DNA from: Croceicoccus mobilis
Lineage (GTDB): Bacteria > Pseudomonadota > Alphaproteobacteria > Sphingomonadales > Sphingomonadaceae
Reading direction: 5' to 3'
NCBI RefSeq assembly: GCF_001661965.1
Contig: NZ_LYWZ01000022.1
Span: 124,001 to 188,000 of the forward strand
DNA: 64,000 nucleotides
Shown: positions 1-64,000 of the stretch, piece by piece
Layout: each line of letters starts with the position of its first letter
Numbering within the stretch: position 1 is the stretch's first letter
Notes under the pieces: model-generated
What the model saw: only the letters and a program-made list of their open reading frames with translations
Told to the model about the DNA's origin: nothing
Database searches by the model: none
Translations under genes and position numbers: made by a program

Positions 1-444
1 GAAGCCGCCGACCGTGCCGGGGATCGACTTCAGGAATTCGAGGCCCGAAATCCCCGCATCGCGCGCACTGGAACTGGCAAGCACGCCGGACGTGCCGCCA
101 CCGAATTTCAGCGTGGTCTCGTCCAGCGTTTCCACGCCCGCGAACGCCTTGCCCAGCCGGATCACGACGCCATCCACCCCGCCATCGCGGATGATAAGGT
201 TCGATCCAAGCCCCAGCCCCATGACCGGCACCCATGCGGGCAGGCCGCGCAGGAAAGAGGACAGGTCCTCCACGTCTTCAGGCTCAAACAAAAGTTCGGC
301 AGGCCCGCCGGTCTTGAACCATGTCAGCTTGGCGATGGGCGCATCGGCGGTCAGCTTGCCGCGCGGACGCGGTAGCTTGAAATACCCGCCGCGCAGCTCG
401 ACGGTCAGCGCGCCATAGCCGTCGCCCGGGATGGTGGTCGCCAT
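1..444 (-). CDS. murB: UDP-N-acetylenolpyruvoylglucosamine reductase, N-terminal part
   Basis: FAD enzyme that reduces UDP-GlcNAc-enolpyruvate to UDP-MurNAc, the second committed cytoplasmic step of peptidoglycan synthesis. Only the first 148 codons are in the window; the rest runs off the left edge. Seen directly are the family entry motif WFKTGGPAE (residues 42-50), the FAD-binding segment GLGSNLIIRDGG (about 78-89) and, at the edge, a SIPGTVGG stretch typical of MurB. The ATG overlaps the last base of the murC stop codon (TGATG), so it is coupled to murC and is the last gene of the dcw cluster visible here. Confidence 0.95.
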   Translation of the reverse strand, partial: MATTIPGDGYGALTVELRGGYFKLPRPRGKLTADAPIAKLTWFKTGGPAELLFEPEDVEDLSSFLRGLPAWVPVMGLGLGSNLIIRDGGVDGVVIRLGKAFAGVETLDETTLKFGGGTSGVLASSSARDAGISGLEFLKSIPGTVGGF

Positions 445-1886
445 CAGCCGTGGACCCCCAGCCGCGATTTTACTGCCTCCGCCAGATCGGCGGCCCAGCG
501 CGTGATATCGCCTGCGCCAAGGCATACGACCGTGTCGCCCGGCTCGATCATGCGGGCCAGCGTTTCAGCAAGCGCATCGGCATCCTCGACGATGCCGGTG
601 TGGCGGTGGCCGCGTTCCTTCAGCCCTGCGACCAGCGCATGTTCGTCGACGCCCTCGATCGGCTGTTCGCCCGCGGCATAGACCGGGGTGACATAGACGA
701 CATCGGCATCGTTGAAGGCAGCCTGAAATTCGGACAGATGATCACGCAGGCGCGTATAGCGATGCGGCTGCGCAACCGCGATCACGCGGTTCCGGGCACC
801 TTCGCGCGCGGCGGAAAGCACCGCGCGGATCTCGACCGGGTGGTGGCCATAGTCGTCGATGATGATCGCCGGGTCCGCGCCGCCAAAGGGCACCTCGCCC
901 ACCTTGGTAAAACGGCGGCGCACCCCGCCGAAACGGGCAAAGCCATCGCGCACGGTTTCATGCGGGCAGGACATTTCGACCGCGACAGCGACGGCGGCCA
1001 GCGCGTTAAGCACATTGTGGCGGCCGGGCATCGGCAATTCGATGTCGGTGATGCGATCTACGCTGCCATCGCGCTGGCGCAGCACCACGTCGAACCGATT
1101 GCCGGTCGGGATCGGGGTTACGTTTTCGGCGCGCACATCGGCCTGCGCGGAAAAGCCATAGGTCACGGTGCGGCGATCGCGAATCTTGGGCAGGATCGCC
1201 TGCACTTCGGGGTGATCGAGACACAGCACGGCGGCGCCGTAAAAGGGCACGTTCTCGACGAACTCGACGAAAGCATCCTTCACCGCGTCAAAGCTGCCAT
1301 AATGGTCGAGATGTTCGGGATCGATATTGGTCACGACCGCAATCGTGCCATCGAGGCGCAGGAAGCTGCCGTCGCTCTCGTCGGCCTCCACCACCATCCA
1401 GTCGCTTTCCCCGACACGCGCGTTGGAGCCATAGCTTTCGATGATGCCGCCATTGATGACCGTCGGGTCCACCCCGCCCGCATCCAGCAGCGCGGCGACC
1501 ATGGAGGTCGTTGTCGTCTTGCCATGCGTGCCCGCGACCGCGACCGTGCGTTTCAGGCGCATCAGTTCGGCCAGCATCTCGGCGCGGCGCACCACGGGGA
1601 TGCGCGCTTCCAATGCGGCAACGACTTCGGGATTGCTGCGCTTCACCGCGGTCGAGATGACGAGGACGGCGATGCCTTCGACGTTCTCGGCCTTTTGCCC
1701 GATCACGACGGGAATGCCCTTGGCGCGCAGCCCCTCGACCACGGGGCTTTCCCGCATGTCGCTGCCTTGCACCTTATAGCCGAGATTGTGCATCACCTCG
1801 GCAATGCCGGACATGCCGATGCCGCCGATCCCGGCGAAATGAATCGTGCCGATATCGACCAGCGGATCTGCGGTCAGGCGGGTCAT
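444..1886 (-). CDS. murC: UDP-N-acetylmuramate--L-alanine ligase
   Basis: Mur ligase that adds the first amino acid, L-alanine, to UDP-MurNAc with ATP. The 480-residue length is normal. The N-terminal nucleotide-binding fold carries [15 protein letters not shown] (about 16-30), the ATP loop is GTHGKTTT (119-126), and the central domain has [12 protein letters not shown] and the later [10 protein letters not shown] motif. It lies between murG and murB; its start overlaps the murG stop by 4 bases and its stop overlaps the murB start by 1 base. Confidence 0.97.
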
Positions 1887-3106
1887 GCCTCTTTCTCCAA
1901 CTCCCGCTTGGCGCTGGTGGCGGCGGCTGCGGCGGGTTTCGAGGCGGCCTTGGCAGGCGCCTTTTTATCAAGCCGGATGATATCCATCAGCGGCGTGCCG
2001 CCCAGCCCTTCGACCAGATCAGCCAGATCGCGCGCCGCATCGGGACGGCCGCAGTTCCAAGAATGATGGGCAGCGGCGGCCAGCACGTCGGGCTCCTCCA
2101 CCATCGCCATGACCGCATCGGCCAAAGCCTGCGGCGTGAACACCGGTTCGGGCAGCGACGTCGCGCCGCCCGCCTCTGCCATTTCGCGGGCATTGGCGGT
2201 CTGGTGATCGTCCATCGCAATGGCCAGCGGCACAAGGATCGCGGGGCGGCCCACGGCGGTCAGCTCGGCAATGGTGGATGCGCCCGCGCGCCCGACGAAC
2301 AGATGCGCATCGGCCAGCCTTTGGGCCATGTCCTCGAAATAGGTACCAAGCTCTGCCGGGATGCCATTGTCGGCATAGATCTCGCGCACCGCGTCAATGT
2401 CTTCGGGGCGGCATTGCTGGATCACTTGCAGGCGGTGGCGCAGTTCCTCGGGCAAGAGCGCGAAACCTTCGGGCACCACGCGGCTGAGGATACGCGCCCC
2501 CTGGCTGCCGCCGGTGACGAGCACGCGCAGGATGCTCTCTTTCAAATAGGGCGGGAACGGCTGGTCGCGCAGCGCAAGCACTTCTTCGCGCACCGGATTG
2601 CCGACGAGGTGGATCTTGCCCCGTGCCTTGTCAGGCATGCGGTCGATGCGTTCATAGGCCGTGGCCATCGCCGCCGCGCCGCCGACCAGCGAACGATTCA
2701 CCCGGCCCAGCACCGCGTTCTGTTCGTGGATGACATAGGGCACGCCTGCCGAGCGCGCGGCCAACAGCGTCGGCATCGCGGGATAGCCGCCGAAACCCAC
2801 AATGGCGGCAGGCTCCATCTCACGGATCAGGCGCAGCGCCATGGCGCGGCCCTTGCGGATGGCGTTGAGCCCCTTGAGCTTACCCAGGATGCCGCCATCC
2901 ATGCGGCCCGCAGGCAGCACATGGGCGGTCATGTCCTTTGGCATGCCGGGAATGGCTTCGCCGCGCGTGTCGGTGACCAGCGCCACCGTATGTCCGCGTG
3001 CGATCAGTTCAGCCGCCAATGCAAAGGCCGGGATCATGTGACCGCCAGTGCCGCCTGCTGCGAGTATGTAATGCCGGCTGGCGCGAGGGGTCGCCTGCTC
3101 ACTCAT
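1883..3106 (-). CDS. murG: UDP-GlcNAc:undecaprenyl-PP-MurNAc-pentapeptide GlcNAc transferase
   Basis: Peripheral membrane glycosyltransferase (GT28) that turns lipid I into lipid II on the inner face of the membrane. The N-terminal donor-fold loop GGTGGH is at 18-23 and the C-terminal half has the GGSQGA and [13 protein letters not shown] motifs that contact UDP-GlcNAc. At 407 residues it is longer than most MurG proteins; the extra length is an alanine/lysine-rich tail of about 35 residues after the catalytic fold, which looks disordered. It overlaps ftsW and murC by 4 bases each. Confidence 0.96.
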
Positions 3107-4329
3107 CTTTTGAAACCTCCGGGCCCGACAGGCAGGCCGTCACGGGTAAGAAACGGATTGCGCCGCGTGATCGCGAGCAACAGTCCCACCGTAAGGCAAA
3201 GCGCGATCATCGACGAGCCGCCATAGCTGATCAGCGGCAGGGTCATGCCCTTCGACGGGAACAGCTGGAGGTTTACCGCCATGTTGATGAACGCCTGCCC
3301 ACCAAGCAGCGCCGCCAGCCCCGTTCCGGCCAAAATGGTGAAAAGATCTTCCTCATCCGCCAGGCGCCACAGCACCCGCACGACCAAAGTGCAGAAAAGA
3401 AGCGCGATGGCGACGACTGCGACAAGGCCGAACTCCTCGCCAATGACGGAAAGGATGTAATCGGTATGCGCCTCGGGCAGCGAATTCTTGCGCTCGCCCA
3501 TCCACAGGCCCTGCCCAAACCAGCCGCCCGAAAGCATGGTGCGGCGGGCAAGATCGACCTGGCTATAGGCCTCGCTGCCGCCAAGAAACGCGTCGATGCG
3601 GTGGCGCGCATTGTCGTAGAAGAAATAGGCCCCGATCACGAGGCTGACGATCGCCGCCACCGCCGCGCCGATCTTCTGCATTGGCATGCCCGCCGTGATG
3701 ACAAGCGCCATCCACGTGCCCGCCAGCAGCATGGCCGTGCCGAAATCGGGTTGAAGCATCAGGAGCGCCACCGAAGCCCCCAGCACGATGAAGGAAATGC
3801 CGATCACCGGAAGCTGCGGATCGCGCACACGCCATGAAAGCACCCATGCGAGGAACACGGTAAAGGCAGGCTTATAGAATTCTGAAGGCTGAAACGATGC
3901 GCCAAGCCTGATCCAGCGCCGCGCGCCGTTCACTTCCGCCCCGACGAAAGGTACCGCGATCAGCAGCACGAACATCGCCACCGCAAGCAGGATCGAGAGC
4001 CTGCGCGCGGCCTCCCGCTTTAGCATGGAGGTGCCGATCATCACGGCGACCCCGATGGAAAGAAAGGCGAGATGCTGCTTGAAGAAAAGCAGCTCGTCCA
4101 ACGTCTTCGCAGCGGTCGAAAGGCGATGCGCGCTGGCGGCCGAACCGGCTGCCACGCCGATGATGCCGATGCCCATCAGCAGAAGCACGACGGTCAGGAT
4201 GACCTTGTCGATTTCCCGCCACCAGACGAGAATGTCGTGGCGCTTGCCGCCACGTCCACGCGGGGACCGGCGCGCGATATGCACGCCATCGGCGCCGCGT
4301 TCGAAGCTGGGCGCGATATTCATGTTCAT
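3103..4329 (-). CDS. ftsW: SEDS-family peptidoglycan polymerase of the divisome
   Basis: Polytopic membrane protein that polymerises lipid II at the division septum together with FtsI. The sequence shows about ten hydrophobic segments after a basic cytoplasmic N-terminus, and the SEDS signatures GARRWIRLG and, near the C-terminus, PLISYGGSSMIA. The 408-residue length fits the family. The start chosen gives an ATGA overlap with the murD stop; the third residue is also Met and could be the true start. Confidence 0.96.
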   Translation of the reverse strand: MNMNIAPSFERGADGVHIARRSPRGRGGKRHDILVWWREIDKVILTVVLLLMGIGIIGVAAGSAASAHRLSTAAKTLDELLFFKQHLAFLSIGVAVMIGTSMLKREAARRLSILLAVAMFVLLIAVPFVGAEVNGARRWIRLGASFQPSEFYKPAFTVFLAWVLSWRVRDPQLPVIGISFIVLGASVALLMLQPDFGTAMLLAGTWMALVITAGMPMQKIGAAVAAIVSLVIGAYFFYDNARHRIDAFLGGSEAYSQVDLARRTMLSGGWFGQGLWMGERKNSLPEAHTDYILSVIGEEFGLVAVVAIALLFCTLVVRVLWRLADEEDLFTILAGTGLAALLGGQAFINMAVNLQLFPSKGMTLPLISYGGSSMIALCLTVGLLLAITRRNPFLTRDGLPVGPGGFKR

Positions 4330-5699
4330 GCGCTTTCTCCCGGCTGCAGCATCGCGACAAGGCTGCGGAAAGCCTCGCCCCGCTTTTCGTAATCGCGGAA
4401 CTGGTCAAAGCTGGCGCAGGCTGGTGACAACAGCACGACATCACCGGGCGTCGCCGCCTCGGCCGCCGCGCGCACGGCCTCGCCCATCATTTCGGATTTC
4501 ACGACCGGAACGCGCCCTTCCAGCAGACTGGAAAACATCGGACCCGCTTCGCCGATCGTATAGGCGCATGCGACATGGTCCAGCCATTCTTCGCACTCGG
4601 CCAGCCCTTCGCCCTTGGGCAGGCCGCCGACGATCCAGTGGATGCGCGGCTTGCCATCTTTCGGCGGAAAGGCCGCCAGCGCGGGCGCGGTAGAGGCGGG
4701 ATTGGTCGCCTTGGAGTCGTTGACAAAGATGGCACCGCCGATCTCGCCCACACGCTCCATCCGGTGGGGAAGGCCGCGAAAGCTTTTGAGGCCCGCTTCG
4801 ATCGCCGCTTCCTCAACCCCGAAGCGGCGGGCGATGGCGACAGCGGCAGCGGCATTGCCGCGATTATGCGGACCCTGCAGCGACAGCCATTCGTCCGGAT
4901 TGCCGGGCAGGCTCACATCCTCGATCACGATGGGTGAGCGGTGCGCCAATGCGCGCGACACGGCAGGCAGTTGCAGGCTGGCACGATCGACCAGCGCGAG
5001 CGACCGGCCCTGCTGCATGCCGAACAGGCGAACCTTGGATTCGGTATAGGCTTCGAAACTGCCGTCATAGCGGTCGAGGTGATCGGGAGTGACATTGAGC
5101 AGCGCCGCCGCTTCGCACGAAAGCGAGCGGGTGATGTCGATCTGGTAGCTCGACAATTCGAACACATAGATGCCCGCCCCCCTTGCGTTGGGCTCCAGCG
5201 GTTCGGTCGAAAGCACGGGTATGCCGATATTCCCGCCAAGACGTGTCGCATAGCCCGCTTCGGCCAGCAGGTGATGCAAGAGAGCGCAGGTCGTCGACTT
5301 GCCATTGGTCCCGGTAATCGCGGCGACCTTGTGCGCGGGCAACGCGGCGCGCGCCTCTGCGAAAAGCTCGATATCGCCGATCAGCGGGACATTGGCTTCG
5401 CGCGCGATGTCGGCGATCGGGTGATGGTTGATAGGAACGCCCGGCGACACGACGATGCCCGAAAAGCCGCGCACCGCGTCCGCCGTTATCTCGGCGATGG
5501 TCAGCCGGCCACGGCACTCTTTCGACAGATCCTGCGCATGGGCGCGCGCATCGCTGTCGCGGTCCCATGCCAGCACCTTGGCCCCGCCCCCGCATAGCGC
5601 GTGGATGGCAGCCAGCCCCGTACGCGCCAGCCCCAGCACCGCATAGCTTCGGCCTGCGAAGATCGCGGGCGGCAGGATGGGGGCGGCAGCCCCGCTCAT
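4326..5699 (-). CDS. murD: UDP-N-acetylmuramoyl-L-alanine--D-glutamate ligase
   Basis: Mur ligase that adds D-glutamate to UDP-MurNAc-L-Ala. The reading frame stays open well upstream of this ATG, but the extra part is arginine-rich shadow sequence inside mraY. The ATG at 5699 forms an ATGA overlap with the mraY stop and gives a 457-residue protein of normal length. The ATP loop GTNGKSTT is at 130-137; [13 protein letters not shown] and [10 protein letters not shown] are visible in the central and C-terminal domains. Confidence 0.96.
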
Positions 5700-6757
5700 C
5701 GCACCTTGAGAGTGGCAAGGCCGATCACGGCCAGGACGATGGCAACGATCCAGAAACGGATGACGACCGTGCTCTCGGCCCAGCCCTTTTGTTCGTAGTG
5801 GTGGTGGATCGGCGCCATGCGGAACACGCGCTTGCCGGTACGCTTGTACCAGAACACCTGCACGATGACCGACACCGCCTCCAGCACGAAGAGCCCGCCG
5901 ACGATGGCCAGCACGACTTCGTGATGCGAAGCGACCGCGATGGTGCCCAGCGCGCCGCCAAGGGCGAGGCTGCCGGTGTCGCCCATGAACACGGCCGCAG
6001 GCGGCGCGTTGAACCAGAGAAACGCAAGCCCCGCCCCGATGATGGCGGCGCACAATATCGCCAGCTCACCCGCGCCATCGACAAAGGGAATGCCGAGATA
6101 TTCCGAATAATCCGCGCGCCCCACCAGATAGGCGATGATGGCAAAGGTGCCCGAAGCGATGATGACCGGCATGATGGCCAGCCCGTCCAATCCATCGGTC
6201 AGGTTCACCGCATTGCCCGCACCCACGATCACGAAGGCGGCAAAGACATAATAGAACGGCCCCAGCGGAATGCCGAAATTGACGAAAGGCAGGTAGAGAT
6301 TGGTCTCCTTCACGACGAGATAGGCCGCAACGCCGGCAATCGCGAACTCGCCCAACAGGCGTACCTTGCCCGACACGCCCTTGTGGCTGGCCTTACGCAC
6401 CTTGTCATAATCGTCGAGAAAACCGATCAGCCCGAAGCCCAATGTCACCGCGATGCAGGCCCAGACCGCCCAGTTGGTGAGGTCCATCCACAGGAACATC
6501 GACACAGTGACCGATGCCATGATGAGTAAGCCGCCCATGGTCGGCGTGCCGCGTTTCGCCAGATGGGTCTGCGGGCCGTCAAGCCGGATCGGCTGGCCCT
6601 TGCCCTGCCGAACGCGCAAAAGGTCGATGAAGCGCGGTCCGATCAAGAGGCCAAGCGCCAGCGCCGTCAACAGGCAGGCGCCTGCGCGAAAGCTCTGGTA
6701 GCGGACCAGATTGGCAAGGCCTTCGAATTCCAGCCACTGGGCGATCAGGTAAAGCAT
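5696..6757 (-). CDS. mraY: Phospho-MurNAc-pentapeptide translocase
   Basis: Integral membrane enzyme that transfers phospho-MurNAc-pentapeptide to undecaprenyl phosphate, giving lipid I. The 353 residues carry about ten membrane segments with family motifs [25 protein letters not shown] and the late APIHHHYE histidine motif. It follows the MurF-like gene after a 146-base gap, the only real gap in this run of the dcw cluster. I saw no convincing promoter or terminator in that gap. Confidence 0.97.
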
Positions 6758-6903
6758 GCTTTGTCCTCGTTACCGGGCATGACTTGGCGCCACGGTACAC
6801 ATTCAAGCCATGGGCCATGGCACGATGAGAAGGAAGCGCCGCTATCCGCCTTTCCCCAATCCTGCGAGTCCCCTTTTATTCGGCCCGTCTCAAATCCCGC
6901 AGA

Positions 6904-7920
6904 TCAGACCGCAATGGCAAGCTGTGCAGGCTCTTCCTCATGCGGCAGCGCGGCCAATGCAAGAGCGGCAGCGCCGAGCGAAGCCCCTGCCGCCCGCATC
7001 GCGCCCATGATGGCGAGCGAGGACAGCTCATCGCAGCCCTCTTCCAGAACGCCCGAGGCAAGCGACCAGCACATGGCGCGGCCCATCATCTCTGCCGTGA
7101 CCAGCGTTTCGCCATTTTCAAGGCGGACGGTGTCGATCAGCCGAATGTCGGCGCTGGCTTTGCGCCCATAGCCATAGACCTGCGCGCCAGCATCCAGCGC
7201 GGCAGCGCGCCATGCGCCGAAATCGCAGCTATCGGCAGGCAGCACGGCCGCGCCGCCAGCCTGCAGCGTCGCGGCAATGGCGCGGCCTTCCTCGTGATCG
7301 AGATCATGCCCGCAGACCAGCAGATGCGGACGCAGCATGCGCGCTTCGCGGCCTTCCTCCAGCGTGAAGAGTGCGTGCGTGCGATCAGCCTGCAGCGTGC
7401 AGAGCGCCGCCGCCATGCCAAGCCCATCCTTAGCGCGCCAGCTCATGCCCCGGCTGGCGCGGAAAAGCGCGTCGTTGAGCACTTCGGCAACCGGCGCATT
7501 GTCGCCGAAGCCGGTAATCCCGGTCATGGTGGCGCGGGCGCGATTGCGCGATGCGCGGGCGATGCGGGCAAGCGCATCCTCGATATCGGCGACCAGCACA
7601 TGCGGTCCGCGCAAGGGATGTTCCGAAATGCAGCCCGCCGCGCCATTGCCCAGCGCCGCCATGGCATCGACCTCGCCGCGCGCGACATAAAGCGATCCGG
7701 GCTTCACCTCTGCAGGCACGAAGGCGAGATGGTTCGCGGCGAAATCGCCCTTGACCGTGCCGTCTGCCGCCATGGCCAGCGTGTGGGCGCGCCACAGATA
7801 TTTGTCGCCGCCGTTCTCGGTCTGCTCGACGATGGCGCTTCGCGTCGCATCGGGCACCGGCCTTACAGGCTGCAGGGATGCGGTCTTGAGGGGAGCGGAT
7901 TTCATCTGGGTTCCAGTCAT
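6904..7920 (-). CDS. Degenerate MurF-like protein at the murF position
   Basis: Sits exactly where murF is expected, between murE and mraY, and can be followed as a MurF relative for 338 residues: an N-terminal part resembling the MurF substrate domain (PAEVKPGSLYVARGEVDAMA, about 69-88), and a central part that follows MurF from HALFTLEEG through MLRPHLLVCG to a helix-rich end. Where MurF has the ATP loop GxxGKTS this protein has GITGFGDNAP (134-143), lacking the glycine-lysine-threonine. The C-terminal glutamate-ligase domain is absent: normal MurF proteins are about 450-480 residues. The start at 7920 makes an ATGA overlap with murE; a start nine bases further upstream is possible. Catalytic activity is unlikely. 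It could be a structural or regulatory pseudoenzyme, with true MurF elsewhere. Codon use looks like its neighbours, so it seems to be a maintained gene. Confidence 0.75.
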   Translation of the reverse strand: MTGTQMKSAPLKTASLQPVRPVPDATRSAIVEQTENGGDKYLWRAHTLAMAADGTVKGDFAANHLAFVPAEVKPGSLYVARGEVDAMAALGNGAAGCISEHPLRGPHVLVADIEDALARIARASRNRARATMTGITGFGDNAPVAEVLNDALFRASRGMSWRAKDGLGMAAALCTLQADRTHALFTLEEGREARMLRPHLLVCGHDLDHEEGRAIAATLQAGGAAVLPADSCDFGAWRAAALDAGAQVYGYGRKASADIRLIDTVRLENGETLVTAEMMGRAMCWSLASGVLEEGCDELSSLAIMGAMRAAGASLGAAALALAALPHEEEPAQLAIAV

Positions 7921-9398
7921 GCTGCGCACTCTCTCGTTACGGTGACATCGTCGAATGGGTGGACGCGTGTGGCTTCGCCGCGTCCATAAATCTGGCCCTG
8001 TTCGTGGCCCTTGCCGGCGATGAGGACGATGTCGCCCTTCCCGGCCTCCTGCATGGCGGCGGCGATGGCTTCGCGCCGGCCTGCGATTTCGCGGAGATTG
8101 GCCGCGCCCTGCGCGCCCGCCAGCACGGCGGCGCGAATGGCCGCGGGGTCTTCGCCGCGCGGATTATCGTCTGTCACGATGGCGATATCGGCCTCTGCCG
8201 CCGCAACCTCGCCCATGGGGCCGCGCTTGCCAGTATCGCGGTCGCCGCCAGCGCCGAAGACGACGATCAGGCGGCCATTATCGGCCACATGCGGGCGCAG
8301 CGCGGCAATGGCCGCCTCCAGCGCCTCTGGCGTGTGGGCGTAATCGACATAGGCGGGCGCGCCTGCGCGGTTCAGTGCCGCGCGTTCCAGTCGTCCGCGC
8401 ACGGGCTGCAGGCGGGACAAGGCGTCGAACACCTGCGCCGCGGTCGGGCCTGCGTCACCTGCCGTCGCCAGCGCGAGACCTGCAGCGGTCAGCGCATTGG
8501 CGACCTGATAGGCCCCGATCAGCGGCAGCTTCACCTTGCGGTCCTCGCCGCCGAAACGGAGGTTAAGTTCCTGCCCCAGTTCGGTCGGGTTGCGGCCCGT
8601 CAGGACGATCCCGTCCGCATCCGCATTCTCACCCACGGTTAGCACAGTGAGGCCGCGCGATTTCGCATGGGCGACAGCTGCTTCGCTGCGCGCATCGTCG
8701 GCCCAGATCACGGCCTTGCCGCCATCCATCACGACCTCGTCGAAAAGGCGCATCTTGGCGGCGAAATAATCGTCCATGTCGGCGTGATAATCGAGGTGAT
8801 CCCGCGACAGATTGGTGAACGCCCCTGCCGCAACCGGCAGCCCCTCATTGCGGAACTGCGACAACCCGTGGCTCGACGCTTCATAGGCGACATGGGTCAC
8901 GCCTTCGCGGGCCAGGCCGGTCATGTTCGACAGGAAGGTGACGATGTCGGGCGTGGTGAGGCCGGTCGAAACGCTTTCATCCGGCGTGGTCACGCCCAAG
9001 GTACCGATGGAGGCGGCGGAAAAGCCGCACATGCGCCAGATCTGGCGCGTCATCTCCACTGTCGAGGTCTTGCCGTTGGTGCCGGTGACCGCGACGATGG
9101 TGCCGGGCACGGGCGTGAAGAACTTCGCCGCCAGCAGCGCGAAGGCCCGGCGCGGCGCGGTGTCGGCGATATGGATCGCGCCTTCCACTGTCGCTTCGGG
9201 CCGGGCGACGACGGCGATGGCGCCTGCCGCGATGGCTGCCGCAATGAAATCCTCGCCATTGACGCTCGCGCCCTGAAACGCGCCGAACACGGTGCCGGGC
9301 GCGACCTTGCGATTGTCGATGGCAAAGCCGGTGACCTGCGCGTCAGCCCCATCGGGCAGCGCAATCCCTGCACGGCTGGCCAGAGCGGAAAGCTTCAT
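7917..9398 (-). CDS. murE: UDP-MurNAc-tripeptide synthetase (meso-diaminopimelate-adding)
   Basis: Mur ligase that adds the third residue of the stem peptide. The frame extends upstream, but the ATG at 9398 overlaps the ftsI stop by one base and begins MKLSALASRAG, giving 493 residues, normal for MurE. The ATP loop GTNGKTS is at 106-112, TNLSRDHLDYH is in the central domain, and YVDYAHTPEALE precedes the C-terminal domain. DDNPRGEDP (around residue 407) carries the DNPR motif that specifies meso-diaminopimelate rather than lysine. Confidence 0.97.
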   Translation of the reverse strand: MKLSALASRAGIALPDGADAQVTGFAIDNRKVAPGTVFGAFQGASVNGEDFIAAAIAAGAIAVVARPEATVEGAIHIADTAPRRAFALLAAKFFTPVPGTIVAVTGTNGKTSTVEMTRQIWRMCGFSAASIGTLGVTTPDESVSTGLTTPDIVTFLSNMTGLAREGVTHVAYEASSHGLSQFRNEGLPVAAGAFTNLSRDHLDYHADMDDYFAAKMRLFDEVVMDGGKAVIWADDARSEAAVAHAKSRGLTVLTVGENADADGIVLTGRNPTELGQELNLRFGGEDRKVKLPLIGAYQVANALTAAGLALATAGDAGPTAAQVFDALSRLQPVRGRLERAALNRAGAPAYVDYAHTPEALEAAIAALRPHVADNGRLIVVFGAGGDRDTGKRGPMGEVAAAEADIAIVTDDNPRGEDPAAIRAAVLAGAQGAANLREIAGRREAIAAAMQEAGKGDIVLIAGKGHEQGQIYGRGEATRVHPFDDVTVTRECAA

Positions 9399-11209
9399 CA
9401 GTGCGAGCCCTCCTCTTTGATCAGCGGCTTGATGTCGGAAAGGTCGATTTCCTTGTTGTCGTCGGGATAGACGCCCAGCATCGGACCGATGCGCGGCACG
9501 ATGCGGCCCACCGCAACGGCAGAGTTCCACGCGGCGGTACGCTGATAGCTGGTGGCGGGCGTGCCCTGCGGCTCGTCCATCATGGTGATCACGACATAGC
9601 GCGGGTCATCCATCGGGAAGGCGCTGGCAAAGGTCGTGATGAGCGCGGTGCGGCGATAACCGCCCGCGCCCGGCTTTTCGGCGCTGCCGGTCTTGCCGCC
9701 AAGGCGGAAGCCCGGTGCATCGGCTTTGCGCCCCGTACCATCGCGCACGACAAGGCGCAGCAGCTGGCGCATGCGCGCGCTGGTCGCCTCCTTGAACACC
9801 CGGCGGCCCTGCGGCGCTTCGCCCGGGGCGAGCTTCTTGAGAGTGGCCGGACGCCAGATGCCGCCATTGACCATCGCCGCATAGGCGCTGGCAAGGTGGA
9901 GCGGAGTTACCGCGATGCCGTGGCCATAGGACACGGTCATGGTGGTCAGCCGCGGCCATTCGCCCGAACGCCAGATCGGAAACCCGCGCGCGGGCAGCTC
10001 GATATAGGGCCGCTCGTTGAAGCCCAGCAGCTCCATCTTCTCCTTCATGCGCTTCGAGCCGATCTCGTCCGCGATCTGCGCGGTGCCGATGTTCGACGAA
10101 TGCATCAGGATTTCCGCGACATTCATGCGGTCGTCCATCTTGTGGCTGTCGCGGATGAGGAAGCGCCCGACCTTCAGCGGCTTGCCCGTGGGCCAGGTCC
10201 GCGCGAGATTGGTGATCGTGCCCGCATCGAGCGCCGTCGCCACGGCCAGCGGCTTGAAGGTGGAGCCGAGTTCATAGACCTGGTTCGTCACCCGGTTGAA
10301 CATCAGCTCCATGCCCTTTTCATCGATGTGATTGGGGTCGAAGCTGGGAAGCGAAGCCAGCGCGAGCACTTCGCCCGTGCGCACGTCCATGACGATGCCG
10401 CCCGCGCCCTTGGCCTGAGAAAGACCCATCACGCGGTAAAGCTCGTCCTCCATCGCGGCCTGCACGCGCGCGTCGATCGACAGCGTGACCGGCGCGCCGC
10501 GGGTGGCCGGGTCGGACAGCTGGTTGTTGAACACCTGCTCCATGCCGACATGGCCGTTGCCGTCGGCCCCGACATAGCCGAGCACATGGGCTGCCAGCGT
10601 GCCTTCGGGGTAATAGCGGCTGGGTTCGGCAGGAGGGTTCAGTGCCGGTTCGCCGATGGCGTGCACGCGGTTTGCCTGTTCGGGCAGGATGCGGCGGCGA
10701 AGATACTGGCCCTTGCCGCTGGCAAGGCGCTGCGTCAGGTCCGCTTCATCCATGTCGGGGAAGATCTGCACGAGATCATGCGCGATTTCGGATGCCGGAC
10801 GGGTCAGCGGTTCTCCGCCTTCCATGGCCTTGGGATTGAACCAGAGTGCGTAGCTCTTGAAATCGCGGGCAAGCGGAATGCCTTTGCGGTCGGTGATCTC
10901 GCCGCGGTCGGGCACCAGCAGGCTGCCGGTGCTGGCCTGCGCGCCGTCACTTTCGAACAGGCCCAGCATGCCGACGCGCAGCACCAGCACGGCGGTGGCC
11001 AGCGCGAACACGAACGCGATCAGGATCACCCGCATGCGCGCCATGCGCAAAGTCTCCGCCCGCAAATTCGCCCGGCGCGCAGGCGGCGGAGGCGCGCCAA
11101 AGCCCCGCTCGGCCTGTCTGCCTGCGGGGCTTGCAGCCTTCGCACCCTTGCCGCCTAGGCCGGGGACCTCGGGCAGGGAGAGACCGGGGAAGAGCGGGAC
11201 GCTGGCCAT
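9398..11209 (-). CDS. ftsI: Septal transpeptidase, penicillin-binding protein 3
   Basis: Class B penicillin-binding protein that cross-links septal peptidoglycan and works with FtsW. A proline- and arginine-rich cytoplasmic tail (about 1-58) leads to one membrane segment (about 60-80), then a dimerisation/pedestal domain and the transpeptidase domain. Active-site motifs are ELGSTFKPLA (SxxK serine around residue 315), HSSNIG (SxN) and LGGKTGSAEKPG (KTG around 505). The 603-residue length is typical. It overlaps ftsL and murE by one base each. Confidence 0.96.
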   Translation of the reverse strand: MASVPLFPGLSLPEVPGLGGKGAKAASPAGRQAERGFGAPPPPARRANLRAETLRMARMRVILIAFVFALATAVLVLRVGMLGLFESDGAQASTGSLLVPDRGEITDRKGIPLARDFKSYALWFNPKAMEGGEPLTRPASEIAHDLVQIFPDMDEADLTQRLASGKGQYLRRRILPEQANRVHAIGEPALNPPAEPSRYYPEGTLAAHVLGYVGADGNGHVGMEQVFNNQLSDPATRGAPVTLSIDARVQAAMEDELYRVMGLSQAKGAGGIVMDVRTGEVLALASLPSFDPNHIDEKGMELMFNRVTNQVYELGSTFKPLAVATALDAGTITNLARTWPTGKPLKVGRFLIRDSHKMDDRMNVAEILMHSSNIGTAQIADEIGSKRMKEKMELLGFNERPYIELPARGFPIWRSGEWPRLTTMTVSYGHGIAVTPLHLASAYAAMVNGGIWRPATLKKLAPGEAPQGRRVFKEATSARMRQLLRLVVRDGTGRKADAPGFRLGGKTGSAEKPGAGGYRRTALITTFASAFPMDDPRYVVITMMDEPQGTPATSYQRTAAWNSAVAVGRIVPRIGPMLGVYPDDNKEIDLSDIKPLIKEEGSH

Positions 11210-11859
11210 CAGTCGTGCTTGGCTCCCGCTTCGGCGACGACGCTGTCGAAATCGAAGTTCTTGGCAAACTGGCTGGCCGGATCGGCAGGCGCCGGGGCAA
11301 GCCGGCGGGCGATGGCAGCGCGCTCGCTGCCCGACAGCGCCTTGGGCGCGGCGGGATCCACCGCCAGCGCGACGCGGACCGGCTGCGCTTTGGCGGCGGT
11401 TTCCTTGCGCGCCGGGATCGCCGCGTCACGCGCGACAAGCTGGCGGACATTGCCGCCCTGCGTCTCGGCCGAGGCGATGCGGATCTCGCGCGCCTCGTCG
11501 CGTCCGATGGCGGGCGCGGCCTCCGAAGCGTCCGCCATCAGAACCCGGTTTTCCTCGCGCACGGCTTCGCGGCCCAGCGCCGCCAGCTGCGCCCCTTCGG
11601 TCACGAACTGGTTCCCCTTGGGCGCGACATAGCCGAAGTCGACATCGTTCCACCGGGCCAGCTGCTGCTGACGCGCGCGGGTCTGGAACTCGGTCTCCAG
11701 CGTGGCGATCTGGTTCTTGACCGAGAGGATGTCCTTCTCGGTCTCCGCAATATCGCTCTTCACGCCCGTCACCTGCAGCATCAGCGTGAAACAGATGGCG
11801 CCCGAAATCGCCAGCGCCCCGGCCCATGCAACGGAGTGGATGCGGCTGCGGCTGTTCAT
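11209..11859 (-). CDS. ftsL: FtsL-like divisome protein with long C-terminal tail
   Basis: Assigned by position between rsmH and ftsI and by architecture: short basic N-terminus, one membrane span (about 11-31), then a heptad-like segment (about 35-65) suited to pairing with FtsB-type partners. FtsL is usually 100-120 residues; this one is 216 because of an alanine/glutamate-rich periplasmic extension that appears poorly conserved. The start overlaps the rsmH stop by four bases. Confidence 0.8.
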
Positions 11860-12848
11860 GCGAAGATCCTTTCGGAAGCGGGGCGGGCGGGAGCGGACGT
11901 GCGAACCGCGCTGCGCAGCACGGCAGAGCGGGCGCGCGGGTTGCGTGAGATTTCGGCCTCGCCTGCGCGAACGGCGCGGGCGGGCTTTTCGAAAACGGGG
12001 CGCGAGGCATCACGAACGTCAGGCATGTGGCGCGAAGGCGCCGCGCCGCTGTTCGAGGCATCGCGCAGGAAGCGCTTGACCATGCGGTCCTCAAGGCTGT
12101 GGAAGCTGACGACGGCAAGCTTGCCGCCCTCACCCAGCAATTCCTCTGCCGCGCCAAGGCCTGCGGCCAGTTCGTCCAGCTCGCCGTTCACGTGGATGCG
12201 GATCGCCTGGAAACTGCGGGTCGCAGGATCCTTGGGCATGTGCGGTTTATAGCCCAGCGCCTTGCGGACCACGTTTGCCAGCTCGCCGGTCGTTTCCAGC
12301 GGGCGGGCGGCAACGATCGCGCGGGCGACGCGGCGCGACTGGCGCTCTTCGCCATATTGGTAGAGCACGTCGGCGATCACGCCTTCATCGGCGGTGTTGA
12401 CGAAATCGGCGGCGCTCTCGCCCTCACGGCTCATCCGCATGTCGAGCGGACCATCGAGCGAAAACGCAAAGCCGCGCTCGGCCTGGTCCAGCTGCATCGA
12501 GGACACGCCGATATCCATCACCACGCCATCAACGCGGGTGACACCGGCCTCAGTCATGGATTCGACCATCTCGGAAAAGCGGCGCGGGTGGAGGACGAGG
12601 CGGGGTTCCTCTCCATCCAGCTCGGGCCATGCTTGCCTGTTGGCGTGCACGGCTTCGATCGCAGTGGGGTCGCGATCGAAACCATGCACGACCGCGCCTG
12701 CATCGAGCAGGGCGCGGGTATAACCGCCGGCACCGAAAGTGGCATCGACGATCACGTCACCGGGCCGGGGGGACAGCGCGGTGAGAACTTCTTCGAGGAG
12801 CACGGGGACATGGGGCTGCGACCCTGTATCTGGCGTAATGCCGCTCAC
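11856..12848 (-). CDS. rsmH: 16S rRNA (cytosine-1402-N4) methyltransferase
   Basis: SAM-dependent methyltransferase (formerly MraW) that modifies C1402 of 16S rRNA. The GTG start at 12848 gives a GTGA overlap with the mraZ stop and a 330-residue protein; the frame is open further upstream but that part lies inside mra[11 protein letters not shown] opens the fold, [15 protein letters not shown] is the SAM-binding loop, and [16 protein letters not shown] and [11 protein letters not shown] are family signatures. Confidence 0.96.
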
Positions 12849-13360
12849 TTGCGCCCCCGGCCCTTGGCGGGCCCCTTGGCGCTGTCGGCCATCATCGCCT
12901 TGCAGGCAGCCTTTGCGGCTTCCCATTCAGGCCCCATTTCAAACAGTTTTTCGGGGTTCCAGACGGTGAAGAACTGGCCGCCGCCATGGAAATAGAGCTG
13001 CTCGCCCACATGGCCCAGCTCGACGATGTAGTCGGGCATGATGAAGCGGCCCGAATCGTCGAAGGGCACTTCGGCAAAGCCGAACAGCTGGGCAGAACGG
13101 GTGTCGCGGTCGAAATCGCGGCCGGCCTGATAGGCGCGGTCTTCCTCGCGGTCGAGCTGGGCATCAAGCTGCGGCAGGCGCGACAGACCAAAGCCGGTCA
13201 GGCAGTCGAAACGCTCATGCTTGGAAAGGCACAATGTGCGCTGGTCGTCGCTCGATTCGCGGATGACCTTGCGGAAGGAGGGGGGCAGCACGAAGCGACC
13301 CTTTTCGCCGCGAAGCGAAAAGCCCTGTCCCCTGTAGCTGAATGGCGCAGAAGCCACCAA
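12845..13360 (-). CDS. mraZ: Transcriptional regulator / division protein MraZ
   Basis: First gene of the dcw cluster. MraZ is a ring-forming AbrB/SpoVT-like DNA-binding protein known to repress its own operon. Two copies of the domain are visible: one around [17 protein letters not shown] (about 17-33), the second around [16 protein letters not shown] (about 100-115). At 171 residues it is slightly longer than the usual 145-155 because of a lysine/glycine-rich tail. The 362-base spacer upstream holds the likely promoter and operator. Confidence 0.92.
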
Positions 13361-13722
13361 GACACCCCGTCCGATAAAATTACGAGCCCCCGAACCCTGC
13401 GTTTTGCGCGCAACTACCCTTGCACCGAGGCGCGCGGTTAGGGGGCCCGGCGCACCCCCGGCGGGTGCGACAAACGAAGCGTTCGATTGAATGAATCGGG
13501 TAATACCCCGGTCTGATCGGGGATGAAAGGGGAAATTGCGGGAAATTGCGTCCAGTTGCGACGAACTGCCGTATTTCCGGGCCTTTGCGGCACATTCACG
13601 GCATCGGCTAATTCCTGCCGGAACGTTAAAAAAGGCACAGAATCCCTAGGATTCCATGCCGCTCCCGTCAATTCCCGTAATGAAAAACCGGCTGTCCCGC
13701 GCCATCCCCGAAATGGACCGGA
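13361..13722. promoter_or_regulatory. Upstream region of the dcw cluster with candidate MraZ box
   Basis: 362-base gap without a gene, upstream of mraZ. At 13531-13550 the ten-base unit GGAAATTGCG occurs twice in perfect tandem, followed at 13551-13560 by a weaker third unit TCCAGTTGCG. Ten-base spaced G-rich repeats ahead of mraZ are the known form of MraZ operators (TGGGN repeats), so this is a plausible autoregulatory site, although the exact TGGGN core is not kept. I could not place a -35/-10 pair with confidence. Confidence 0.45.
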
Positions 13723-14490
13723 TCAATCCCCGGTTTCGTCCGTGAACGCCTCTGCCATCAGGGCCGAAAGGGCGGAAATCGCCACTTCTCCCGCGTCATC
13801 CCCGTTCTCGACCATGGCCGCATCGGCCACGATCAGCGCGCGGCCCGCGCCGATTCGGCACTCGGCAATCAGCCCTTCGCGTTTGATTTCACAGGAAGAA
13901 TCGTGCCCCTCTCCGGTCAGGGAGAGCGATCCGGGGCGCTGCACGGGAATGGGCGGGACGCCGGCGACCATCGCCTGTTTCGGGGATGAGGCGGGATCGA
14001 ACGTAAGCGACAGTCCCCAACGCGCCAGAATAGGAGACAGCATCGTCATCATCAGCGGGGCGCGTTTGTCGCCCAGCCCATATGCGCTTTCCGCCGTCAG
14101 CATCGGATCGGCCAGGATCAACACCTGCCCCCCTGCCCGCACCCAATCGTCGAGCGCCACGTTTTCATCCCCCGCCAATGCGCGCGGCTGGGCAAGGAGG
14201 AGAAAGGGCTGATCGTCGAGTTCGGTCAGGCGGTCGATGGGCGAAAGCGTGAACCTCGTCTCCAGCGCCGCCCTCACCGGATTGGGAGCGGCATCGCTTG
14301 CCAGCATGTCGCCGATATCGCCCTCACCCCACAGGATCGGCAGGCTGGTCATGATGGCGAGCGGCCGCAGCTCCTGCTCTGCCGGAGCTTCGACCGTTTC
14401 GCCCGTGGCGGCACCGGGCTGCGCGCTGCATGCCGCCAGCGCCAGCGCACCGCATAGCGGCAAGGTAAAGCCGCGAAAGAGCCGCGCCAT
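13723..14490 (-). CDS. Putative lipoprotein with GldG/DUF4350-like fold
   Basis: 255 residues starting at an ATG that overlaps the stop of the upstream small gene by one base. The N-terminus is a lipoprotein signal peptide ending in LALAACS, with the lipidated cysteine near residue 20. The rest resembles the ligand-binding-like domain of GldG-type ABC accessory proteins (LLAQPRALAGDEN, DDWVRAGGQVLILADP), which usually accompany ABC transporters of gliding or unknown function, but no transporter gene is adjacent. Probably anchored to a membrane facing the periplasm. Function unknown. Confidence 0.6.
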   Translation of the reverse strand: MARLFRGFTLPLCGALALAACSAQPGAATGETVEAPAEQELRPLAIMTSLPILWGEGDIGDMLASDAAPNPVRAALETRFTLSPIDRLTELDDQPFLLLAQPRALAGDENVALDDWVRAGGQVLILADPMLTAESAYGLGDKRAPLMMTMLSPILARWGLSLTFDPASSPKQAMVAGVPPIPVQRPGSLSLTGEGHDSSCEIKREGLIAECRIGAGRALIVADAAMVENGDDAGEVAISALSALMAEAFTDETGD

Positions 14491-14864
14491 CACCGTTGCT
14501 GCTGCGACTGGGACATCCCGTCTTCACCCTGCCTGCGCGGCAGCGCCTGCTCTTCGGGCACGATCTGTTCGACCGGCAAATCGGGCACGGTCACTTCCTC
14601 GTTCGGGAGTTCGGGCTGAACGCCGATATCGACCAGCGGATCGCCGGCTTTTTTCTCCTGCTCCGCCGCTGCGGTCGGAGCGGCCGGATCGCTCGACTGG
14701 CGCGCCTGCTGCATGATCGTGCTGGCAAGCCCGACCACCAGCACCATCGCGGCCAGCCCGCCGACACCTACCTGCAGCCGCTGCAACGCCTGCGCGCGCG
14801 TGCCCTGCAGGCCGCTGGATTCGGCAGCGGTTGCCAGTTCGCGGGGCTGCTGGACGGGCGCCAC
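14490..14864 (-). CDS. Small single-span membrane protein, unknown function
   Basis: 124 residues from a GTG at 14864, placed just after the cysteine synthase stop; an earlier ATG lies inside that gene. One membrane segment (GLAAMVLVVGLASTIM, about residues 35-50) is followed by an acidic, proline-rich tail that would lie in the periplasm if the N-terminus is inside. I do not recognise the family. Overlap with the next lipoprotein gene suggests co-expression with it. Confidence 0.6.
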   Translation of the reverse strand: MAPVQQPRELATAAESSGLQGTRAQALQRLQVGVGGLAAMVLVVGLASTIMQQARQSSDPAAPTAAAEQEKKAGDPLVDIGVQPELPNEEVTVPDLPVEQIVPEEQALPRRQGEDGMSQSQQQR

Positions 14865-14866
14865 TC

Positions 14867-15868
14867 TCAATCCTCCAGCCAGGGCGGAACGGGCAGCCCC
14901 TTGGACCGCAGCCATTCGCCATTGTAGAGCGTGGAGAGATAGCGAAAGCCGGTATCGCACAGGATCGTCGCGACCCGCGCCGGACGGCCCAGCTTCGCCG
15001 TCAGTTCCTGCCCCAGCCTAACCGCCCCTGCCACGTTGATGCCGGACGACAGGCCAAGGCACAGCCCCTCTTCCTTCAGCAGGCGGCGCACCCATTCGAG
15101 GCCCTCCTCGTCCGAGATGCGGAACTGGGTATCGACCGGCGCATCCTCGAGGTTCGCGGTGATGCGGCCCTGCCCGATCCCTTCGGCAACCGAAGACCCT
15201 TCGGACTTGAGCTCGCCATGAGCGTAGTATTCATAAAGTGCCGCACCATGCGGATCGGTGAGCGCGATGGTGATGTCCTCGCTGAACGCCTTCAGCCCCA
15301 GCCCCACGCCAGCCAGCGTTCCGCCGGTGCCGACGGCACAGGTGAACCCATCGACCTCGTGCTCCATCTGCTCCCAGATTTCGGGCGCGGTGGTTTCGAT
15401 ATGGGCGCGGCGATTGGCGACATTGTCGAACTGGTTGGCCCAGACCGCACCCTCCGTCTCCTCCGCCATGCGGCGCGAGGTGTGGACGAAATGGTTGGGA
15501 TCGGCGAATTTCGTCGGCGGCACCGTAACCAGCTGCGCGCCCAGCGCACGCAGCGTGTCCATCTTCTCCTTCGACTGGTTGTCGGGCATCACGATGATCG
15601 TGTTGTAGCCGCGCGCATTGGCGACCAGCGCGATGCCGATGCCGGTGTTGCCCGCCGTGCCCTCGACCACGGTGCCGCCCGGCTTCAGCTCGCCGCGCGC
15701 TTCGGCATCGCGGATGATGCCCAGCGCGGCGCGATCCTTTACCGATGCGCCGGGATTGGCGAATTCGCATTTGCCGAAAATGTCGCATCCGGCCGCTTCG
15801 CTCGGCCCGGCAAGACGGACGAGCGGCGTGTTGCCGATCAGCGAGATAGTGTCTTGTACAGTCGTCAT
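14867..15868 (-). CDS. cysK: Cysteine synthase (O-acetylserine sulfhydrylase)
   Basis: PLP enzyme that makes L-cysteine from O-acetylserine and sulfide. ISLIGNTPLVRL opens the protein, the PLP lysine is K44 in NPGASVKDRA, and TAGNTGIGIALVA plus GTGGTLAG are the substrate and phosphate loops. 333 residues from the ATG at 15868; a start 13 codons upstream is possible and neither has a clear ribosome-binding site. First gene of a three-gene minus-strand run with the two small envelope proteins. Confidence 0.92.
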   Translation of the reverse strand: MTTVQDTISLIGNTPLVRLAGPSEAAGCDIFGKCEFANPGASVKDRAALGIIRDAEARGELKPGGTVVEGTAGNTGIGIALVANARGYNTIIVMPDNQSKEKMDTLRALGAQLVTVPPTKFADPNHFVHTSRRMAEETEGAVWANQFDNVANRRAHIETTAPEIWEQMEHEVDGFTCAVGTGGTLAGVGLGLKAFSEDITIALTDPHGAALYEYYAHGELKSEGSSVAEGIGQGRITANLEDAPVDTQFRISDEEGLEWVRRLLKEEGLCLGLSSGINVAGAVRLGQELTAKLGRPARVATILCDTGFRYLSTLYNGEWLRSKGLPVPPWLED

Positions 15869-15965
15869 GAGGCTGAGGTAAGGTCGCTTTGGCGCAAGGG
15901 CAAACAAGATTTGCTAATGGGGCGCTGAAGCGCGCGCTATTCGCCCTTCGGCGAACCCGCCTTCC

Positions 15966-16628
15966 CTATTCGCGCGCAGCCCGTATGGCGGCACCTGCGG
16001 CAAATGGCGCGACCGCGACCAGCACAAGGCTGACGGCTCCGGCCAGCGCGATCCCCCCTGCCCCCTGCTGCTGCAATGCGCCTGCACCGAAGATCAGCAG
16101 CGGCACAGCCAACGGAAGGAGCATGAGCCCCGACAAAGCGGCCCCGCCGCGAAGCCCCGCGGTGATCGCCGCGATCATCACGCCCAGCGCAGCCAGACCC
16201 GGCGTGCCTGCCAAGAGGCCCAGTTCGACCAGCCCCAATTGCTGCGCCGACAGGTTGAACAATGCCGAGGCCGGCAGCACCGCCAGCATCAGAAGCGGCG
16301 CGAAAGTCAGCCAATGCGCGATGATGCGCGCGGCCATGATCCATTCCTCGGCCAGCCCGCGCAGGGCCCATTGGTCAAAGAACCCGTGCTCGAGATCCGG
16401 CTCTACCAGACGGTCCAGCGGCAGGATCGCGGCCAGCAGCGCTGCCACCCACACGATACCGCCGCCGGTCCGCTGCAACATCTTCGCATCGGGACCGATG
16501 GCAAAAGGCAGCAGGATCGCGACCGAGATGAAGAACAGCACCGGCAGCAGCGCGCCGCCGCGCCTGCCGCCACCCGTCATCAAGAGGGCGAAATCGCGCA
16601 GCAATATGGCGAGCCACATGCGGGTCAT
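15966..16628 (-). CDS. ccmB: Haem exporter subunit CcmB
   Basis: Membrane subunit of the CcmAB ABC transporter of cytochrome c maturation system I, which powers release of haem from CcmE. 220 residues with six hydrophobic segments, and the CcmB hallmark LDRLVEPDLEHGFFDQWAL (about 71-89). It overlaps ccmA by four bases (ATGA). The remaining ccm genes are not in the window. Confidence 0.92.
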   Translation of the reverse strand: MTRMWLAILLRDFALLMTGGGRRGGALLPVLFFISVAILLPFAIGPDAKMLQRTGGGIVWVAALLAAILPLDRLVEPDLEHGFFDQWALRGLAEEWIMAARIIAHWLTFAPLLMLAVLPASALFNLSAQQLGLVELGLLAGTPGLAALGVMIAAITAGLRGGAALSGLMLLPLAVPLLIFGAGALQQQGAGGIALAGAVSLVLVAVAPFAAGAAIRAARE

Positions 16629-17233
16629 GCCGTGTAATCCGCGACATCGAGCCGAGCCGCGCCGGGCAGCGCGATCGGCTGGTGCGAGGCAACGATGCAG
16701 ATGCCGCCCTGTTCGCAGTGGCGCATGGCCAGATCCTCGACCATGGCGACAGAGCTGGTATCGAGGCCATTCAATGGCTCGTCCAGCAGCCAGATCGGCG
16801 CGCCTGCCGCGATGGTGCGGGCCAGTGCGGCGCGCTTCCTCTGCCCGGTAGAGAGATAACGCACCGGCACGTCGAGCAGTTCGTCGACCGCACAGGCCCC
16901 GGCGACTTCCTCCAGCCGCGCAGGCGCCACGCCATCGCAGCGCGCCCAGAAACCGAGCGCCTTGCCAAGGGGAAGATGGGCATCGAGGGCGGGCCGCTCA
17001 TCCAGCAAGGCCATGGCGCCATTGCGCTCGACCTCTCCGGCATAGGGGCGCAAAAGGCCTGCAAGAATACGCATCAGGCTCGATTTGCCAGTGCCGTTGG
17101 GGCCGGTCAGATGCAGTGCGCCGCCGCTTTCGACCCGCAGCGACAATCCGGCGAACAGCAAACGGTCACCCCGGCGGCAGGCGATGCCTGTGGCGCTGAT
17201 ATTGCTGACGGGAAAGGCGGCGGCGGGTTCCAT
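16625..17233 (-). CDS. ccmA: Haem exporter ATP-binding subunit CcmA
   Basis: ABC ATPase partner of CcmB. The ATG at 17233 gives 202 residues, the family's usual size; the longer open frame upstream overlaps the divergent pterin dehydratase gene. Walker A is [11 protein letters not shown], the ABC signature is [14 protein letters not shown] and Walker B is [11 protein letters not shown]. Divergent from phhB with a spacer of under 60 bases, so the two probably share a regulatory region. Confidence 0.93.
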
Positions 17234-17291
17234 TGCCAGTGCACCTATGCGACAGCGCGGCTTTCGCCAAGCCGGTAAGGAGACAGACGCC

Positions 17292-17579
17292 ATGGTCGAG
17301 AGATTGAGCGAGAGCGAGATCAGCAGCGCGCTGATGGCGCTGAAAGGCTGGAAACTGCGCGAAGACGGCCTTGCCATCACGCGCTCATTGCAATTTTCCG
17401 ACTTTGCCGAGGCATTCGGCTTCATGACCCGGGTGGCGATCCTCGCCGAAAAGGCGGATCACCATCCCGAATGGTTCAACGTCTACAACAAGGTCGAGAT
17501 CACGCTGACCACCCATGATGCAAGCGGGCTGTCGGAACGCGACGTGGCGCTGGCAAAACAGATCGACGCGGCGGCATGA
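17292..17579 (+). CDS. phhB: 4a-hydroxytetrahydrobiopterin dehydratase
   Basis: Pterin-4a-carbinolamine dehydratase that recycles the pterin cofactor of aromatic hydroxylases. 95 residues from the ATG at 17292, preceded by an AAGGAG ribosome-binding site. The diagnostic motif [19 protein letters not shown] is clear. The upstream part of the same open frame runs over ccmA and is not used. Confidence 0.93.
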
Positions 17580-17581
17580 TC

Positions 17582-17677
17582 CGTCAGAGCGTTGCGCTCT
17601 GATAAATATGCCCCATCAAAGCGTTGCGCTTTGATAAATATGCGCCATCAAAGCGTCGCGCTTTGATAAATATGCCA
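17582..17677. repeat. Three tandem 32-base hairpin repeats
   Basis: Three adjacent copies at 17582-17613, 17614-17645 and 17646-17677. Each contains an inverted repeat of the form TCAAAGCG-TTG-CGCTTTGA, an eight-base stem with a three-base loop, followed by ATAAATATGC. Copies two and three differ at two or three positions, copy one slightly more. The innermost copy supplies the last codons and stop of the DNA glycosylase gene; the other two lie after its stop. The unit is not a multiple of three, so each copy shifts the frame. They may act as a transcription stop or RNA-stabilising structure. Confidence 0.85.
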
Positions 17678-18265
17678 GGTGAAAATGGCAGCCGCGCCGC
17701 GATGCGGTCGCCAGTTTTCGGCAAGGGCGCGGGTTTCCTTCTCGCTCGGCCTTTGGGGCAGGCCCGCCAGCCGCCCGACCGCGATCTGCACGGCGAGGTC
17801 GCCCGCTGGCCAGATGTCGGGCCGCCCTTCTGCGAACAGCAAGTAGATCTCCGCCGACCAGCGGCCGATACCCTTGATCCGCACCAGTTCGGCAATCGCT
17901 TCCTCGTCATCTTCGGGCAATGCGGTGAGGTCGAGCGTCCCGCCATGCACCAGTTCGCAAAGCGAACGGGCATAGCCCTGTTTCTGGCGCGACAGGCCGC
18001 AGGCGCGCAGATCGTCAAAGCTGGCGGCAAGCAGATCGGCGGGCGGTATGTCATCGCCCAGATGCGCGGTAAGCTTGTTCCAGACCGCATCGGCCGACGC
18101 GACCGAGACCTGCTGGCCGACGATGGTGCGCAGCAAGGTTCGATAGCCGGTGGGCCGGATACGCTCTGCGGGATAGCCGTGTTCGGCCAGCGCGCGTGCG
18201 ACCGAGCGATCGCGCGCGGCGATCGCATCCAGACCGTTGCGTATCTGTTCACTCGTCAGACCCAC
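17648..18265 (-). CDS. DNA-3-methyladenine glycosylase (AlkA / HhH-GPD family)
   Basis: Base-excision repair enzyme that removes alkylated purines. 205 residues. The helix-hairpin-helix is VRIKGIGRWSAEIYLL (about 128-143) and the catalytic aspartate is D156 in PAGDLAVQ. YRTLLRTIVGQQVS marks the start of the fold. The last residues, HIYQSATL, and the stop are encoded by the first of three tandem hairpin repeats, so the C-terminus has been rewritten by the repeat. Divergent from the ferredoxin gene. Confidence 0.9.
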   Translation of the reverse strand: MGLTSEQIRNGLDAIAARDRSVARALAEHGYPAERIRPTGYRTLLRTIVGQQVSVASADAVWNKLTAHLGDDIPPADLLAASFDDLRACGLSRQKQGYARSLCELVHGGTLDLTALPEDDEEAIAELVRIKGIGRWSAEIYLLFAEGRPDIWPAGDLAVQIAVGRLAGLPQRPSEKETRALAENWRPHRGAAAIFTWHIYQSATL

Positions 18266-18440
18266 TCTTCCCTCTGCCTCTTCATTTTCGTCTCGTAGTG
18301 CAGCACATTTTGCACAGGCTCTTGCGTTTTTGTGACTCGTCGACTAGCAGCCGCGAGCAATCGTTACGCCCAACCGGCGGATCCGGTAAAGATTGACCGG
18401 TACCGGAAATGGCCAACACGAACACAGGACGAAACCGAAT

Positions 18441-18758
18441 ATGCCCAGCCTTGTCGTTGTTAACCGCGAAGGTGAGGAACGCACCGTGGAGGTCGAGACC
18501 GGCCTTTCCGTGATGGAAGCGATCCGCGATAACGGTTTCGATGAACTCCTTGCACTATGCGGCGGCTGCTGCTCGTGCGCGACCTGCCATGTGTATGTCG
18601 ACGAAAGCTTTTCCGCCAAGCTGCCCGCGATGAGCGAAGACGAGGACGACCTCCTCGACAGCTCCGATCACCGCGAGGGCAATTCGCGCCTGTCGTGCCA
18701 GATCCCGATCACTGACGATATGGCTGGCATGAAGGTCACCATCGCTCCGGAGGACTGA
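18441..18758 (+). CDS. [2Fe-2S] ferredoxin, adrenodoxin type
   Basis: Small soluble electron carrier of 105 residues. Cluster ligands follow the adrenodoxin pattern C40-x5-C46-x2-C49 and C86, with extra cysteines at 43 and 44. Such ferredoxins feed cytochrome P450 enzymes or iron-sulfur assembly; no P450 or reductase gene is adjacent, so the partner is unknown. It stands alone, with a strong terminator after it. Confidence 0.93.
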
Positions 18759-18823
18759 GCGCACGAAATCGGCAGGGCGCCCGGAAACGATCCGGCGGCC
18801 GCCCGCCCACGCGTTGGAGAGGA

Positions 18824-18862
18824 ATGCCCCGGCAGGCGCCAGACCTGCCGGGGCATGATTTT
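18824..18862 (+). terminator. Rho-independent terminator after ferredoxin gene
   Basis: Perfect 13-base stem, ATGCCCCGGCAGG at 18824-18836 paired with 18844-18856, a seven-base loop, and a T-run (GATTTTT) directly after. Confidence 0.9.
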
Positions 18863-18892
18863 TGGTTCAGCGCATTCGGGCGGCGCAGATAC

Positions 18893-18926
18893 GAAAAAGG
18901 CGGGCCGAAACCCGCCTTTCGTTTTT
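18893..18926. terminator. Bidirectional terminator between ferredoxin and map
   Basis: Stem AAAGGCGGG/CCCGCCTTT with a six-base loop, an A-run before and T-rich sequence after, so it can act on both strands. It lies 16 bases past the map stop codon and probably ends that transcript. Confidence 0.8.
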
Positions 18927-18941
18927 CATGCTGCAGCTCGG

Positions 18942-19778
18942 TCAGGCACGGGCCTGATAAGGCGGACAGTCCAGCCCTTCGGGGCTTAGGGTGAAGATCT
19001 CCGCGCCATCTTCGGTAATGCCAATCGAATGTTCGAACTGCGCCGAAAGCGAGCGGTCGCGGGTCACCGCGGTCCAGCCATCGTCCAGCAGCTTTACCGC
19101 CGGTTTGCCCAGATTGATCATCGGTTCGATCGTGAAGAACATGCCCGGCTTCAGTTCGGGGCCAGTGCCGGGGCGGCCCGCATGCACAACCTCAGGCGCG
19201 TCATGGAACAGGCGGCCAAGGCCGTGGCCGCAGAAATCGCGCACCACGCCGTACCGCTGGCGTTCGGCATGTTTCTGTATCGCCGAGCCGATATCGCCCA
19301 GCCGCGCACCGGGCTTGGCAAGGTCGATGCCGATCATCAGGCATTCATAGGTCACCTGCACCAGCTTCTGCGCCTTTAGCGGCACATCGCCTGCCAGATA
19401 CATGCGGCTGGTATCGCCATGCCAGCCATCCAGCAGCGGGGTCACATCGACATTGAGGATGTCGCCATCCTTGATCGTGCGGTCGCCCGGAATACCGTGG
19501 CAGACCACGTGATTGATCGAGATGCAGCACGAATGAGTATAGCCGCGATAGCCCAGCGTTGCCGGAACCGCGCCGGCGTCCAGCGTCATCTCGCGCACGA
19601 TGCGATCAATCTCGCCCGTGGTCACGCCCGGCTTCACCACATCGACCAGCGCATCGAGGATCTCGGCAGCAAGACGGCCTGCCTTGCGCATGCCTTCAAA
19701 GGCGGCGGGGCCGTGCAGCTTGATGCTGCCATCGCGCGGCAGCATGTCGGTTTCGTCAACGGTCAGATATTCTGTCAT
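18942..19778 (-). CDS. map: Methionine aminopeptidase, type I
   Basis: Removes the initiator methionine from nascent proteins. 278 residues from the ATG at 19778; a TTG nine bases upstream is less likely. Metal-binding regions are NVDVTPLLDGWHGDTSRM, the FCGHGLGRLFHDAPEV histidine region and FTIEPMINLG, with a final glutamate region FEHSIGITEDGAEI. N-terminal extension before the fold is short. Confidence 0.95.
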   Translation of the reverse strand: MTEYLTVDETDMLPRDGSIKLHGPAAFEGMRKAGRLAAEILDALVDVVKPGVTTGEIDRIVREMTLDAGAVPATLGYRGYTHSCCISINHVVCHGIPGDRTIKDGDILNVDVTPLLDGWHGDTSRMYLAGDVPLKAQKLVQVTYECLMIGIDLAKPGARLGDIGSAIQKHAERQRYGVVRDFCGHGLGRLFHDAPEVVHAGRPGTGPELKPGMFFTIEPMINLGKPAVKLLDDGWTAVTRDRSLSAQFEHSIGITEDGAEIFTLSPEGLDCPPYQARA

Positions 19779-19863
19779 GCCGCCCAATGTAGCGATGCGC
19801 CCCGCTTTTTGCGAGGGGGCACTTGGCGCAGCATGACATTCGCCATGAACGCCTCCCGCCGGC

Positions 19864-20715
19864 TCAGGACGAGGGCTCGAAATAGGGCCGATACTGCGAC
19901 TTTACCGCGTCCATCACGGTATCGTTGGCCGGGACCGTCACCTCATAGGCGCCTTCCGAATAGGGGCCTGCGTTATAGGGCGGGATCAGAAAGCCGATGC
20001 GGTCGAACTTATCGCCGGTCGACGACCCCAGGATGACGGTGCTGTTGGCCACCGGCTCGATGCAATCGTTGAAGGAATCCTCGCTGCGCGTGACCGGGCC
20101 ACCGCGTTTTCGCGCGCGGGCCTTGTCGAGCTGGGCACAAAAGCGCGCGCGCACCGCATCGTTCAGGGCCGCTGCCGAGCGGAACATGGCAAGAGGCTTC
20201 AGGGCCTTACCCCCGTTCGCGCCCTCGCGGTCCCATATCAGCGCGTCGAACACGCTCATCCCATGCGCGCCGCCCGAATAGGTGTAGATTTCCGCCGAGA
20301 GCGAGAGGAAACGCGGCAAGTCCGTGACCACGTCCCACTGCTTGAGGAATACCAGCGGATGGTAGGGAAAATCATTCCCTTCAGCTTCCTTGCGCCCAGT
20401 TGCCGCTTCGGCCTCCAGCCTTGCTTTCTGAGTGTCGCGTTCCGCGCCCAGACCATCCTTCAGGGCGGGTATGTCGTCGGCCTCTTGCGGCCAGGCATAG
20501 CGGAACTTGTAATCGTCGTTCTCGATCGAGAGGTCGCTGGCGCGGGTTTCGGTTCCGGCCTGTATCCGCTCCTGCGCGCGCTGGTGGACAGGGCCGCGCA
20601 CAGCGGTCTCGCCTACCGCGCCCGCCGGATCCGCCTCCACCGCCTCATCGGCAGAACCGCAAGCGGCGGTCAGCAGCAGGGGAACGCAGACCATCGCGAG
20701 GCGTAGTGCAGACAT
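19864..20715 (-). CDS. Putative lipoprotein with DUF3298/RsiV-like domain
   Basis: 283 residues. The lipoprotein signal peptide ends at LLLTAACGS. The periplasmic part has the pattern of DUF4163/DUF3298 (RsiV-type) proteins: YKFRYAWP near the start, then LSLSAEIYTYSGGAHGMSVFDAL and a C-terminal PPYNAGPYSEGAYEVTVP. Related domains bind lysozyme or act in envelope sensing; no sigma factor is adjacent. Two consecutive ATGs occur; the second, at 20715, is better spaced from AGGAAGG. Divergent from the aminopeptidase gene. Confidence 0.7.
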   Translation of the reverse strand: MSALRLAMVCVPLLLTAACGSADEAVEADPAGAVGETAVRGPVHQRAQERIQAGTETRASDLSIENDDYKFRYAWPQEADDIPALKDGLGAERDTQKARLEAEAATGRKEAEGNDFPYHPLVFLKQWDVVTDLPRFLSLSAEIYTYSGGAHGMSVFDALIWDREGANGGKALKPLAMFRSAAALNDAVRARFCAQLDKARARKRGGPVTRSEDSFNDCIEPVANSTVILGSSTGDKFDRIGFLIPPYNAGPYSEGAYEVTVPANDTVMDAVKSQYRPYFEPSS

Positions 20716-20773
20716 CATCCCTTCCTCTCGGCGAAATTTCACTCGCCATGCGGCACGACCGCACGTTAGAGCC

Positions 20774-22174
20774 ATGAGCATGACCGAAAACACAGTGCTG
20801 ATCCAGCCCGATCGCGGACAGGACGCGATTCCCATCCACCTCGTCTCGAAGGACGGTTTCGAGGAGTGGTCCCGCCAGCTTTCCGGCCCGCAACGCGCTT
20901 CACTGGAAGCTCAGGGCTTTACGGGCAAGGGGTACCAGACCGCCATCGTCCCCGACACTGGAAAGGACGGGCCCGGCTGGTTCGCCGTGGGCGGCGTTGC
21001 CGATGTGGATAATCTGTCGAGCTGGTGCATGGCCAAGCTGGCAGAGGTGCTGCCCGCAGGCACCTATCGTCTGGCCGACAGTGAGCCCGGCCCTGCCCTG
21101 TTTGGCTGGCAGACGGCGCAATACAGCTTCACCCGCTACCGCGAGGACAAGGACGCCAAGGGTCCTCGCGTCCTGCTGACTGGCGAGGTCGCCCGAATCG
21201 AGGAGACCGTCGCCGAGGCCGGTGCTGCCGCTCTCGTGCGCGACATGGTCAACACGCCCGCCGAGGACATGGGGCCGGAAAACATCGAGGCCGAGGCGAA
21301 GAAACTGGCCGAGAAGCATGGCGCCGATTTCCGTGTCGTGCGCGGCGATGCGCTGGCAAGCGATTATCCGATGATCCACGCCGTCGGCCGCGCCGCCGCG
21401 CGCGAACATTCGCCCCGCCTTGTCGAGATGGAGTGGGGCCCCAGGGACGCGCCGCGTATCGCCATTGTCGGCAAGGGGGTCAGCTTCGATTCCGGCGGTC
21501 TCGACGTGAAGCCGTCATCGGGCATGCTGTTGATGAAGAAGGACATGGGCGGATCCGCCCACGCCCTCGCACTGTCGCGCCTGATCATGGAACGCGGGCT
21601 GAAGGTGCGGCTGCACCTCCTCATCCCCACGGTTGAGAACGCGATTTCCAGCAACAGTTTTCGCCCCGGCGACGTGCTGAAGACCCGCAAGGGCCTGACG
21701 GTCGAGGTTACCAACACCGATGCCGAAGGTCGTCTGATCCTGGGTGATGCACTGGCGAAGGCGAGCGAGGATGCGCCCGAACTCATCATCGATTTCGCCA
21801 CGCTGACGGGCGCTGCGCGCGTGGCGCTGGGCCCCGATCTTCCCGGCCTGTTCACCCGCCGCGACGAAACCGCCGAAGAACTGCTGACCGCGGGCAAGGC
21901 GAATGACGACGCCGTATGGCGCCTGCCGCTGGAAGACGGTTATCGCGACATGCTGAAAAGCGACATCGCCGACATGGCCAATGCCGCCAGCGGCGGTTTC
22001 GCCGGGGCGACGACGGCAGCGCTTTTCCTCGACCGATTCGTCGGCGAGGATATCGAGTGGGCGCATTTCGACACTTTCGCGTGGCGCCCTGCGGCCAAGC
22101 CGGGCCGGCCCAAGGGCGGTGCGGCCCTTGGCCTGCGCGCGGCGTGGCACATGTTGAAGAAGCGCTACGGCTGA
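20774..22174 (+). CDS. Leucyl aminopeptidase, family M17
   Basis: Cytosolic two-metal exopeptidase that trims N-terminal residues. 466 residues, N-terminal regulatory domain then the catalytic domain from about 160. The metal and active-site motifs GKGVSFDSGGLDVKPSSGM, MKKDMGGSA and the M17 signature NTDAEGRLIL are all present. Transcribed alone; a hairpin follows its stop. Confidence 0.94.
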   Translation: MSMTENTVLIQPDRGQDAIPIHLVSKDGFEEWSRQLSGPQRASLEAQGFTGKGYQTAIVPDTGKDGPGWFAVGGVADVDNLSSWCMAKLAEVLPAGTYRLADSEPGPALFGWQTAQYSFTRYREDKDAKGPRVLLTGEVARIEETVAEAGAAALVRDMVNTPAEDMGPENIEAEAKKLAEKHGADFRVVRGDALASDYPMIHAVGRAAAREHSPRLVEMEWGPRDAPRIAIVGKGVSFDSGGLDVKPSSGMLLMKKDMGGSAHALALSRLIMERGLKVRLHLLIPTVENAISSNSFRPGDVLKTRKGLTVEVTNTDAEGRLILGDALAKASEDAPELIIDFATLTGAARVALGPDLPGLFTRRDETAEELLTAGKANDDAVWRLPLEDGYRDMLKSDIADMANAASGGFAGATTAALFLDRFVGEDIEWAHFDTFAWRPAAKPGRPKGGAALGLRAAWHMLKKRYG

Positions 22175-22198
22175 GCGCCGGAAAAATTGCTAATGTCG

Positions 22199-22222
22199 CC
22201 CCGCAGCCGGGATGCTGCGGGG
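22199..22222 (+). other. Intergenic hairpin between aminopeptidase and PAS genes
   Basis: Nine-base perfect stem CCCCGCAGC/GCTGCGGGG with a six-base loop, 25 bases after the aminopeptidase stop. It has no T-run, so it is a doubtful intrinsic terminator. The rest of the 226-base gap (22175-22400) holds no gene I can support; a GAAAGGG ribosome-binding site precedes the next ATG. Confidence 0.5.
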
Positions 22223-22400
22223 GCAGGCACTTGCCTGGTTAGCAGCAACTTTACCACTGCGAAGCACTAAGACATCGGGTAAACCGGGCCTGAACTCATA
22301 GGCTTAACGGCCAATTCATTGTGATCGGTCAAAGCCCGTGCTGCACCTGCGAGCCTAATCAGCCCCTCGTTCCCACCGCGGAAACGAAAGGGCAGAAACC

Positions 22401-23747
22401 ATGACATCTCCAAACGGCAATTTTCACGAGGTCGGCATAGACGACCTTTTCTTCTCCACCACCGACAAGAAGGGCGTGATCGCGCAGGCGAACCGCGTGT
22501 TTTGCGACTATGCGCGGTCAGCGCGCGAACAGCTGATCGGCGCGCCGCACAATATCATCCGCCATCCCGACATGCCCGGCGGCGTATTCCGCCTGATGTG
22601 GGAGATGATCGGACGCGGCAAACCGATCTGCGCCTATGTGCTGAACCTTGCCGGCGATGGGTCGAGCTATTGGGCCTTTGCCACGGTCACCCCGATGGCG
22701 GGCGGCTATATCTCGGTGCGTTCGCGCCCGTGCAACGATCATGTCCGGACGCTGGTCGCCGAAATCTATCAGCGCGTGCGCGCCATCGAAATAGGCGTGA
22801 TGGACAAGGGCGAAAGCCCGGCGCGGGCAGCGCGCATCGGCGAAAGCGCGCTGATCGAGGAACTGAAGACACTTGGCTATGAAAGCTATGACGAGTTCAT
22901 GGCCGATTGCCTGCCTGCCGAAATCTCTGCCCGAGCGGCAGCAGGCGCAGCCGTACCGTCCCGGCCCGGTGCGAGCGGAAACAATCGTGTCCTTCTGGAT
23001 TCGGTTGCGGACATGGAGGGGCTGATCGCGGCCCTGGCCGGGGACCTTTCCAACGCCGATGCGCTGGCATCGGATCTCGACATGCAGGTTAGCCAGACGC
23101 TCGACAGCCTGGGCGCGCTGGAAGAAACGCTGGCCAAGGCCGGCGAGATCGCCCGCGCCAACGAGGACGATGCCCCGGTGCTCGCCAGCGCCACCCCGGC
23201 GCTGGAACAGCAGTGCCATCAGGTCGCGGAGACCATGCGCACCGTGCTGACCCATGCCGACGCCATGTGCGCGCTGCGCCACCAATTGCGCTTTCATGTC
23301 GGGCTGGGCCAGATGCAGGCGGAAACCGTGTGCCGCTTCGCCATCGCCACGATCGACGGCAAGGAGGACCCCGAAACCTCGGCCCATGCCACCGAATCGC
23401 TGATCTCGGTGCTGTCGGGCGGTGTCGCCTCGCTCCAGACCAGCCTTGGCGAGGATCGCGAAAAAGTGGCCGAGATGGTCGGCGAAGTAGCGCTTGCCGA
23501 GAGCAATCTTCGCAAGACCGGGCTGCTGCTGGGCCGCTGGGTCGAGATGGTGAAGAAGTTCCGCCTCGATCATGAAATGGGCGACATCCTCCCCACGCTC
23601 ACCAGCACGCTGGACCGGCTGGGCGACAATCTCGCCGCGCTGCATGAAACGGCGGAGAAATTCTCCTCCAGCACCGTGGGCTTTGACGCGCAGCGCCTGT
23701 CCGACCGCATGAACCAGGCACTGGGCTGCAGCGCCGCGCTGGTCTGA
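22401..23747 (+). CDS. Aer-like PAS sensor protein without a chemoreceptor tip
   Basis: 448 residues. The N-terminal domain (about 10-115) is an Aer-type PAS fold, with IIRHPDMPGGVFRLMWEMI as the typical segment that in Aer binds FAD. Behind it lies a mainly helical region (about 190-445) with long heptad-like stretches but no HAMP domain, no membrane span and no conserved chemoreceptor hairpin tip. A soluble redox or energy sensor is likely; the output partner may be the next gene, 68 bases downstream. No kinase or cyclase motif is visible. Confidence 0.75.
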   Translation: MTSPNGNFHEVGIDDLFFSTTDKKGVIAQANRVFCDYARSAREQLIGAPHNIIRHPDMPGGVFRLMWEMIGRGKPICAYVLNLAGDGSSYWAFATVTPMAGGYISVRSRPCNDHVRTLVAEIYQRVRAIEIGVMDKGESPARAARIGESALIEELKTLGYESYDEFMADCLPAEISARAAAGAAVPSRPGASGNNRVLLDSVADMEGLIAALAGDLSNADALASDLDMQVSQTLDSLGALEETLAKAGEIARANEDDAPVLASATPALEQQCHQVAETMRTVLTHADAMCALRHQLRFHVGLGQMQAETVCRFAIATIDGKEDPETSAHATESLISVLSGGVASLQTSLGEDREKVAEMVGEVALAESNLRKTGLLLGRWVEMVKKFRLDHEMGDILPTLTSTLDRLGDNLAALHETAEKFSSSTVGFDAQRLSDRMNQALGCSAALV

Positions 23748-23815
23748 TCCGCAATCAACGACATTCACCGGCCAGGGACGCAAACGGCCGGAACCGAACG
23801 CAAGGAAACCGAACA

Positions 23816-24208
23816 ATGGCAACGATCGAACAACCCGCCTCGCTGGAAGAAAAGCTGGCCGAATGCATGGATATCGATGGCGCGATGGCTGCCGCCGTCA
23901 TTGATGAGATGAGCGGCATGGCGCTCGCCACCGTGGGCAAGCTCAATGGCGGGGCCGACATCGACCTCGCCGCCGCGGGCAATACCGAGGTGATGCGCGC
24001 CGAGCTGAAGATGCTCAAGCATGTCGGACTTGGCGACGATGTGGAGGACATATTGATCACGCTGGGCGAATGGTATGAACTGCTGCGCCCGCTGACCGAT
24101 GCGTCGGGCAAGGGCATGTTCGTCTATGTCGCGCTGGATCGCCGCCGCGCCAATCTGGCGCTGGCCCGCATCAAGCTGCGCGAGGTGGAAGCGCAGCTGG
24201 CGCTTTAA
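23816..24208 (+). CDS. Roadblock/LC7-like small protein
   Basis: 130 residues with the look of a roadblock/longin fold: DEMSGMALATVGKLNGGAD, then DLAAAGNTEVMRAELKMLK and DILITLGEWYELLRPL. Such proteins act with small GTPases or as polarity and motility adaptors. No GTPase is next to it. The same strand and short spacing suggest a two-gene unit with the PAS protein. Its stop overlaps the stop region of the convergent next gene by four bases. Confidence 0.65.
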   Translation: MATIEQPASLEEKLAECMDIDGAMAAAVIDEMSGMALATVGKLNGGADIDLAAAGNTEVMRAELKMLKHVGLGDDVEDILITLGEWYELLRPLTDASGKGMFVYVALDRRRANLALARIKLREVEAQLAL

Positions 24209-24513
24209 TCCTTGCCTTTGACAGGCACGAGCATGTCGGTCTCGACCGCTAGCTCCGTCTGGGTGAAGGAGAGTACATAGGCGGGACGCTCTGACGTCAC
24301 TCGCTGCTCCATGGCCCGGTCGCGGACTTCGCGGCTGGGCCATCGTGCGAATGCGACATAATCGCCCCCGGCTTCGCGCGTCAGGCATGACCCGAGGCCG
24401 CCGTGAAGGTCGCGCAATTCCCCAGTCGTTTCTTTCCAGCGTTCGACGAACTGCGTTTCATGCCCCGGCTCGATCGTCCAGCGGTAAAGCACGGCGAAAC
24501 CTTTGTCTGCCAT
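24205..24513 (-). CDS. Antibiotic biosynthesis monooxygenase-like small protein
   Basis: 102 residues predicted as a dimeric ferredoxin-like alpha/beta barrel (ABM superfamily): AVLYRWTIEPGHETQFVERW, a short loop, then YVAFARWPSREVRDRA. Members are small monooxygenases or stress proteins of unknown substrate. A good AGGAAGG site precedes the ATG. Convergent with the roadblock-like gene. Confidence 0.65.
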   Translation of the reverse strand: MADKGFAVLYRWTIEPGHETQFVERWKETTGELRDLHGGLGSCLTREAGGDYVAFARWPSREVRDRAMEQRVTSERPAYVLSFTQTELAVETDMLVPVKGKD

Positions 24514-24628
24514 GATGACCTTCCTGCCATGGCCGCGCGGCGGAAAACTTGCCCAAACGTGATGGGCAGTCTAAGCGCGCGGAGCCGAATTTGACCCAAT
24601 AGATCCAAGATCAGAACAGACCAGACCC

Positions 24629-24997
24629 TTGACCGAAACTGTCGCCTTTCCGCTTTCCGGTAAATCCTTTGCCCTTTCGGGCCCGAGCCAGCGTCCCGAT
24701 CCGGCCATGACCCCGGTGCGCGGCGACCTTGCGCATGTGGCTCTGGCGGGCAAGGTGTTCGTGCCGCATTACGCCGTGCCGATGCCGCATCGCGCGACCA
24801 TGGCGGTGCCGGTGATGGAAAGCATCGCGGGCGATGCGCGCCCGGTCGGCGCCCTGTCCGAGGGCGGGATCTTCGCGGTGCTCGACATGGCGGGCAGCCA
24901 CGCATGGGGCATGATCATGGGCGATGCAGAGGGCGAGTTCGGCCCGGTCGGCTATGTGCCGCTGGACGCATTGGAAGCGCAGGACGCCAAGGCATGA
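24629..24997 (+). CDS. Hypothetical protein, possible SH3-like domain, upstream of argC
   Basis: 122 residues. The segment DLAHVALAGKVFVPHYAVPM followed by WGMIMGDAEGEFGPVGYVP resembles the N-terminal SH3-like part of sphingomonad NlpC/P60 proteins, but the peptidase domain itself is absent. The start is uncertain: TTG at 24629 gives the longest form without a clear ribosome-binding site; an ATG at 24707 is an alternative. Its stop overlaps the argC start (ATGA), so the two are coupled. Confidence 0.55.
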   Translation: MTETVAFPLSGKSFALSGPSQRPDPAMTPVRGDLAHVALAGKVFVPHYAVPMPHRATMAVPVMESIAGDARPVGALSEGGIFAVLDMAGSHAWGMIMGDAEGEFGPVGYVPLDALEAQDAKA

Positions 24998-25953
24998 CCA
25001 CCAGCGTTTTCATCGACGGCGCCGCAGGCACCACCGGGCTCGAAATCGCGCAGCGGCTGGGCGATCGCCCCGATATCTCGCTGATCATTCTCTCTGACGA
25101 CAAGCGCAAGGACGATGCTGCCCGGGCCGAGGCGATCAACGATTGCGATATCGCGGTGCTGTGCCTGCCCGACGATGCGGCCCGCGCTGCGATCGCCATG
25201 ATCCGCAACGATACGACGCGCGTGATCGACGCATCGACCGCGCACCGCACCGCGCCCGGCTGGATCTATGGCTTTCCCGAGCTGGTCGGCAGCGACAAGG
25301 TCGCCGCCTCGCGCTTCACCGCCAATCCGGGCTGCTATCCCACCGGCTTTCTCGCGCTTGTCGCGCCGCTGGTGGCCGATGGACTGCTGCCTGCCGACTG
25401 GCCTTACACGCTAAACGCCGTCTCGGGCTATTCGGGCGGCGGCAAGGCGCTGATCGAGCGGTTTGAAAGCGCCGATGCCGCAGGCGACGGTATCGCTTTT
25501 CGCGACTACGGCCTTGCCATGGGGCACAAGCACATCCCCGAGATGAAGGCGCTTGCAGGGCTGGCCCACGATCCGCTGTTCGCGCCCGCCGTGGTCGATG
25601 CCTATCGCGGCATGATCGTCGAGGTGCCGATCCCCGTCGCCGCCATGCAGTCGATGCGCATGCGCGTCGCCGATGCGGCCGCGATGCGCGATGCCCTTTC
25701 CAGCTTCTATGCCGGCAGCGCGCTGGTCTCGGTATCGAGCGAAGCCATGTCGGAACTTCTGCTGCGCGCATCGCTGCCTGCCAGTGACTGCCTCGAACTA
25801 TTCGTGTTCGGCGCCGAGGATGGCAGCCAGGTGCGCCTTGCCGCCCGGCTCGACAATCTGGGCAAGGGGGCATCGGGTGCGGCGGTGCAGAACCTGAACC
25901 TCATGGCCGGCCTGCCGGAGACCGAGGGCCTGCGGCTGGCATCGTTCGCCTAA
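24994..25953 (+). CDS. argC: N-acetyl-gamma-glutamyl-phosphate reductase, short type
   Basis: NADPH-dependent reductase of arginine synthesis. The ATG at 24994 overlaps the preceding stop by four bases and gives 319 residues, the size of the short (type 2) ArgC. The nucleotide loop is DGAAGTTGLEIA and the catalytic cysteine is C114 in NPGCYPTGF. SGYSGGGK and GHKHIPEM are further family motifs. No other arg gene is next to it. Confidence 0.94.
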   Translation: MTTSVFIDGAAGTTGLEIAQRLGDRPDISLIILSDDKRKDDAARAEAINDCDIAVLCLPDDAARAAIAMIRNDTTRVIDASTAHRTAPGWIYGFPELVGSDKVAASRFTANPGCYPTGFLALVAPLVADGLLPADWPYTLNAVSGYSGGGKALIERFESADAAGDGIAFRDYGLAMGHKHIPEMKALAGLAHDPLFAPAVVDAYRGMIVEVPIPVAAMQSMRMRVADAAAMRDALSSFYAGSALVSVSSEAMSELLLRASLPASDCLELFVFGAEDGSQVRLAARLDNLGKGASGAAVQNLNLMAGLPETEGLRLASFA

Positions 25954-25960
25954 TCATGCG

Positions 25961-25985
25961 GCACTGCCCAATATTTGGGCAGTGC
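25961..25985 (+). terminator. Hairpin after argC
   Basis: Perfect nine-base stem GCACTGCCC/GGGCAGTGC with a seven-base loop, eight bases past the argC stop. No T-run follows, so termination may be weak or Rho-aided. Confidence 0.55.
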
Positions 25986-26237
25986 GTGCGTAATTGATGA
26001 ACACGGGGTTGCGCATCACGCAACTATCTTGCGCAAATAGCAGCAAAATCCCGGCCGTTTCGTTAATCCGCCCCTTTTCGCGCCCATTCCAAGCGCCTAG
26101 GCTCTCACGTGTAACGGGGGTCACGATTCTTGCACTGCACCATGAACTCCATGGCGCATGCGGCATCGCTGGCACCCTGCCGCGGCAGTCGGCCATTCTG
26201 GCGCTGCCATGCATACGAAGAGAGTGTGGGGGCGTAG

Positions 26238-26585
<348 letters not shown>

Positions 26586-26686
26586 GGTTCCGGCCAGCGG
26601 GCCGTCGAGGTCCTCTGGCCCCAACAAATCTGCAATCCCCCGGCATGGTCAGTCACCGCCGGGTTCATCCACGAAAGGGATCAAAA

Positions 26687-28096
26687 ATGGCCTCTGCAAA
26701 GGACATTCTGAAGAAGATCAAGGACGAGGAGATCGAATGGGTCGATCTTCGCTTCACCGACCCCAAGGGCAAGTGGCAGCACCTGCAGATGCTCGCCGCC
26801 CCGCTGGGCGAGGACGAGCTGGAGCAGGGCCTGATGTTCGACGGTTCGTCGATCGAGGGCTGGAAGGCCATCAACGAGTCGGACATGATCCTCAAGCCCG
26901 ACCTCGAAGCATGCTATGTCGAGCCGTTCTCGGCTACCCCGATGCTCATCCTGTTCTGCGACATCGTCGAGCCTTCGACCGGTGAGCTGTACGCCCGCGA
27001 CCCGCGCGCGACCGCCAAGCGCGCCGAAGCTTTCCTCAAGACCACCGGTCTTGGCGACACCGTCTATGTCGGCCCGGAGCCGGAATTCTTCATGTTCGAC
27101 GACGTGAAGTTCTATGACGGCTACGATGGCTCGGGCTTCAAGATCGACGACATCGAGCTGCCCGGCAACACCAACAAGGAATATGAAGCCGGCAACCTCG
27201 GCCACCGTCCGCGCGCCAAGGGCGGCTATTTCCCCGTGCCGCCGGTCGACAGCTGCATGGACATCCGCGGCGAGATGGTCTCGACCCTCGTCGAGATGGG
27301 CCTGCCGATGGACAAGCATCACCACGAAGTGGCCTCGGCCCAGCACGAGCTTGGCATCACTTTCGGCACGCTGACCACCACGGCCGACCGCGTGCAGATC
27401 TACAAGTATGTCGTGATGATGGTCGCTCAGGCCTATGGCAAGACCGCGACCTTCATGCCGAAGCCGATCAAGGCCGACAACGGCAGCGGCATGCACACCC
27501 ACATGTCGATCTGGAACGATGGCAAGAACACATTTGCGGGCAATGGCTATGCCGGCCTGTCGGACACCTGCCTCTATTATATCGGCGGTGTCATCAAGCA
27601 CGCCAAGGCTCTGAACGCCTTCACCAACCCGACCACCAACAGCTACAAGCGCCTGGTGCCGGGCTTCGAAGCACCCGTGCTGCTGGCCTATTCGGCTCGC
27701 AACCGTTCGGCTTCGTGCCGTATCCCTTACGGTGCAGGCGAAAAGGCGAAGCGCGTCGAGTTCCGCTTCCCCGATCCGCTGGCCAACCCCTATCTGTCGA
27801 GCGCGGCCCTGCTGATGGCCGGCATCGACGGGATAAAGAACAAGATCCACCCGGGCGACGCCATGGACAAGAACCTCTATGACCTGCCGCCGGCAGAGCT
27901 GGCCGAGGTTCCGACCGTCTGCGGCAGCTTGCGTGAAGCGCTCCTGGCCCTTGAAGCCGACCATGAGTTCCTTCTCGAAGGCGGCGTGTTCACCAAGGAC
28001 CAGATCGACGCCTATGCCGAGCTGAAGTGGGAAGAAGTCATGCGCTTCGAAACCACGCCCAGCGCGGTCGAATACGACATGTACTACAGCGCGTAA
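26687..28096 (+). CDS. glnA: Glutamine synthetase, type I
   Basis: Dodecameric enzyme that assimilates ammonia into glutamine. 469 residues from the ATG at 26687, preceded by [18 protein letters not shown], the ATP site region [14 protein letters not shown] and the Y398 adenylylation site in [10 protein letters not shown] are present, so it is the beta subtype regulated by GlnE through the PII protein encoded just upstream. Confidence 0.97.
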
Positions 28097-28149
28097 GCGC
28101 ACAGGCTCCGGCCCCGTTCAACGCGGGCCGTACCGCCGGTACAGGCAAG

Positions 28150-28186
28150 AAGGCGCGGGAGGGGAAACCTTCCCGCGCCTTTCCTT
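28150..28186 (+). terminator. Rho-independent terminator after glnA
   Basis: Ten-base perfect stem AGGCGCGGGA (28151-28160) with TCCCGCGCCT (28171-28180), a ten-base loop, and TTCCTT after it. Confidence 0.8.
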
Positions 28187-28296
28187 ATGCGTTACCGGCC
28201 AGCCGGTCGTAACACTTCCGGGTCGGCGCTGATCGGAACAGGGACCGTTGCGAGGCGTTCCCACCCCACGAGCCCATTCAGCAACGCCGGAAGATC

Positions 28297-29430
28297 ATGC
28301 AAAACAGCACCATAGCCAAGACCCTCATCGCCAGTGTCGCCTCGCTGGCCCTCGCCGCCACCGCTGCACAGGCGCAGGGGCAAGGCAAGGGTAATGGCAA
28401 TGGCAATGGTGGAGGCAACGGCGGCGGCAACGCCCAGGCGCAGGGCAACCCCGGCGGCGGCAATGGTGGGGGAAACGGTAACGGTAACGGCAATGCCGCC
28501 AACAAGGGCAATTCCGCCGACAAGGGCAATTCCGGCCAGAATGCCACTCGTGGCAATCCCGGTAATGGGAACGGCAATGCTGGCGGTAGTGCCAATCGTA
28601 ATCCGGGCAATGGCAATGGCAATGGCAATGGCAATGGCAATGGCAATGGCAATGGCGGCAATGGCGGCAATGGCGGCAATGGCGCCCAAGCCAATGGAAA
28701 TGCGAATCGCGGTGACAATGGAAATGGCAACGACCGTTTCGTCACAGGCCAAAACGGGGATCGCAACGGCAACGGGGGGAAAAGCACCCGCGTCGCGATA
28801 GACCCCGCACGAACCGTTGAGCGCGCCGGCTATATTTTCCGCGACAATGACCGGCTGATCCGCTCGGCGGGTGTTATCGACGGCTGCCCTCCGGGTCTTG
28901 CAAAAAAGAACAATGGCTGCACCCCGCCCGGCCTCGATAGCCGCCGAAGCTACCGTTATGACAATGCCGACTGGTGGGGCCTGCCGGGTCTCGCATCGGG
29001 CGATTATCGCTATTACGCCGGCAATCTCGTGCGTTATGGCGGCGGATCGATCCTTGGCTACTACCCGCTTTTGGGCGGCGCGCTTTCGGTCGGGAATGTC
29101 TGGCCCAACTGGTATGACGCGCAGCCGATCGACCCCTATTACGAAAGCTATTACGGGCTCGGCTCCGACTATCGCTATGCCGACAATGTGATCTATCGCA
29201 CCGATCCATCCAGCTCGGCAATCACCTCGATCGCGGCGCTGCTGACGGGCGACAGCTTTTCGGTCGGCCAGCCGATGCCCTCGGGCTATGACGTCTATAA
29301 CGTTCCCTATGGCTACCGTGACCAGTATGTCGACGGGCCGGATGCCTATTACCGTTACAGCGACGGCTATGTGTACGAGGTCGATCCGACCACGCAGCTG
29401 ATCCAGACCGCCATCCAGCTGCTGCTCTGA
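28297..29430 (+). CDS. Secreted Asn/Gly-repeat protein with RcnB-like C-terminal part
   Basis: 377 residues. A signal peptide (about 1-26, cleaved after AAQA) leads to a low-complexity region (about 27-160) made of GN, GGN and NGNG repeats, then a Tyr-rich C-terminal domain. The short motif CPPGLAKKNNGCTPPG (about 206-221) is typical of periplasmic RcnB-type proteins of sphingomonads. Likely periplasmic or surface-exposed; the repeat would be flexible or adhesive. Two cysteines in that motif may pair. Function unknown. Confidence 0.7.
   Translation: MQNSTIAKTLIASVASLALAATAAQAQGQGKGNGNGNGGGNGGGNAQAQGNPGGGNGGGNGNGNGNAANKGNSADKGNSGQNATRGNPGNGNGNAGGSANRNPGNGNGNGNGNGNGNGNGGNGGNGGNGAQANGNANRGDNGNGNDRFVTGQNGDRNGNGGKSTRVAIDPARTVERAGYIFRDNDRLIRSAGVIDGCPPGLAKKNNGCTPPGLDSRRSYRYDNADWWGLPGLASGDYRYYAGNLVRYGGGSILGYYPLLGGALSVGNVWPNWYDAQPIDPYYESYYGLGSDYRYADNVIYRTDPSSSAITSIAALLTGDSFSVGQPMPSGYDVYNVPYGYRDQYVDGPDAYYRYSDGYVYEVDPTTQLIQTAIQLLL
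28606..28680 (+). repeat. In-frame hexamer and nonamer microsatellite
   Basis: Eight perfect copies of GGCAAT (28606-28653) followed by three copies of GGCGGCAAT (28654-28680), coding (GN)8 then (GGN)3. Because both units are multiples of three, copy-number change would alter repeat length without a frameshift. Confidence 0.95.
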
Positions 29431-29446
29431 TCGAACGAGGAAACCC

Positions 29447-30010
29447 ATGACCAACAAGTTCCCATTTCGCTCCTCGCTCGCTCTCGCCGGCGCTTTGGCA
29501 CTGGCTGTTCCGCTTGCTGCGTGCTCGGGCTCAGAAGACGACGCTGCTTCGCAGGAAGTCGGCAATGAGACGCTGGCATCCGCGCTGGCCGATGGCAGCG
29601 ATATCGACATGGTCAGCGATGCGCTGAAGGATACCGGCCTTGCGCAGGTGTTCGACGGCACTGCCGCCTATACGGTGTTGGCCCCCACGGATGAGGCTTT
29701 CGCCGTGCTGGAGCCGCAGGAAGGCGAGGACACCGACGAGGAAGCGCGCCGCGCCATCGTGGCTGCCGTGCTGCGCGAACATGTCCTGCCCGGCGCATTG
29801 TCGCCGACCGATATCGAAAATGCCATCACCGCGCAGGGCGGCCCGGTGACGATCCGCACCATGGGCGAAGGCACGATCAAATTCGCCATGGACGGCGAAA
29901 CACTGACCATCACCGACGAAGAGGGCGAAAGCGCCAGCATGGTCGGCGATCCGATCCTTGCCAGCAATGGCGTAGTGATCCCGATCGACACGGTGCTGAA
30001 ACAGCCCTGA
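29447..30010 (+). CDS. Fasciclin (FAS1) domain lipoprotein
   Basis: 187 residues. The lipoprotein signal ends at VPLAACS. The rest is one FAS1 domain: TLASALADG near the start, the conserved YTVLAPTDEAFAVL, LREHVLPGAL, and a closing ASNGVVIPIDTVL. FAS1 domains mediate adhesion at the cell surface. It lies 16 bases after the Asn/Gly-repeat gene, so the two are probably one transcript of surface proteins. Confidence 0.9.
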   Translation: MTNKFPFRSSLALAGALALAVPLAACSGSEDDAASQEVGNETLASALADGSDIDMVSDALKDTGLAQVFDGTAAYTVLAPTDEAFAVLEPQEGEDTDEEARRAIVAAVLREHVLPGALSPTDIENAITAQGGPVTIRTMGEGTIKFAMDGETLTITDEEGESASMVGDPILASNGVVIPIDTVLKQP

Positions 30011-30031
30011 TCGCTACTCCGGATAAAGCGC

Positions 30032-30069
30032 AAAGGCCCGGCCCTCCCCTAAGGAGCGCCGGGCCTTTT
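30032..30069. terminator. Bidirectional terminator between fasciclin gene and tamB
   Basis: Eleven-base stem AAAGGCCCGGC/GCCGGGCCTTT with a 15-base loop and TTTT after it; the A-run on the left lets it serve the convergent tamB transcript as well. Confidence 0.85.
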
Positions 30070-30107
30070 CGTATCGGTGATCGTCGCAGACGATCGGCCG
30101 CGCCTCG

Positions 30108-33100
30108 TCAGTAGTCCTTCGACGCCTTCGCCTCGATCGAATTGTAATAGTTGATCGAAGAGATCGTGCCGAGCAGCGAAAGCCAGTTCGTGATCCGGTA
30201 TTCCAGTTCGGTCGCGCTGTAGCCCTTACCGTCGGTCACCAGCTCCACATAGAGGTTGCGCCCGATATACTGACCCACTGCCACGCTGGTCCCGCGGCCA
30301 AGCGCCTCGTCCGCGCCCACAACGCGCAGGCGATCGAGGCCGATGGCACTCCTGATCTTGTTGATCGGGTCCAGCCCGCCGCCCCCGCCCTGAAGCGAAG
30401 CCAGCGCCGCGCCCAGTTGCAATGCCTCTGGAGCAGAGATGTTGGAGATGGAATCGCCGAACAGCAGGCGCGAGAGCACCTCTTCTTCGGGCAGAGCCGG
30501 AACCGAACTGAAGCTGATCTCCGGCTCATAAGCCGTGCCGGTGATATTGATGGTCGCGGTGATGTCGTTGATGTCGGCTTCCGCCTCGATATCGAGGCGC
30601 GGGTCCGGCGGGTTGGAACCGGTGAAGCTGATCCGTCCCCTCGTCAGGTCGAAACGCTTGCCCGCAAAGGTGTAGTCGCCACGCACCAGATCGGCCTGGC
30701 CATACATGATCGGAGCATCCGTATTGCCACGCAGCCGCACATTCGCGCCCCATTCGCTGTCGAGGCCCATGCCCGTGACGACGAAGCGGTTCTTCGCCCT
30801 GACGTCCATCACGTAATTCCAAGGCTCGCTCGCCGCGATCGCGATCTGGCGGTCGGCCGGGATATTGACCTCGGTGCGCTTGATGCTGGGCAGGTTCGCG
30901 ACCGCGTCCGTATTGGCAAGTTTCCAGTTGCCCTCGATCATGTCGAGCCGCGCGGCGATGGTTCCGACGCCCTTTTCGGCGACGATGCGGATCGGCCCGG
31001 TCACGGTCGCACCCATGTCGTCTCGATCAAGCAGGCGCGCATTATTGGCCGCGATGCGGATGTCCATCCCTATCCCTTCGGCAAGATTGGACAAATCGAC
31101 AGAACCGCTGCCGCGCACCGTACCGTTACCTGACGTGCCGGAGAAGCCCTGAAGGCGGAACATCGATCCATCGAACGTGCCATTGGCCGTGATCCCGGTC
31201 ACGTCGGTGCCGGTCAGCGTACTCTGCAGGCGCAGGTCGTCGCCTGTCACGGTGCCGCGGATCTGCGGATCGACGATCGTGCCGCGAACGTCTCCGCCGA
31301 CGGAAACCTCGCCGGTCAGGTCGAACGTCTCGATCGCGGCAAGCCGCCACAAAGCTTCTGCCGGCCCCTTGTATCGAAGCTGCGCAAACAGAGACCCGGC
31401 ACTCAATCTCTCCACCAGCGTACCAGCGGCCGGCATGTCCGAGATACGCGCCTGAAGCCGCCCTGTGCGGCTGGCATCGTCACGGATGACACTGCGCAAT
31501 TGCATGTCACCGCCGCTGAGTTCGGCGACCAGAGCCAGATCGACCGGGCGCGATGTCAAAACAAGGCCCGAACGCGTCAGATCGTTCAGCAGCAGCCGTG
31601 CCCGGCCCGTTGGCGCAGCGCCGGGACTCGAATGATATTCGACCACGCCCGACACGGCGCCGCCCAGCCCCAGATCCTCGACGAACAGATTCGCCACGTC
31701 GAGTGGCATGTCGAGAACGCGCACGGTCGCGTCGGTCTGGGTGCCGAAACGCCCTTCTGCCTGCAGCTTGCCGCCGGCGAAATTGATCTGGCTCTTTTGC
31801 AAGGTCCAGCCATTGTCGTCGCGCAGCAGCACCACCGCGCGCGGCATGGAAATCGCCCTGCCCGCATATCGACCGCGCGCCGCAACCTGGATACGCTCGC
31901 CCGAAACCTCGCCGGCAAGGCGCATGCGGAAACGGCTGCCGCGGCGGCCCGCAAGATTGGCGCGGAAGGTTCCGGTGCCATCTTCCAGGTGCCCTTCGGC
32001 AGCGAAACGCCCGATGAACATGTCGCCGCGCGAAATGCCCTGCGCATTGATCGCGACATCCAGAGTGGCCGCATCGCCGATCACCCCATTGGCCCTGATA
32101 TGCGCCAGCCGCACTCCGATGACCGGGTCTCCGGTGAATTGCGCATCGCGCAGGATGATATCGGTATCGAGGCCCTGCCCTTCGGCCTTTGGCGTCAACA
32201 GGATGTCGCCCGACACGCCGCCGCCGGTGAGGCCAAGCTCGCCCGCGACGCCGTTCTCCTCGACCGTCAGATCACCGCTCAACGTCGTGTCGCTAACGGT
32301 CAGCGCGCTGATCGCGATCCGCGTCGGTCCGTCCGCGGGCGAGATCAGCTCGGCATTGCCGGTGAATTCGCCCAGCATCGACTGCCCGTCGGTATCGATG
32401 AGGAAACCGTCCTCGCTCGGCGCGATCGCGACGCGTACATCCTGCAGCCCTGCGGCGGGTAGCGGATCGGCAAATACAAGTTCGGCGCGCGGGCCTTTGC
32501 CATCAATGGTCGCATCGACGGTGAAGGGGCCATAGGTTTCCTGCTCGCCCTTGCCAGACAGCTTTACCGTGCCATCCACGGCCTGCTCGCCGCTGATGGC
32601 CAGCGTCAGCTTCTCGGCATTGACCTCGGCGCTGCGGATCAGGACCGGTCCATCGCTCGACAAGGTGACATCGGCGGTAAATGGAATGGGTGAGCCGACG
32701 TAATTGGCAAGTGTGTCATTGGTGACGCGGGTCATGCGACCGTCGACCTTGGCGGAAAGCGAATAGCCCGATGCGGTCAGCCGCGCATCGATATTGGCGC
32801 GCGCATTGGCGCTGCCCAGCCCGTCGAAAGCGACGCCATTGGCGATGACCGGCCCGGTGATGCGGTAATCACCCGTGGCGACATTGCCATCCAGTGCCAG
32901 CCGTGCACCCGCTCCAGAGGAGTCGAAAGCTATATCGGGTGCGATCAGCTTGTCGCCCGAATAGGTCACGGTCGCCGTCAGACGCGCATTGCGCAGGCGT
33001 GGGTCGACCATCTCGCTGCCCGTTCGGATGGTGCTGGCCGTGGCGTCCAACGGCAGCAGCAGCCGCTCGCCGTTCCAGTTGCCGGTCCCTTCGGCCCTGA

Positions 33101-34304
33101 GCCCGGTCATCGACGTCGTGCCCGACGCGAAACGGTCTGTCGTCACGCGATAGGCGATGGCGAGGTCCTTGCGGAACTCACCGTCCAGCCCCAATCGTGC
33201 GGCCAGCCCCTCTGCCCGGATGTCGGGGCCAAGCAGGCCGGGATCGGACAGGATCGCCCTGACCGAGAAGCCATCGAACCTGTTGCCGTCAAGATCGACC
33301 GCGCCATTGGCAAGGGCCTTGACCGCATCGCCGGCCAAGACCGTGCGCCCATTGATCACGCTGTCCTTGAACGTGCCATCAAAACGCAGGCTGACCACCT
33401 CGCCCAATGCATCGGCCGCCGTGCCCGAAACATAAGCGCGCGGACGGACCTGGCCCAACAGGCCGTAGATCTCTTCCTTCTTGGTGAGCTGCATGGTGAC
33501 AAGCTCGTTATCGCCCTGGCGCACCAGCGCCCCGCCCTTCCATTCGGTCCAGCTGCCCTTGCCGCCAATGTTGATCTGCAGGTCTTCCTCGGCCCCGGTC
33601 ATGCCCGCCAGCAGGCCGCCCGCGGGCGCATTGTAATCGACCATCAGGTCGAGCACATCGCCGTTCTGGTCGGCATCAAGCTTCGCGAACAGGCGATCCT
33701 CTCCGCCCAGCTCGCTGTTGAGATCAATCTTCGCGCGGCCATCGGTGATATCGGCGCTGGCGAAGAGGTCGATCTTGCGCTCAAACCCGGCGACGGCCTC
33801 GTCCACCTGCAGGTCGGTTATTTCCAGCCGGTCGACGCGAATGTCGAAATTGGGAAGAAGCGGCGCGTCCTCATCGCTGGAATTCAGCTCGGGCATGCGC
33901 ATCAGATGGCCGCGCCGTGCGACCAGCTTTTTCACGTAAAGCCCGCTGGTGAACCATTTCAACGGTCGCCAGTCGAGCTCCATTTCAGGCACGCGAAGGA
34001 ATTCGCCCTTGGGATCGGAAAAGGCGACATCGGTCAATTGCGCATCGCCAAGAATCGAACCGTCAATGCGGCCAACCTCGATCCTCAGGCCCGAAGCCGG
34101 CGCGTAATCAGCCAGCGAATTGGCGATGAAGCGATGGCCGATCGGACTGTCGAGCAGCACGACGCCCAGACCCAGCAGCAGCAGCAGCCCGACGATCCCG
34201 CCGATGATACGCGTGCGCCAGTAATGGCCCCAGTCGCGCTTCTTTTTCGCCGGTGCGGCGTCATGATGCGTCGCTTCGGGCATGTCGGTTTCGTGCTCGG
34301 CCAT
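30108..34304 (-). CDS. tamB: Translocation and assembly module subunit TamB
   Basis: Very large inner-membrane-anchored periplasmic protein that bridges to TamA and takes part in outer-membrane protein insertion or lipid transport. 1,398 residues: a charged cytoplasmic start, one membrane segment (about 32-51), then a long run of beta-rich repeats with the DUF490 domain in the last 350 residues. The end has the family motifs DPRLDIEAEADINDITATIN and LPEEEVLSRLLFGDS. The start overlaps the tamA stop by one base. Confidence 0.94.
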   Translation of the reverse strand: MAEHETDMPEATHHDAAPAKKKRDWGHYWRTRIIGGIVGLLLLLGLGVVLLDSPIGHRFIANSLADYAPASGLRIEVGRIDGSILGDAQLTDVAFSDPKGEFLRVPEMELDWRPLKWFTSGLYVKKLVARRGHLMRMPELNSSDEDAPLLPNFDIRVDRLEITDLQVDEAVAGFERKIDLFASADITDGRAKIDLNSELGGEDRLFAKLDADQNGDVLDLMVDYNAPAGGLLAGMTGAEEDLQINIGGKGSWTEWKGGALVRQGDNELVTMQLTKKEEIYGLLGQVRPRAYVSGTAADALGEVVSLRFDGTFKDSVINGRTVLAGDAVKALANGAVDLDGNRFDGFSVRAILSDPGLLGPDIRAEGLAARLGLDGEFRKDLAIAYRVTTDRFASGTTSMTGLRAEGTGNWNGERLLLPLDATASTIRTGSEMVDPRLRNARLTATVTYSGDKLIAPDIAFDSSGAGARLALDGNVATGDYRITGPVIANGVAFDGLGSANARANIDARLTASGYSLSAKVDGRMTRVTNDTLANYVGSPIPFTADVTLSSDGPVLIRSAEVNAEKLTLAISGEQAVDGTVKLSGKGEQETYGPFTVDATIDGKGPRAELVFADPLPAAGLQDVRVAIAPSEDGFLIDTDGQSMLGEFTGNAELISPADGPTRIAISALTVSDTTLSGDLTVEENGVAGELGLTGGGVSGDILLTPKAEGQGLDTDIILRDAQFTGDPVIGVRLAHIRANGVIGDAATLDVAINAQGISRGDMFIGRFAAEGHLEDGTGTFRANLAGRRGSRFRMRLAGEVSGERIQVAARGRYAGRAISMPRAVVLLRDDNGWTLQKSQINFAGGKLQAEGRFGTQTDATVRVLDMPLDVANLFVEDLGLGGAVSGVVEYHSSPGAAPTGRARLLLNDLTRSGLVLTSRPVDLALVAELSGGDMQLRSVIRDDASRTGRLQARISDMPAAGTLVERLSAGSLFAQLRYKGPAEALWRLAAIETFDLTGEVSVGGDVRGTIVDPQIRGTVTGDDLRLQSTLTGTDVTGITANGTFDGSMFRLQGFSGTSGNGTVRGSGSVDLSNLAEGIGMDIRIAANNARLLDRDDMGATVTGPIRIVAEKGVGTIAARLDMIEGNWKLANTDAVANLPSIKRTEVNIPADRQIAIAASEPWNYVMDVRAKNRFVVTGMGLDSEWGANVRLRGNTDAPIMYGQADLVRGDYTFAGKRFDLTRGRISFTGSNPPDPRLDIEAEADINDITATINITGTAYEPEISFSSVPALPEEEVLSRLLFGDSISNISAPEALQLGAALASLQGGGGGLDPINKIRSAIGLDRLRVVGADEALGRGTSVAVGQYIGRNLYVELVTDGKGYSATELEYRITNWLSLLGTISSINYYNSIEAKASKDY

Positions 34305-36658
34305 CAGAACGACTGCCCCAGCGCGATATAGACACCGATCCTGCTATCACCCGGACGCGGATTCAAAGGCGTTGCCAGATCGACGCGCAGTGGCCCGAAA
34401 TTGGTGTGATAGCGCATGCCGATGCCAGCGCCATATTGCAGGTTCGACACGCCAGGCGTGGTGCCGGTATCGACCGTGCCCGCATCGATGAAAGGCACGA
34501 TGGATACCGCGCCATCCAGCAGCCCGGTGCGATAGCGCGCCTCCAGCGAGAATTCAGACAGCGAACGCCCGCCTGTCGGATCGCCGACATCGTTCTGCGG
34601 GCCGATGCCCTGATAATCATAGCCGCGTACCGACCCGCCGCCACCGGCATAGAGCCTGCGCGAAGGGGCGACATTGTCGATGGCGGTGCCCTGTATCGTG
34701 CCGAATTTCGCGCGACCCGCGATGACAAGGCTGTCGCTGACCGGCTGGTAATAGCGACCCTCGATCCAGCTCCTCGCATATTGCGACTGATTGCCATTCG
34801 TGTGCGAGGTTTCGGGCGAGATGAAGCCGGTGATGCGCCAGCCCTTTGTCGGGTCGAGCAGGCTGTCGGAATAATCGAGCGTGACCTGCCCCGGCAGCGC
34901 GGCGACGAAATAGGTCTCGCGCGGGCCGACCTCGCCATCCAGGGTCCCTTCGCGTTCCTGCGTTGCGACAAGTTCGAGCCCGATCGACCATGCCAGCTTT
35001 TTCTGGAACAGCAGCGTGGAAAGCTTTTCGAACTTGCCGATCGCCGAAACCGTGCGCGCCTCATAGGCATCGCGGTCGATGGTGTTGGCGAACACATCCA
35101 GCGTCAGTACGCGGTCGCGCCCGTGCCAGTTGTTGCGGCGGAAGGTCGCGCCTGCCAGTTGCTCCTGCGTGCCCGCAATGGCCCGAAGGCGCAGCATGCC
35201 TTCGGGCGGGAAGAAATTGCGGTGCTCCCACGCAGCGGTCGCGGTGAAACCCTGGCCCGTGCCATAGCCCAGCGACCCCGAAATCGTACGCAAGGGTGCG
35301 GGCGTCATCTCGACAGCGACGTCCACCGTCCCCGGCTCGCCATCGGTGGGCGCGGTCGTTTCGACCGGTTCGATCGAAAGGCTGGAAACGAGACCGGTGG
35401 CAAGGATCGCCTCTCGCAAATCGTCGACATCGCTGGCTTTATAGGAATCGCCTTCATCAAAGCGCGCAATTTCAGAGAGATGCTTGCCCGACAGGAAATC
35501 GGGGCTGCCGCTGACAATATTGCCGAAATCATATTTGCCGCCCGACGTCACTTCCAGCGTCAAATCGCCCTCGTCCCGCTCATGATCGATCAAAAGCTCG
35601 GGAGCGCCCAGATCGACGAACGGATATCCGGTTTCGCCCAGCGCAATCTGCAAATCGATGCGTTCGGTAACGATCCGGTCTTCCTGTATGTAATCGCCGG
35701 GCTGGATCTCGAAATCGGCACGCAGCGCGTCATAATCGTCGCCAGTCTTTTCAAGCCCCGGAAGCTCGACCGCGCCATATTTGTAGCGTTCGCCCGGATC
35801 GAGGGTGAACACGAATGTCGCGTCCTTGGCCATGACCCCGCCATCGGGGCCCGAACCCTGACTTTCCGGCGGGGTCCGCACGCGCTGACGCACCTCCGCA
35901 TCATAGAAACCGTAGACCGAGAGCATTTCGGTCAGCAATTCGCTGTCGGCCTGCGCGCGATTGGCGACCTGCGCGAGATTGTCGTCACCATCGCGCAGGT
36001 TCTTGATGTCTGACAGCCCCTCAAACCGCGCGATGAAACCATCAAGTTCGGAGAATTCGGAGAAGCTTTCGGGATAGTTGAACGTGATGCGACCCGAGAT
36101 CTTGTTTTCGACCAGTTGCGCGCTCTCGTTCTCGTCCTGCCGCTCGGTCATGCCGGGCAAGGCAAGATCGCGCGCAGGCGGATCGTCACGCCAGTTCAAC
36201 AGGCCCTCAAGCTCTGGATCGATCTCAAGGTCCTCGATCGTGACCTCGAAATCAGAATCCTCCGGCCAGTCTAGCGTGAATCCGTCATCGTCCAGCTCGC
36301 TTGCCGGATCGATGTCGTCGGTGGTGGGCGTGTTCGCAGCCTCGGTGTCCATCGCCCAGCTTTCGGGATCGGAGATCGCCGAATCGGGGATCAGTTCCTC
36401 AAGCTCTGCGTCGGCATCCATGCTCTGCGCCATGGCCATGCCGGGCAGGCACGCGAGCGCAAGCACAAGCGCACCCCCAAGGGAGGCAGGAGAAGTCAGG
36501 TAATGGGCAGATGCCCTGCGATCAGTTTTCGAGGATGCGATACTGGTCCTGTCCGCCGGGCACGCCGTCCTTGTTGGCCCCCAGTGAGGAATCGCCCTTC
36601 CCGTCCGGACGATTGTCCGACGCCATACCGGCAATGAGAGAATCCTGCCTGCCTGCAT
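34304..36658 (-). CDS. tamA: Outer-membrane translocation module TamA (BamA family)
   Basis: Omp85-type 16-strand barrel with periplasmic POTRA domains, partner of TamB. A signal-like stretch [17 protein letters not shown] (about 61-77) is followed by an acidic low-complexity segment (about 80-150), POTRA domains (about 175-430) and the barrel, with [17 protein letters not shown] as the lid-lock motif and a C-terminal phenylalanine. The start is uncertain: the ATG at 36658 overlaps bpt by over 130 bases, and no good ATG lies closer to the signal peptide, so initiation at a rare codon nearer 36500 is possible. Confidence 0.88.
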
Positions 36659-37385
36659 CGAAACGTTCCCAGCCTTCGCGACCCAGCCTTTCCAGAGGCC
36701 GGTAACGTACCTTGTACTGCATACGCGAAGACCCCTCGATCCAGTAACCTAGATAGACATAGGGCAGACCGGCCTTCGCAGCGCGGTCAATGTGGTCGAG
36801 GATAATGTAATTGCCAAGCCCCGAACGGCCTGAATGATCCGGATCATAAAATGAATAGATCATTGAAAGACCGTCGTTCTGGCGATCGGTCAGGCAGGCG
36901 CCGATCAGGCGGCCGGGCTCTCCGTTCTCTCCCGGCTCGCGGTATTCCACGACATAGGAGGTGACGGGCGTCTGCTCGATCATGTCGGCGTAATCCATCG
37001 AATCCATGGCGGACATGCCGCCGCCGGGATGGCGCGCCTTCAGATATTTCTGGAGCAGTTCATATTGCTCGACCGTCGACCACGGGCGGCAGGCCGTCGC
37101 GATCAGGTCGGAATTCTTGGACATGGTCCGACTCTGGGTGCGCGAGGGGGCAAATTCGCTTGCCACCACGCGCACCGAGACACATGCGTTGCATCCCGCG
37201 CAGCTGGGCCGATAGGCGACCGTCTGGCTGCGTCGAAAGCCGATTCGCCCGAGAGCATCATTGAGAGCTTCTGAATCCGGGCCGGACAGTTCCGTGAAAA
37301 CCTTACGCTCCTGGCGACCCGGCAGGTATGGGCACGGAGCCGGGGCCGTTACATAGAAGCGGGGGAATTTCACGGGGGCTGACAC
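36522..37385 (-). CDS. bpt: Aspartate/glutamate leucyltransferase (arginyl-transferase family)
   Basis: Adds leucine from Leu-tRNA to proteins with N-terminal Asp or Glu, marking them for ClpS-ClpAP degradation (bacterial N-end rule). 287 residues from a GTG at 37385. N-terminal motif [16 protein letters not shown], the cysteine pair in [12 protein letters not shown], then LIYSFYDP-type and [17 protein letters not shown] motifs of the C-terminal GNAT-like half. The C-terminal tail of about 30 residues is polar and not typical. Confidence 0.92.
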
Positions 37386-37638
37386 GAATCTCGGACCTGA
37401 ACCCTTGGCTGCTGCGGACTAGGTGAACGCAAGGGGCATACTTGCGTTCCATGCCAAAATGCATCGGCGGGCAGGCGAGGGAGGCGGCGACCAGGTAAGA
37501 GCCAGCCATCCCTCGCTTGAGAGTTGTTATGCCTGCCGAGGGCCAATTGTTAAAGACTATTAACCACGAATCTTTCAGAAACGCGGCAACTCGCCCGTTT
37601 TTGCGCTGCAGCACACCCCTTTGGAGGAGGTGATCCGG

Positions 37639-38892
37639 TCAGTTCAATTCGACTTCGCTGACCGAATAACCCTGCGAACGCAGCGCCGCGATCAGCCCGT
37701 CGATCTGGCCGCGGTCGCGTGCTTCGCACTCGATATCGGTGATCAGCCCCTTGGCCGGCAGGCTGGTGAAGATGCGCTGGTGGTAGATCTCGATGATGTT
37801 GACGTTATGCGAATCGAACGCATGCATCACCTTGAACAATGCGCCGGGACGATCCTGCAGCGTAACGCGCAGGCGAGCGAGGCGGCCCGAACGTGCAAGG
37901 TCGCGCAGCAGCACGTTTGCCAGCAGGCGCGTGTCGATATTGCCGCCGCACAGGACGAGACCGACCTTCTTGCCCGCAAAGCGTTCGCGATTGGCAAGCA
38001 CGGCGGCAAGACCTGCCGCACCCGCGCCCTCGACCACGGTCTTCTCGATCTGAAGGAGCAGCGAGACTGCGTTCTCCAGTTCCGATTCCTCGACCAGCAC
38101 GATGTCGTCGATCAGCTTGGCGATGACCTTGCTGGTCATCTCGCCCGGCGCCTTGACCGCGATGCCTTCGGCCAGCGTGTCGCCGCCGCAGGGCAGTTCG
38201 TCACCCTTGATGCGCGAAAACATGGACGGATAGAGCGATGCCTGCACGCCGATCACTTCGATCTCGGGCTTCATGTCGCGCGCGATGGTCGCGATGCCGG
38301 AGATGAGGCCGCCGCCGCCGATCGGAATGACCAGGGTGTCGAGATCGGGGAAATCCTCCAGCATCTCAAGGCCGACCGTGCCCTGCCCCGCCGCGACCTT
38401 CGGATCGTCGAAGGGGTGAACGAAGGTCAGGCCAAGCTCGCCCTCCAGCTTGCGGGCATGGGCATAGGCCTCGTCGAAGGTCTCGCCTTCCTGCACGACC
38501 TTGCCGCCCACGCTCTCGGTCTGCATGACCTTTACCGTGGGGGTGGTGCGCGGCATCACGATGGTGACGGGCACGCCAAGGCGGGTGCCGTGATAGGACA
38601 GGCCCTGCGAATGATTGCCCGCCGACGCCGCGATCACGCCGCGCTTCCTCTGCTCCTCGGTCAGCTGCAGCAGCGCGTTCAGCGCGCCGCGCTCTTTATA
38701 AGCGGCAGTGAACTGCTGGTTCTCGAACTTGAGGTAAATCTCCGCGCCCGAAATCTGCGACAGCGTGATCGAGTGGTGCATCGGGGTGCGGACCACCTGC
38801 CCGGCAATGCGCTGCGCTGCGGCGCGAACGTCATCGGCGTTGAAGGGCAGCGCTTCAGCGCTGTTGGGCGTGGAGAGTTCTGTCTGTTCCAT
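37639..38892 (-). CDS. ilvA: Threonine ammonia-lyase with C-terminal ACT domain
   Basis: PLP enzyme converting threonine to 2-oxobutanoate, the first step to isoleucine. 417 residues. The PLP lysine is K66 in TAAYKERGA; SAGNHSQGLSY and the glycine loop IPIGGGGLISG follow. The last 80 residues form an ACT domain (RLRVTLQDRPGALFKVMHAF), the regulatory module of the short TdcB/IlvA form. The 253-base gap between this stop and bpt holds no feature I can support. Confidence 0.93.
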   Translation of the reverse strand: MEQTELSTPNSAEALPFNADDVRAAAQRIAGQVVRTPMHHSITLSQISGAEIYLKFENQQFTAAYKERGALNALLQLTEEQRKRGVIAASAGNHSQGLSYHGTRLGVPVTIVMPRTTPTVKVMQTESVGGKVVQEGETFDEAYAHARKLEGELGLTFVHPFDDPKVAAGQGTVGLEMLEDFPDLDTLVIPIGGGGLISGIATIARDMKPEIEVIGVQASLYPSMFSRIKGDELPCGGDTLAEGIAVKAPGEMTSKVIAKLIDDIVLVEESELENAVSLLLQIEKTVVEGAGAAGLAAVLANRERFAGKKVGLVLCGGNIDTRLLANVLLRDLARSGRLARLRVTLQDRPGALFKVMHAFDSHNVNIIEIYHQRIFTSLPAKGLITDIECEARDRGQIDGLIAALRSQGYSVSEVELN

Positions 38893-38950
38893 GGAACTGC
38901 GCCCCTATCGGATATGGCGCGCAAAGCAAATGCGGTTTAGACCCCGGGCC

Positions 38951-40615
38951 ATGAAAGCCTTTCGTATTGCCGCCGCAGCAGCCGCGCTTGCCACCACCGC
39001 CCTTTCTCCCGCAGCCTTTGCCGACACGCTGGTCAAGAACGTCAATGGCATGCGGGTCGACCAGGACGGCAAGCTCCACCGCTTTGCCGCGATGCTGATC
39101 GACGACGAGGGCCGCGTGGCCGAGCTTTACGAGCGCAAGGACAAGCTGCCCAAAAAGGTGGATTATGAAGTGGATGGCGATGGCCGCGTGCTGACGCCGA
39201 GCTTCATCGATGCGCATCTGCACCTCTCCATGCTCGGCTTTGCGGCGATGACGCTGGACCTGTCGGACACTTCCTCGCTGGAGGAGGCAAAAGCGAAGAT
39301 TGCCGAATACGCCGCGCGCTATCCGAACAAGGCGTGGATCATCGGCACGGGCTGGAACCAGGAAAAATGGGGCCTTGGACGCTTTCCCACGGCGGCCGAG
39401 CTTGATGCCATCGTGCCGGACCGCCCGGTCTGGCTGACCCGCGCCGACGTGCATGCAGGCTGGGCCAATAGCGCCGCGATTCGCGAAGCGGGCGTCACGG
39501 CCAAGACCAAGGACCCGGAAGGGGGCCGCATCGTGCGCGATGCCAAGGGCGCGCCCGCCGGGACCTTCATCGACGAGGCGATGAGCCCTTTCAGCGCCGC
39601 CCTCCCCGAACCGCGCCCGGAGGAACGCGATCTCGCCTTTGACAAGGCGCAGCGCATCCTGCTGGAGCATGGCATCACCGCCGCCGCCGACATGGGCACG
39701 ACCATGGAGGACTGGCAGGCGATGCGCCGCGCAGGCGATCTGGGGCGGCTGCAGATAAGGGTCATGAGCTATGCGTGGGGCATCGACAACATGGTCGCCA
39801 TTGCAGGTCCGGGTCCGACGCCATGGCTGTATCAGGACCGGCTGCGCATGGGCGGGGTGAAGCTGTTCCTCGATGGCGCGCTGGGGTCGCGCGGGGCGTG
39901 GCTGCTGGCCGATTACAGCGACGCGCCCGGCGAACGCGGACTGCCGCAGATCAATGGCACGCAGCTTCGCAACATGATGAGCCGCGCCTCCATGTCGGAT
40001 TTTCAGGTCGCGGTGCACGCCATCGGCGATGCCGCCAATCGCGAGGTACTCGATTCGATTGCCGAGATGAACGACACCTATGACGGCGACCGCCGCTGGC
40101 GAATCGAGCATGCGCAAATCATCGATCCAGAAGATTTGCCCCGGTTCGCGAAGCTGGGCGCCATCGCCTCGATGCAGCCGACTCACGAAACATCGGACTG
40201 GCGCATGGCCGAGGCGCGGCTTGGCCCCGATCGGCTGGGCGGCGCTTATGCGTGGCGTTCAATGCTGGAAAACTCCGTGCCGCTGGCATTCGGCAGCGAT
40301 GCCCCGGTCGAGCCGGTCGATGTCATGTCCGGTATCGCCGCGGCGGTCACCCGGCAGGACTCCGCGGGCGAACCTTTTGGCGGATGGCTGCCCGATGAAG
40401 CGATTTCACGCGAACAATCGCTGGGCGCATTCACGGCAGGCGCGGCCTATGCGGGCATGGCGGAAGGACGCTTCGGATCGCTGGCAGTCGGCGAATGGGC
40501 CGACTTCGTGTTCCTGAGCGACGACCCCATGATGGTCCCTGCGCCCGAGATCCGTGACATTCGCGTGCTCGAAACATGGATGGGCGGCCACAAGGTCTAT
40601 GACAATGAAGGATAG
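38951..40615 (+). CDS. Exported amidohydrolase, YtcJ-like family
   Basis: 554 residues from the ATG at 38951, starting with a signal peptide cleaved near SPAAFA-D (about residue 24). The metal-dependent hydrolase fold has the N-terminal metal site FIDAHLHLS (H89, H91), VHAIGDAAN and EHAQIIDPEDLP further metal ligands, and FGSDAPVEPVDVM with the catalytic aspartate. Family members cleave amide or cyclic imide bonds but the substrate is unknown. Divergent from ilvA, starts 58 bases apart. Confidence 0.88.
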   Translation: MKAFRIAAAAAALATTALSPAAFADTLVKNVNGMRVDQDGKLHRFAAMLIDDEGRVAELYERKDKLPKKVDYEVDGDGRVLTPSFIDAHLHLSMLGFAAMTLDLSDTSSLEEAKAKIAEYAARYPNKAWIIGTGWNQEKWGLGRFPTAAELDAIVPDRPVWLTRADVHAGWANSAAIREAGVTAKTKDPEGGRIVRDAKGAPAGTFIDEAMSPFSAALPEPRPEERDLAFDKAQRILLEHGITAAADMGTTMEDWQAMRRAGDLGRLQIRVMSYAWGIDNMVAIAGPGPTPWLYQDRLRMGGVKLFLDGALGSRGAWLLADYSDAPGERGLPQINGTQLRNMMSRASMSDFQVAVHAIGDAANREVLDSIAEMNDTYDGDRRWRIEHAQIIDPEDLPRFAKLGAIASMQPTHETSDWRMAEARLGPDRLGGAYAWRSMLENSVPLAFGSDAPVEPVDVMSGIAAAVTRQDSAGEPFGGWLPDEAISREQSLGAFTAGAAYAGMAEGRFGSLAVGEWADFVFLSDDPMMVPAPEIRDIRVLETWMGGHKVYDNEG

Positions 40616-40708
40616 GCCGGCATCTGCACACTGTTGCGCAAATGCGGCAATGCGTTGGGATTTCATTAGTTTTTTGTCCCTAAACAGCCGATACGGACAT
40701 TAACGGCG

Positions 40709-40736
40709 TTGACAGCGAAACGCAGTCACGTATTTT
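40709..40736 (+). promoter_or_regulatory. Candidate sigma-70 promoter for small membrane protein
   Basis: TTGACA at 40709-40714, a 16-base spacer and TATTTT at 40731-40736, in the 276-base gap before the 72-residue gene. This leaves an untranslated leader of roughly 150 bases. No other feature is seen in that gap. Confidence 0.45.
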
Positions 40737-40891
40737 TGCATCGAAATCTGGAACCGCAGGCCTGCTTGTGAGTCCAGTGTCATGATATCGCAGCCTGGGG
40801 GATATAGCTGCTTTCCCATGACGAAATATCGGTTCGGGGCAGGGATTAAGCCCGCTCGAATCTTTTGATTGAGCGAATGAGGAGATAAAGA

Positions 40892-41110
40892 ATGATCCTG
40901 CGCAAGATGGCCTTTGCTGCTTCCGCCCTCGCCCTGGCTTCGGCCCCGGTCGCTGCCACTGCTGCTGAAGCAGAGCGTACCGCCGCTCCCGCCAAGGAAG
41001 CGAACGAAGCAGTCGGTTCGGGCATGCTGGCCGTGATCGCCGCCGTTCTGGTTGGCGTCGGCATCTACATCGCCGTCGATGGCGACGATGATGAGCCTGC
41101 CAGCGTCTGA
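40892..41110 (+). CDS. Small exported or membrane protein, 72 residues
   Basis: A signal peptide (about 1-25, cleavage after ATAAEA-type sequence) is followed by a short charged stretch and a membrane segment (GMLAVIAAVLVGVGIYIAV, about 44-62), ending in acidic DGDDDEPASV. GAGGAG-like purine site precedes the ATG. Own promoter and strong terminator make it a single-gene unit. Family not recognised. Confidence 0.7.
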   Translation: MILRKMAFAASALALASAPVAATAAEAERTAAPAKEANEAVGSGMLAVIAAVLVGVGIYIAVDGDDDEPASV

Positions 41111-41131
41111 TCTTTCCGATCATACGAACAG

Positions 41132-41167
41132 AAAAGGGCGGAGCCGATGGCTCCGCCCTTTTTCTTT
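41132..41167 (+). terminator. Rho-independent terminator after small membrane protein
   Basis: Twelve-base perfect stem AAGGGCGGAGCC/GGCTCCGCCCTT with a three-base loop and TTTCTTT after it. Confidence 0.9.
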
Positions 41168-41247
41168 GCGCCCAGCGCTAGGCGGAGGCGCAGGCGTAAT
41201 CTGAAGAGATCTGGATGACTGGCCCCGGCCCTCCGGCCAGCGCCTGA

Positions 41248-42057
41248 TCAGTCTTCGGTGGCTTCGGCTTCCACCGGCAGGTTCGCCGCCTCGGCTTTTT
41301 CCTTCGCCTGGCGGCGTTCAGTCATCCACATCAGCGCCAGCGATCCTTCGAACAGGATGTAGAGCGGTAGCGCCAGCACCAGCTGCGAGCCCGGATCGGG
41401 CGGCGTGATGATGGCCGAAAGCGCGACGATGCCCACGATGACATAGCGACGCGCCTTTTTCAGCTGCGCGCGGCTGACAATATCCGCACGGTTGAGCAGC
41501 ATCAGCAGCACCGGCAGCAGGAAGCTGATGCCGAAGGCGAGGATGAACTGCATCACGAGGTCGAGGTAATCGCCCGTGCCCGGCAGCGCCTCGATCTGCA
41601 TGCCGCCGGTTTCGCCCGAAAAACCGATGAACCAGCGGAATGCGTTGGGCATCACCACGAAATAGGCAAGGCTCGCCCCGCACACGAACAGGATCGGCGT
41701 CGCAAAGAGGAAGGGCAGGAACGCCTTCTTCTCCTTGGCATACAGCCCCGGCGCGACAAAGGCCCAGAGCTGGTTCGCGATGATCGGGAACGACAGGAAG
41801 AAAGCGGCGAACACCGCCACTTTCAGCTCGACGAAGAACGCCTCGTAAAGCTTCGTATAGATCAGCTTGCCATTGCCGTCGGGAAACGCCTGCATCAGCG
41901 GGCGCGCGAGGATGCCGAAGATGTCATCGGCAAAAGGCAGGCAGACACCGAAGCAGATCACCAGCGCGGCAAGACAGCGCATGAGCCGCGTGCGCAGCTC
42001 GATCAGATGGTCGAGCAGCGGGGATTCGGTATCGTCGAGATCGGAAACGCGAAACAT
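41248..42057 (-). CDS. tatC: Sec-independent protein translocase TatC
   Basis: Six-span membrane core of the twin-arginine translocase that recognises RR signal peptides of folded proteins. 269 residues, with LLDHLIELRTRLMR at the cytoplasmic N-terminus, the LYEAFFVELKVAVFAAFFLS segment and FVAPGLYAKEKKAFLPF. Last gene of tatABC, five bases after tatB. Confidence 0.96.
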   Translation of the reverse strand: MFRVSDLDDTESPLLDHLIELRTRLMRCLAALVICFGVCLPFADDIFGILARPLMQAFPDGNGKLIYTKLYEAFFVELKVAVFAAFFLSFPIIANQLWAFVAPGLYAKEKKAFLPFLFATPILFVCGASLAYFVVMPNAFRWFIGFSGETGGMQIEALPGTGDYLDLVMQFILAFGISFLLPVLLMLLNRADIVSRAQLKKARRYVIVGIVALSAIITPPDPGSQLVLALPLYILFEGSLALMWMTERRQAKEKAEAANLPVEAEATED

Positions 42058-42062
42058 CCGGC

Positions 42063-42464
42063 TCAGCCCTGTTCCGTCTTGGGTGCAGGCTCCGTCGCCG
42101 TTGCCGTGGGTGCTGGCTCTGGTGCAGCTTCGGTCACGGCTTCGCCATCCTTCTTCACCCCGCCCTCCGCTGTCGCGGAGGGTTCGGGCAGCGGGGTCAT
42201 TTCCGCGTCATGCGCGGCCTTCACCGCTTCGGGATGCTTGGCCATGATCTCGGCGTTGCGCTTGTTCCACTCGGCCTGCATGTCCTCCAGCTCGGCTTCG
42301 CGCACCATGGCATCGATGCCGGACCGGAAATGCGAAGACACGCGCCTGATCTTCCCGATCCAGCGGCCCGCCGTGCGCATGGCCATGGGCATGTCCTTGG
42401 GGCCGATCACGACCACGGCCACGATCACGATGATCAGCAGCTCCATCGCGCCGATGTCGAACAT
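42063..42464 (-). CDS. tatB: Sec-independent protein translocase TatB
   Basis: Forms the substrate-binding complex with TatC. 133 residues: MFDIGAMELLIIVIVAVVVI membrane helix, the GPKDMP hinge, an amphipathic helix to about 75, then an alanine/proline/threonine-rich soluble tail. Confidence 0.93.
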   Translation of the reverse strand: MFDIGAMELLIIVIVAVVVIGPKDMPMAMRTAGRWIGKIRRVSSHFRSGIDAMVREAELEDMQAEWNKRNAEIMAKHPEAVKAAHDAEMTPLPEPSATAEGGVKKDGEAVTEAAPEPAPTATATEPAPKTEQG

Positions 42465-42501
42465 CAGTCAGGCTTCCCGGGCGTCGATCCGCAACTGCGG
42501 A

Positions 42502-42777
42502 TCAATTGGTCTTGTCGGCGTCGCCAGTTGCGGTCGGCGCAGGCGTCGCCGCCTTGGCCTCGCTTGCCGGCGGGGTCGGCGCGGTGGTCGGTGCAGCAGT
42601 CGGTGCGGGCGTCTGCTGTTCGATCCGGTCGGCGTTTCGCGCTTCCTCGTTCATGCCCTGCTTGAAGCTTTTGATGCCCTTGCCGAAATCGCCCATCATT
42701 TCCGAGATCTTGCCGCGCCCGAAGAGCACGAGGATCACGATCGCGACGATCAGCAGTTGCCAGGGTCCCACATTCAT
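42502..42777 (-). CDS. tatA: Sec-independent protein translocase TatA
   Basis: Pore-forming subunit of the Tat system. 91 residues with [20 protein letters not shown] helix-hinge, an amphipathic helix containing [12 protein letters not shown], and a disordered Pro/Ala/Thr tail. First of the tatABC set, downstream of scpB on the same strand. Confidence 0.94.
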
Positions 42778-42813
42778 TTGAAATTCTCACTTTCCGGGGG
42801 TTACCAAACCCAT

Positions 42814-43476
42814 CTAGGCGCTTTCGTCGCCCATATCCAGTGATGGCGGGCTATCTCGTTCGGCATCTTCGTCTTTTATATCCGCATCGGGCGCTTCATC
42901 GCTGCCGGTGGGCGATATCATTTCGCGTTCCAGCGCCTCTTCCACCGGTTCCAGCAGGCCTGCGGCGCGCAATTCGGCAAGACCGGGCAGGTCGCGCCGG
43001 CTGGCAAGGCCGAAATGGGTGAGGAAATCGGGCGTGGTCGCATAGATCACCGGGCGTCCCGGTACTTCGCGGCGACCGGCGGCGCGCACCCAGCCCGCCT
43101 CCATCAGCGTGTCGAGCGTACCCTTGGCGGTCTGCACGCCGCGAATCGATTCGATCTCGGCGCGGCTGACGGGTTCGTGATAGGCGATGATGGCAAGGCA
43201 CTCGGTCGCGGCGCGGGTCAGGCGCTTGGGCTCCTCCCGCTCCCGTCGCAGCAGATGGGCGAGATCAGGCGCGGTCTGCATGTGCCAGCGCGGCCCGCGC
43301 TTCACCAATTCTACGCCGCGCCCATCGTAATGGCTGGCGAGTTCGGCCAAGGCATCGCGCACGTCGGCCCCGCCGAGATGTTCGCCGATCTCGACAGCGG
43401 ACATTGGCTGTTCGGCAGCGAAAAGCACGGCCTCGACGGCGCGGGTCAGCTCGTCGGGGCGCTGCGCTTCGCTCAT
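42814..43476 (-). CDS. scpB: Chromosome segregation and condensation protein ScpB
   Basis: Winged-helix kleisin-associated subunit of the Smc-ScpAB complex that organises the chromosome. The ATG at 43476 overlaps the scpA stop by four bases and gives 220 residues. AVEAVLFAAEQPMS, LTRAATECLAIIAYHEPVSR and IESIRGV are family signatures. Acidic C-terminal tail. Confidence 0.95.
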   Translation of the reverse strand: MSEAQRPDELTRAVEAVLFAAEQPMSAVEIGEHLGGADVRDALAELASHYDGRGVELVKRGPRWHMQTAPDLAHLLRREREEPKRLTRAATECLAIIAYHEPVSRAEIESIRGVQTAKGTLDTLMEAGWVRAAGRREVPGRPVIYATTPDFLTHFGLASRRDLPGLAELRAAGLLEPVEEALEREMISPTGSDEAPDADIKDEDAERDSPPSLDMGDESA

Positions 43477-44303
43477 TCCTTGCCCCGCTTCATGGCGCGC
43501 AGGCGCAGCGGACCGAAGGTTTCGTCCTGCGCGATCTCGGCCTTGCCCTGCTTGGCCAGCTCCAGCGCAGCGACGAAACTGCTGGCAAGCGCCGATTTTC
43601 TGAGGCGCGGATCGGCATGGGGCGGCAGAAACTGGCGCAGTTCCATCCAGTCCAGCGACACGCCCAGCATGGAGGACACACGCGACAGGGCGCTGTCCAG
43701 CGTCATCACCATGCGATCGCGCACCATGTGCACGACAGGGGCGGTGCGCGCCTTCACCTGCCCGTAGGCCTGCACGAGATCGAACCATTCGCATTGCCAC
43801 GCGCGCTTTTTCAGAACGCGAAGACCTTCGGGATTGCCGCGAGCGAAAACGTCACGCCCCAGCCGGTCGCGTGCCATCAGCCGCGCGCCGACATCGCGCA
43901 TCGCCGCCAGCCGTTCGAGCCGCAGTTGCAGGCGCAGCGCCAGTTCCTCGGGGCTTGGATCTTCCTGCTCGTCCTTTGGCAGCAGCAGCGCGGATTTCAA
44001 ATAAGCGAGCCATGCCGCCATCACGAGGTAATCGGCTGCCAGTTCCAGCTTCATCGCGCCTGCCTGGTCGATGAAGGCGAGATATTGATCGGTCAGCTCA
44101 AGGATCGAAATGCGGCGAAGATCGACCTTCTGCTTGCGCGCAAGGTCGAGGAGCAGGTCGAGCGGACCTTCCCATCCGGCAAGTTCGACATAGAGCCGCT
44201 CGCGCTCCTCACTCGCCACATCCTGATCGGGCCGCTGATCGGGCCATGCGGATTCGCCGTCTCCGCCCCACAGCATGCCGGGTTCGGAGCCGTCGACGAT
44301 CAT
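43473..44303 (-). CDS. scpA: Chromosome segregation and condensation protein ScpA
   Basis: Kleisin subunit of the Smc complex. 276 residues with the N-terminal motif GWEGPLDLLLDLARKQKVDL (about 43-62), YLVMAAWLAYLKSALLLP, and a winged-helix C-terminal part (SSFVAALELAKQGKAEIAQ). It overlaps nagZ by four bases. Confidence 0.95.
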   Translation of the reverse strand: MIVDGSEPGMLWGGDGESAWPDQRPDQDVASEERERLYVELAGWEGPLDLLLDLARKQKVDLRRISILELTDQYLAFIDQAGAMKLELAADYLVMAAWLAYLKSALLLPKDEQEDPSPEELALRLQLRLERLAAMRDVGARLMARDRLGRDVFARGNPEGLRVLKKRAWQCEWFDLVQAYGQVKARTAPVVHMVRDRMVMTLDSALSRVSSMLGVSLDWMELRQFLPPHADPRLRKSALASSFVAALELAKQGKAEIAQDETFGPLRLRAMKRGKE

Positions 44304-45325
44304 GCTTCAACGCCCGCTGCGGCCAAAAGCGCATCCCGCTTGGCGATGCATTCGTCGCGGCGCGCGGCGCCGGAAAACGCGCTGACTTCCTTGCCCGCCA
44401 TGGCCGCGTCGAGACGGCGGCGCGCTTCAGCGGTGATCTCGCCGCAGGTTTCGACCGTGGCGATCATGTCGTCCATCTTCGCCCAGCAATTGAGGACGAG
44501 ATCGCAGCCTGCCGCGAGCGCTTTGACCGAACGCTCGGCAATGGAGCCCGACAGCGCTTCCATGTCGACATCGTCGCTCATCAGCAATCCGCCGAAACCG
44601 ATGCGGCCGCGGATGATTTCGGCGATGACTTTGGCGGATTGGGTAGCGGGATTGTCCGCGTCCCACGCGGTATATTTGACATGCGCGCTCATGCCGATGG
44701 GCGCATCGTGCAAAGCGCGAAACGGGGCGATGTCCTGCTCCAGTTCGGCCTCGCTCGCGCTGACGACGGGCATTTCCTTGTGGCTGTCGCAGGCGGCGCG
44801 GCCATGGCCGGGAATATGCTTGATGATCCCGGCGACGCCCGCCGCCTCCAGCCCGTCAAGCACCGCCTTGCCCAGCGCGGCGACGCGCATGGGATCGTGC
44901 CCCAGCGCGCGGTCGCCGATCACGTCATGCGCGCCTTCGCAGCGCACATCCAGCAGCGGCAGCGCATCGCAGTTCAGCCCCGCCTGCGCGAGATCGAGGC
45001 CGATCGCCTCGGCATTCACGCGCGCCGCCTCTATCGCGGAGATCGGGGCGATGTCATAAAGCCGGTCGAACACGCCCTGCGGCGGATATTTGGCCCAGAC
45101 CGGCGGCTTCATGCGGGCAACCCGCCCGCCTTCCTGATCGATGGTGATAAGGAGATTGTCACGCCCCGCAATCGCACGCAATTCGTCGGTCAGGGCGCGC
45201 ATCTGCTGCGGGTTTTCGCAATTGCGGCCGAACAGGATATATCCAGCCGGGTCCGCATCGCGGAAAAAGGCGCGTTCGTCGGCGGTCAGGGTGGGGCCGG
45301 CTATACCGAAAATGGCGGGCGTCAT
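44300..45325 (-). CDS. nagZ: Beta-N-acetylhexosaminidase (cell-wall recycling)
   Basis: Glycoside hydrolase family 3 enzyme that removes GlcNAc from anhydro-muropeptides in the cytoplasm. 341 residues with TIDQEGGRVARM, the catalytic-loop motif KHIPGHGRAACDSH, and GLLMSDDVDMEALSG, whose aspartate is the usual nucleophile. Confidence 0.95.
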   Translation of the reverse strand: MTPAIFGIAGPTLTADERAFFRDADPAGYILFGRNCENPQQMRALTDELRAIAGRDNLLITIDQEGGRVARMKPPVWAKYPPQGVFDRLYDIAPISAIEAARVNAEAIGLDLAQAGLNCDALPLLDVRCEGAHDVIGDRALGHDPMRVAALGKAVLDGLEAAGVAGIIKHIPGHGRAACDSHKEMPVVSASEAELEQDIAPFRALHDAPIGMSAHVKYTAWDADNPATQSAKVIAEIIRGRIGFGGLLMSDDVDMEALSGSIAERSVKALAAGCDLVLNCWAKMDDMIATVETCGEITAEARRRLDAAMAGKEVSAFSGAARRDECIAKRDALLAAAGVEA

Positions 45326-45408
45326 AAGGGGTGCAGAATCGCGGAAATCGCGGAATTGCGCAAGTTTGGGCGCAGCCCGTCGCCCCGCTTATCCCCCGCG
45401 CGGGCGAA

Positions 45409-46068
45409 TTACCGCTTCACCTGACACTCGATCCCATTGGCTTTCAGGTCAGTGCACAGCGAATTGGCACCGCTTAGCGTCGGGGCGACGGCCTGCAGAC
45501 GGAAGACGGTGCCAATATCGGCGCGCCCTTCGACGATTCGCCGGTCGTAATTCTTCAGCCCCTCGTAACGCTGGCGCAGCGTGACCCAGCCGGTGCGCGC
45601 CGCAGCCTCGGTGCTATAGGCGCCGACCTGCACGCCGACACCGGTAGGAGCGGGCTCCGGTTCGGGCGCAGGGGTTTCGGTTTCGGCGGCAGGTTCGGGT
45701 TTGGGCGCCTGCTGGGCAAGACGCGCTTCCTTCTCGATCCCCTCGCCCACTTGATAGCTGGTGTCGCCAGTCCCGGCGAATTCCTTGCCGCCGGGGTTTT
45801 CGGGCTTCACCTTATACGGCTCTGTCGGGGCAGCGATCAGCGATCCGTCACCTTCGGGCGCGCCGGGGCCCCACTGGGTAAGGACCCATACGCCGATCGC
45901 AGCCACGAAAAGCACGGCGGCGACGATCCCGGCAAATTTGCCGATCCTGCTCCAGTCGAGGCCTTCCTCGCCATCCTCGTCGGCGACTTCGAGCCAGGGC
46001 AGGCGCATGTCGGTTTCGTCAAGCGCAAGCTGCGCCTCACTCTCCCCGTGCCTGCCCCCTGCCGTCAT
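45409..46068 (-). CDS. SPOR-domain membrane protein
   Basis: 219 residues: cytoplasmic acidic N-terminus, a membrane span (about 45-65, FAGIVAAVLFVAAIGVWVL), a long proline/glutamate linker and a C-terminal SPOR domain (about 143-219, starting VQVGAYSTEAAARTGWVTL). SPOR domains bind denuded glycan at the septum, so it is probably a division or septal-maturation protein. Starts directly after the argS stop; conserved neighbour of nagZ-scpAB in sphingomonads. Confidence 0.9.
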   Translation of the reverse strand: MTAGGRHGESEAQLALDETDMRLPWLEVADEDGEEGLDWSRIGKFAGIVAAVLFVAAIGVWVLTQWGPGAPEGDGSLIAAPTEPYKVKPENPGGKEFAGTGDTSYQVGEGIEKEARLAQQAPKPEPAAETETPAPEPEPAPTGVGVQVGAYSTEAAARTGWVTLRQRYEGLKNYDRRIVEGRADIGTVFRLQAVAPTLSGANSLCTDLKANGIECQVKR

Positions 46069-47841
46069 TTACAGTCGCTCCGCTGCCTCGACCCCGAGAA
46101 TCGCGAGGCCGTTACGGATAACCTGCCCGATCTCACGCGCGAGATACAGACGCGTGCCGGTAGCGGGCAAATCTTCTTCGACGATAAAGCGGCGGGCAGG
46201 ATCGTCATTGCCGATGTTCCACAGCGCGTGGAAAGCCGCGGCCAGATCGGTGAGGAAGAACGCGATGCGGTGCGGCTCGCGCGCACGCGCGGCCTGTTCC
46301 ACCAGACGCGGGAACTGCGCGGCCTCTGCGACCAGCGCCTTTTCTTCGGGCTTCAGCAGCGAAGCATCGCCCCATGCGGCCAGCCGCGCATCCTCGGCCT
46401 TGTCGGCAATGCCCTCTTCCGCAGCCTTCCTCAGCACCGATGCGATACGGGCATGGGCGTACTGGACGTAAAACACCGGGTTGTCCTTCGACGCCTCCAC
46501 CACCTTGGCGAAGTCGAAATCCATCTGCGCCTCGGGCTTACGGGTCAGCATGGTGAAGCGCACCACGTCCTTGCCCACTTCCTCGACCATGTCGGCGATG
46601 GTGATGAAATTGCCCGAACGCTTGGACATCTTCACCGGCTCGCCATCGCGCAGCAGCTGGACCATCTGGACCAGCTTCACGTCAAAGGGGATGGCCTCGC
46701 CTTCTGCCCCGGTCAGCGCGGCGACGGCGGCCTTGATCCGCTTGACCGTGCCGGCATGGTCCGCGCCCCAGATGTCGATCAGCGCATCGGCGTTTTCGGA
46801 TTTCTGGAAGTGATAGGCGAGATCGGCCCCGAAATAGGTCCAGCTGCCGTCCGACTTCTTGATCGGGCGGTCCTGGTCGTCGCCGAACTGGGTCGAACGG
46901 AACAGCGGCAGCTCGACCGGCTCCCAGTCTTCGGGCGTCTTGCCCTTGGGCGCTTCCAATATGCCGTCATAGACAAGGCCGCGCTGGCGCAGGAAAGTCT
47001 CGGCAACCTCGGGTTTGCCCTCGGCCTGCAGCTTGGCTTCGGACGAGAACAGGTCGTGATGAATGCCCAGCTGCGCGAGGTCGGCGCGGATCATGTCCAT
47101 CATCGCGGCGACGGCGCGCATGCGGAACAGGTCGAGCCATTCGCTCTCGGGCGCGCTCTTGTAGGTGTCGCCGAATTCCTCGGCCAGCTTTGCGCCGATG
47201 GGCTTCAGATAATCGCCGGGATAGAAACCTTCCGGGATCTCGCCAATGTCATCGCCCAGCGCCTCGCGGTAGCGCAGGTGGACCGAGCGGGCGAGGGTCT
47301 GCACCTGCGCGCCTGCGTCATTGACGTAATATTCGCGGATGACCTTATGGCCCGCATATTCGAGGAGCCCCGCCAGCGCATCGCCCACCACCGCGCCGCG
47401 GCAATGGCCCATGTGCATCGGGCCGGTCGGATTGGCGGAGACATATTCGACATTGACGGTCTTGCCCGCCCCCATGTCGGAGCGGCCATAATCGCCGCCC
47501 AAAGCAGTAATCGCGTCCAGCTCGGCCTGCCATACGCCCGCAGCCAGCCGCAGGTTGATAAAGCCCGGCCCCGCGATCTCGGCGCTGTCGATCGCGTCAT
47601 CCTTGACCAGCTGGGCGACGATCGCCTCTGCCAGCGCGCGCGGGTTCGTTTTTGCAGGCTTGGCCAGCACCATCGCGGCATTGGTGGCAAGGTCGCCGTG
47701 CGAAGGATCGCGCGGCGGCTCTACCGTGACATTGGCGCGGGAAATATCGGCAGGCAGCGTGCCTGCGCCCTGCAATGCATCGAGGGCCGTGTTCACCGCA
47801 CCGGTGATGGCGGCGTGAATGGTGGTGGTGCTATTCGTCAT
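46069..47841 (-). CDS. argS: Arginyl-tRNA synthetase
   Basis: Class I synthetase that charges tRNA-Arg. 590 residues with an N-terminal additional domain, the HIGH-type motif NPTGPMHMGHCRGAV (MHMGH in place of HIGH), the KMSKRSGNF motif and a C-terminal anticodon-binding DALR domain. Followed without a gap by the SPOR gene. Confidence 0.95.
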   Translation of the reverse strand: MTNSTTTIHAAITGAVNTALDALQGAGTLPADISRANVTVEPPRDPSHGDLATNAAMVLAKPAKTNPRALAEAIVAQLVKDDAIDSAEIAGPGFINLRLAAGVWQAELDAITALGGDYGRSDMGAGKTVNVEYVSANPTGPMHMGHCRGAVVGDALAGLLEYAGHKVIREYYVNDAGAQVQTLARSVHLRYREALGDDIGEIPEGFYPGDYLKPIGAKLAEEFGDTYKSAPESEWLDLFRMRAVAAMMDMIRADLAQLGIHHDLFSSEAKLQAEGKPEVAETFLRQRGLVYDGILEAPKGKTPEDWEPVELPLFRSTQFGDDQDRPIKKSDGSWTYFGADLAYHFQKSENADALIDIWGADHAGTVKRIKAAVAALTGAEGEAIPFDVKLVQMVQLLRDGEPVKMSKRSGNFITIADMVEEVGKDVVRFTMLTRKPEAQMDFDFAKVVEASKDNPVFYVQYAHARIASVLRKAAEEGIADKAEDARLAAWGDASLLKPEEKALVAEAAQFPRLVEQAARAREPHRIAFFLTDLAAAFHALWNIGNDDPARRFIVEEDLPATGTRLYLAREIGQVIRNGLAILGVEAAERL

Positions 47842-47919
47842 GGGCGCGCGGTTAGCGGGTAATCGCGCGCGGGGGAAGAGGCGGCGGCGAGTCCGTCCCG
47901 CCAGCCGCCATCATCGCGA

Positions 47920-48594
47920 TCAGCGCGTCGCGTTATAGGCCAGCTGGTCCTGATCGAGCTGGAAGCCGATCAGCACCTCGAACGTGGCGCGCGCGATGGC
48001 GGCCTTTACGTCCGGAGCGGCCAGCGGATCCATCGCGGCATCGGCATCGCCGGCGCGGCGCTTACGCGTCACGCGTTCGCGGATATCGTCGGGCAGGGTC
48101 GCGGCCGATGCGTTGACGAAGGCGCCAGCCTTCGCGCTTGCCTGCGCCCGCTCTTCGCCCGCGGCGAAGTTCAGCGTGACGGTGCCCACGCGCTTGGTCT
48201 GCACCGAAGATCCACCCTGCAGAACGGTAACGAAATAGGGAAGCTCGACCGTGCGCGCTGCCGAAGTGTCGGTGCGGCGACCGTAAACCTGAAAGGTCGA
48301 TTCGCTATAGATCCGCTCACCCGTTTCATCGCAGCTGGTGCGAAGATCGGTGATCGAGGCCGTCACGTCCATCGAGCCCAGCGTCTTGTTCGCGGCGTCG
48401 CGGAACAGGGTGATGTCGCCGGTATAGGCCGGAATGCCGACCGCCGGACACTTGGACCGGATGGCGGAGACGCCCACACCTTCCTGCAGGACGAGATCGC
48501 CCTCGCTCGAACAGGCGGACAGGGTAGCGGCCGCGCCGAGCATCAGCATGGCGGAAGCGGCACGTTTGGCCAGCGGGCGGAAGGTCGAAGTCAT
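47920..48594 (-). CDS. Putative lipoprotein, unknown function
   Basis: 224 residues starting at MTSTFRPLAKR, with a lipoprotein signal ending AATLSACSS. An upstream ATG at 48630 is possible. The mature part is a beta-rich domain (VSAIRSKCPAVGIPAYTGDI, then SESTFQVYGRRTD) with two conserved-looking cysteines. I do not recognise a named family. It is probably periplasm-facing. Divergent from ispH; the 300-base gap between them holds no clear element. Confidence 0.65.
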   Translation of the reverse strand: MTSTFRPLAKRAASAMLMLGAAATLSACSSEGDLVLQEGVGVSAIRSKCPAVGIPAYTGDITLFRDAANKTLGSMDVTASITDLRTSCDETGERIYSESTFQVYGRRTDTSAARTVELPYFVTVLQGGSSVQTKRVGTVTLNFAAGEERAQASAKAGAFVNASAATLPDDIRERVTRKRRAGDADAAMDPLAAPDVKAAIARATFEVLIGFQLDQDQLAYNATR

Positions 48595-48894
48595 CGGCGA
48601 AGCTCTATCCTTGCCATCAGCAATTGTCATGTTCGGGCAGCCCAAAATGGCTGGCCGGTGCAAAGTTCGGCCCTGCCCTAGCCCGCATGGGCACCAAGGG
48701 CAATCACCGGCAATGTATCGCCCACCATCGCGGATGATACGCCTGCCCTGCCCCGCTTCCTGCCAGCGCTAAGCTTTCGCTTCGCTTTACCGCGCCGGAT
48801 GCGATGATTGGGCGCGATGGCCATAACGGCCCGTCCCGAATTGCCACGGCTGGCGCTTTACCTCGCCCGCATGCAGGCGCTAAGGGCTGATGCC

Positions 48895-49872
48895 ATGACG
48901 ATCCCCACAGATGCTGCCGCCTCGGATACCGCGACCCTTTTGCCGCTGAAGGTGCTGCTGGCAGCGCCGCGCGGTTTCTGCGCCGGTGTCGACCGCGCGA
49001 TCGAGATCGTGGAGAAGGCGATCGAACGTTATGGCGCGCCCGTCTATGTGCGCCATGAAATCGTGCATAACCGTTTCGTCGTCGACAGTCTCAAGGCGAA
49101 GGGCGCCGTCTTCGTCGAAGAGTTGACCGAGGTCCCCGACGGCGTGCCGGTCGTGTTCTCCGCCCATGGCGTGCCCAAATCCGTGCCCGCCAACGCCGAG
49201 GCGCGTGGCCTCGATTATCTGGACGCGACCTGTCCGCTGGTCTCGAAAGTCCACCGCCAGGCCGAACGCCAGGTCGAACATGGCCGCCACATCATCTTCG
49301 TCGGCCACGCAGGACACCCCGAGGTGATCGGCACTTTCGGGCAGGTGCCCGAAGGTCACATGACACTGGTGGAAACGGTAGAGGATGTCGAAAAGCTCGA
49401 CTTTCCCGAAGGCACCGAGCTCGCCCATCTGACTCAGACCACGCTGTCGGTCGACGACACGCGTGAGATCATCGACCGGCTGGAAGAACGCTTCCCCCAG
49501 ATCGTCGGGCCGAAGGCAGAGGACATCTGTTATGCCACCTCCAACCGTCAGGCGGCGGTGAAGGTACTCGCCCCGCAGGTCGATCTGGTCTTGGTGATCG
49601 GCGGGACCAATTCATCAAATTCTCTGCGCCTTGTCGAGGTGGCGGACCGCATGGGCACCGACGCAAGGCTGATCCAGCGCGGCGAGGATATCGAGGAAAG
49701 CTGGCTGAAAGGCGTGGGCGCCATCGGCATCACGGCGGGTGCCAGCGCGCCCGAAGTGCTGGTGCGCGAAGTCATCGACCGGCTCGCCAGCTTCCGCGAT
49801 CTCGAGGAAGAGATCGTCAAGACCGCAGATGAAAAAATTATATTCAAGCTGCCGCGCCAGCTGACGGAATGA
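48895..49872 (+). CDS. ispH: 4-hydroxy-3-methylbut-2-enyl diphosphate reductase
   Basis: Last enzyme of the MEP isoprenoid pathway, a [4Fe-4S] reductase giving IPP and DMAPP. The ATG at 48895, preceded by AAGGG, gives 325 residues; the frame is open further upstream without support. The cluster cysteines lie in [23 protein letters not shown] and [21 protein letters not shown] and [15 protein letters not shown] are conserved. Nine bases before thrB. Confidence 0.95.
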
Positions 49873-49881
49873 AGGCCTGAC

Positions 49882-50868
49882 ATGGCTGTCTACACCCGCA
49901 TCCCGGCCGAGGAGATGGCCGACATCATCGCGCATTTCGGCGTGGGCGAGCTGGTTTCCGCCAAGGGCATCGCCGAGGGCGTTTCGAACAGCAACTGGCT
50001 GATCGAGACGCGCGGCACCGGCACTTCGGGGCGCTTCATCCTGACCGTATATGAAGAGCGTACCGATGTGCGCGACCTGCCGTTCTTCCTCAACCTGCTC
50101 GACCATCTGGCCGCAGCGGGCTGCCCGGTTCCGCGCACCATCCATGACGAAACCGGCGCGCCGTTCCGCACCATCGACACCGCCAATGGCGAACGCAAGC
50201 TGGCGCTGATCGAATTCCTGCCCGGCGTATCCGCCGACGATCCCACGCCCGAGCAGGCGCATGCGATAGGCCGCGCGCTGGCCAGCGTGCATCTGGCAGG
50301 CCGCGATTTCTCCATGACCCGCAAAGACGGCATGGGCTTCGAGGCATGGCGCGGCTTCGTGCGCGATTGCGCCGGACGCTGGAGCGAGATCGACCCCGCG
50401 CTGGAGGCCGTGCCGGCTTATGTCGATTCCGTCATCGCCGCCTGGCCCGCAGACCTGCCGCAATCGACGATCCACGCCGATCTCTTCCCCGATAATGTGC
50501 TGCTGGTAGGGGACGAGGTTTCGGGCCTCATCGACTTCTATTTCGCCTGCACCGGGGCCATGGCCTACGACCTTGCCGTAACCCATGCGGCATGGAGCTT
50601 TTCCGCCGATGGCCGCGTGCAGAGCCACGCCATCGGCGATGCGCTGATCGCAGGCTATCGCAGCGTGCGCGAGCTTGAGCCCATCGAAATCGCGGCCCTG
50701 CCCGCGCTGGCCGGGGCAGGAAGCCTGCGTTTCCTCCTCACCCGCGCCTATGACTGGCTTTACACCCCTGCAGATGCGCTGGTGACGAAGAAGGACCCCA
50801 TGGCCTTTTTCCGTCGCCACGAATTCTATCGCGAAAATGGCGCTGCCGCCTTTGGGCTGTCTGCATGA
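49882..50868 (+). CDS. thrB: Homoserine kinase, ThrB type II
   Basis: Phosphorylates homoserine in threonine synthesis. 328 residues of the aminoglycoside-phosphotransferase-like fold used by alphaproteobacteria. [11 protein letters not shown] is the nucleotide loop, [17 protein letters not shown] the catalytic loop with its aspartate, and [11 protein letters not shown] the metal-binding motif. Overlaps rnhA by four bases. Confidence 0.93.
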
Positions 50869-51302
50869 GCGAAGTGCAGATCTTTACCGACGGGGCCTGC
50901 AAGGGAAACCCCGGCCCCGGCGGCTGGGGCGCGATCCTGCGCAAGGGCGAGACCGAAAAGGAAATGCACGGCTGCGAGGTCGAGACGACGAACAACCGCA
51001 TGGAGCTGACCGCGGTGATCCGCGCCCTGCAGGCCCTGAAGCGCCCGTGCCATGTCGAGCTTTATACCGACAGCAAATATGTCATCGACGGCATCACCAA
51101 ATGGGTCTTCGGCTGGCAGAAGAAGGGCTGGAAAACGGCCGCGAAAAAGCCGGTTCTGAACGAGGACCTGTGGCGCGAGCTGCTGGACGCCAGCCGCCCG
51201 CACAAGATCGACTGGAATTGGGTGAAGGGCCACGCCGGTCACCCCGAAAACGAGCGCGCCGACGAGTTGGCGAGCAATGCGGCCCTGAGCGCGCGGGCCT
51301 AG
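50865..51302 (+). CDS. rnhA: Ribonuclease HI
   Basis: Degrades RNA in RNA-DNA hybrids. 145 residues with the full catalytic set: [19 protein letters not shown] (first Asp), the MELTAV glutamate, [11 protein letters not shown] (second Asp) and [17 protein letters not shown] (His and last Asp). The gene is complete; the sequence changes abruptly about nine bases after its stop. Confidence 0.96.
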
Positions 51303-51311
51303 AGCGCGGTC

Positions 51312-51535
51312 TGTCGTCCGGCCCAAAAGTTGAATGCAATCATTTTTGAAAGCGCTGGAATCACGGGTTTTGTGTGTTTGGAAACCGGCCCAAAAAGTTC
51401 CGCAGATTCGCCCCATAAGTTGCAAGAAGCAGCCTGATCACGCCTAATAAGTTGAAGGATTTTGGCTGTTCAGCACCTAAGGTTATAACTAGCGGATAAA
51501 AACGCTTCAGAATCAGCCGATTAACTTATTGGCCG
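51312..51535. mobile_element. Putative Tn7-like transposon end
   Basis: The sequence opens TGTCGTCCGGCCCAAAAGTT (51312-51331). A motif of the form CC(C/T)AAWAAGTT occurs at 51321-51334, 51388-51401, 51409-51424 and 51441-51456, and once inverted at 51521-51535. A TGT terminus followed by several spaced transposase-binding repeats is the known layout of Tn7-family ends, and from memory the Tn7 right end has C, AA, AGTTG at the same offsets from its TGT. No transposase gene lies in the window. The candidate target duplication would be CGGTC at 51307-51311. Alternatives are regulator or replication iterons. Confidence 0.5.
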
Positions 51536-51898
51536 AACAGGCGGGGTTGGCTCCCGAGCGTCTCTATGTGGCGCGCGAGTGTTAGGCCTGTGAGGGTAGC
51601 GGGCAGCCTGTGCGCTAAGTTGGTCGAACCGAAACTGTAAGATTTATGGCGCGAAAACCGGGATAGCGGACGTTTCGTCTTACGAGCTAATGTGTCAGCT
51701 AAGCGCCCGGGTTCGGTCATGAGACGCGGCCCTTCGGTTGCCCGTTATCGGACATTTTTTCGAGCCGCAACAGAATGCCGCTAAATCAAGTTCGACAATT
51801 GGAAGGCACTTGATTCGCGTGTCGTCTGCATACCTCGGCATGTATAACGCTGATCCACTAAGTTTCTTGAAGGTCATGCCGAGATAGCGTGCGGTTCC

Positions 51899-52120
51899 GT
51901 GGCGCGTCGTTCAGAACAGATTGATTTCATGGAAGCAGCTACCGAGCGGGCTCCGCGTGCTCTTAAGGATCGTGCCCGCCGTGGGGCTCACTTGATGGCC
52001 GCAGCAAGCCCCGAAATAGGTGCGGCGCCTTTGCAGCTTATGATGGGTAACGCCTGCGGTGCCTTACGACCTCCAGTCAAAGACGGTGTGGCCTATGCCA
52101 AGGCGATAATCGGGTTCTGA
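51899..52120 (+). CDS. Unconvincing 73-codon reading frame
   Basis: GTG-started frame of 73 codons in the junction region, rich in Ala and Arg, with no recognised motif. It could be a decayed gene remnant or chance. Listed only because it is the longest plus-strand frame in this stretch. Confidence 0.15.
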   Translation: MARRSEQIDFMEAATERAPRALKDRARRGAHLMAAASPEIGAAPLQLMMGNACGALRPPVKDGVAYAKAIIGF

Positions 52121-52242
52121 ATTAGCTGACTAGGCTGACCGGATCGCTATTTTAACAACAGGCTACACTGGATACTTTCGAGTCTATTACTAGACCTCTG
52201 CGCCGGGCCGTGTGGCTAGGCCAAATTCGGGAATTACTGTCA

Positions 52243-52264
52243 CATAAACTTATGTTTGTTTATG
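52243..52264. promoter_or_regulatory. Inverted repeat upstream of ter operon, possible operator
   Basis: CATAAAC at 52243-52249 and GTTTATG at 52258-52264 form a perfect seven-base inverted repeat with an eight-base spacer, about 230 bases before the first ter start codon. It is a plausible dimeric-regulator site; no regulator gene is adjacent. Confidence 0.4.
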
Positions 52265-52344
52265 CCTTTTGCATGCCCGAATTCCGCGACCGCACGCTAA
52301 ACGACCTTTTAACGACAAACCCGTATATTGCTGCCGGTTTGAAT

Positions 52345-52373
52345 TTGACAGTCGGCGCAGTCGTTTAATAGCC
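52345..52373 (+). promoter_or_regulatory. Weak candidate promoter of ter operon
   Basis: A perfect -35 box TTGACA at 52345-52350 is followed after 15 bases by TAATAG, a poor -10. It sits about 120 bases before the first ter start. A CCAAGGGG ribosome-binding site lies just before that ATG. Confidence 0.3.
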
Positions 52374-52492
52374 TTCATCGGCAAACGCGCCAGCTGGGGG
52401 GCAGGGTCGCACATTACTTCCCACATTATTTGTTTCTTCTCGTCGCCAAACGGCGCTTTCGCGCCATTTGCGTCTAATCCAAGGGGACTTCC

Positions 52493-53077
52493 ATGACGAT
52501 TTCATTAAAAAAGAACGAGGCTGTCAGCCTTTCGAAGAGCGCGCCGAACGGCCTGACCAGCATCACGCTGGGCGTGGGCTGGGACGCTGCCAAGCCCAAG
52601 GGTTTCCTCGGCGCAGTCTTTGGCGGCGGCGGCGATATCGATCTCGACGCATCGGCACTGATGTTCACGTCCGGTCGCCAGGTTGTCGACAGCGTCTGGT
52701 TCGGTGCCCTGACTAGCAAGGACGGCTCAGTTCGCCACAGCGGCGACAACCTGACGGGTGATGGCGACGGTGACGACGAATCCATCGCCATCGACCTGAT
52801 GCGCCTACCGCCGAACATCGAGACCATCGTGCTGACCGTGAATTCGTTTCGTGGCCAGACGTTCGACAAGGTCGAAAATGCATTCGGGCGCGTCGTCGAC
52901 AATCGTACGGGCCGCGAGCTTGCGCGCTTCGACATCTCCGACAGCGGCCCGCACACCGGCATCATCCTTGCCAGCCTGACCCGCGCCGGTGGCGACTGGA
53001 CCTTCAAGGCGCTGGGCGAACGCGCCGGCGGCCGCACCGTCCATGATCTGGTGAGCCCGTCGGCCGCCCTCATCTGA
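52493..53077 (+). CDS. TerD-family protein, TerZ-like
   Basis: 194 residues, one TerD domain. MTISLKKNEAVSLSKS is the typical first strand, DIDLDASALMF and GDNLTGDGDGDDESI are the calcium-binding acidic motifs, and FDISDSG closes the domain. TerD proteins bind calcium and assemble with TerC at the membrane in tellurite, phage and stress responses. It carries an inserted glycine-rich loop (GFLGAVFGGGG) near residue 40 that the two later TerD proteins lack, and so is closer to TerZ. First gene of the operon. Confidence 0.88.
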   Translation: MTISLKKNEAVSLSKSAPNGLTSITLGVGWDAAKPKGFLGAVFGGGGDIDLDASALMFTSGRQVVDSVWFGALTSKDGSVRHSGDNLTGDGDGDDESIAIDLMRLPPNIETIVLTVNSFRGQTFDKVENAFGRVVDNRTGRELARFDISDSGPHTGIILASLTRAGGDWTFKALGERAGGRTVHDLVSPSAALI

Positions 53078-53084
53078 CCTGAAA

Positions 53085-53110
53085 GGGGCGGCTCTCATCA
53101 GGGCTGCCCC
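53085..53110 (+). other. Hairpin between first and second ter genes
   Basis: GGGGCGGC (53085-53092) pairs with GCTGCCCC near 53110 with one G-U pair. No T-run. One of a series of inverted repeats in the spacers of this operon. Confidence 0.55.
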
Positions 53111-53142
53111 ATTCTGTTTCTTGCTCAGAACTGGAGTTCCCG

Positions 53143-54309
53143 ATGCAAATGCAAAAGGGTGAAAAGCGCGGATTGGCCGATCTCGGCATCGGCTCGCGCT
53201 GCACTGTCAAAGTCGATTTCGGCCTCGATGGGGTCGATATCGCAGCCTTCGGCCTCAATGGCGCCAAGAAGATCGGCGACGACCGCTATGTCGTTCTCTT
53301 TTCGAACCCGAAAACGCCGGAAGGCGCGATCGAGATGATGTCCACCTCGGATAATGCCGTGTTCAATCTCGATCTCGACAGGCTGCCGAGCTCGATCGAT
53401 CGCATCGTCTTCACCGCGACACATGACAATCAGCCGATTTCGCGCGCGCGCCCGCTCATTGTCACCGTCGACGGCAACAAGGCTAGCTTCGACGTTGCAT
53501 CGAGCCTCAGCAATGAGAAGGCTGTGATGATGATCGAGATCTACCGCCATTCGAGCGGTTGGAAAATCGGGGCCATCGCCGCAGGCTTCGCAGGCGGGCT
53601 TGCCGCTCTTATCACCCATTTCGGCGGCGAGGTCGCGGACGCGCCCGCACCACCGCCACCTCCTCCTCCGCCGCCGCCGCCACCGCCGCCGCCGCCTTCG
53701 GCGCCGGTTAACCTGCGCAAGATCACGCTCGAGAAATCCAATCCGAGCGTGAGCCTGACGAAGAAGGGCGACAGCTTTGGCGAGATCGTGCTCAACCTTA
53801 ACTGGAATGCGGGAAGCGCCAAACGCGGTTTCTTCGGCGGGTCAAAGGCTGTCGATCTCGACCTCGGTGTGCTTTTCGAACTTCAGGACGGGTACCGCGG
53901 CGTCATCCAGGCGCTGGGCAACCAGTTCGGCGGATTCCATTCCGAACCGTGGATCGAGCTATCGGGCGATGATCGCACCGGCGCAGTCGCTGCGGGCGAA
54001 ACCATCCGCATCAACGGCAAATACTTCGACCGCATCAAGCGGATCGCAGTCTTCGCGCTGATCTACGACGGCGTGCCGAACTGGCAGCAGACCGATGGCA
54101 TCGTGCGCATGAACATCCCGGGCCAGCCCGAGATCGAAGTGCAGATGAACGAAGGCCGCAATGACCGCCGCCTGTGCGGCATCGCGCTCATCGACAATGT
54201 CGGCGGGCAGATGAAGGTCACCCGCCACATGCAATATTACCAGAACCAGAAGCCCTTCGCCGACGACATCGGCATTTTCCTGCGCTGGACCGCAGGTTCG
54301 AAGGACTGA
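53143..54309 (+). CDS. Two-domain TerD-family protein with 16-proline linker
   Basis: 388 residues: a divergent TerD-like domain (about 1-160, ending in KIGAIAAGFAGGLAALITHFG), a run of 16 consecutive prolines (P170-P185), and a second TerD-like domain (about 195-385, with VDLDLGVLFELQDGYRGVIQ and ELSGDDRTGAVAAGE). The second acidic motif is reduced compared with classic TerD. The proline rod should hold the two domains apart; translation through it would normally need EF-P. An ATG at codon 3 is an alternative start; GGAG precedes the first. Similar tandem proteins are called TerA-like. Confidence 0.82.
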   Translation: MQMQKGEKRGLADLGIGSRCTVKVDFGLDGVDIAAFGLNGAKKIGDDRYVVLFSNPKTPEGAIEMMSTSDNAVFNLDLDRLPSSIDRIVFTATHDNQPISRARPLIVTVDGNKASFDVASSLSNEKAVMMIEIYRHSSGWKIGAIAAGFAGGLAALITHFGGEVADAPAPPPPPPPPPPPPPPPPSAPVNLRKITLEKSNPSVSLTKKGDSFGEIVLNLNWNAGSAKRGFFGGSKAVDLDLGVLFELQDGYRGVIQALGNQFGGFHSEPWIELSGDDRTGAVAAGETIRINGKYFDRIKRIAVFALIYDGVPNWQQTDGIVRMNIPGQPEIEVQMNEGRNDRRLCGIALIDNVGGQMKVTRHMQYYQNQKPFADDIGIFLRWTAGSKD

Positions 54310-54319
54310 TCGCCACTCC

Positions 54320-54351
54320 AGGCCGCCGGTCATAGCGCCCGGCGGCCTTTT
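54320..54351 (+). terminator. Terminator-like hairpin inside ter operon
   Basis: GGCCGCCGG (54321-54329) pairs with CCGGCGGCC (54339-54347), followed by TTTT. It looks like an intrinsic terminator yet sits only 11 bases past one ter gene and about 20 before the next on the same strand, so it may attenuate rather than end the transcript. Confidence 0.65.
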
Positions 54352-54368
54352 CAATAGGGGGAACCCAA

Positions 54369-55472
54369 ATGCTCAAGAACTTCTACGGCTCGATAATCTT
54401 CACGATTATCTGCCTCACGCTCGCCGGCGTTGTCGGCTATACCGAAAGCGGCGGCGCGCTTGGCGTTGCTGCGACCATGGTCTTCATCGCTGCCATCCTC
54501 GGTGTCATGGAAACCTCGCTCAGCCTCGACAACGCGGTCGTCAATGCCTCGGTGCTCAAGGACATGGACGAGAAGTGGCAGAACCGCTTCCTTACATGGG
54601 GCATCGCCATTGCCGTGTTCGGCATGCGTATCGTCTTCCCGCTCGCTATCGTCGCGATCGCGGCGTGGGTGTCGCCATGGGAAGCACTCTCCATCGCGAT
54701 CTCCGACAAGACGCGCTATGAAGAAATCGTCACGGGGGCCCATGTCGGCATCTCCGGGTTCGGCGGCGCATTCCTGATGCTGGTCGGCCTGACCTTCTTT
54801 TTCGACGATGACCGCGAGCACCACTGGCTGGGATTCATCGAAAAGCCGCTCTCTGCTTTCGCGAAGATCCCGTTCTCGCCCTATATCGCGACCGCCGTCA
54901 TCGTGGCCGCCCTCTCGCTGCTTGTAGAAGGTAGCGAACGCCAGACTTTCCTCATCGCAGGCCTGTCGGGCGTCGCCACCTTTTTCGCGGTCGAAAAACT
55001 AGGCGATCTGCTTGGCGGCGAAGAAGATGCAACCGGCAAGGTCGTCCGTTCGGGCGCCGGCGGTTTCATCTATCTGGAATTTCTCGACGCATCCTTTTCC
55101 TTCGATGGTGTCATCGGCGCCTTCGCCATTACCAACGACATCCTGATCATCGCTCTTGGCCTCGGCATTGGCGCGATGTTCGTGCGATCGATGACCATCG
55201 CGCTCGTTCGCGGCGGCCATCTGTCGGAATACCGCTATCTCGAGCCGGGTGCATTCTATGCGATCATCGCTCTGGCCGTCATCATGCTGATGAGCATCCG
55301 CATCCACACGCCCGAGATTGTGACCGGCCTCATCGGCGCCGTTCTGATCGGCGCGGCCTTCTGGGCTTCGGTCCGCCACCAGAAGCTCTTCCCCGAGGAA
55401 TACGAGGAAGATGGCGATGCCGATGCAATCCTGCCGACCGGCGACGTCCAGCCCGACGTCCACACCGCCTGA
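54369..55472 (+). CDS. DUF475 / TerC-like integral membrane protein
   Basis: 367 residues with about nine membrane segments. GVMETSLSLDNAVVNASVL (about 47-65) and LEFLDASFSFDGVIGAFAIT (about 237-256) are the two TerC-superfamily repeats, with the acidic residues thought to handle metal ions. The full-length pattern matches the DUF475 branch rather than classic TerC. It is the expected membrane anchor for the TerD proteins. GGGGGAA precedes the ATG. Confidence 0.88.
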   Translation: MLKNFYGSIIFTIICLTLAGVVGYTESGGALGVAATMVFIAAILGVMETSLSLDNAVVNASVLKDMDEKWQNRFLTWGIAIAVFGMRIVFPLAIVAIAAWVSPWEALSIAISDKTRYEEIVTGAHVGISGFGGAFLMLVGLTFFFDDDREHHWLGFIEKPLSAFAKIPFSPYIATAVIVAALSLLVEGSERQTFLIAGLSGVATFFAVEKLGDLLGGEEDATGKVVRSGAGGFIYLEFLDASFSFDGVIGAFAITNDILIIALGLGIGAMFVRSMTIALVRGGHLSEYRYLEPGAFYAIIALAVIMLMSIRIHTPEIVTGLIGAVLIGAAFWASVRHQKLFPEEYEEDGDADAILPTGDVQPDVHTA

Positions 55473-55479
55473 ATGGCAA

Positions 55480-55504
55480 GCGGCGGGAGCGAACCTCCCG
55501 CCGC
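55480..55504 (+). other. Hairpin after DUF475 gene
   Basis: Perfect ten-base stem GCGGCGGGAG/CTCCCGCCGC with a five-base loop, eight bases past the stop. No T-run, so probably an RNA-stability or processing element rather than a terminator. Confidence 0.7.
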
Positions 55505-55543
55505 CACCGCCAGAGCCACCCCAGAACCGCGAGAGACACAATC

Positions 55544-56722
55544 GTGAACATGATGATGGGCGCCAATGCGCCAGTTCAAGGAGATGCCGTCAGCATTTCC
55601 TGGCTCGAAAATCCCATCGGTGCCGATCTCGATATCTGCGCCTATCTTCTCGATGCCTCCGGCAAGGTGCTGGGCGATGAGGGCATGGTGTTTTACGGCC
55701 AGACGCAAGTGCCCGGCGTGGGAATGGCGGTAATAGGAAAGAGCGCGACCTTTCAGCTCGACTATGCCGCCATTCCGGATCGGATCGAGCGCATTGCGCT
55801 TTGCGCCGTGCTCGATACGGGCAAGGCCTCCGCTGCCGACCTCGCGCAGGCCAAGCAGCTCACCATGGCGATGGGCCAGCTGTCCTTCACGATCGATCTA
55901 GCCGGGAAGAGCGAAAAAGCGCTCATCATCGGTGAGGTCTACAAGCGCAACGGAGCTTATAAGCTGCGCGCCGTCGGACAGGGCTTCGATGGCGGCCTCA
56001 TGGCAATCGCAACCCATTTTGGCGTCAACGTGCAAGCTGATCCGAGCAGCTCTGCTCCGCCACCGGCGGCACCTGCTCCTGCACCGGCGCCGACACGAGC
56101 ACCCGAACCGTCACCGGCTGCGGCACCCGCCGCTTCGACTATCTCGTTAAAGAAAGTCACGCTCGCAAAGGCCGAGAAAGTCAGCCTCGCCAAGGCCGGC
56201 GGCGCCATTCGCGCGCTGCTTTCGTGGGAAGGCCGCGGCGCGGGTGAAGGCGATCTCGATTTCTACTGCTTCTACGTCACCAAGGATGGCAAGAGCGGCA
56301 AGGTTTACTGGAAGGACCTTGGCTCGAGCGCTTCCTTCCCCTTCATTGCGCATTCGGGCGATGCGTTGCGGGCAGGTGAAGAGGCCATCGTCATCGAACG
56401 GCCCGAGACGCTGCGCTACGCGCTGTTCGCGGCCTATTCGGCAGTCAAGAACGGCGCGGGCTCCTTTGCCAGCTACCGCCCGAAGATGACCCTGACAGAT
56501 CAGGCCGGCAACGAGGTCACGATCCCGCTGCTGAACCCGAACGACACCTCATACTGGGTGGCCATTTCACATCTCTCCCTGGGTGAGACCGTCGATATTG
56601 AGCATATCGAGACATATGGGAAAAATGGCTTCCCGCACATGATCGCCGCCGAGCGCGCGCCGCGCCTGCATCCCGACGGAAGCTGGGATGTCAGCAAAGG
56701 CGAGATCGAATTCAAGAAATAG
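55544..56722 (+). CDS. Two-domain TerD-family protein, TerA-like
   Basis: 392 residues: a TerD-like domain (about 1-163, [20 protein letters not shown] at the start, [19 protein letters not shown] at the end), an Ala/Pro linker (about 166-200) and a second domain (about 201-392) beginning [19 protein letters not shown]. The second domain has [11 protein letters not shown] but lacks the classic acidic calcium loop. The GTG at 55544 is eight bases after GAGAG; three ATG codons follow at 55550, 55553 and 55556. Same layout as the protein at 53143 but with a different linker. Confidence 0.8.
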
Positions 56723-56748
56723 CCGGTTTTCAAAGCACGTTGCACCCA

Positions 56749-56787
56749 TGGCGGAAAGTGCGGCGCGCATCCGGTTTCATTCCGCCA
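56749..56787 (+). other. Inverted repeat before first classic terD gene
   Basis: TGGCGGAA (56749-56756) and TTCCGCCA (56780-56787) are a perfect eight-base pair with a 23-base spacer, in the 92-base gap before the next gene. Confidence 0.5.
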
Positions 56788-56814
56788 AGAACCTCAAGAA
56801 AGGACTACGATACC

Positions 56815-57393
56815 ATGGCAATTTCGCTCTCCAAGGGTGGCAATGTCTCGCTCTCGAAGGAGGCTCCCGGTCTCGACCAGATCATGATCGGCCTGGGCTG
56901 GGACGTTCGCGCAACCGATGGCAAGGACTTCGACCTTGACGCCTCGGCCTTCCTGCTCGCCTCGAGCGGTCAGGTGCGCTCGGATGCCGACTTCTGCTTC
57001 TACAACAACATGAACGCCGCTGGCGGCGCGGTCATCCACCAGGGTGACAACCGCACCGGTGAAGGCGAAGGCGACGATGAGCAGGTGCAGATCACGCTCA
57101 GCAAGATGCCGGCCGATGTCGACAAGGTCGCGATCGTCGTGACGATCCACGAAGGCGAAGCCAACGGCCAGTCCTTCGGCCAGGTCTCGAACGCCTTCAT
57201 CCGCCTCGTCGATGAGAAGACCGGCAAGGAAGTCGTCCGGTATGATCTGTCGGAAGACGCTTCGACCGAAACCGCGATGATCCTCGGCGAAGTCTATCGT
57301 CACGGCACCGACTGGAAGTTCCGCGCCGTCGGCCAGGGCTTCGCTGGCGGCCTCGGCCCGCTCGCCAAGAACTACGGCGTGAATATCGGCTGA
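56815..57393 (+). CDS. terD: Tellurium resistance protein TerD
   Basis: 192 residues, the exact family length. [30 protein letters not shown] and the calcium loop [14 protein letters not shown] are all intact, as are NAFIRLVDE and [10 protein letters not shown]. The start at 56815 follows AAAGGA; the frame is open upstream but the extra residues are not TerD-like. Very similar to the next gene, probably a tandem duplicate (TerD/TerE pair). Confidence 0.95.
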
Positions 57394-57397
57394 TCTC

Positions 57398-57458
57398 TGG
57401 CTGCTCATGACGGGCAGCCAGGATGCAATAGGTCGCCGGGGCAGACGCTCCGGCGACC
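57398..57458 (+). other. Two hairpins between the terD duplicates
   Basis: TGGCTGC (57398-57404) pairs with GCAGCCA (57414-57420), and GGTCGCCGG (57431-57439) pairs with CCGGCGACC (57450-57458). Neither has a T-run. Confidence 0.6.
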
Positions 57459-57493
57459 AGCCAACTCAATTCTACGACCAGGAACGCTCACAC

Positions 57494-58072
57494 ATGGCAG
57501 TATCGCTCCAGAAAGGCGGCAACGTCTCTCTCTCCAAGGAAGCTCCCGGGCTTTCGTCCGTCACCGTCGGTCTCGGCTGGGACGTTCGCAAGACCGATGG
57601 CGCCGCCTTCGACCTCGACGCATCGGCCTTTGCCGTTGGCCAGGACGACAAGGTGCTCTCCGACGCGCATTTCGTCTTCTACAACAACACCAAATCGCCT
57701 GACGGCGCTGTCATCTACGGCGGCGACAATCGCACCGGTGAAGGCGAGGGCGATGACGAAACGATCTCGATTGATTTCGGGAAACTTCCCGCTGACGTGA
57801 AGAAGGTCGTGATCGCGGTCACCATCCATGAAGGCCAGCAGCGCGGACAGAACTTCGGCTCGGTCTCCAACGCCTTTGCCCGCGTCGTCAACGACGCGGA
57901 CAAAATGGAACTTGCTCGGTTCGACCTTAGTGAAGACTCCAGCATGAATGCCGCCATGGTGTTCGTCGAACTCTACCGCCGCGATGGCGACATCAAGGTG
58001 AAGGCGATCGGCGAAGGCTGGGAATCCGGTTTGGCTGGCCTCGCGTCCTCGATGGGCGTCAACATCGGCTAG
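57494..58072 (+). CDS. terD: Tellurium resistance protein TerD (second copy, TerE-like)
   Basis: 192 residues. [44 protein letters not shown] and [10 protein letters not shown] match the copy just upstream; the two can be aligned without gaps over nearly their whole length. The calcium loop is intact. GC-rich inverted repeats follow in the 79-base gap to the ATP-grasp gene. Confidence 0.95.
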
Positions 58073-58151
58073 GCCAGGCGGCGGCGACGCATCTTGTCCC
58101 TGCGCGCCGCCGCCACCTTCCTATCCCTTTTCCCAAGGAAATTCCCGCTCG

Positions 58152-59162
58152 ATGCGTATCTGGTTCAATCGCGGTTTCTCGCTCGCTCCCATCGCCCAGG
58201 CCATGCTGGCCGCCGACAGCTCGCTTGAAGTGCTCGTCAGCGTAGGTGAGGGCAGGCCGGTATATTCCGGCCCGACCGAGACATTCGAAGAACCCGATCT
58301 CGAGCCGTCGGAATATGTGGATTGGGTCCGAGACCAGATTGCCCGGCGCCAGATCGACGTCTTCGTGCCGACCCGGCTGCGCGAGCATTTCTACGATGCG
58401 GATCTTCCGTGCCGGGTCCATTTCCCCTGCTCGAAATCTAATTATCTGGTGATCGAGGACAAACAGGCCTTTTCGGACGCCACCGCCAACGAGCCCTTCC
58501 ATCTGCCAACATGGCCCGCCTCATCGGCCGACGAGCTGGAGGAGAGGCTGGCGCTGTTCCGTGCCTGGCACGATGAGAGCCTCCCCTGCGTCAAGCCGCG
58601 CAAGGGCGTAAACGGTCACGGCTTCTGGAAACTACCCAAGGATACAGCGCCGAGCGCGCATCTCCTCCATCCCGAATTTCACACTATGCGATCCGACGTT
58701 TTCATCGCCGCGCTGCGCATTCAGGAGCGGGAAGAACCGATCGCTCCTCTGGTGCTCATGGATTATCTGCCCGGTCCCGAAATCTCCTTCGACGTGCTCG
58801 CGCATGAAGGCCAGATTCTGAAATATGTCGCGCGCACCAAATTTGACCGGCGGCAGTCCATTCAAAGTCCACATTTCCTCGAAAGCGAAGCAGCCGTACT
58901 GGCCGCTCGCTTTATGCTCTATGGCCTTGTGAACCTGCAGTTCCGCAAGGCCATAGATGGCAGTTGGAAAATCCTCGAGATCAATGCCCGCCCTGCAGGC
59001 GGCAGCATCTATGCCGAAGATTACGGTGCTGGCCTCATCGCCGACTGGGGCGGCCTCCTGAGCGGCAGGCTCACAGCTAACGACATCAAGCCGGTGAAGA
59101 TCGATATCGAATTCGAGACCACGAGCATTCGCAGGCTCATCGAGCAGAAGGAGGCTGCATGA
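58152..59162 (+). CDS. ATP-grasp enzyme of the ter biosynthetic module
   Basis: 336 residues. The N-terminal domain (about 1-105) is a preATP-grasp fold, the ATP-grasp core runs from about 110 to 320: PCVKPRKGVNGHGFW (nucleotide lysine and glycine loop), LVLMDYLPGPEISFDVLAH, and LEINARPAGGSIYAEDYGAG with the metal-binding Glu/Asn. Such enzymes join a carboxylate to an amine or thiol using ATP. In Ter operons an ATP-grasp protein of this kind is a known member of the set thought to make a nucleoside-like metabolite. Overlaps the next gene by four bases. Confidence 0.87.
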   Translation: MRIWFNRGFSLAPIAQAMLAADSSLEVLVSVGEGRPVYSGPTETFEEPDLEPSEYVDWVRDQIARRQIDVFVPTRLREHFYDADLPCRVHFPCSKSNYLVIEDKQAFSDATANEPFHLPTWPASSADELEERLALFRAWHDESLPCVKPRKGVNGHGFWKLPKDTAPSAHLLHPEFHTMRSDVFIAALRIQEREEPIAPLVLMDYLPGPEISFDVLAHEGQILKYVARTKFDRRQSIQSPHFLESEAAVLAARFMLYGLVNLQFRKAIDGSWKILEINARPAGGSIYAEDYGAGLIADWGGLLSGRLTANDIKPVKIDIEFETTSIRRLIEQKEAA

Positions 59163-60313
59163 CACAGGCGATTTCCGGTCAGCGCATCACGCTGACAGGC
59201 ACCAGCGAAATCCTGATCCGCTTTGCCGGCCGCGATGCTTCGCGCCTTTCCGTGGCAGCCTTTACCGGCAGCGGCGCGCTTCACCCTCTCGACCAGATGG
59301 GCACGACCGATTGGCGGCTGTCGGGCTGCAATCACGACAAGCTCGAGATCGTCGCCTACATCACGGACGACAAGCAGGGCGGCTTCGTCAATTCCGCCTA
59401 TCCGTGCACTGTCACCATCGATGGAACGAGCTACAGCTTCCCCGAACCTGTGGAGCAGCTCGCGGCCGTCATCATCGGTGAAATCTACACCAAGAGCGGT
59501 ACCGTTCGCATGAAAGTATCGAACGAAGGCTTTACCTTCGGCATCGATGCCTACGCGCGGGCCCGTAATCTCGGCGACCTTCCCATTCCGAACCGCAGCA
59601 GGCCGCGCGACAATGCTCCCCGGCCGTCGCCGTGGGGCGACAATCCCTCTCCCGATCGCAGCTCGCCGTGGGGCGACCCGTCACCGCCACCTCGCGGAGG
59701 CGCCTTTGCAAGCGGTAGCGGCGTTCTCATAGGCCCGAACCTGATCGTGACGAATGCCCATGTGATCGATGGCGGCAACGAGTTCGCGCTCGGTCGCACC
59801 CAGCAGCGACTGGTCCCGGTTGCCGTTGACCCGATGCACGACCTGGCGCTCCTGCAAGGACAGATACAGGGTGAGCCCTTGCCGATCCGGATCAATTCGC
59901 CCGTCTGGCTGGGCGAAGCAGTCATGGCCGCCGGCTATCCGCTGATGGAGGTGCTCGGCGCCGACCTCAAGGTCACGACCGGCAATGTCTCAGGCCTCAC
60001 CGGCGGACAGGGCGATGTATCGCGCTTCCAGTTCTCAGCCCCGATCGGATCCGGCTCGTCGGGCGGAGCGATCATCGATGAGGAAGGCAATCTCATCGGG
60101 ATCACCTCTGCATCGCTCGCGCACCAGAATTTCCGCGACCGCGGCGCAATCTCCGAAAACGTCAATTTCGGCATCCGCGCAGCCATTGTCTTCGAGATGA
60201 TCGCTGCTGCTGGCATGCCGCTGCCCACGACCGCTGCCCAGGCAGGCGGCAATCGGCGCGATGTCACCAACCGATTGCGCAACTCGGTCGTCTCCATTCT
60301 CGTCTCGGCATAG
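59159..60313 (+). CDS. TerD-like domain fused to trypsin-like serine protease
   Basis: 384 residues. Residues 1-135 follow a short TerD-like domain: KLEIVAYITDDKQGGFVN, then AAVIIGEIYTKSGTVRMKV and GFTFGIDAYARA; the acidic calcium loop is not preserved. A Pro/Trp/Gly linker with repeated PSPWGD-type units spans 143-180. Residues 183-345 are an S1C/HtrA-like protease with H201 in VTNAHVIDGG, D228 in MHDLALL and S301 in GSGSSGGAI. No PDZ domain and no signal peptide, so it should act in the cytoplasm beside the other TerD proteins. Translationally coupled to the ATP-grasp gene. Confidence 0.85.
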   Translation: MTQAISGQRITLTGTSEILIRFAGRDASRLSVAAFTGSGALHPLDQMGTTDWRLSGCNHDKLEIVAYITDDKQGGFVNSAYPCTVTIDGTSYSFPEPVEQLAAVIIGEIYTKSGTVRMKVSNEGFTFGIDAYARARNLGDLPIPNRSRPRDNAPRPSPWGDNPSPDRSSPWGDPSPPPRGGAFASGSGVLIGPNLIVTNAHVIDGGNEFALGRTQQRLVPVAVDPMHDLALLQGQIQGEPLPIRINSPVWLGEAVMAAGYPLMEVLGADLKVTTGNVSGLTGGQGDVSRFQFSAPIGSGSSGGAIIDEEGNLIGITSASLAHQNFRDRGAISENVNFGIRAAIVFEMIAAAGMPLPTTAAQAGGNRRDVTNRLRNSVVSILVSA

Positions 60314-60321
60314 GAGTACCC

Positions 60322-61377
60322 ATGGGTTTCCGGTTCCAGAAACGCATTTCCATTCTTCCCGGCGTTCGCCTCAATCTCTCCAAGAGCGGCGCCAGCTGGT
60401 CGGTCGGTCCGCGCGGCGCCTCGGTCAATATCGGAAAGCGCGGCATTTTCGGAAACGTCGGCATCCCCGGGACCGGTCTCAGCTACCGGGAGCGCCTCGA
60501 CAAGCCTGCAGGCCGCGCATCCGCGCCCGCCCGTCCGTCCGCAGCAGCCAGCCTTCCCGATCGTGTCGTCGCGCGCATGACCGGCGACGAGGTCGTACTT
60601 CTCGACCCGCAGGACAGGCCGCTTGATCCCGAACTGGTTCCGGCTGCCAAGCGCCTGATGAAAGATGATCTCAAGGTCTTCCTCGACGACCACGCCGCTG
60701 ACCGAAACACCGAATTGCAGAAGCTGCGCTTTTTGCATCACGATATTCCGCGCACGACAGGGAGCGTTACGGCCGGCAATGCAGGCAAGCCGTCACGCGA
60801 ACAATTCTTCGATCAGCAGTCCTATATGGATGCGCTGATGCGCTGGCGTGCCGAACAGGCCAACAGCGGTCCCGACGCCGATGCGCTCGCTGATGCCTTG
60901 CTGGTCAGCCTCGGTGCGCTCGATTGGCCTGCAGAGATCAATATTGCGCTCGCTGTCACCGGCGGCCGCGTGCTTCTCGATGTCGATCTTCCAGAGATCG
61001 AGGATATGCCCGATGCAACCTGGAAGCCCGTCTATACGCGGCTCGAGCTCGTGCAAAAGCCGATGACGAAGAAGGACCATGGCGGGTTTTATCTCGATCA
61101 CGTCTGTTCGATCCTGATGCGGCTCGCAGGGCATAGCTTTGCCACCAGCGCCGACATCAAGACCGTCGCCCTGTCTGCCTATACCCAGCGCGCTGCATCG
61201 ACTGGCCGCGTTGACGACGAATATGTCGCCACCGCCGAAATCACCCGTGCGCAGTGGGCCGAAGTCGACCTTTCCGGCCTGGGCCGGATCGACCCCCACC
61301 AACTGCTGCGGCGCTTTGGCGCGAAGATCGAAACGAACGCGCGCGGCAAGCTTCTCGTTCAGACCCCTCTTAGCTGA
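60322..61377 (+). CDS. DUF4236 protein with large uncharacterised C-terminal region
   Basis: 351 residues. The first 60 (MGFRFQKRISILPGVRLNLS, then WSVGPRGASVNIGKRG and GNVGIPGTGLSY) are a clear DUF4236 domain, a short glycine-rich beta module of unknown role. An alanine-rich linker (about 62-78) leads to a 270-residue mixed alpha/beta region with no family I recognise. AGGAG precedes the ATG, eight bases after the protease stop. Its place in the operon suggests a scaffold or partner of the protease fusion, but that is inference. Confidence 0.75.
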   Translation: MGFRFQKRISILPGVRLNLSKSGASWSVGPRGASVNIGKRGIFGNVGIPGTGLSYRERLDKPAGRASAPARPSAAASLPDRVVARMTGDEVVLLDPQDRPLDPELVPAAKRLMKDDLKVFLDDHAADRNTELQKLRFLHHDIPRTTGSVTAGNAGKPSREQFFDQQSYMDALMRWRAEQANSGPDADALADALLVSLGALDWPAEINIALAVTGGRVLLDVDLPEIEDMPDATWKPVYTRLELVQKPMTKKDHGGFYLDHVCSILMRLAGHSFATSADIKTVALSAYTQRAASTGRVDDEYVATAEITRAQWAEVDLSGLGRIDPHQLLRRFGAKIETNARGKLLVQTPLS

Positions 61378-61413
61378 GATCACCGGCCTGAAGCCGGATG
61401 AAAGGAAAAGACC

Positions 61414-62559
61414 TTGGACACTGCAATCATGGGCGAGACGAAGACCGTCGAACTCGTCACGGGGACGCTGGACCTCGAAGTCGCCAAGGGACCGCCCATC
61501 GACGAGATGTGCGATTTCGCAGCGCGGGCGAACCCGAAGCGCGGCTTCCTGATCGTCTCCAAGGTGCTGGGCCGCCACATGCCCGCGCGCCCGAAGCAGA
61601 TGCGCGCGACCATGCGGCAGCTCGCAGAAGGCATCAGCCAGCAGCTACCCGAGCCCATCGTATTCCTCGGAATGGCCGAGACCGCGACTGCGCTCGGCCA
61701 GGGCGTCTTCAGCGCCTACCAGCAGATGACCGGACAGAGACTCGTCTATCTCCAGACATCCCGCCAAAGGATGCCAGGCGCATCGGTTCTGACCAGCTTC
61801 GAGGAAGGTCACAGCCATGCGACCTCTCACATGGTGCAGATCGCACGCCCCAACCTTGAGACCACCATCGCCAAGGCACGATCGCTCGTCATCGTCGATG
61901 ACGAAAGCAGCACCGGGAACACGTATCTTGCCGCCGCCGAGGCCATGGCCGCCGTCATGCCCGCGCTCGAGACCATCGAAACAGTCTGCATCACCGACTG
62001 GAGCGACGGCGCCTATCTCGCTTCCATGCCCAAACCCGCGCGAGCCGTCTCGCTGCTGGCTGGCCGCATGAAATGGACCAAGGGCGCAGAGCACAAGGCA
62101 GCGCCCCTTCCGTCGGGCTCGAACGAAGCAGGCGCAGCGCCAGCTTCGGCCATGAAAAGCCGGGGCGGCATTACCATGACCGATATCGCGACCCGGCCGT
62201 TCACCTCTGCCCGCAAAGGCGAGCGCGTTCTGGTGCTGGGCGACGGCGAGCATTCCTACGAAGCTTTGCGCATTGCCGAAGACATCGAACGCCAGGGAGG
62301 TATCGCCGCGGTCCAATGCATTACCCGCAGCCCGGCGCTGCTCGGCCATGCCATGCAAAGCGTCTCGCATTTCGATGATGCCTATGGCTCGGGAGCGCCC
62401 TGCTATCTCTACAACATCCTCTCGCACCAGCCCGATCGCATCATCATCGCAGCCGAAAAACTCGGCAACCAGCGCATGAAGGCGCTGGAGGCGCTGCAAG
62501 AGCTGGGCGCGGAGATCCCGGTGGAACTCTATGAATGCCGCTACGAGGGCGGCAATTGA
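61414..62559 (+). CDS. Phosphoribosyltransferase with TRSP domain
   Basis: 381 residues. The N-terminal half is a PRTase with the PRPP loop DDESSTGNT (162-170) and YLQTSRQRMPG upstream. A short disordered stretch (about 220-250) leads to the C-terminal TRSP domain, whose name-giving motif is visible as T304-R305-S306-P307 in CITRSPALLG. This fusion is a hallmark of the biosynthetic part of Ter operons and is thought to help build a nucleoside-like compound. The likely start is TTG at 61414, seven bases after AAGGA; the first ATG (61429) is 22 bases away and less well placed. Confidence 0.88.
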   Translation: MDTAIMGETKTVELVTGTLDLEVAKGPPIDEMCDFAARANPKRGFLIVSKVLGRHMPARPKQMRATMRQLAEGISQQLPEPIVFLGMAETATALGQGVFSAYQQMTGQRLVYLQTSRQRMPGASVLTSFEEGHSHATSHMVQIARPNLETTIAKARSLVIVDDESSTGNTYLAAAEAMAAVMPALETIETVCITDWSDGAYLASMPKPARAVSLLAGRMKWTKGAEHKAAPLPSGSNEAGAAPASAMKSRGGITMTDIATRPFTSARKGERVLVLGDGEHSYEALRIAEDIERQGGIAAVQCITRSPALLGHAMQSVSHFDDAYGSGAPCYLYNILSHQPDRIIIAAEKLGNQRMKALEALQELGAEIPVELYECRYEGGN

Positions 62560-63299
62560 TGGGCCCGCTCGTTCTCACCGATCTCGACGACACGCTCTTC
62601 CAGACCCTGCGCAAGTGCCCGCCCGCCATGGGCGACGGCAAGCTTATGTCGACGCTGGCCGATGGCAGTCCGAGTGGCTACGCGAGCGACCGGCAAGTCC
62701 GCTTCATCGAATGGCTCGACCACGGCCAGATCGTTCCTGTCACCGCGCGCAGCCGCGAAGTGCTTGAGCGGGTCGCGATCCGGCAGGCTCCGGCCATCTG
62801 CGCCAACGGCGGCTGCATCATCGATGGCGCCGGCAACGTCGATCAGGACTGGCATGCGCATCTGAAGGCTGAATCGCTCGAGATCGATCCTGTTCGCGAG
62901 ATCCATCTGCTCGCAACCGACGGGCTTGTCTCATCCGCATATCGGCATTGGATCGTGCAGGAAGGCGACCTCAATCTCTATTTCGTGGTCAAGGCCAACG
63001 GAGACGATCTCAGCATTCTCGATGAGGCTGAGCGCCGCGCAGCCATCCATGCGCCGCAGGGATGGCGTATCCACCGCAATGGCAACAATCTCGCCGTGCT
63101 GCCGCCCTGGCTCAACAAGCGCCACGCGGCCCGGCACCTGATTGAGATCCGGCGCGAGAGCGACCCTCATCTACCGGTCATCGGCATCGGCGACAGCCAT
63201 TCCGATGTTGGTTTCATGGACCTGTGTGATTTCGCGATGACACCGACGAACTCGCAGGTCTGGACCCTGCTTACAAAGGAGAATGGCTGGTGCAGCTGA
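62559..63299 (+). CDS. HAD-family phosphatase of the ter module
   Basis: 246 residues; the ATG overlaps the preceding stop by one base. The HAD nucleophile motif is LVLTDLDDTLF (D8, D10), motif II lies in VPVTARSR, and motif IV is GIGDSHSDVGFMD. The cap resembles Cof/sucrose-phosphatase types. A HAD phosphatase is a regular member of the Ter biosynthetic set, presumably removing a phosphate from the PRTase product. Confidence 0.88.
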   Translation: MGPLVLTDLDDTLFQTLRKCPPAMGDGKLMSTLADGSPSGYASDRQVRFIEWLDHGQIVPVTARSREVLERVAIRQAPAICANGGCIIDGAGNVDQDWHAHLKAESLEIDPVREIHLLATDGLVSSAYRHWIVQEGDLNLYFVVKANGDDLSILDEAERRAAIHAPQGWRIHRNGNNLAVLPPWLNKRHAARHLIEIRRESDPHLPVIGIGDSHSDVGFMDLCDFAMTPTNSQVWTLLTKENGWCS

Positions 63300-63322
63300 C
63301 CGCTCATAAAGAAGGGAAAACC

Positions 63323-64000
63323 ATGCATTTTTCCGGCAGCTATCCTCCCGAAGACGTCCGTATCCTCTTGAAGCCCGCCCAGATCGAGGCAACTCCGGTC
63401 GAAGAAAAGGAAGCCCTTATCCAGTCGGGTAAGCGGCATTATTCCGAGATGCTTTCAGCCGAAAAGGTGCCGGACGAGCGATACATGACCCTGTTTCGCG
63501 AGGCACTGAGCCGCAACAAGACCCGCCTGCGCTATGACATCGATTTGCTCGCCCGCATGATCCGCGCGCGGACGCAGACGCATTTCAAATGCGTGCTGGT
63601 CTCGCTCGCTCGCGCAGGCACGCCGATCGGGGTCTTGCTGAGCCGATCACTGAAGCGCCTCGGCGTCGAGGTTCACCACTATTCCGTGAGCATCATACGC
63701 GGAAGGGGCATCGATGAGAACGCGATGCGCCATATCCTCGATCGCCATGACGCAAGGCATATCGTGTTCGTCGACGGATGGACGGGGAAGGGCGCAATCA
63801 CCCGGGAACTGGAGACCTCGCTCGCCAAGCAGCGTCTCGGCATCGCGCCGTTTCTCGCCGTGGTAGCCGATCCTGCCGGCACAGCGCACCTTGCAGCGAC
63901 AAGCGAAGACTATGTCATCCCGAGCGGGCTGCTCAATGGCATCGTTTCCGGTCTCATCAGCCGCTCGGTTCTCAACGAAGATATCGTCGGAGAGGACGAC
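63323..64000 (+). CDS. StiP-family protein (PRTase-like), partial at right edge
   Basis: First 226 codons; the gene continues past the window. FSGSYPPEDVRILLKP opens the protein, followed by ALIQSGKRHYSEML and VPDERYMTLFREAL, which are the StiP family signature, and a PRTase-like core with LVSLARAGTPIGVLLSR and IVFVDGWTGKGAITREL as the PRPP-type loop. ATG at 63323 has GAAGG seven bases upstream; an in-frame GTG at 63290 would overlap the HAD gene. Known Ter partner. Confidence 0.85.
   Translation, partial: MHFSGSYPPEDVRILLKPAQIEATPVEEKEALIQSGKRHYSEMLSAEKVPDERYMTLFREALSRNKTRLRYDIDLLARMIRARTQTHFKCVLVSLARAGTPIGVLLSRSLKRLGVEVHHYSVSIIRGRGIDENAMRHILDRHDARHIVFVDGWTGKGAITRELETSLAKQRLGIAPFLAVVADPAGTAHLAATSEDYVIPSGLLNGIVSGLISRSVLNEDIVGEDD

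Follow-up and report, generated by a model that had tools for sequence, protein, structure and literature searches.

A TGT, a cluster of short repeats and a ter operon follow rnhA, the gene for ribonuclease HI, in the window (the whole 64-kb stretch that was analysed, G000:C15:124001-188000). The question raised by this locus is whether these features mark the end of a Tn7-like transposon, and whether the 3' end of rnhA is the site that the transposon recognises, as had been proposed in a sequence-only reading. The feature very probably belongs to a complete 43.4-kb Tn7-like transposon, of which it forms the left (cargo-side) end, with a TniQ targeting the rnhA 3' end. That an element exists here is near certain. 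The features within the window were as follows.

50865..51302, plus strand: rnhA, ribonuclease HI, proposed attachment gene (ORF; Pfam RNase_H 6.9e-53)
51307..51311, no strand: target-site duplication (TSD) CGGTC, 5 bp (partner C15:218734-218738, outside the window)
51312..64000, plus strand: in-window portion of the 43,422-bp element (ends and target duplication)
51312..51334, plus strand: terminal inverted repeat TGTCGTCCGGCCCAAAAGTTGAA, 23 bp, perfect (partner C15:218711-218733, minus strand)
51324..51331, plus strand: predicted TnsB site 1, element position 13 (site scan)
51392..51399, plus strand: predicted TnsB site 2, element position 81 (pattern and site scan)
51414..51421, plus strand: predicted TnsB site 3, element position 103 (pattern and site scan)
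51446..51453, plus strand: predicted TnsB site 4, element position 135 (pattern and site scan)
51523..51530, minus strand: inverted copy of the site motif, element position 219 (pattern and site scan)
52493..58072, plus strand: ter genes, five TerD-domain ORFs and one TerC/DUF475 ORF (Pfam)
58152..64000, plus strand: ter-linked ORFs, ATPgrasp_Ter, trypsin-like, DUF4236, PRTase_2/TRSP and StiP/PELOTA (Pfam)

The end behind rnhA

The rnhA product matched the NCBIfam ribonuclease HI family (6e-72, over the family cut-off), and the ORF was undamaged by the insertion. Its stop lies at 51302 and the TGT begins at 51312, nine bases beyond, as the sequence-only reading had noted. The pattern CCYAAWAAGTT, with at most one mismatch, was matched five times in 64 kb against 0.72 expected, and at least five matches were reached in 0 of 100 shuffles. 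Four of these matches (three direct and one inverted) lie within 51389-51533, and the fifth is at 39149. A further direct copy, GGCCCAAAAGTT at 51320-51331, has the pattern length minus one base and is therefore absent from the matches; with it, the four direct copies and one inverted copy originally described were all recovered. A looser scan of the element's first 260 bases identified five sites, at element positions 13, 81, 103, 135 and 219 (the last inverted), whereas composition shuffles gave a mean of 0.44 and reached at least five in 0 of 300. The drop in GC and coding density past rnhA was likewise seen. From 0.653 in the preceding bin, GC fell to 0.563 and then 0.571 in the two consecutive 1-kb bins that start at 51001, and no listed ORF of at least 80 aa overlapped 51426-52467.

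The second end and the transposition genes

The 1,190 bases behind rnhA were used as the query for a search of the genome. The sole non-self match was to the first 23 bases, inverted and 100% identical, at C15:218711-218733; the inverted partner of 51312-51334 thus sits 43.4 kb rightward, past the window. CGGTC is present outside both ends (51307-51311 and C15:218734-218738) as a 5-bp target duplication. The element so delimited spans C15:175312-218733 (43,422 bp), and its right end would be window position 94733. The termini are TGT and ACA, and the first site core is at position 13 on both ends. At the tnsA-side end, sites were predicted at 13 and 109 (inverted), a count of two being reached in 4% of shuffles. 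An inverted end terminating in ACA beside CGGTC had been anticipated from the sequence and is found at G000:C15:218733/218734-218738. The tnsA, tnsB, tnsC and tniQ-like genes that had been expected to the right of 64000 are all present inside this far end.

C15:217837-218553, minus strand: tnsA, 238 aa (Pfam TnsA_N 8.6e-8)
C15:215621-217840, minus strand: tnsB, 739 aa (Pfam Mu-transpos_C 1.3e-5)
C15:214678-215697, minus strand: tnsC, 339 aa (Pfam TniB 5.2e-20)
C15:212780-214651, minus strand: tniQ, 623 aa (Pfam TniQ 1.7e-13)

All four lie outside the window with intact frames, in the order tnsA, tnsB, tnsC, tniQ inward from the right end. Solved Tn7-like proteins were matched with the TnsB profile (1e-64), the TniQ profile (4.2e-12) and TnsC (8.9e-34); the top-scoring solved TnsB, TnsC and TniQ chains were those of type I-F3 CAST, followed by V-K CAST and the Tn7 TnsB. 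The DDE residues of TnsB are D284, D375 and E412. Walker-type motifs (GETGVGKT and ICDEF) were identified in TnsC, the E..PD..EVK motif of TnsA was in place, and TniQ contains CPEC and CPRH. A predicted model of TniQ (mean pLDDT 73.7, from six sequences) matched a TniQ crystal structure with a Z of 16.0 and an rmsd of 5.5 over 284 aligned residues, within the first 380 residues. The C-terminal part beyond ~380 gave no clear structural match, and PadR-like PDB matches to it (Z about 5) were too weak to use.

The element therefore has the composition of a Tn7-like transposon. It encodes TnsB (a DDE transposase) and TnsC (an AAA+ ATPase) together with both TnsA and a TniQ-family protein, it is flanked by CGGTC on both sides, and it has TGT/ACA 8-bp ends with arrays of predicted TnsB sites. 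PMC11406308 includes element-encoded TnsB and TnsC in the definition of Tn7-like elements, and gives TGT ends as usual and non-TGT ends as permitted. Since TnsA is present, movement by cut and paste would be expected. The second end, the CGGTC duplication and the tns genes support the proposal that the ter operon is cargo of a Tn7-like element.

Cargo

The ter-linked block runs past the window with C-C bond lyase and TelA (Pfam), and one of its ORFs in 58152..64000 gave a weak SseB_C match, under the cut-off. The element carries a second operon:

G000:C15:194754-205117 (L004:7754-18117): cellulose (bcs) operon (Pfam)

A BcsQ-type ORF, a BcsC C-terminus, Cellsynth_D and GH8 were identified in this operon, and two TadE-like ORFs adjoin it in the cargo. 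One 1,449-aa ORF of the operon matches both cellulose synthase/glycosyltransferase and BcsB families. IS elements in the cargo included IS66 genes and an ISL3 transposase, and there was also an rve/HTH_21 ORF. A tyrosine-recombinase ORF downstream of tniQ is shortened (189 aa) and lies near IS genes. Judged from family names only, the cargo would make the host resistant to tellurite and stress and able to produce cellulose. A single Tn7-like element here carries entire ter and cellulose operons.

Empty sites and distribution

The rnhA gene was found in all 14 genus genomes searched (own genome included), and the motif array behind it was missing from all 13 others. The element's motif had no match within 350 nt behind rnhA in the 12 genus-mates scanned; in the thirteenth (L065), DUF1508 lies within about 37 nt of the rnhA match, which indicates an empty site. 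The scan used this element's own motif, and an end with a differing motif could escape it in L059 and L060, in which neither DUF1508 nor DAO was present in the stretch examined. DUF1508 follows rnhA in 8 of the 13 genus-mates, and DAO is within the stretch in 11. The suggested comparison of rnhA downstream regions in related genomes thus yielded empty sites without the array.

The element lineage is rare in the sampled family, order and class genomes. Among 397 family genomes, the TnsB profile at 1e-90 matched the own genome and G961, and the coordinates of the G961 match are those of a Porphyrobacter MAG described below. At 1e-60, 6 genomes matched among the 396 of the order and 2 among the 385 of the class, the own genome being counted each time. 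No plasmid TnsB match exceeded 33% identity among the matches listed (30 of 4,780 records), and the 18 pattern matches in viral contigs included no relative.

Related elements

A TnsB-alignment pattern scan of contigs from 84,980 species returned 10 loci, and others came from the family and order searches. The group analysed comprised eight distinct elements; L044-L047, G358, G348, G345 and weaker matches were left out as more distant. L041 and L042 have the same match coordinates and scores and were counted once. This locus is present in a Verrucomicrobiaceae MAG and a Sphingomonadales MAG, and is probably one sequence binned twice. Five of the eight elements are at rnhA (four of them closed) and begin within 9 nt behind its end, or inside it; two lie behind a SWIB-domain gene, and one (G429) is without defined ends or target, a search for an end pair with equal TSD having found none. 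The G429 element (L029, L051, L052) is Tn7-like and, by ORF reading, adjoins a type I restriction-modification-like pair and metal-efflux-like genes.

The four closed rnhA elements, this one included, are in four genomes and have four different 5-bp duplications. The S. jeddahensis G39 element (G445/L043) has the ends TGATAGATAGAG... and TGATGGATCGGG..., and its TSD, GGTAG, is the last 5 nt of rnhA, stop included. In Sphingomonas sp. A2-49 (L039) the TSD is GGCTG, within the rnhA end, and in G156 (L037) it is GCGGC, within the last rnhA codons. The G156 locus has TniQ only, with no tnsABC found there. Two of the closed relatives have TGA ends. The Porphyrobacter MAG has the end-like TGAAAACAGGGGCAAAAGCTGTCC directly past the rnhA stop on contig C9, and tns genes and the other end on contig C17, next to DAO; split over two contigs and with unlike TSD candidates, it was not counted as closed. 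The rnhA relatives are distant from this element (TnsB 30-35% identical where present).

The S. jeddahensis G39 element (L030) looks decayed, with tniQ in two frames and a stop in the tnsB match. Between the element end and tnsA it has two ORFs that fit no clear family. Behind rnhA in the Porphyrobacter MAG (L048:5619-8664), a CapP-like peptidase (4.8e-71) and a DUF6791/ThiF E1-like protein are likely cargo and possibly an anti-phage defence.

The SWIB-site elements were found in Sphingomonas CROZ-RG-20F-R02-07 (L040) and Sphingomonadales UBA2369 (L042). They have the same four genes and the same end layout as this element, with the first end site at position 13. Their tniQ-side end adjoins the target gene, a small SWIB gene, and in both follows its H-V-K codons at a distance of exactly 30 nt. 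The L040 target product matched Pfam SWIB (2e-30), and the L042 target was identified as SWIB by reading its frame alone. The UBA2369 element has the TSD GCGGC; the far (R) end of the CROZ element was not found. They are unlike this element in their target, a SWIB-domain gene, and the rnhA site in the CROZ and UBA2369 genomes is empty, with rnhA and DAO about 184 and 12 nt apart by matches, respectively.

Orientation

The tniQ/cargo side of this element faces rnhA. With the tnsA-side end next to rnhA in S. jeddahensis and A2-49, and tniQ directed away from rnhA in G156, the orientation here is opposite to that of these three closed relatives. The tniQ-side sites are at 13/93/126 in S. jeddahensis, 13/94/127 in A2-49 and 13/70/94/126 in G156, and those on the rnhA side in the window are similarly placed, at 13/81/103/135. 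The tnsA-side end was poorer in sites in all five elements compared, the site counts at this sparser end being small and partly within chance (A2-49: one site, 18% of shuffles). The arrangement of sites fits a turned element, not an inversion of the gene block alone. Such a turn could also have arisen after insertion, through homologous recombination between the inverted ends.

According to PMC11406308, Tn7-like elements differ in which end is next to the att site, with a tendency for this to be the end with overlapping sites; in Tn7 the att site is on the right-end side, and orientation control is little understood. Contrary to this tendency, the site-richer end faces away from rnhA in S. jeddahensis and A2-49.

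The recognised gene

On the sequence comparisons, rnhA is likely to be the recognised gene for the group; for this turned copy it is somewhat less certain. The relatives at rnhA (five of the eight group elements) and the empty sites support the proposed attachment site at the rnhA 3' end, which is the likelier candidate here and not the sole one. The Asp of the NER(A/V)D motif of RNase HI is presumably an active-site (catalytic) residue. From the Glu codon of this motif to the element start, the distance is 60 nt in the window, 54, 53 and 41 nt in the closed relatives and 51 nt in the Porphyrobacter MAG, a span of 19 nt. In Tn7, the stretch bound by TnsD measures 36 bp, lies at the end of glmS between +23 and +58 relative to the insertion, and encodes the active site region of GlmS (PMC2918618). 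The same interval here spans the codons around NER(A/V)DxLAS of RNase HI.

We consider it probable, on balance, that a sphingomonad Tn7-like lineage uses rnhA recurrently as a safe-haven site, a lineage in which a long TniQ reads the DNA for the active-site end of RNase HI and in which both target and facing end have switched. TniQ, whose C-terminal part is long as in the selector TnsD, would bind the conserved DNA for the last part of RNase HI, around the NER(A/V)DxLAS codons, and would then recruit TnsC. TnsAB would excise the element through the TnsB-site arrays, and insertion would follow 41-60 nt beyond the conserved codon, at or behind the rnhA end. The facing end would differ between lineages, with the multi-site cargo end towards rnhA here. 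A recognition mechanism common to the rnhA elements is not shown by these comparisons, since in the TnsB comparison this element branches outside the other rnhA-site elements, and its TniQ is no closer to the rnhA-site TniQs than to the SWIB-site TniQs, two sets which the TniQ tree does not separate.

The other candidate is the DUF1508 gene on the right flank, with rnhA merely a convergent neighbour ~100 bp away. This gene (Pfam DUF1508 8.9e-13) stops 88 nt short of the right-hand TSD and points its 3' end at the tnsA-side end, which would fit the right-end-proximal rule of Tn7 (PMC11406308), and its frequent position behind rnhA in the genus-mates is in keeping with this. However, the att side varies between Tn7-like elements (same source), and the insertion point here fits the rnhA distance series. 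The far flank in G156 is an MgsA_C (RarA-type) gene (1.3e-7), with neither DUF1508 nor DAO at the locus and DAO on another contig, which leaves rnhA as the common neighbour. For S. jeddahensis G39, a DAO oxidoreductase was identified on the far side, and DUF1508 was not detected in that flank. The site-richer end facing rnhA here is a weak argument against DUF1508, since it fails in S. jeddahensis and A2-49. Recognition of DUF1508 is considered unlikely.

A single ancient insertion at rnhA, vertically inherited and later decayed and diverged, would agree with the rnhA-site members all belonging to the family of the window or to records that bear the name Sphingomonas or Porphyrobacter; it is highly improbable, as the TSDs, exact positions, orientation and far flanks differ and the array is missing from all 13 genus-mates. 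Chance insertion into a harmless intergenic spot, with rnhA coincidental, is barely credible: the rnhA distances do vary by several nt and sister elements lie behind another gene, but the recurrence at the rnhA end, the separate duplications of the closed elements and the identical 30-nt spacing of both SWIB-site elements all speak against it. A tRNA target was discounted, as no tRNA was present in the window or in L005.

Comparison with known systems

The element with its rnhA site resembles Tn7 with TnsD and glmS, as described in PMC2918618 and PMC11406308, in its gene order (TnsA, TnsB, TnsC, then a TniQ-family selector), in its TGT/ACA ends with several TnsB-like sites and a 5-bp TSD, and in its insertion just behind a conserved gene that is left unbroken. 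The CPEC and CPRH motifs of TniQ are also similar to the zinc-binding CCCH pattern of TnsD (PMC2918618). It does not belong to Tn7 proper (the glmS group), as its flanks are rnhA and DUF1508 instead of glmS, and the cargo end, not the right end, faces the target. Unlike TnsD, the 623-aa TniQ has a C-terminal part without a clear structural match.

The best-scoring solved TnsB, TnsC and TniQ by sequence were from type I-F3 CAST (Tn6677, PseCAST). In contrast to these systems, there is one long TniQ here. Only two-copy direct repeats, none of them CRISPR-array-like, were present over C15:175300-218800, Rfam gave no match over C15:175001-227000, and no cas families were found among the ORFs scanned (some small ORFs being outside the scan); CRISPR guidance and CAST membership were rejected on these grounds. 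Tn6022/comM elements with TnsF are similar in being Tn7-like and in a conserved protein gene, and a tyrosine-recombinase ORF lies downstream of tniQ here. They differ in that the recombinase ORF here is the shortened one and the insertion is behind, not inside, the gene. A TnsF-like partner was discounted, as the distance from the end of tniQ to the element end is only 118 nt in S. jeddahensis, 50 nt in CROZ and 163 nt in UBA2369, which leaves no room for such a gene.

The known attachment genes include glmS, parE, comM, guaC, yciA, ffs, rsmJ and tRNA genes (PMC10293859, PMC8649781, PMC11406308 and PMC2918618). The sequence-only reading had found the rnhA target unfamiliar for this family, and no report of rnhA as a Tn7-like attachment gene was found among the open-access titles and abstract openings listed, a scope that excludes supplements and subscription journals. 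rnhA looks like a new attachment site for Tn7-like elements. These elements bear on the open question of how TniQ/TnsD proteins acquire new targets, and a small set of relatives in which two targets and both orientations occur lends itself well to swap experiments. If our reading is true, it provides matched pairs in which to find the TniQ parts and end arrays that set target and orientation. Genome engineering in Alphaproteobacteria may also profit from a natural site of integration that needs no RNA guide and follows a conserved gene.

Other TniQ loci in the genome

A further TniQ-family gene was identified on another contig of the same genome (G000:C25:2330-2779, 1.1e-19). A 3.5-kb block with a transposase ORF (rve, Mu-transpos_C) is also present at small-contig ends (G000:C28-C32, e.g. 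L072:55-3376). Its 595-aa ORF matches TniB and TniQ, a TnsC-TniQ fusion. There were seven TniQ matches for this block, and the six copies compared share an identical 3,507-nt block, which is a multicopy element or an assembly repeat.
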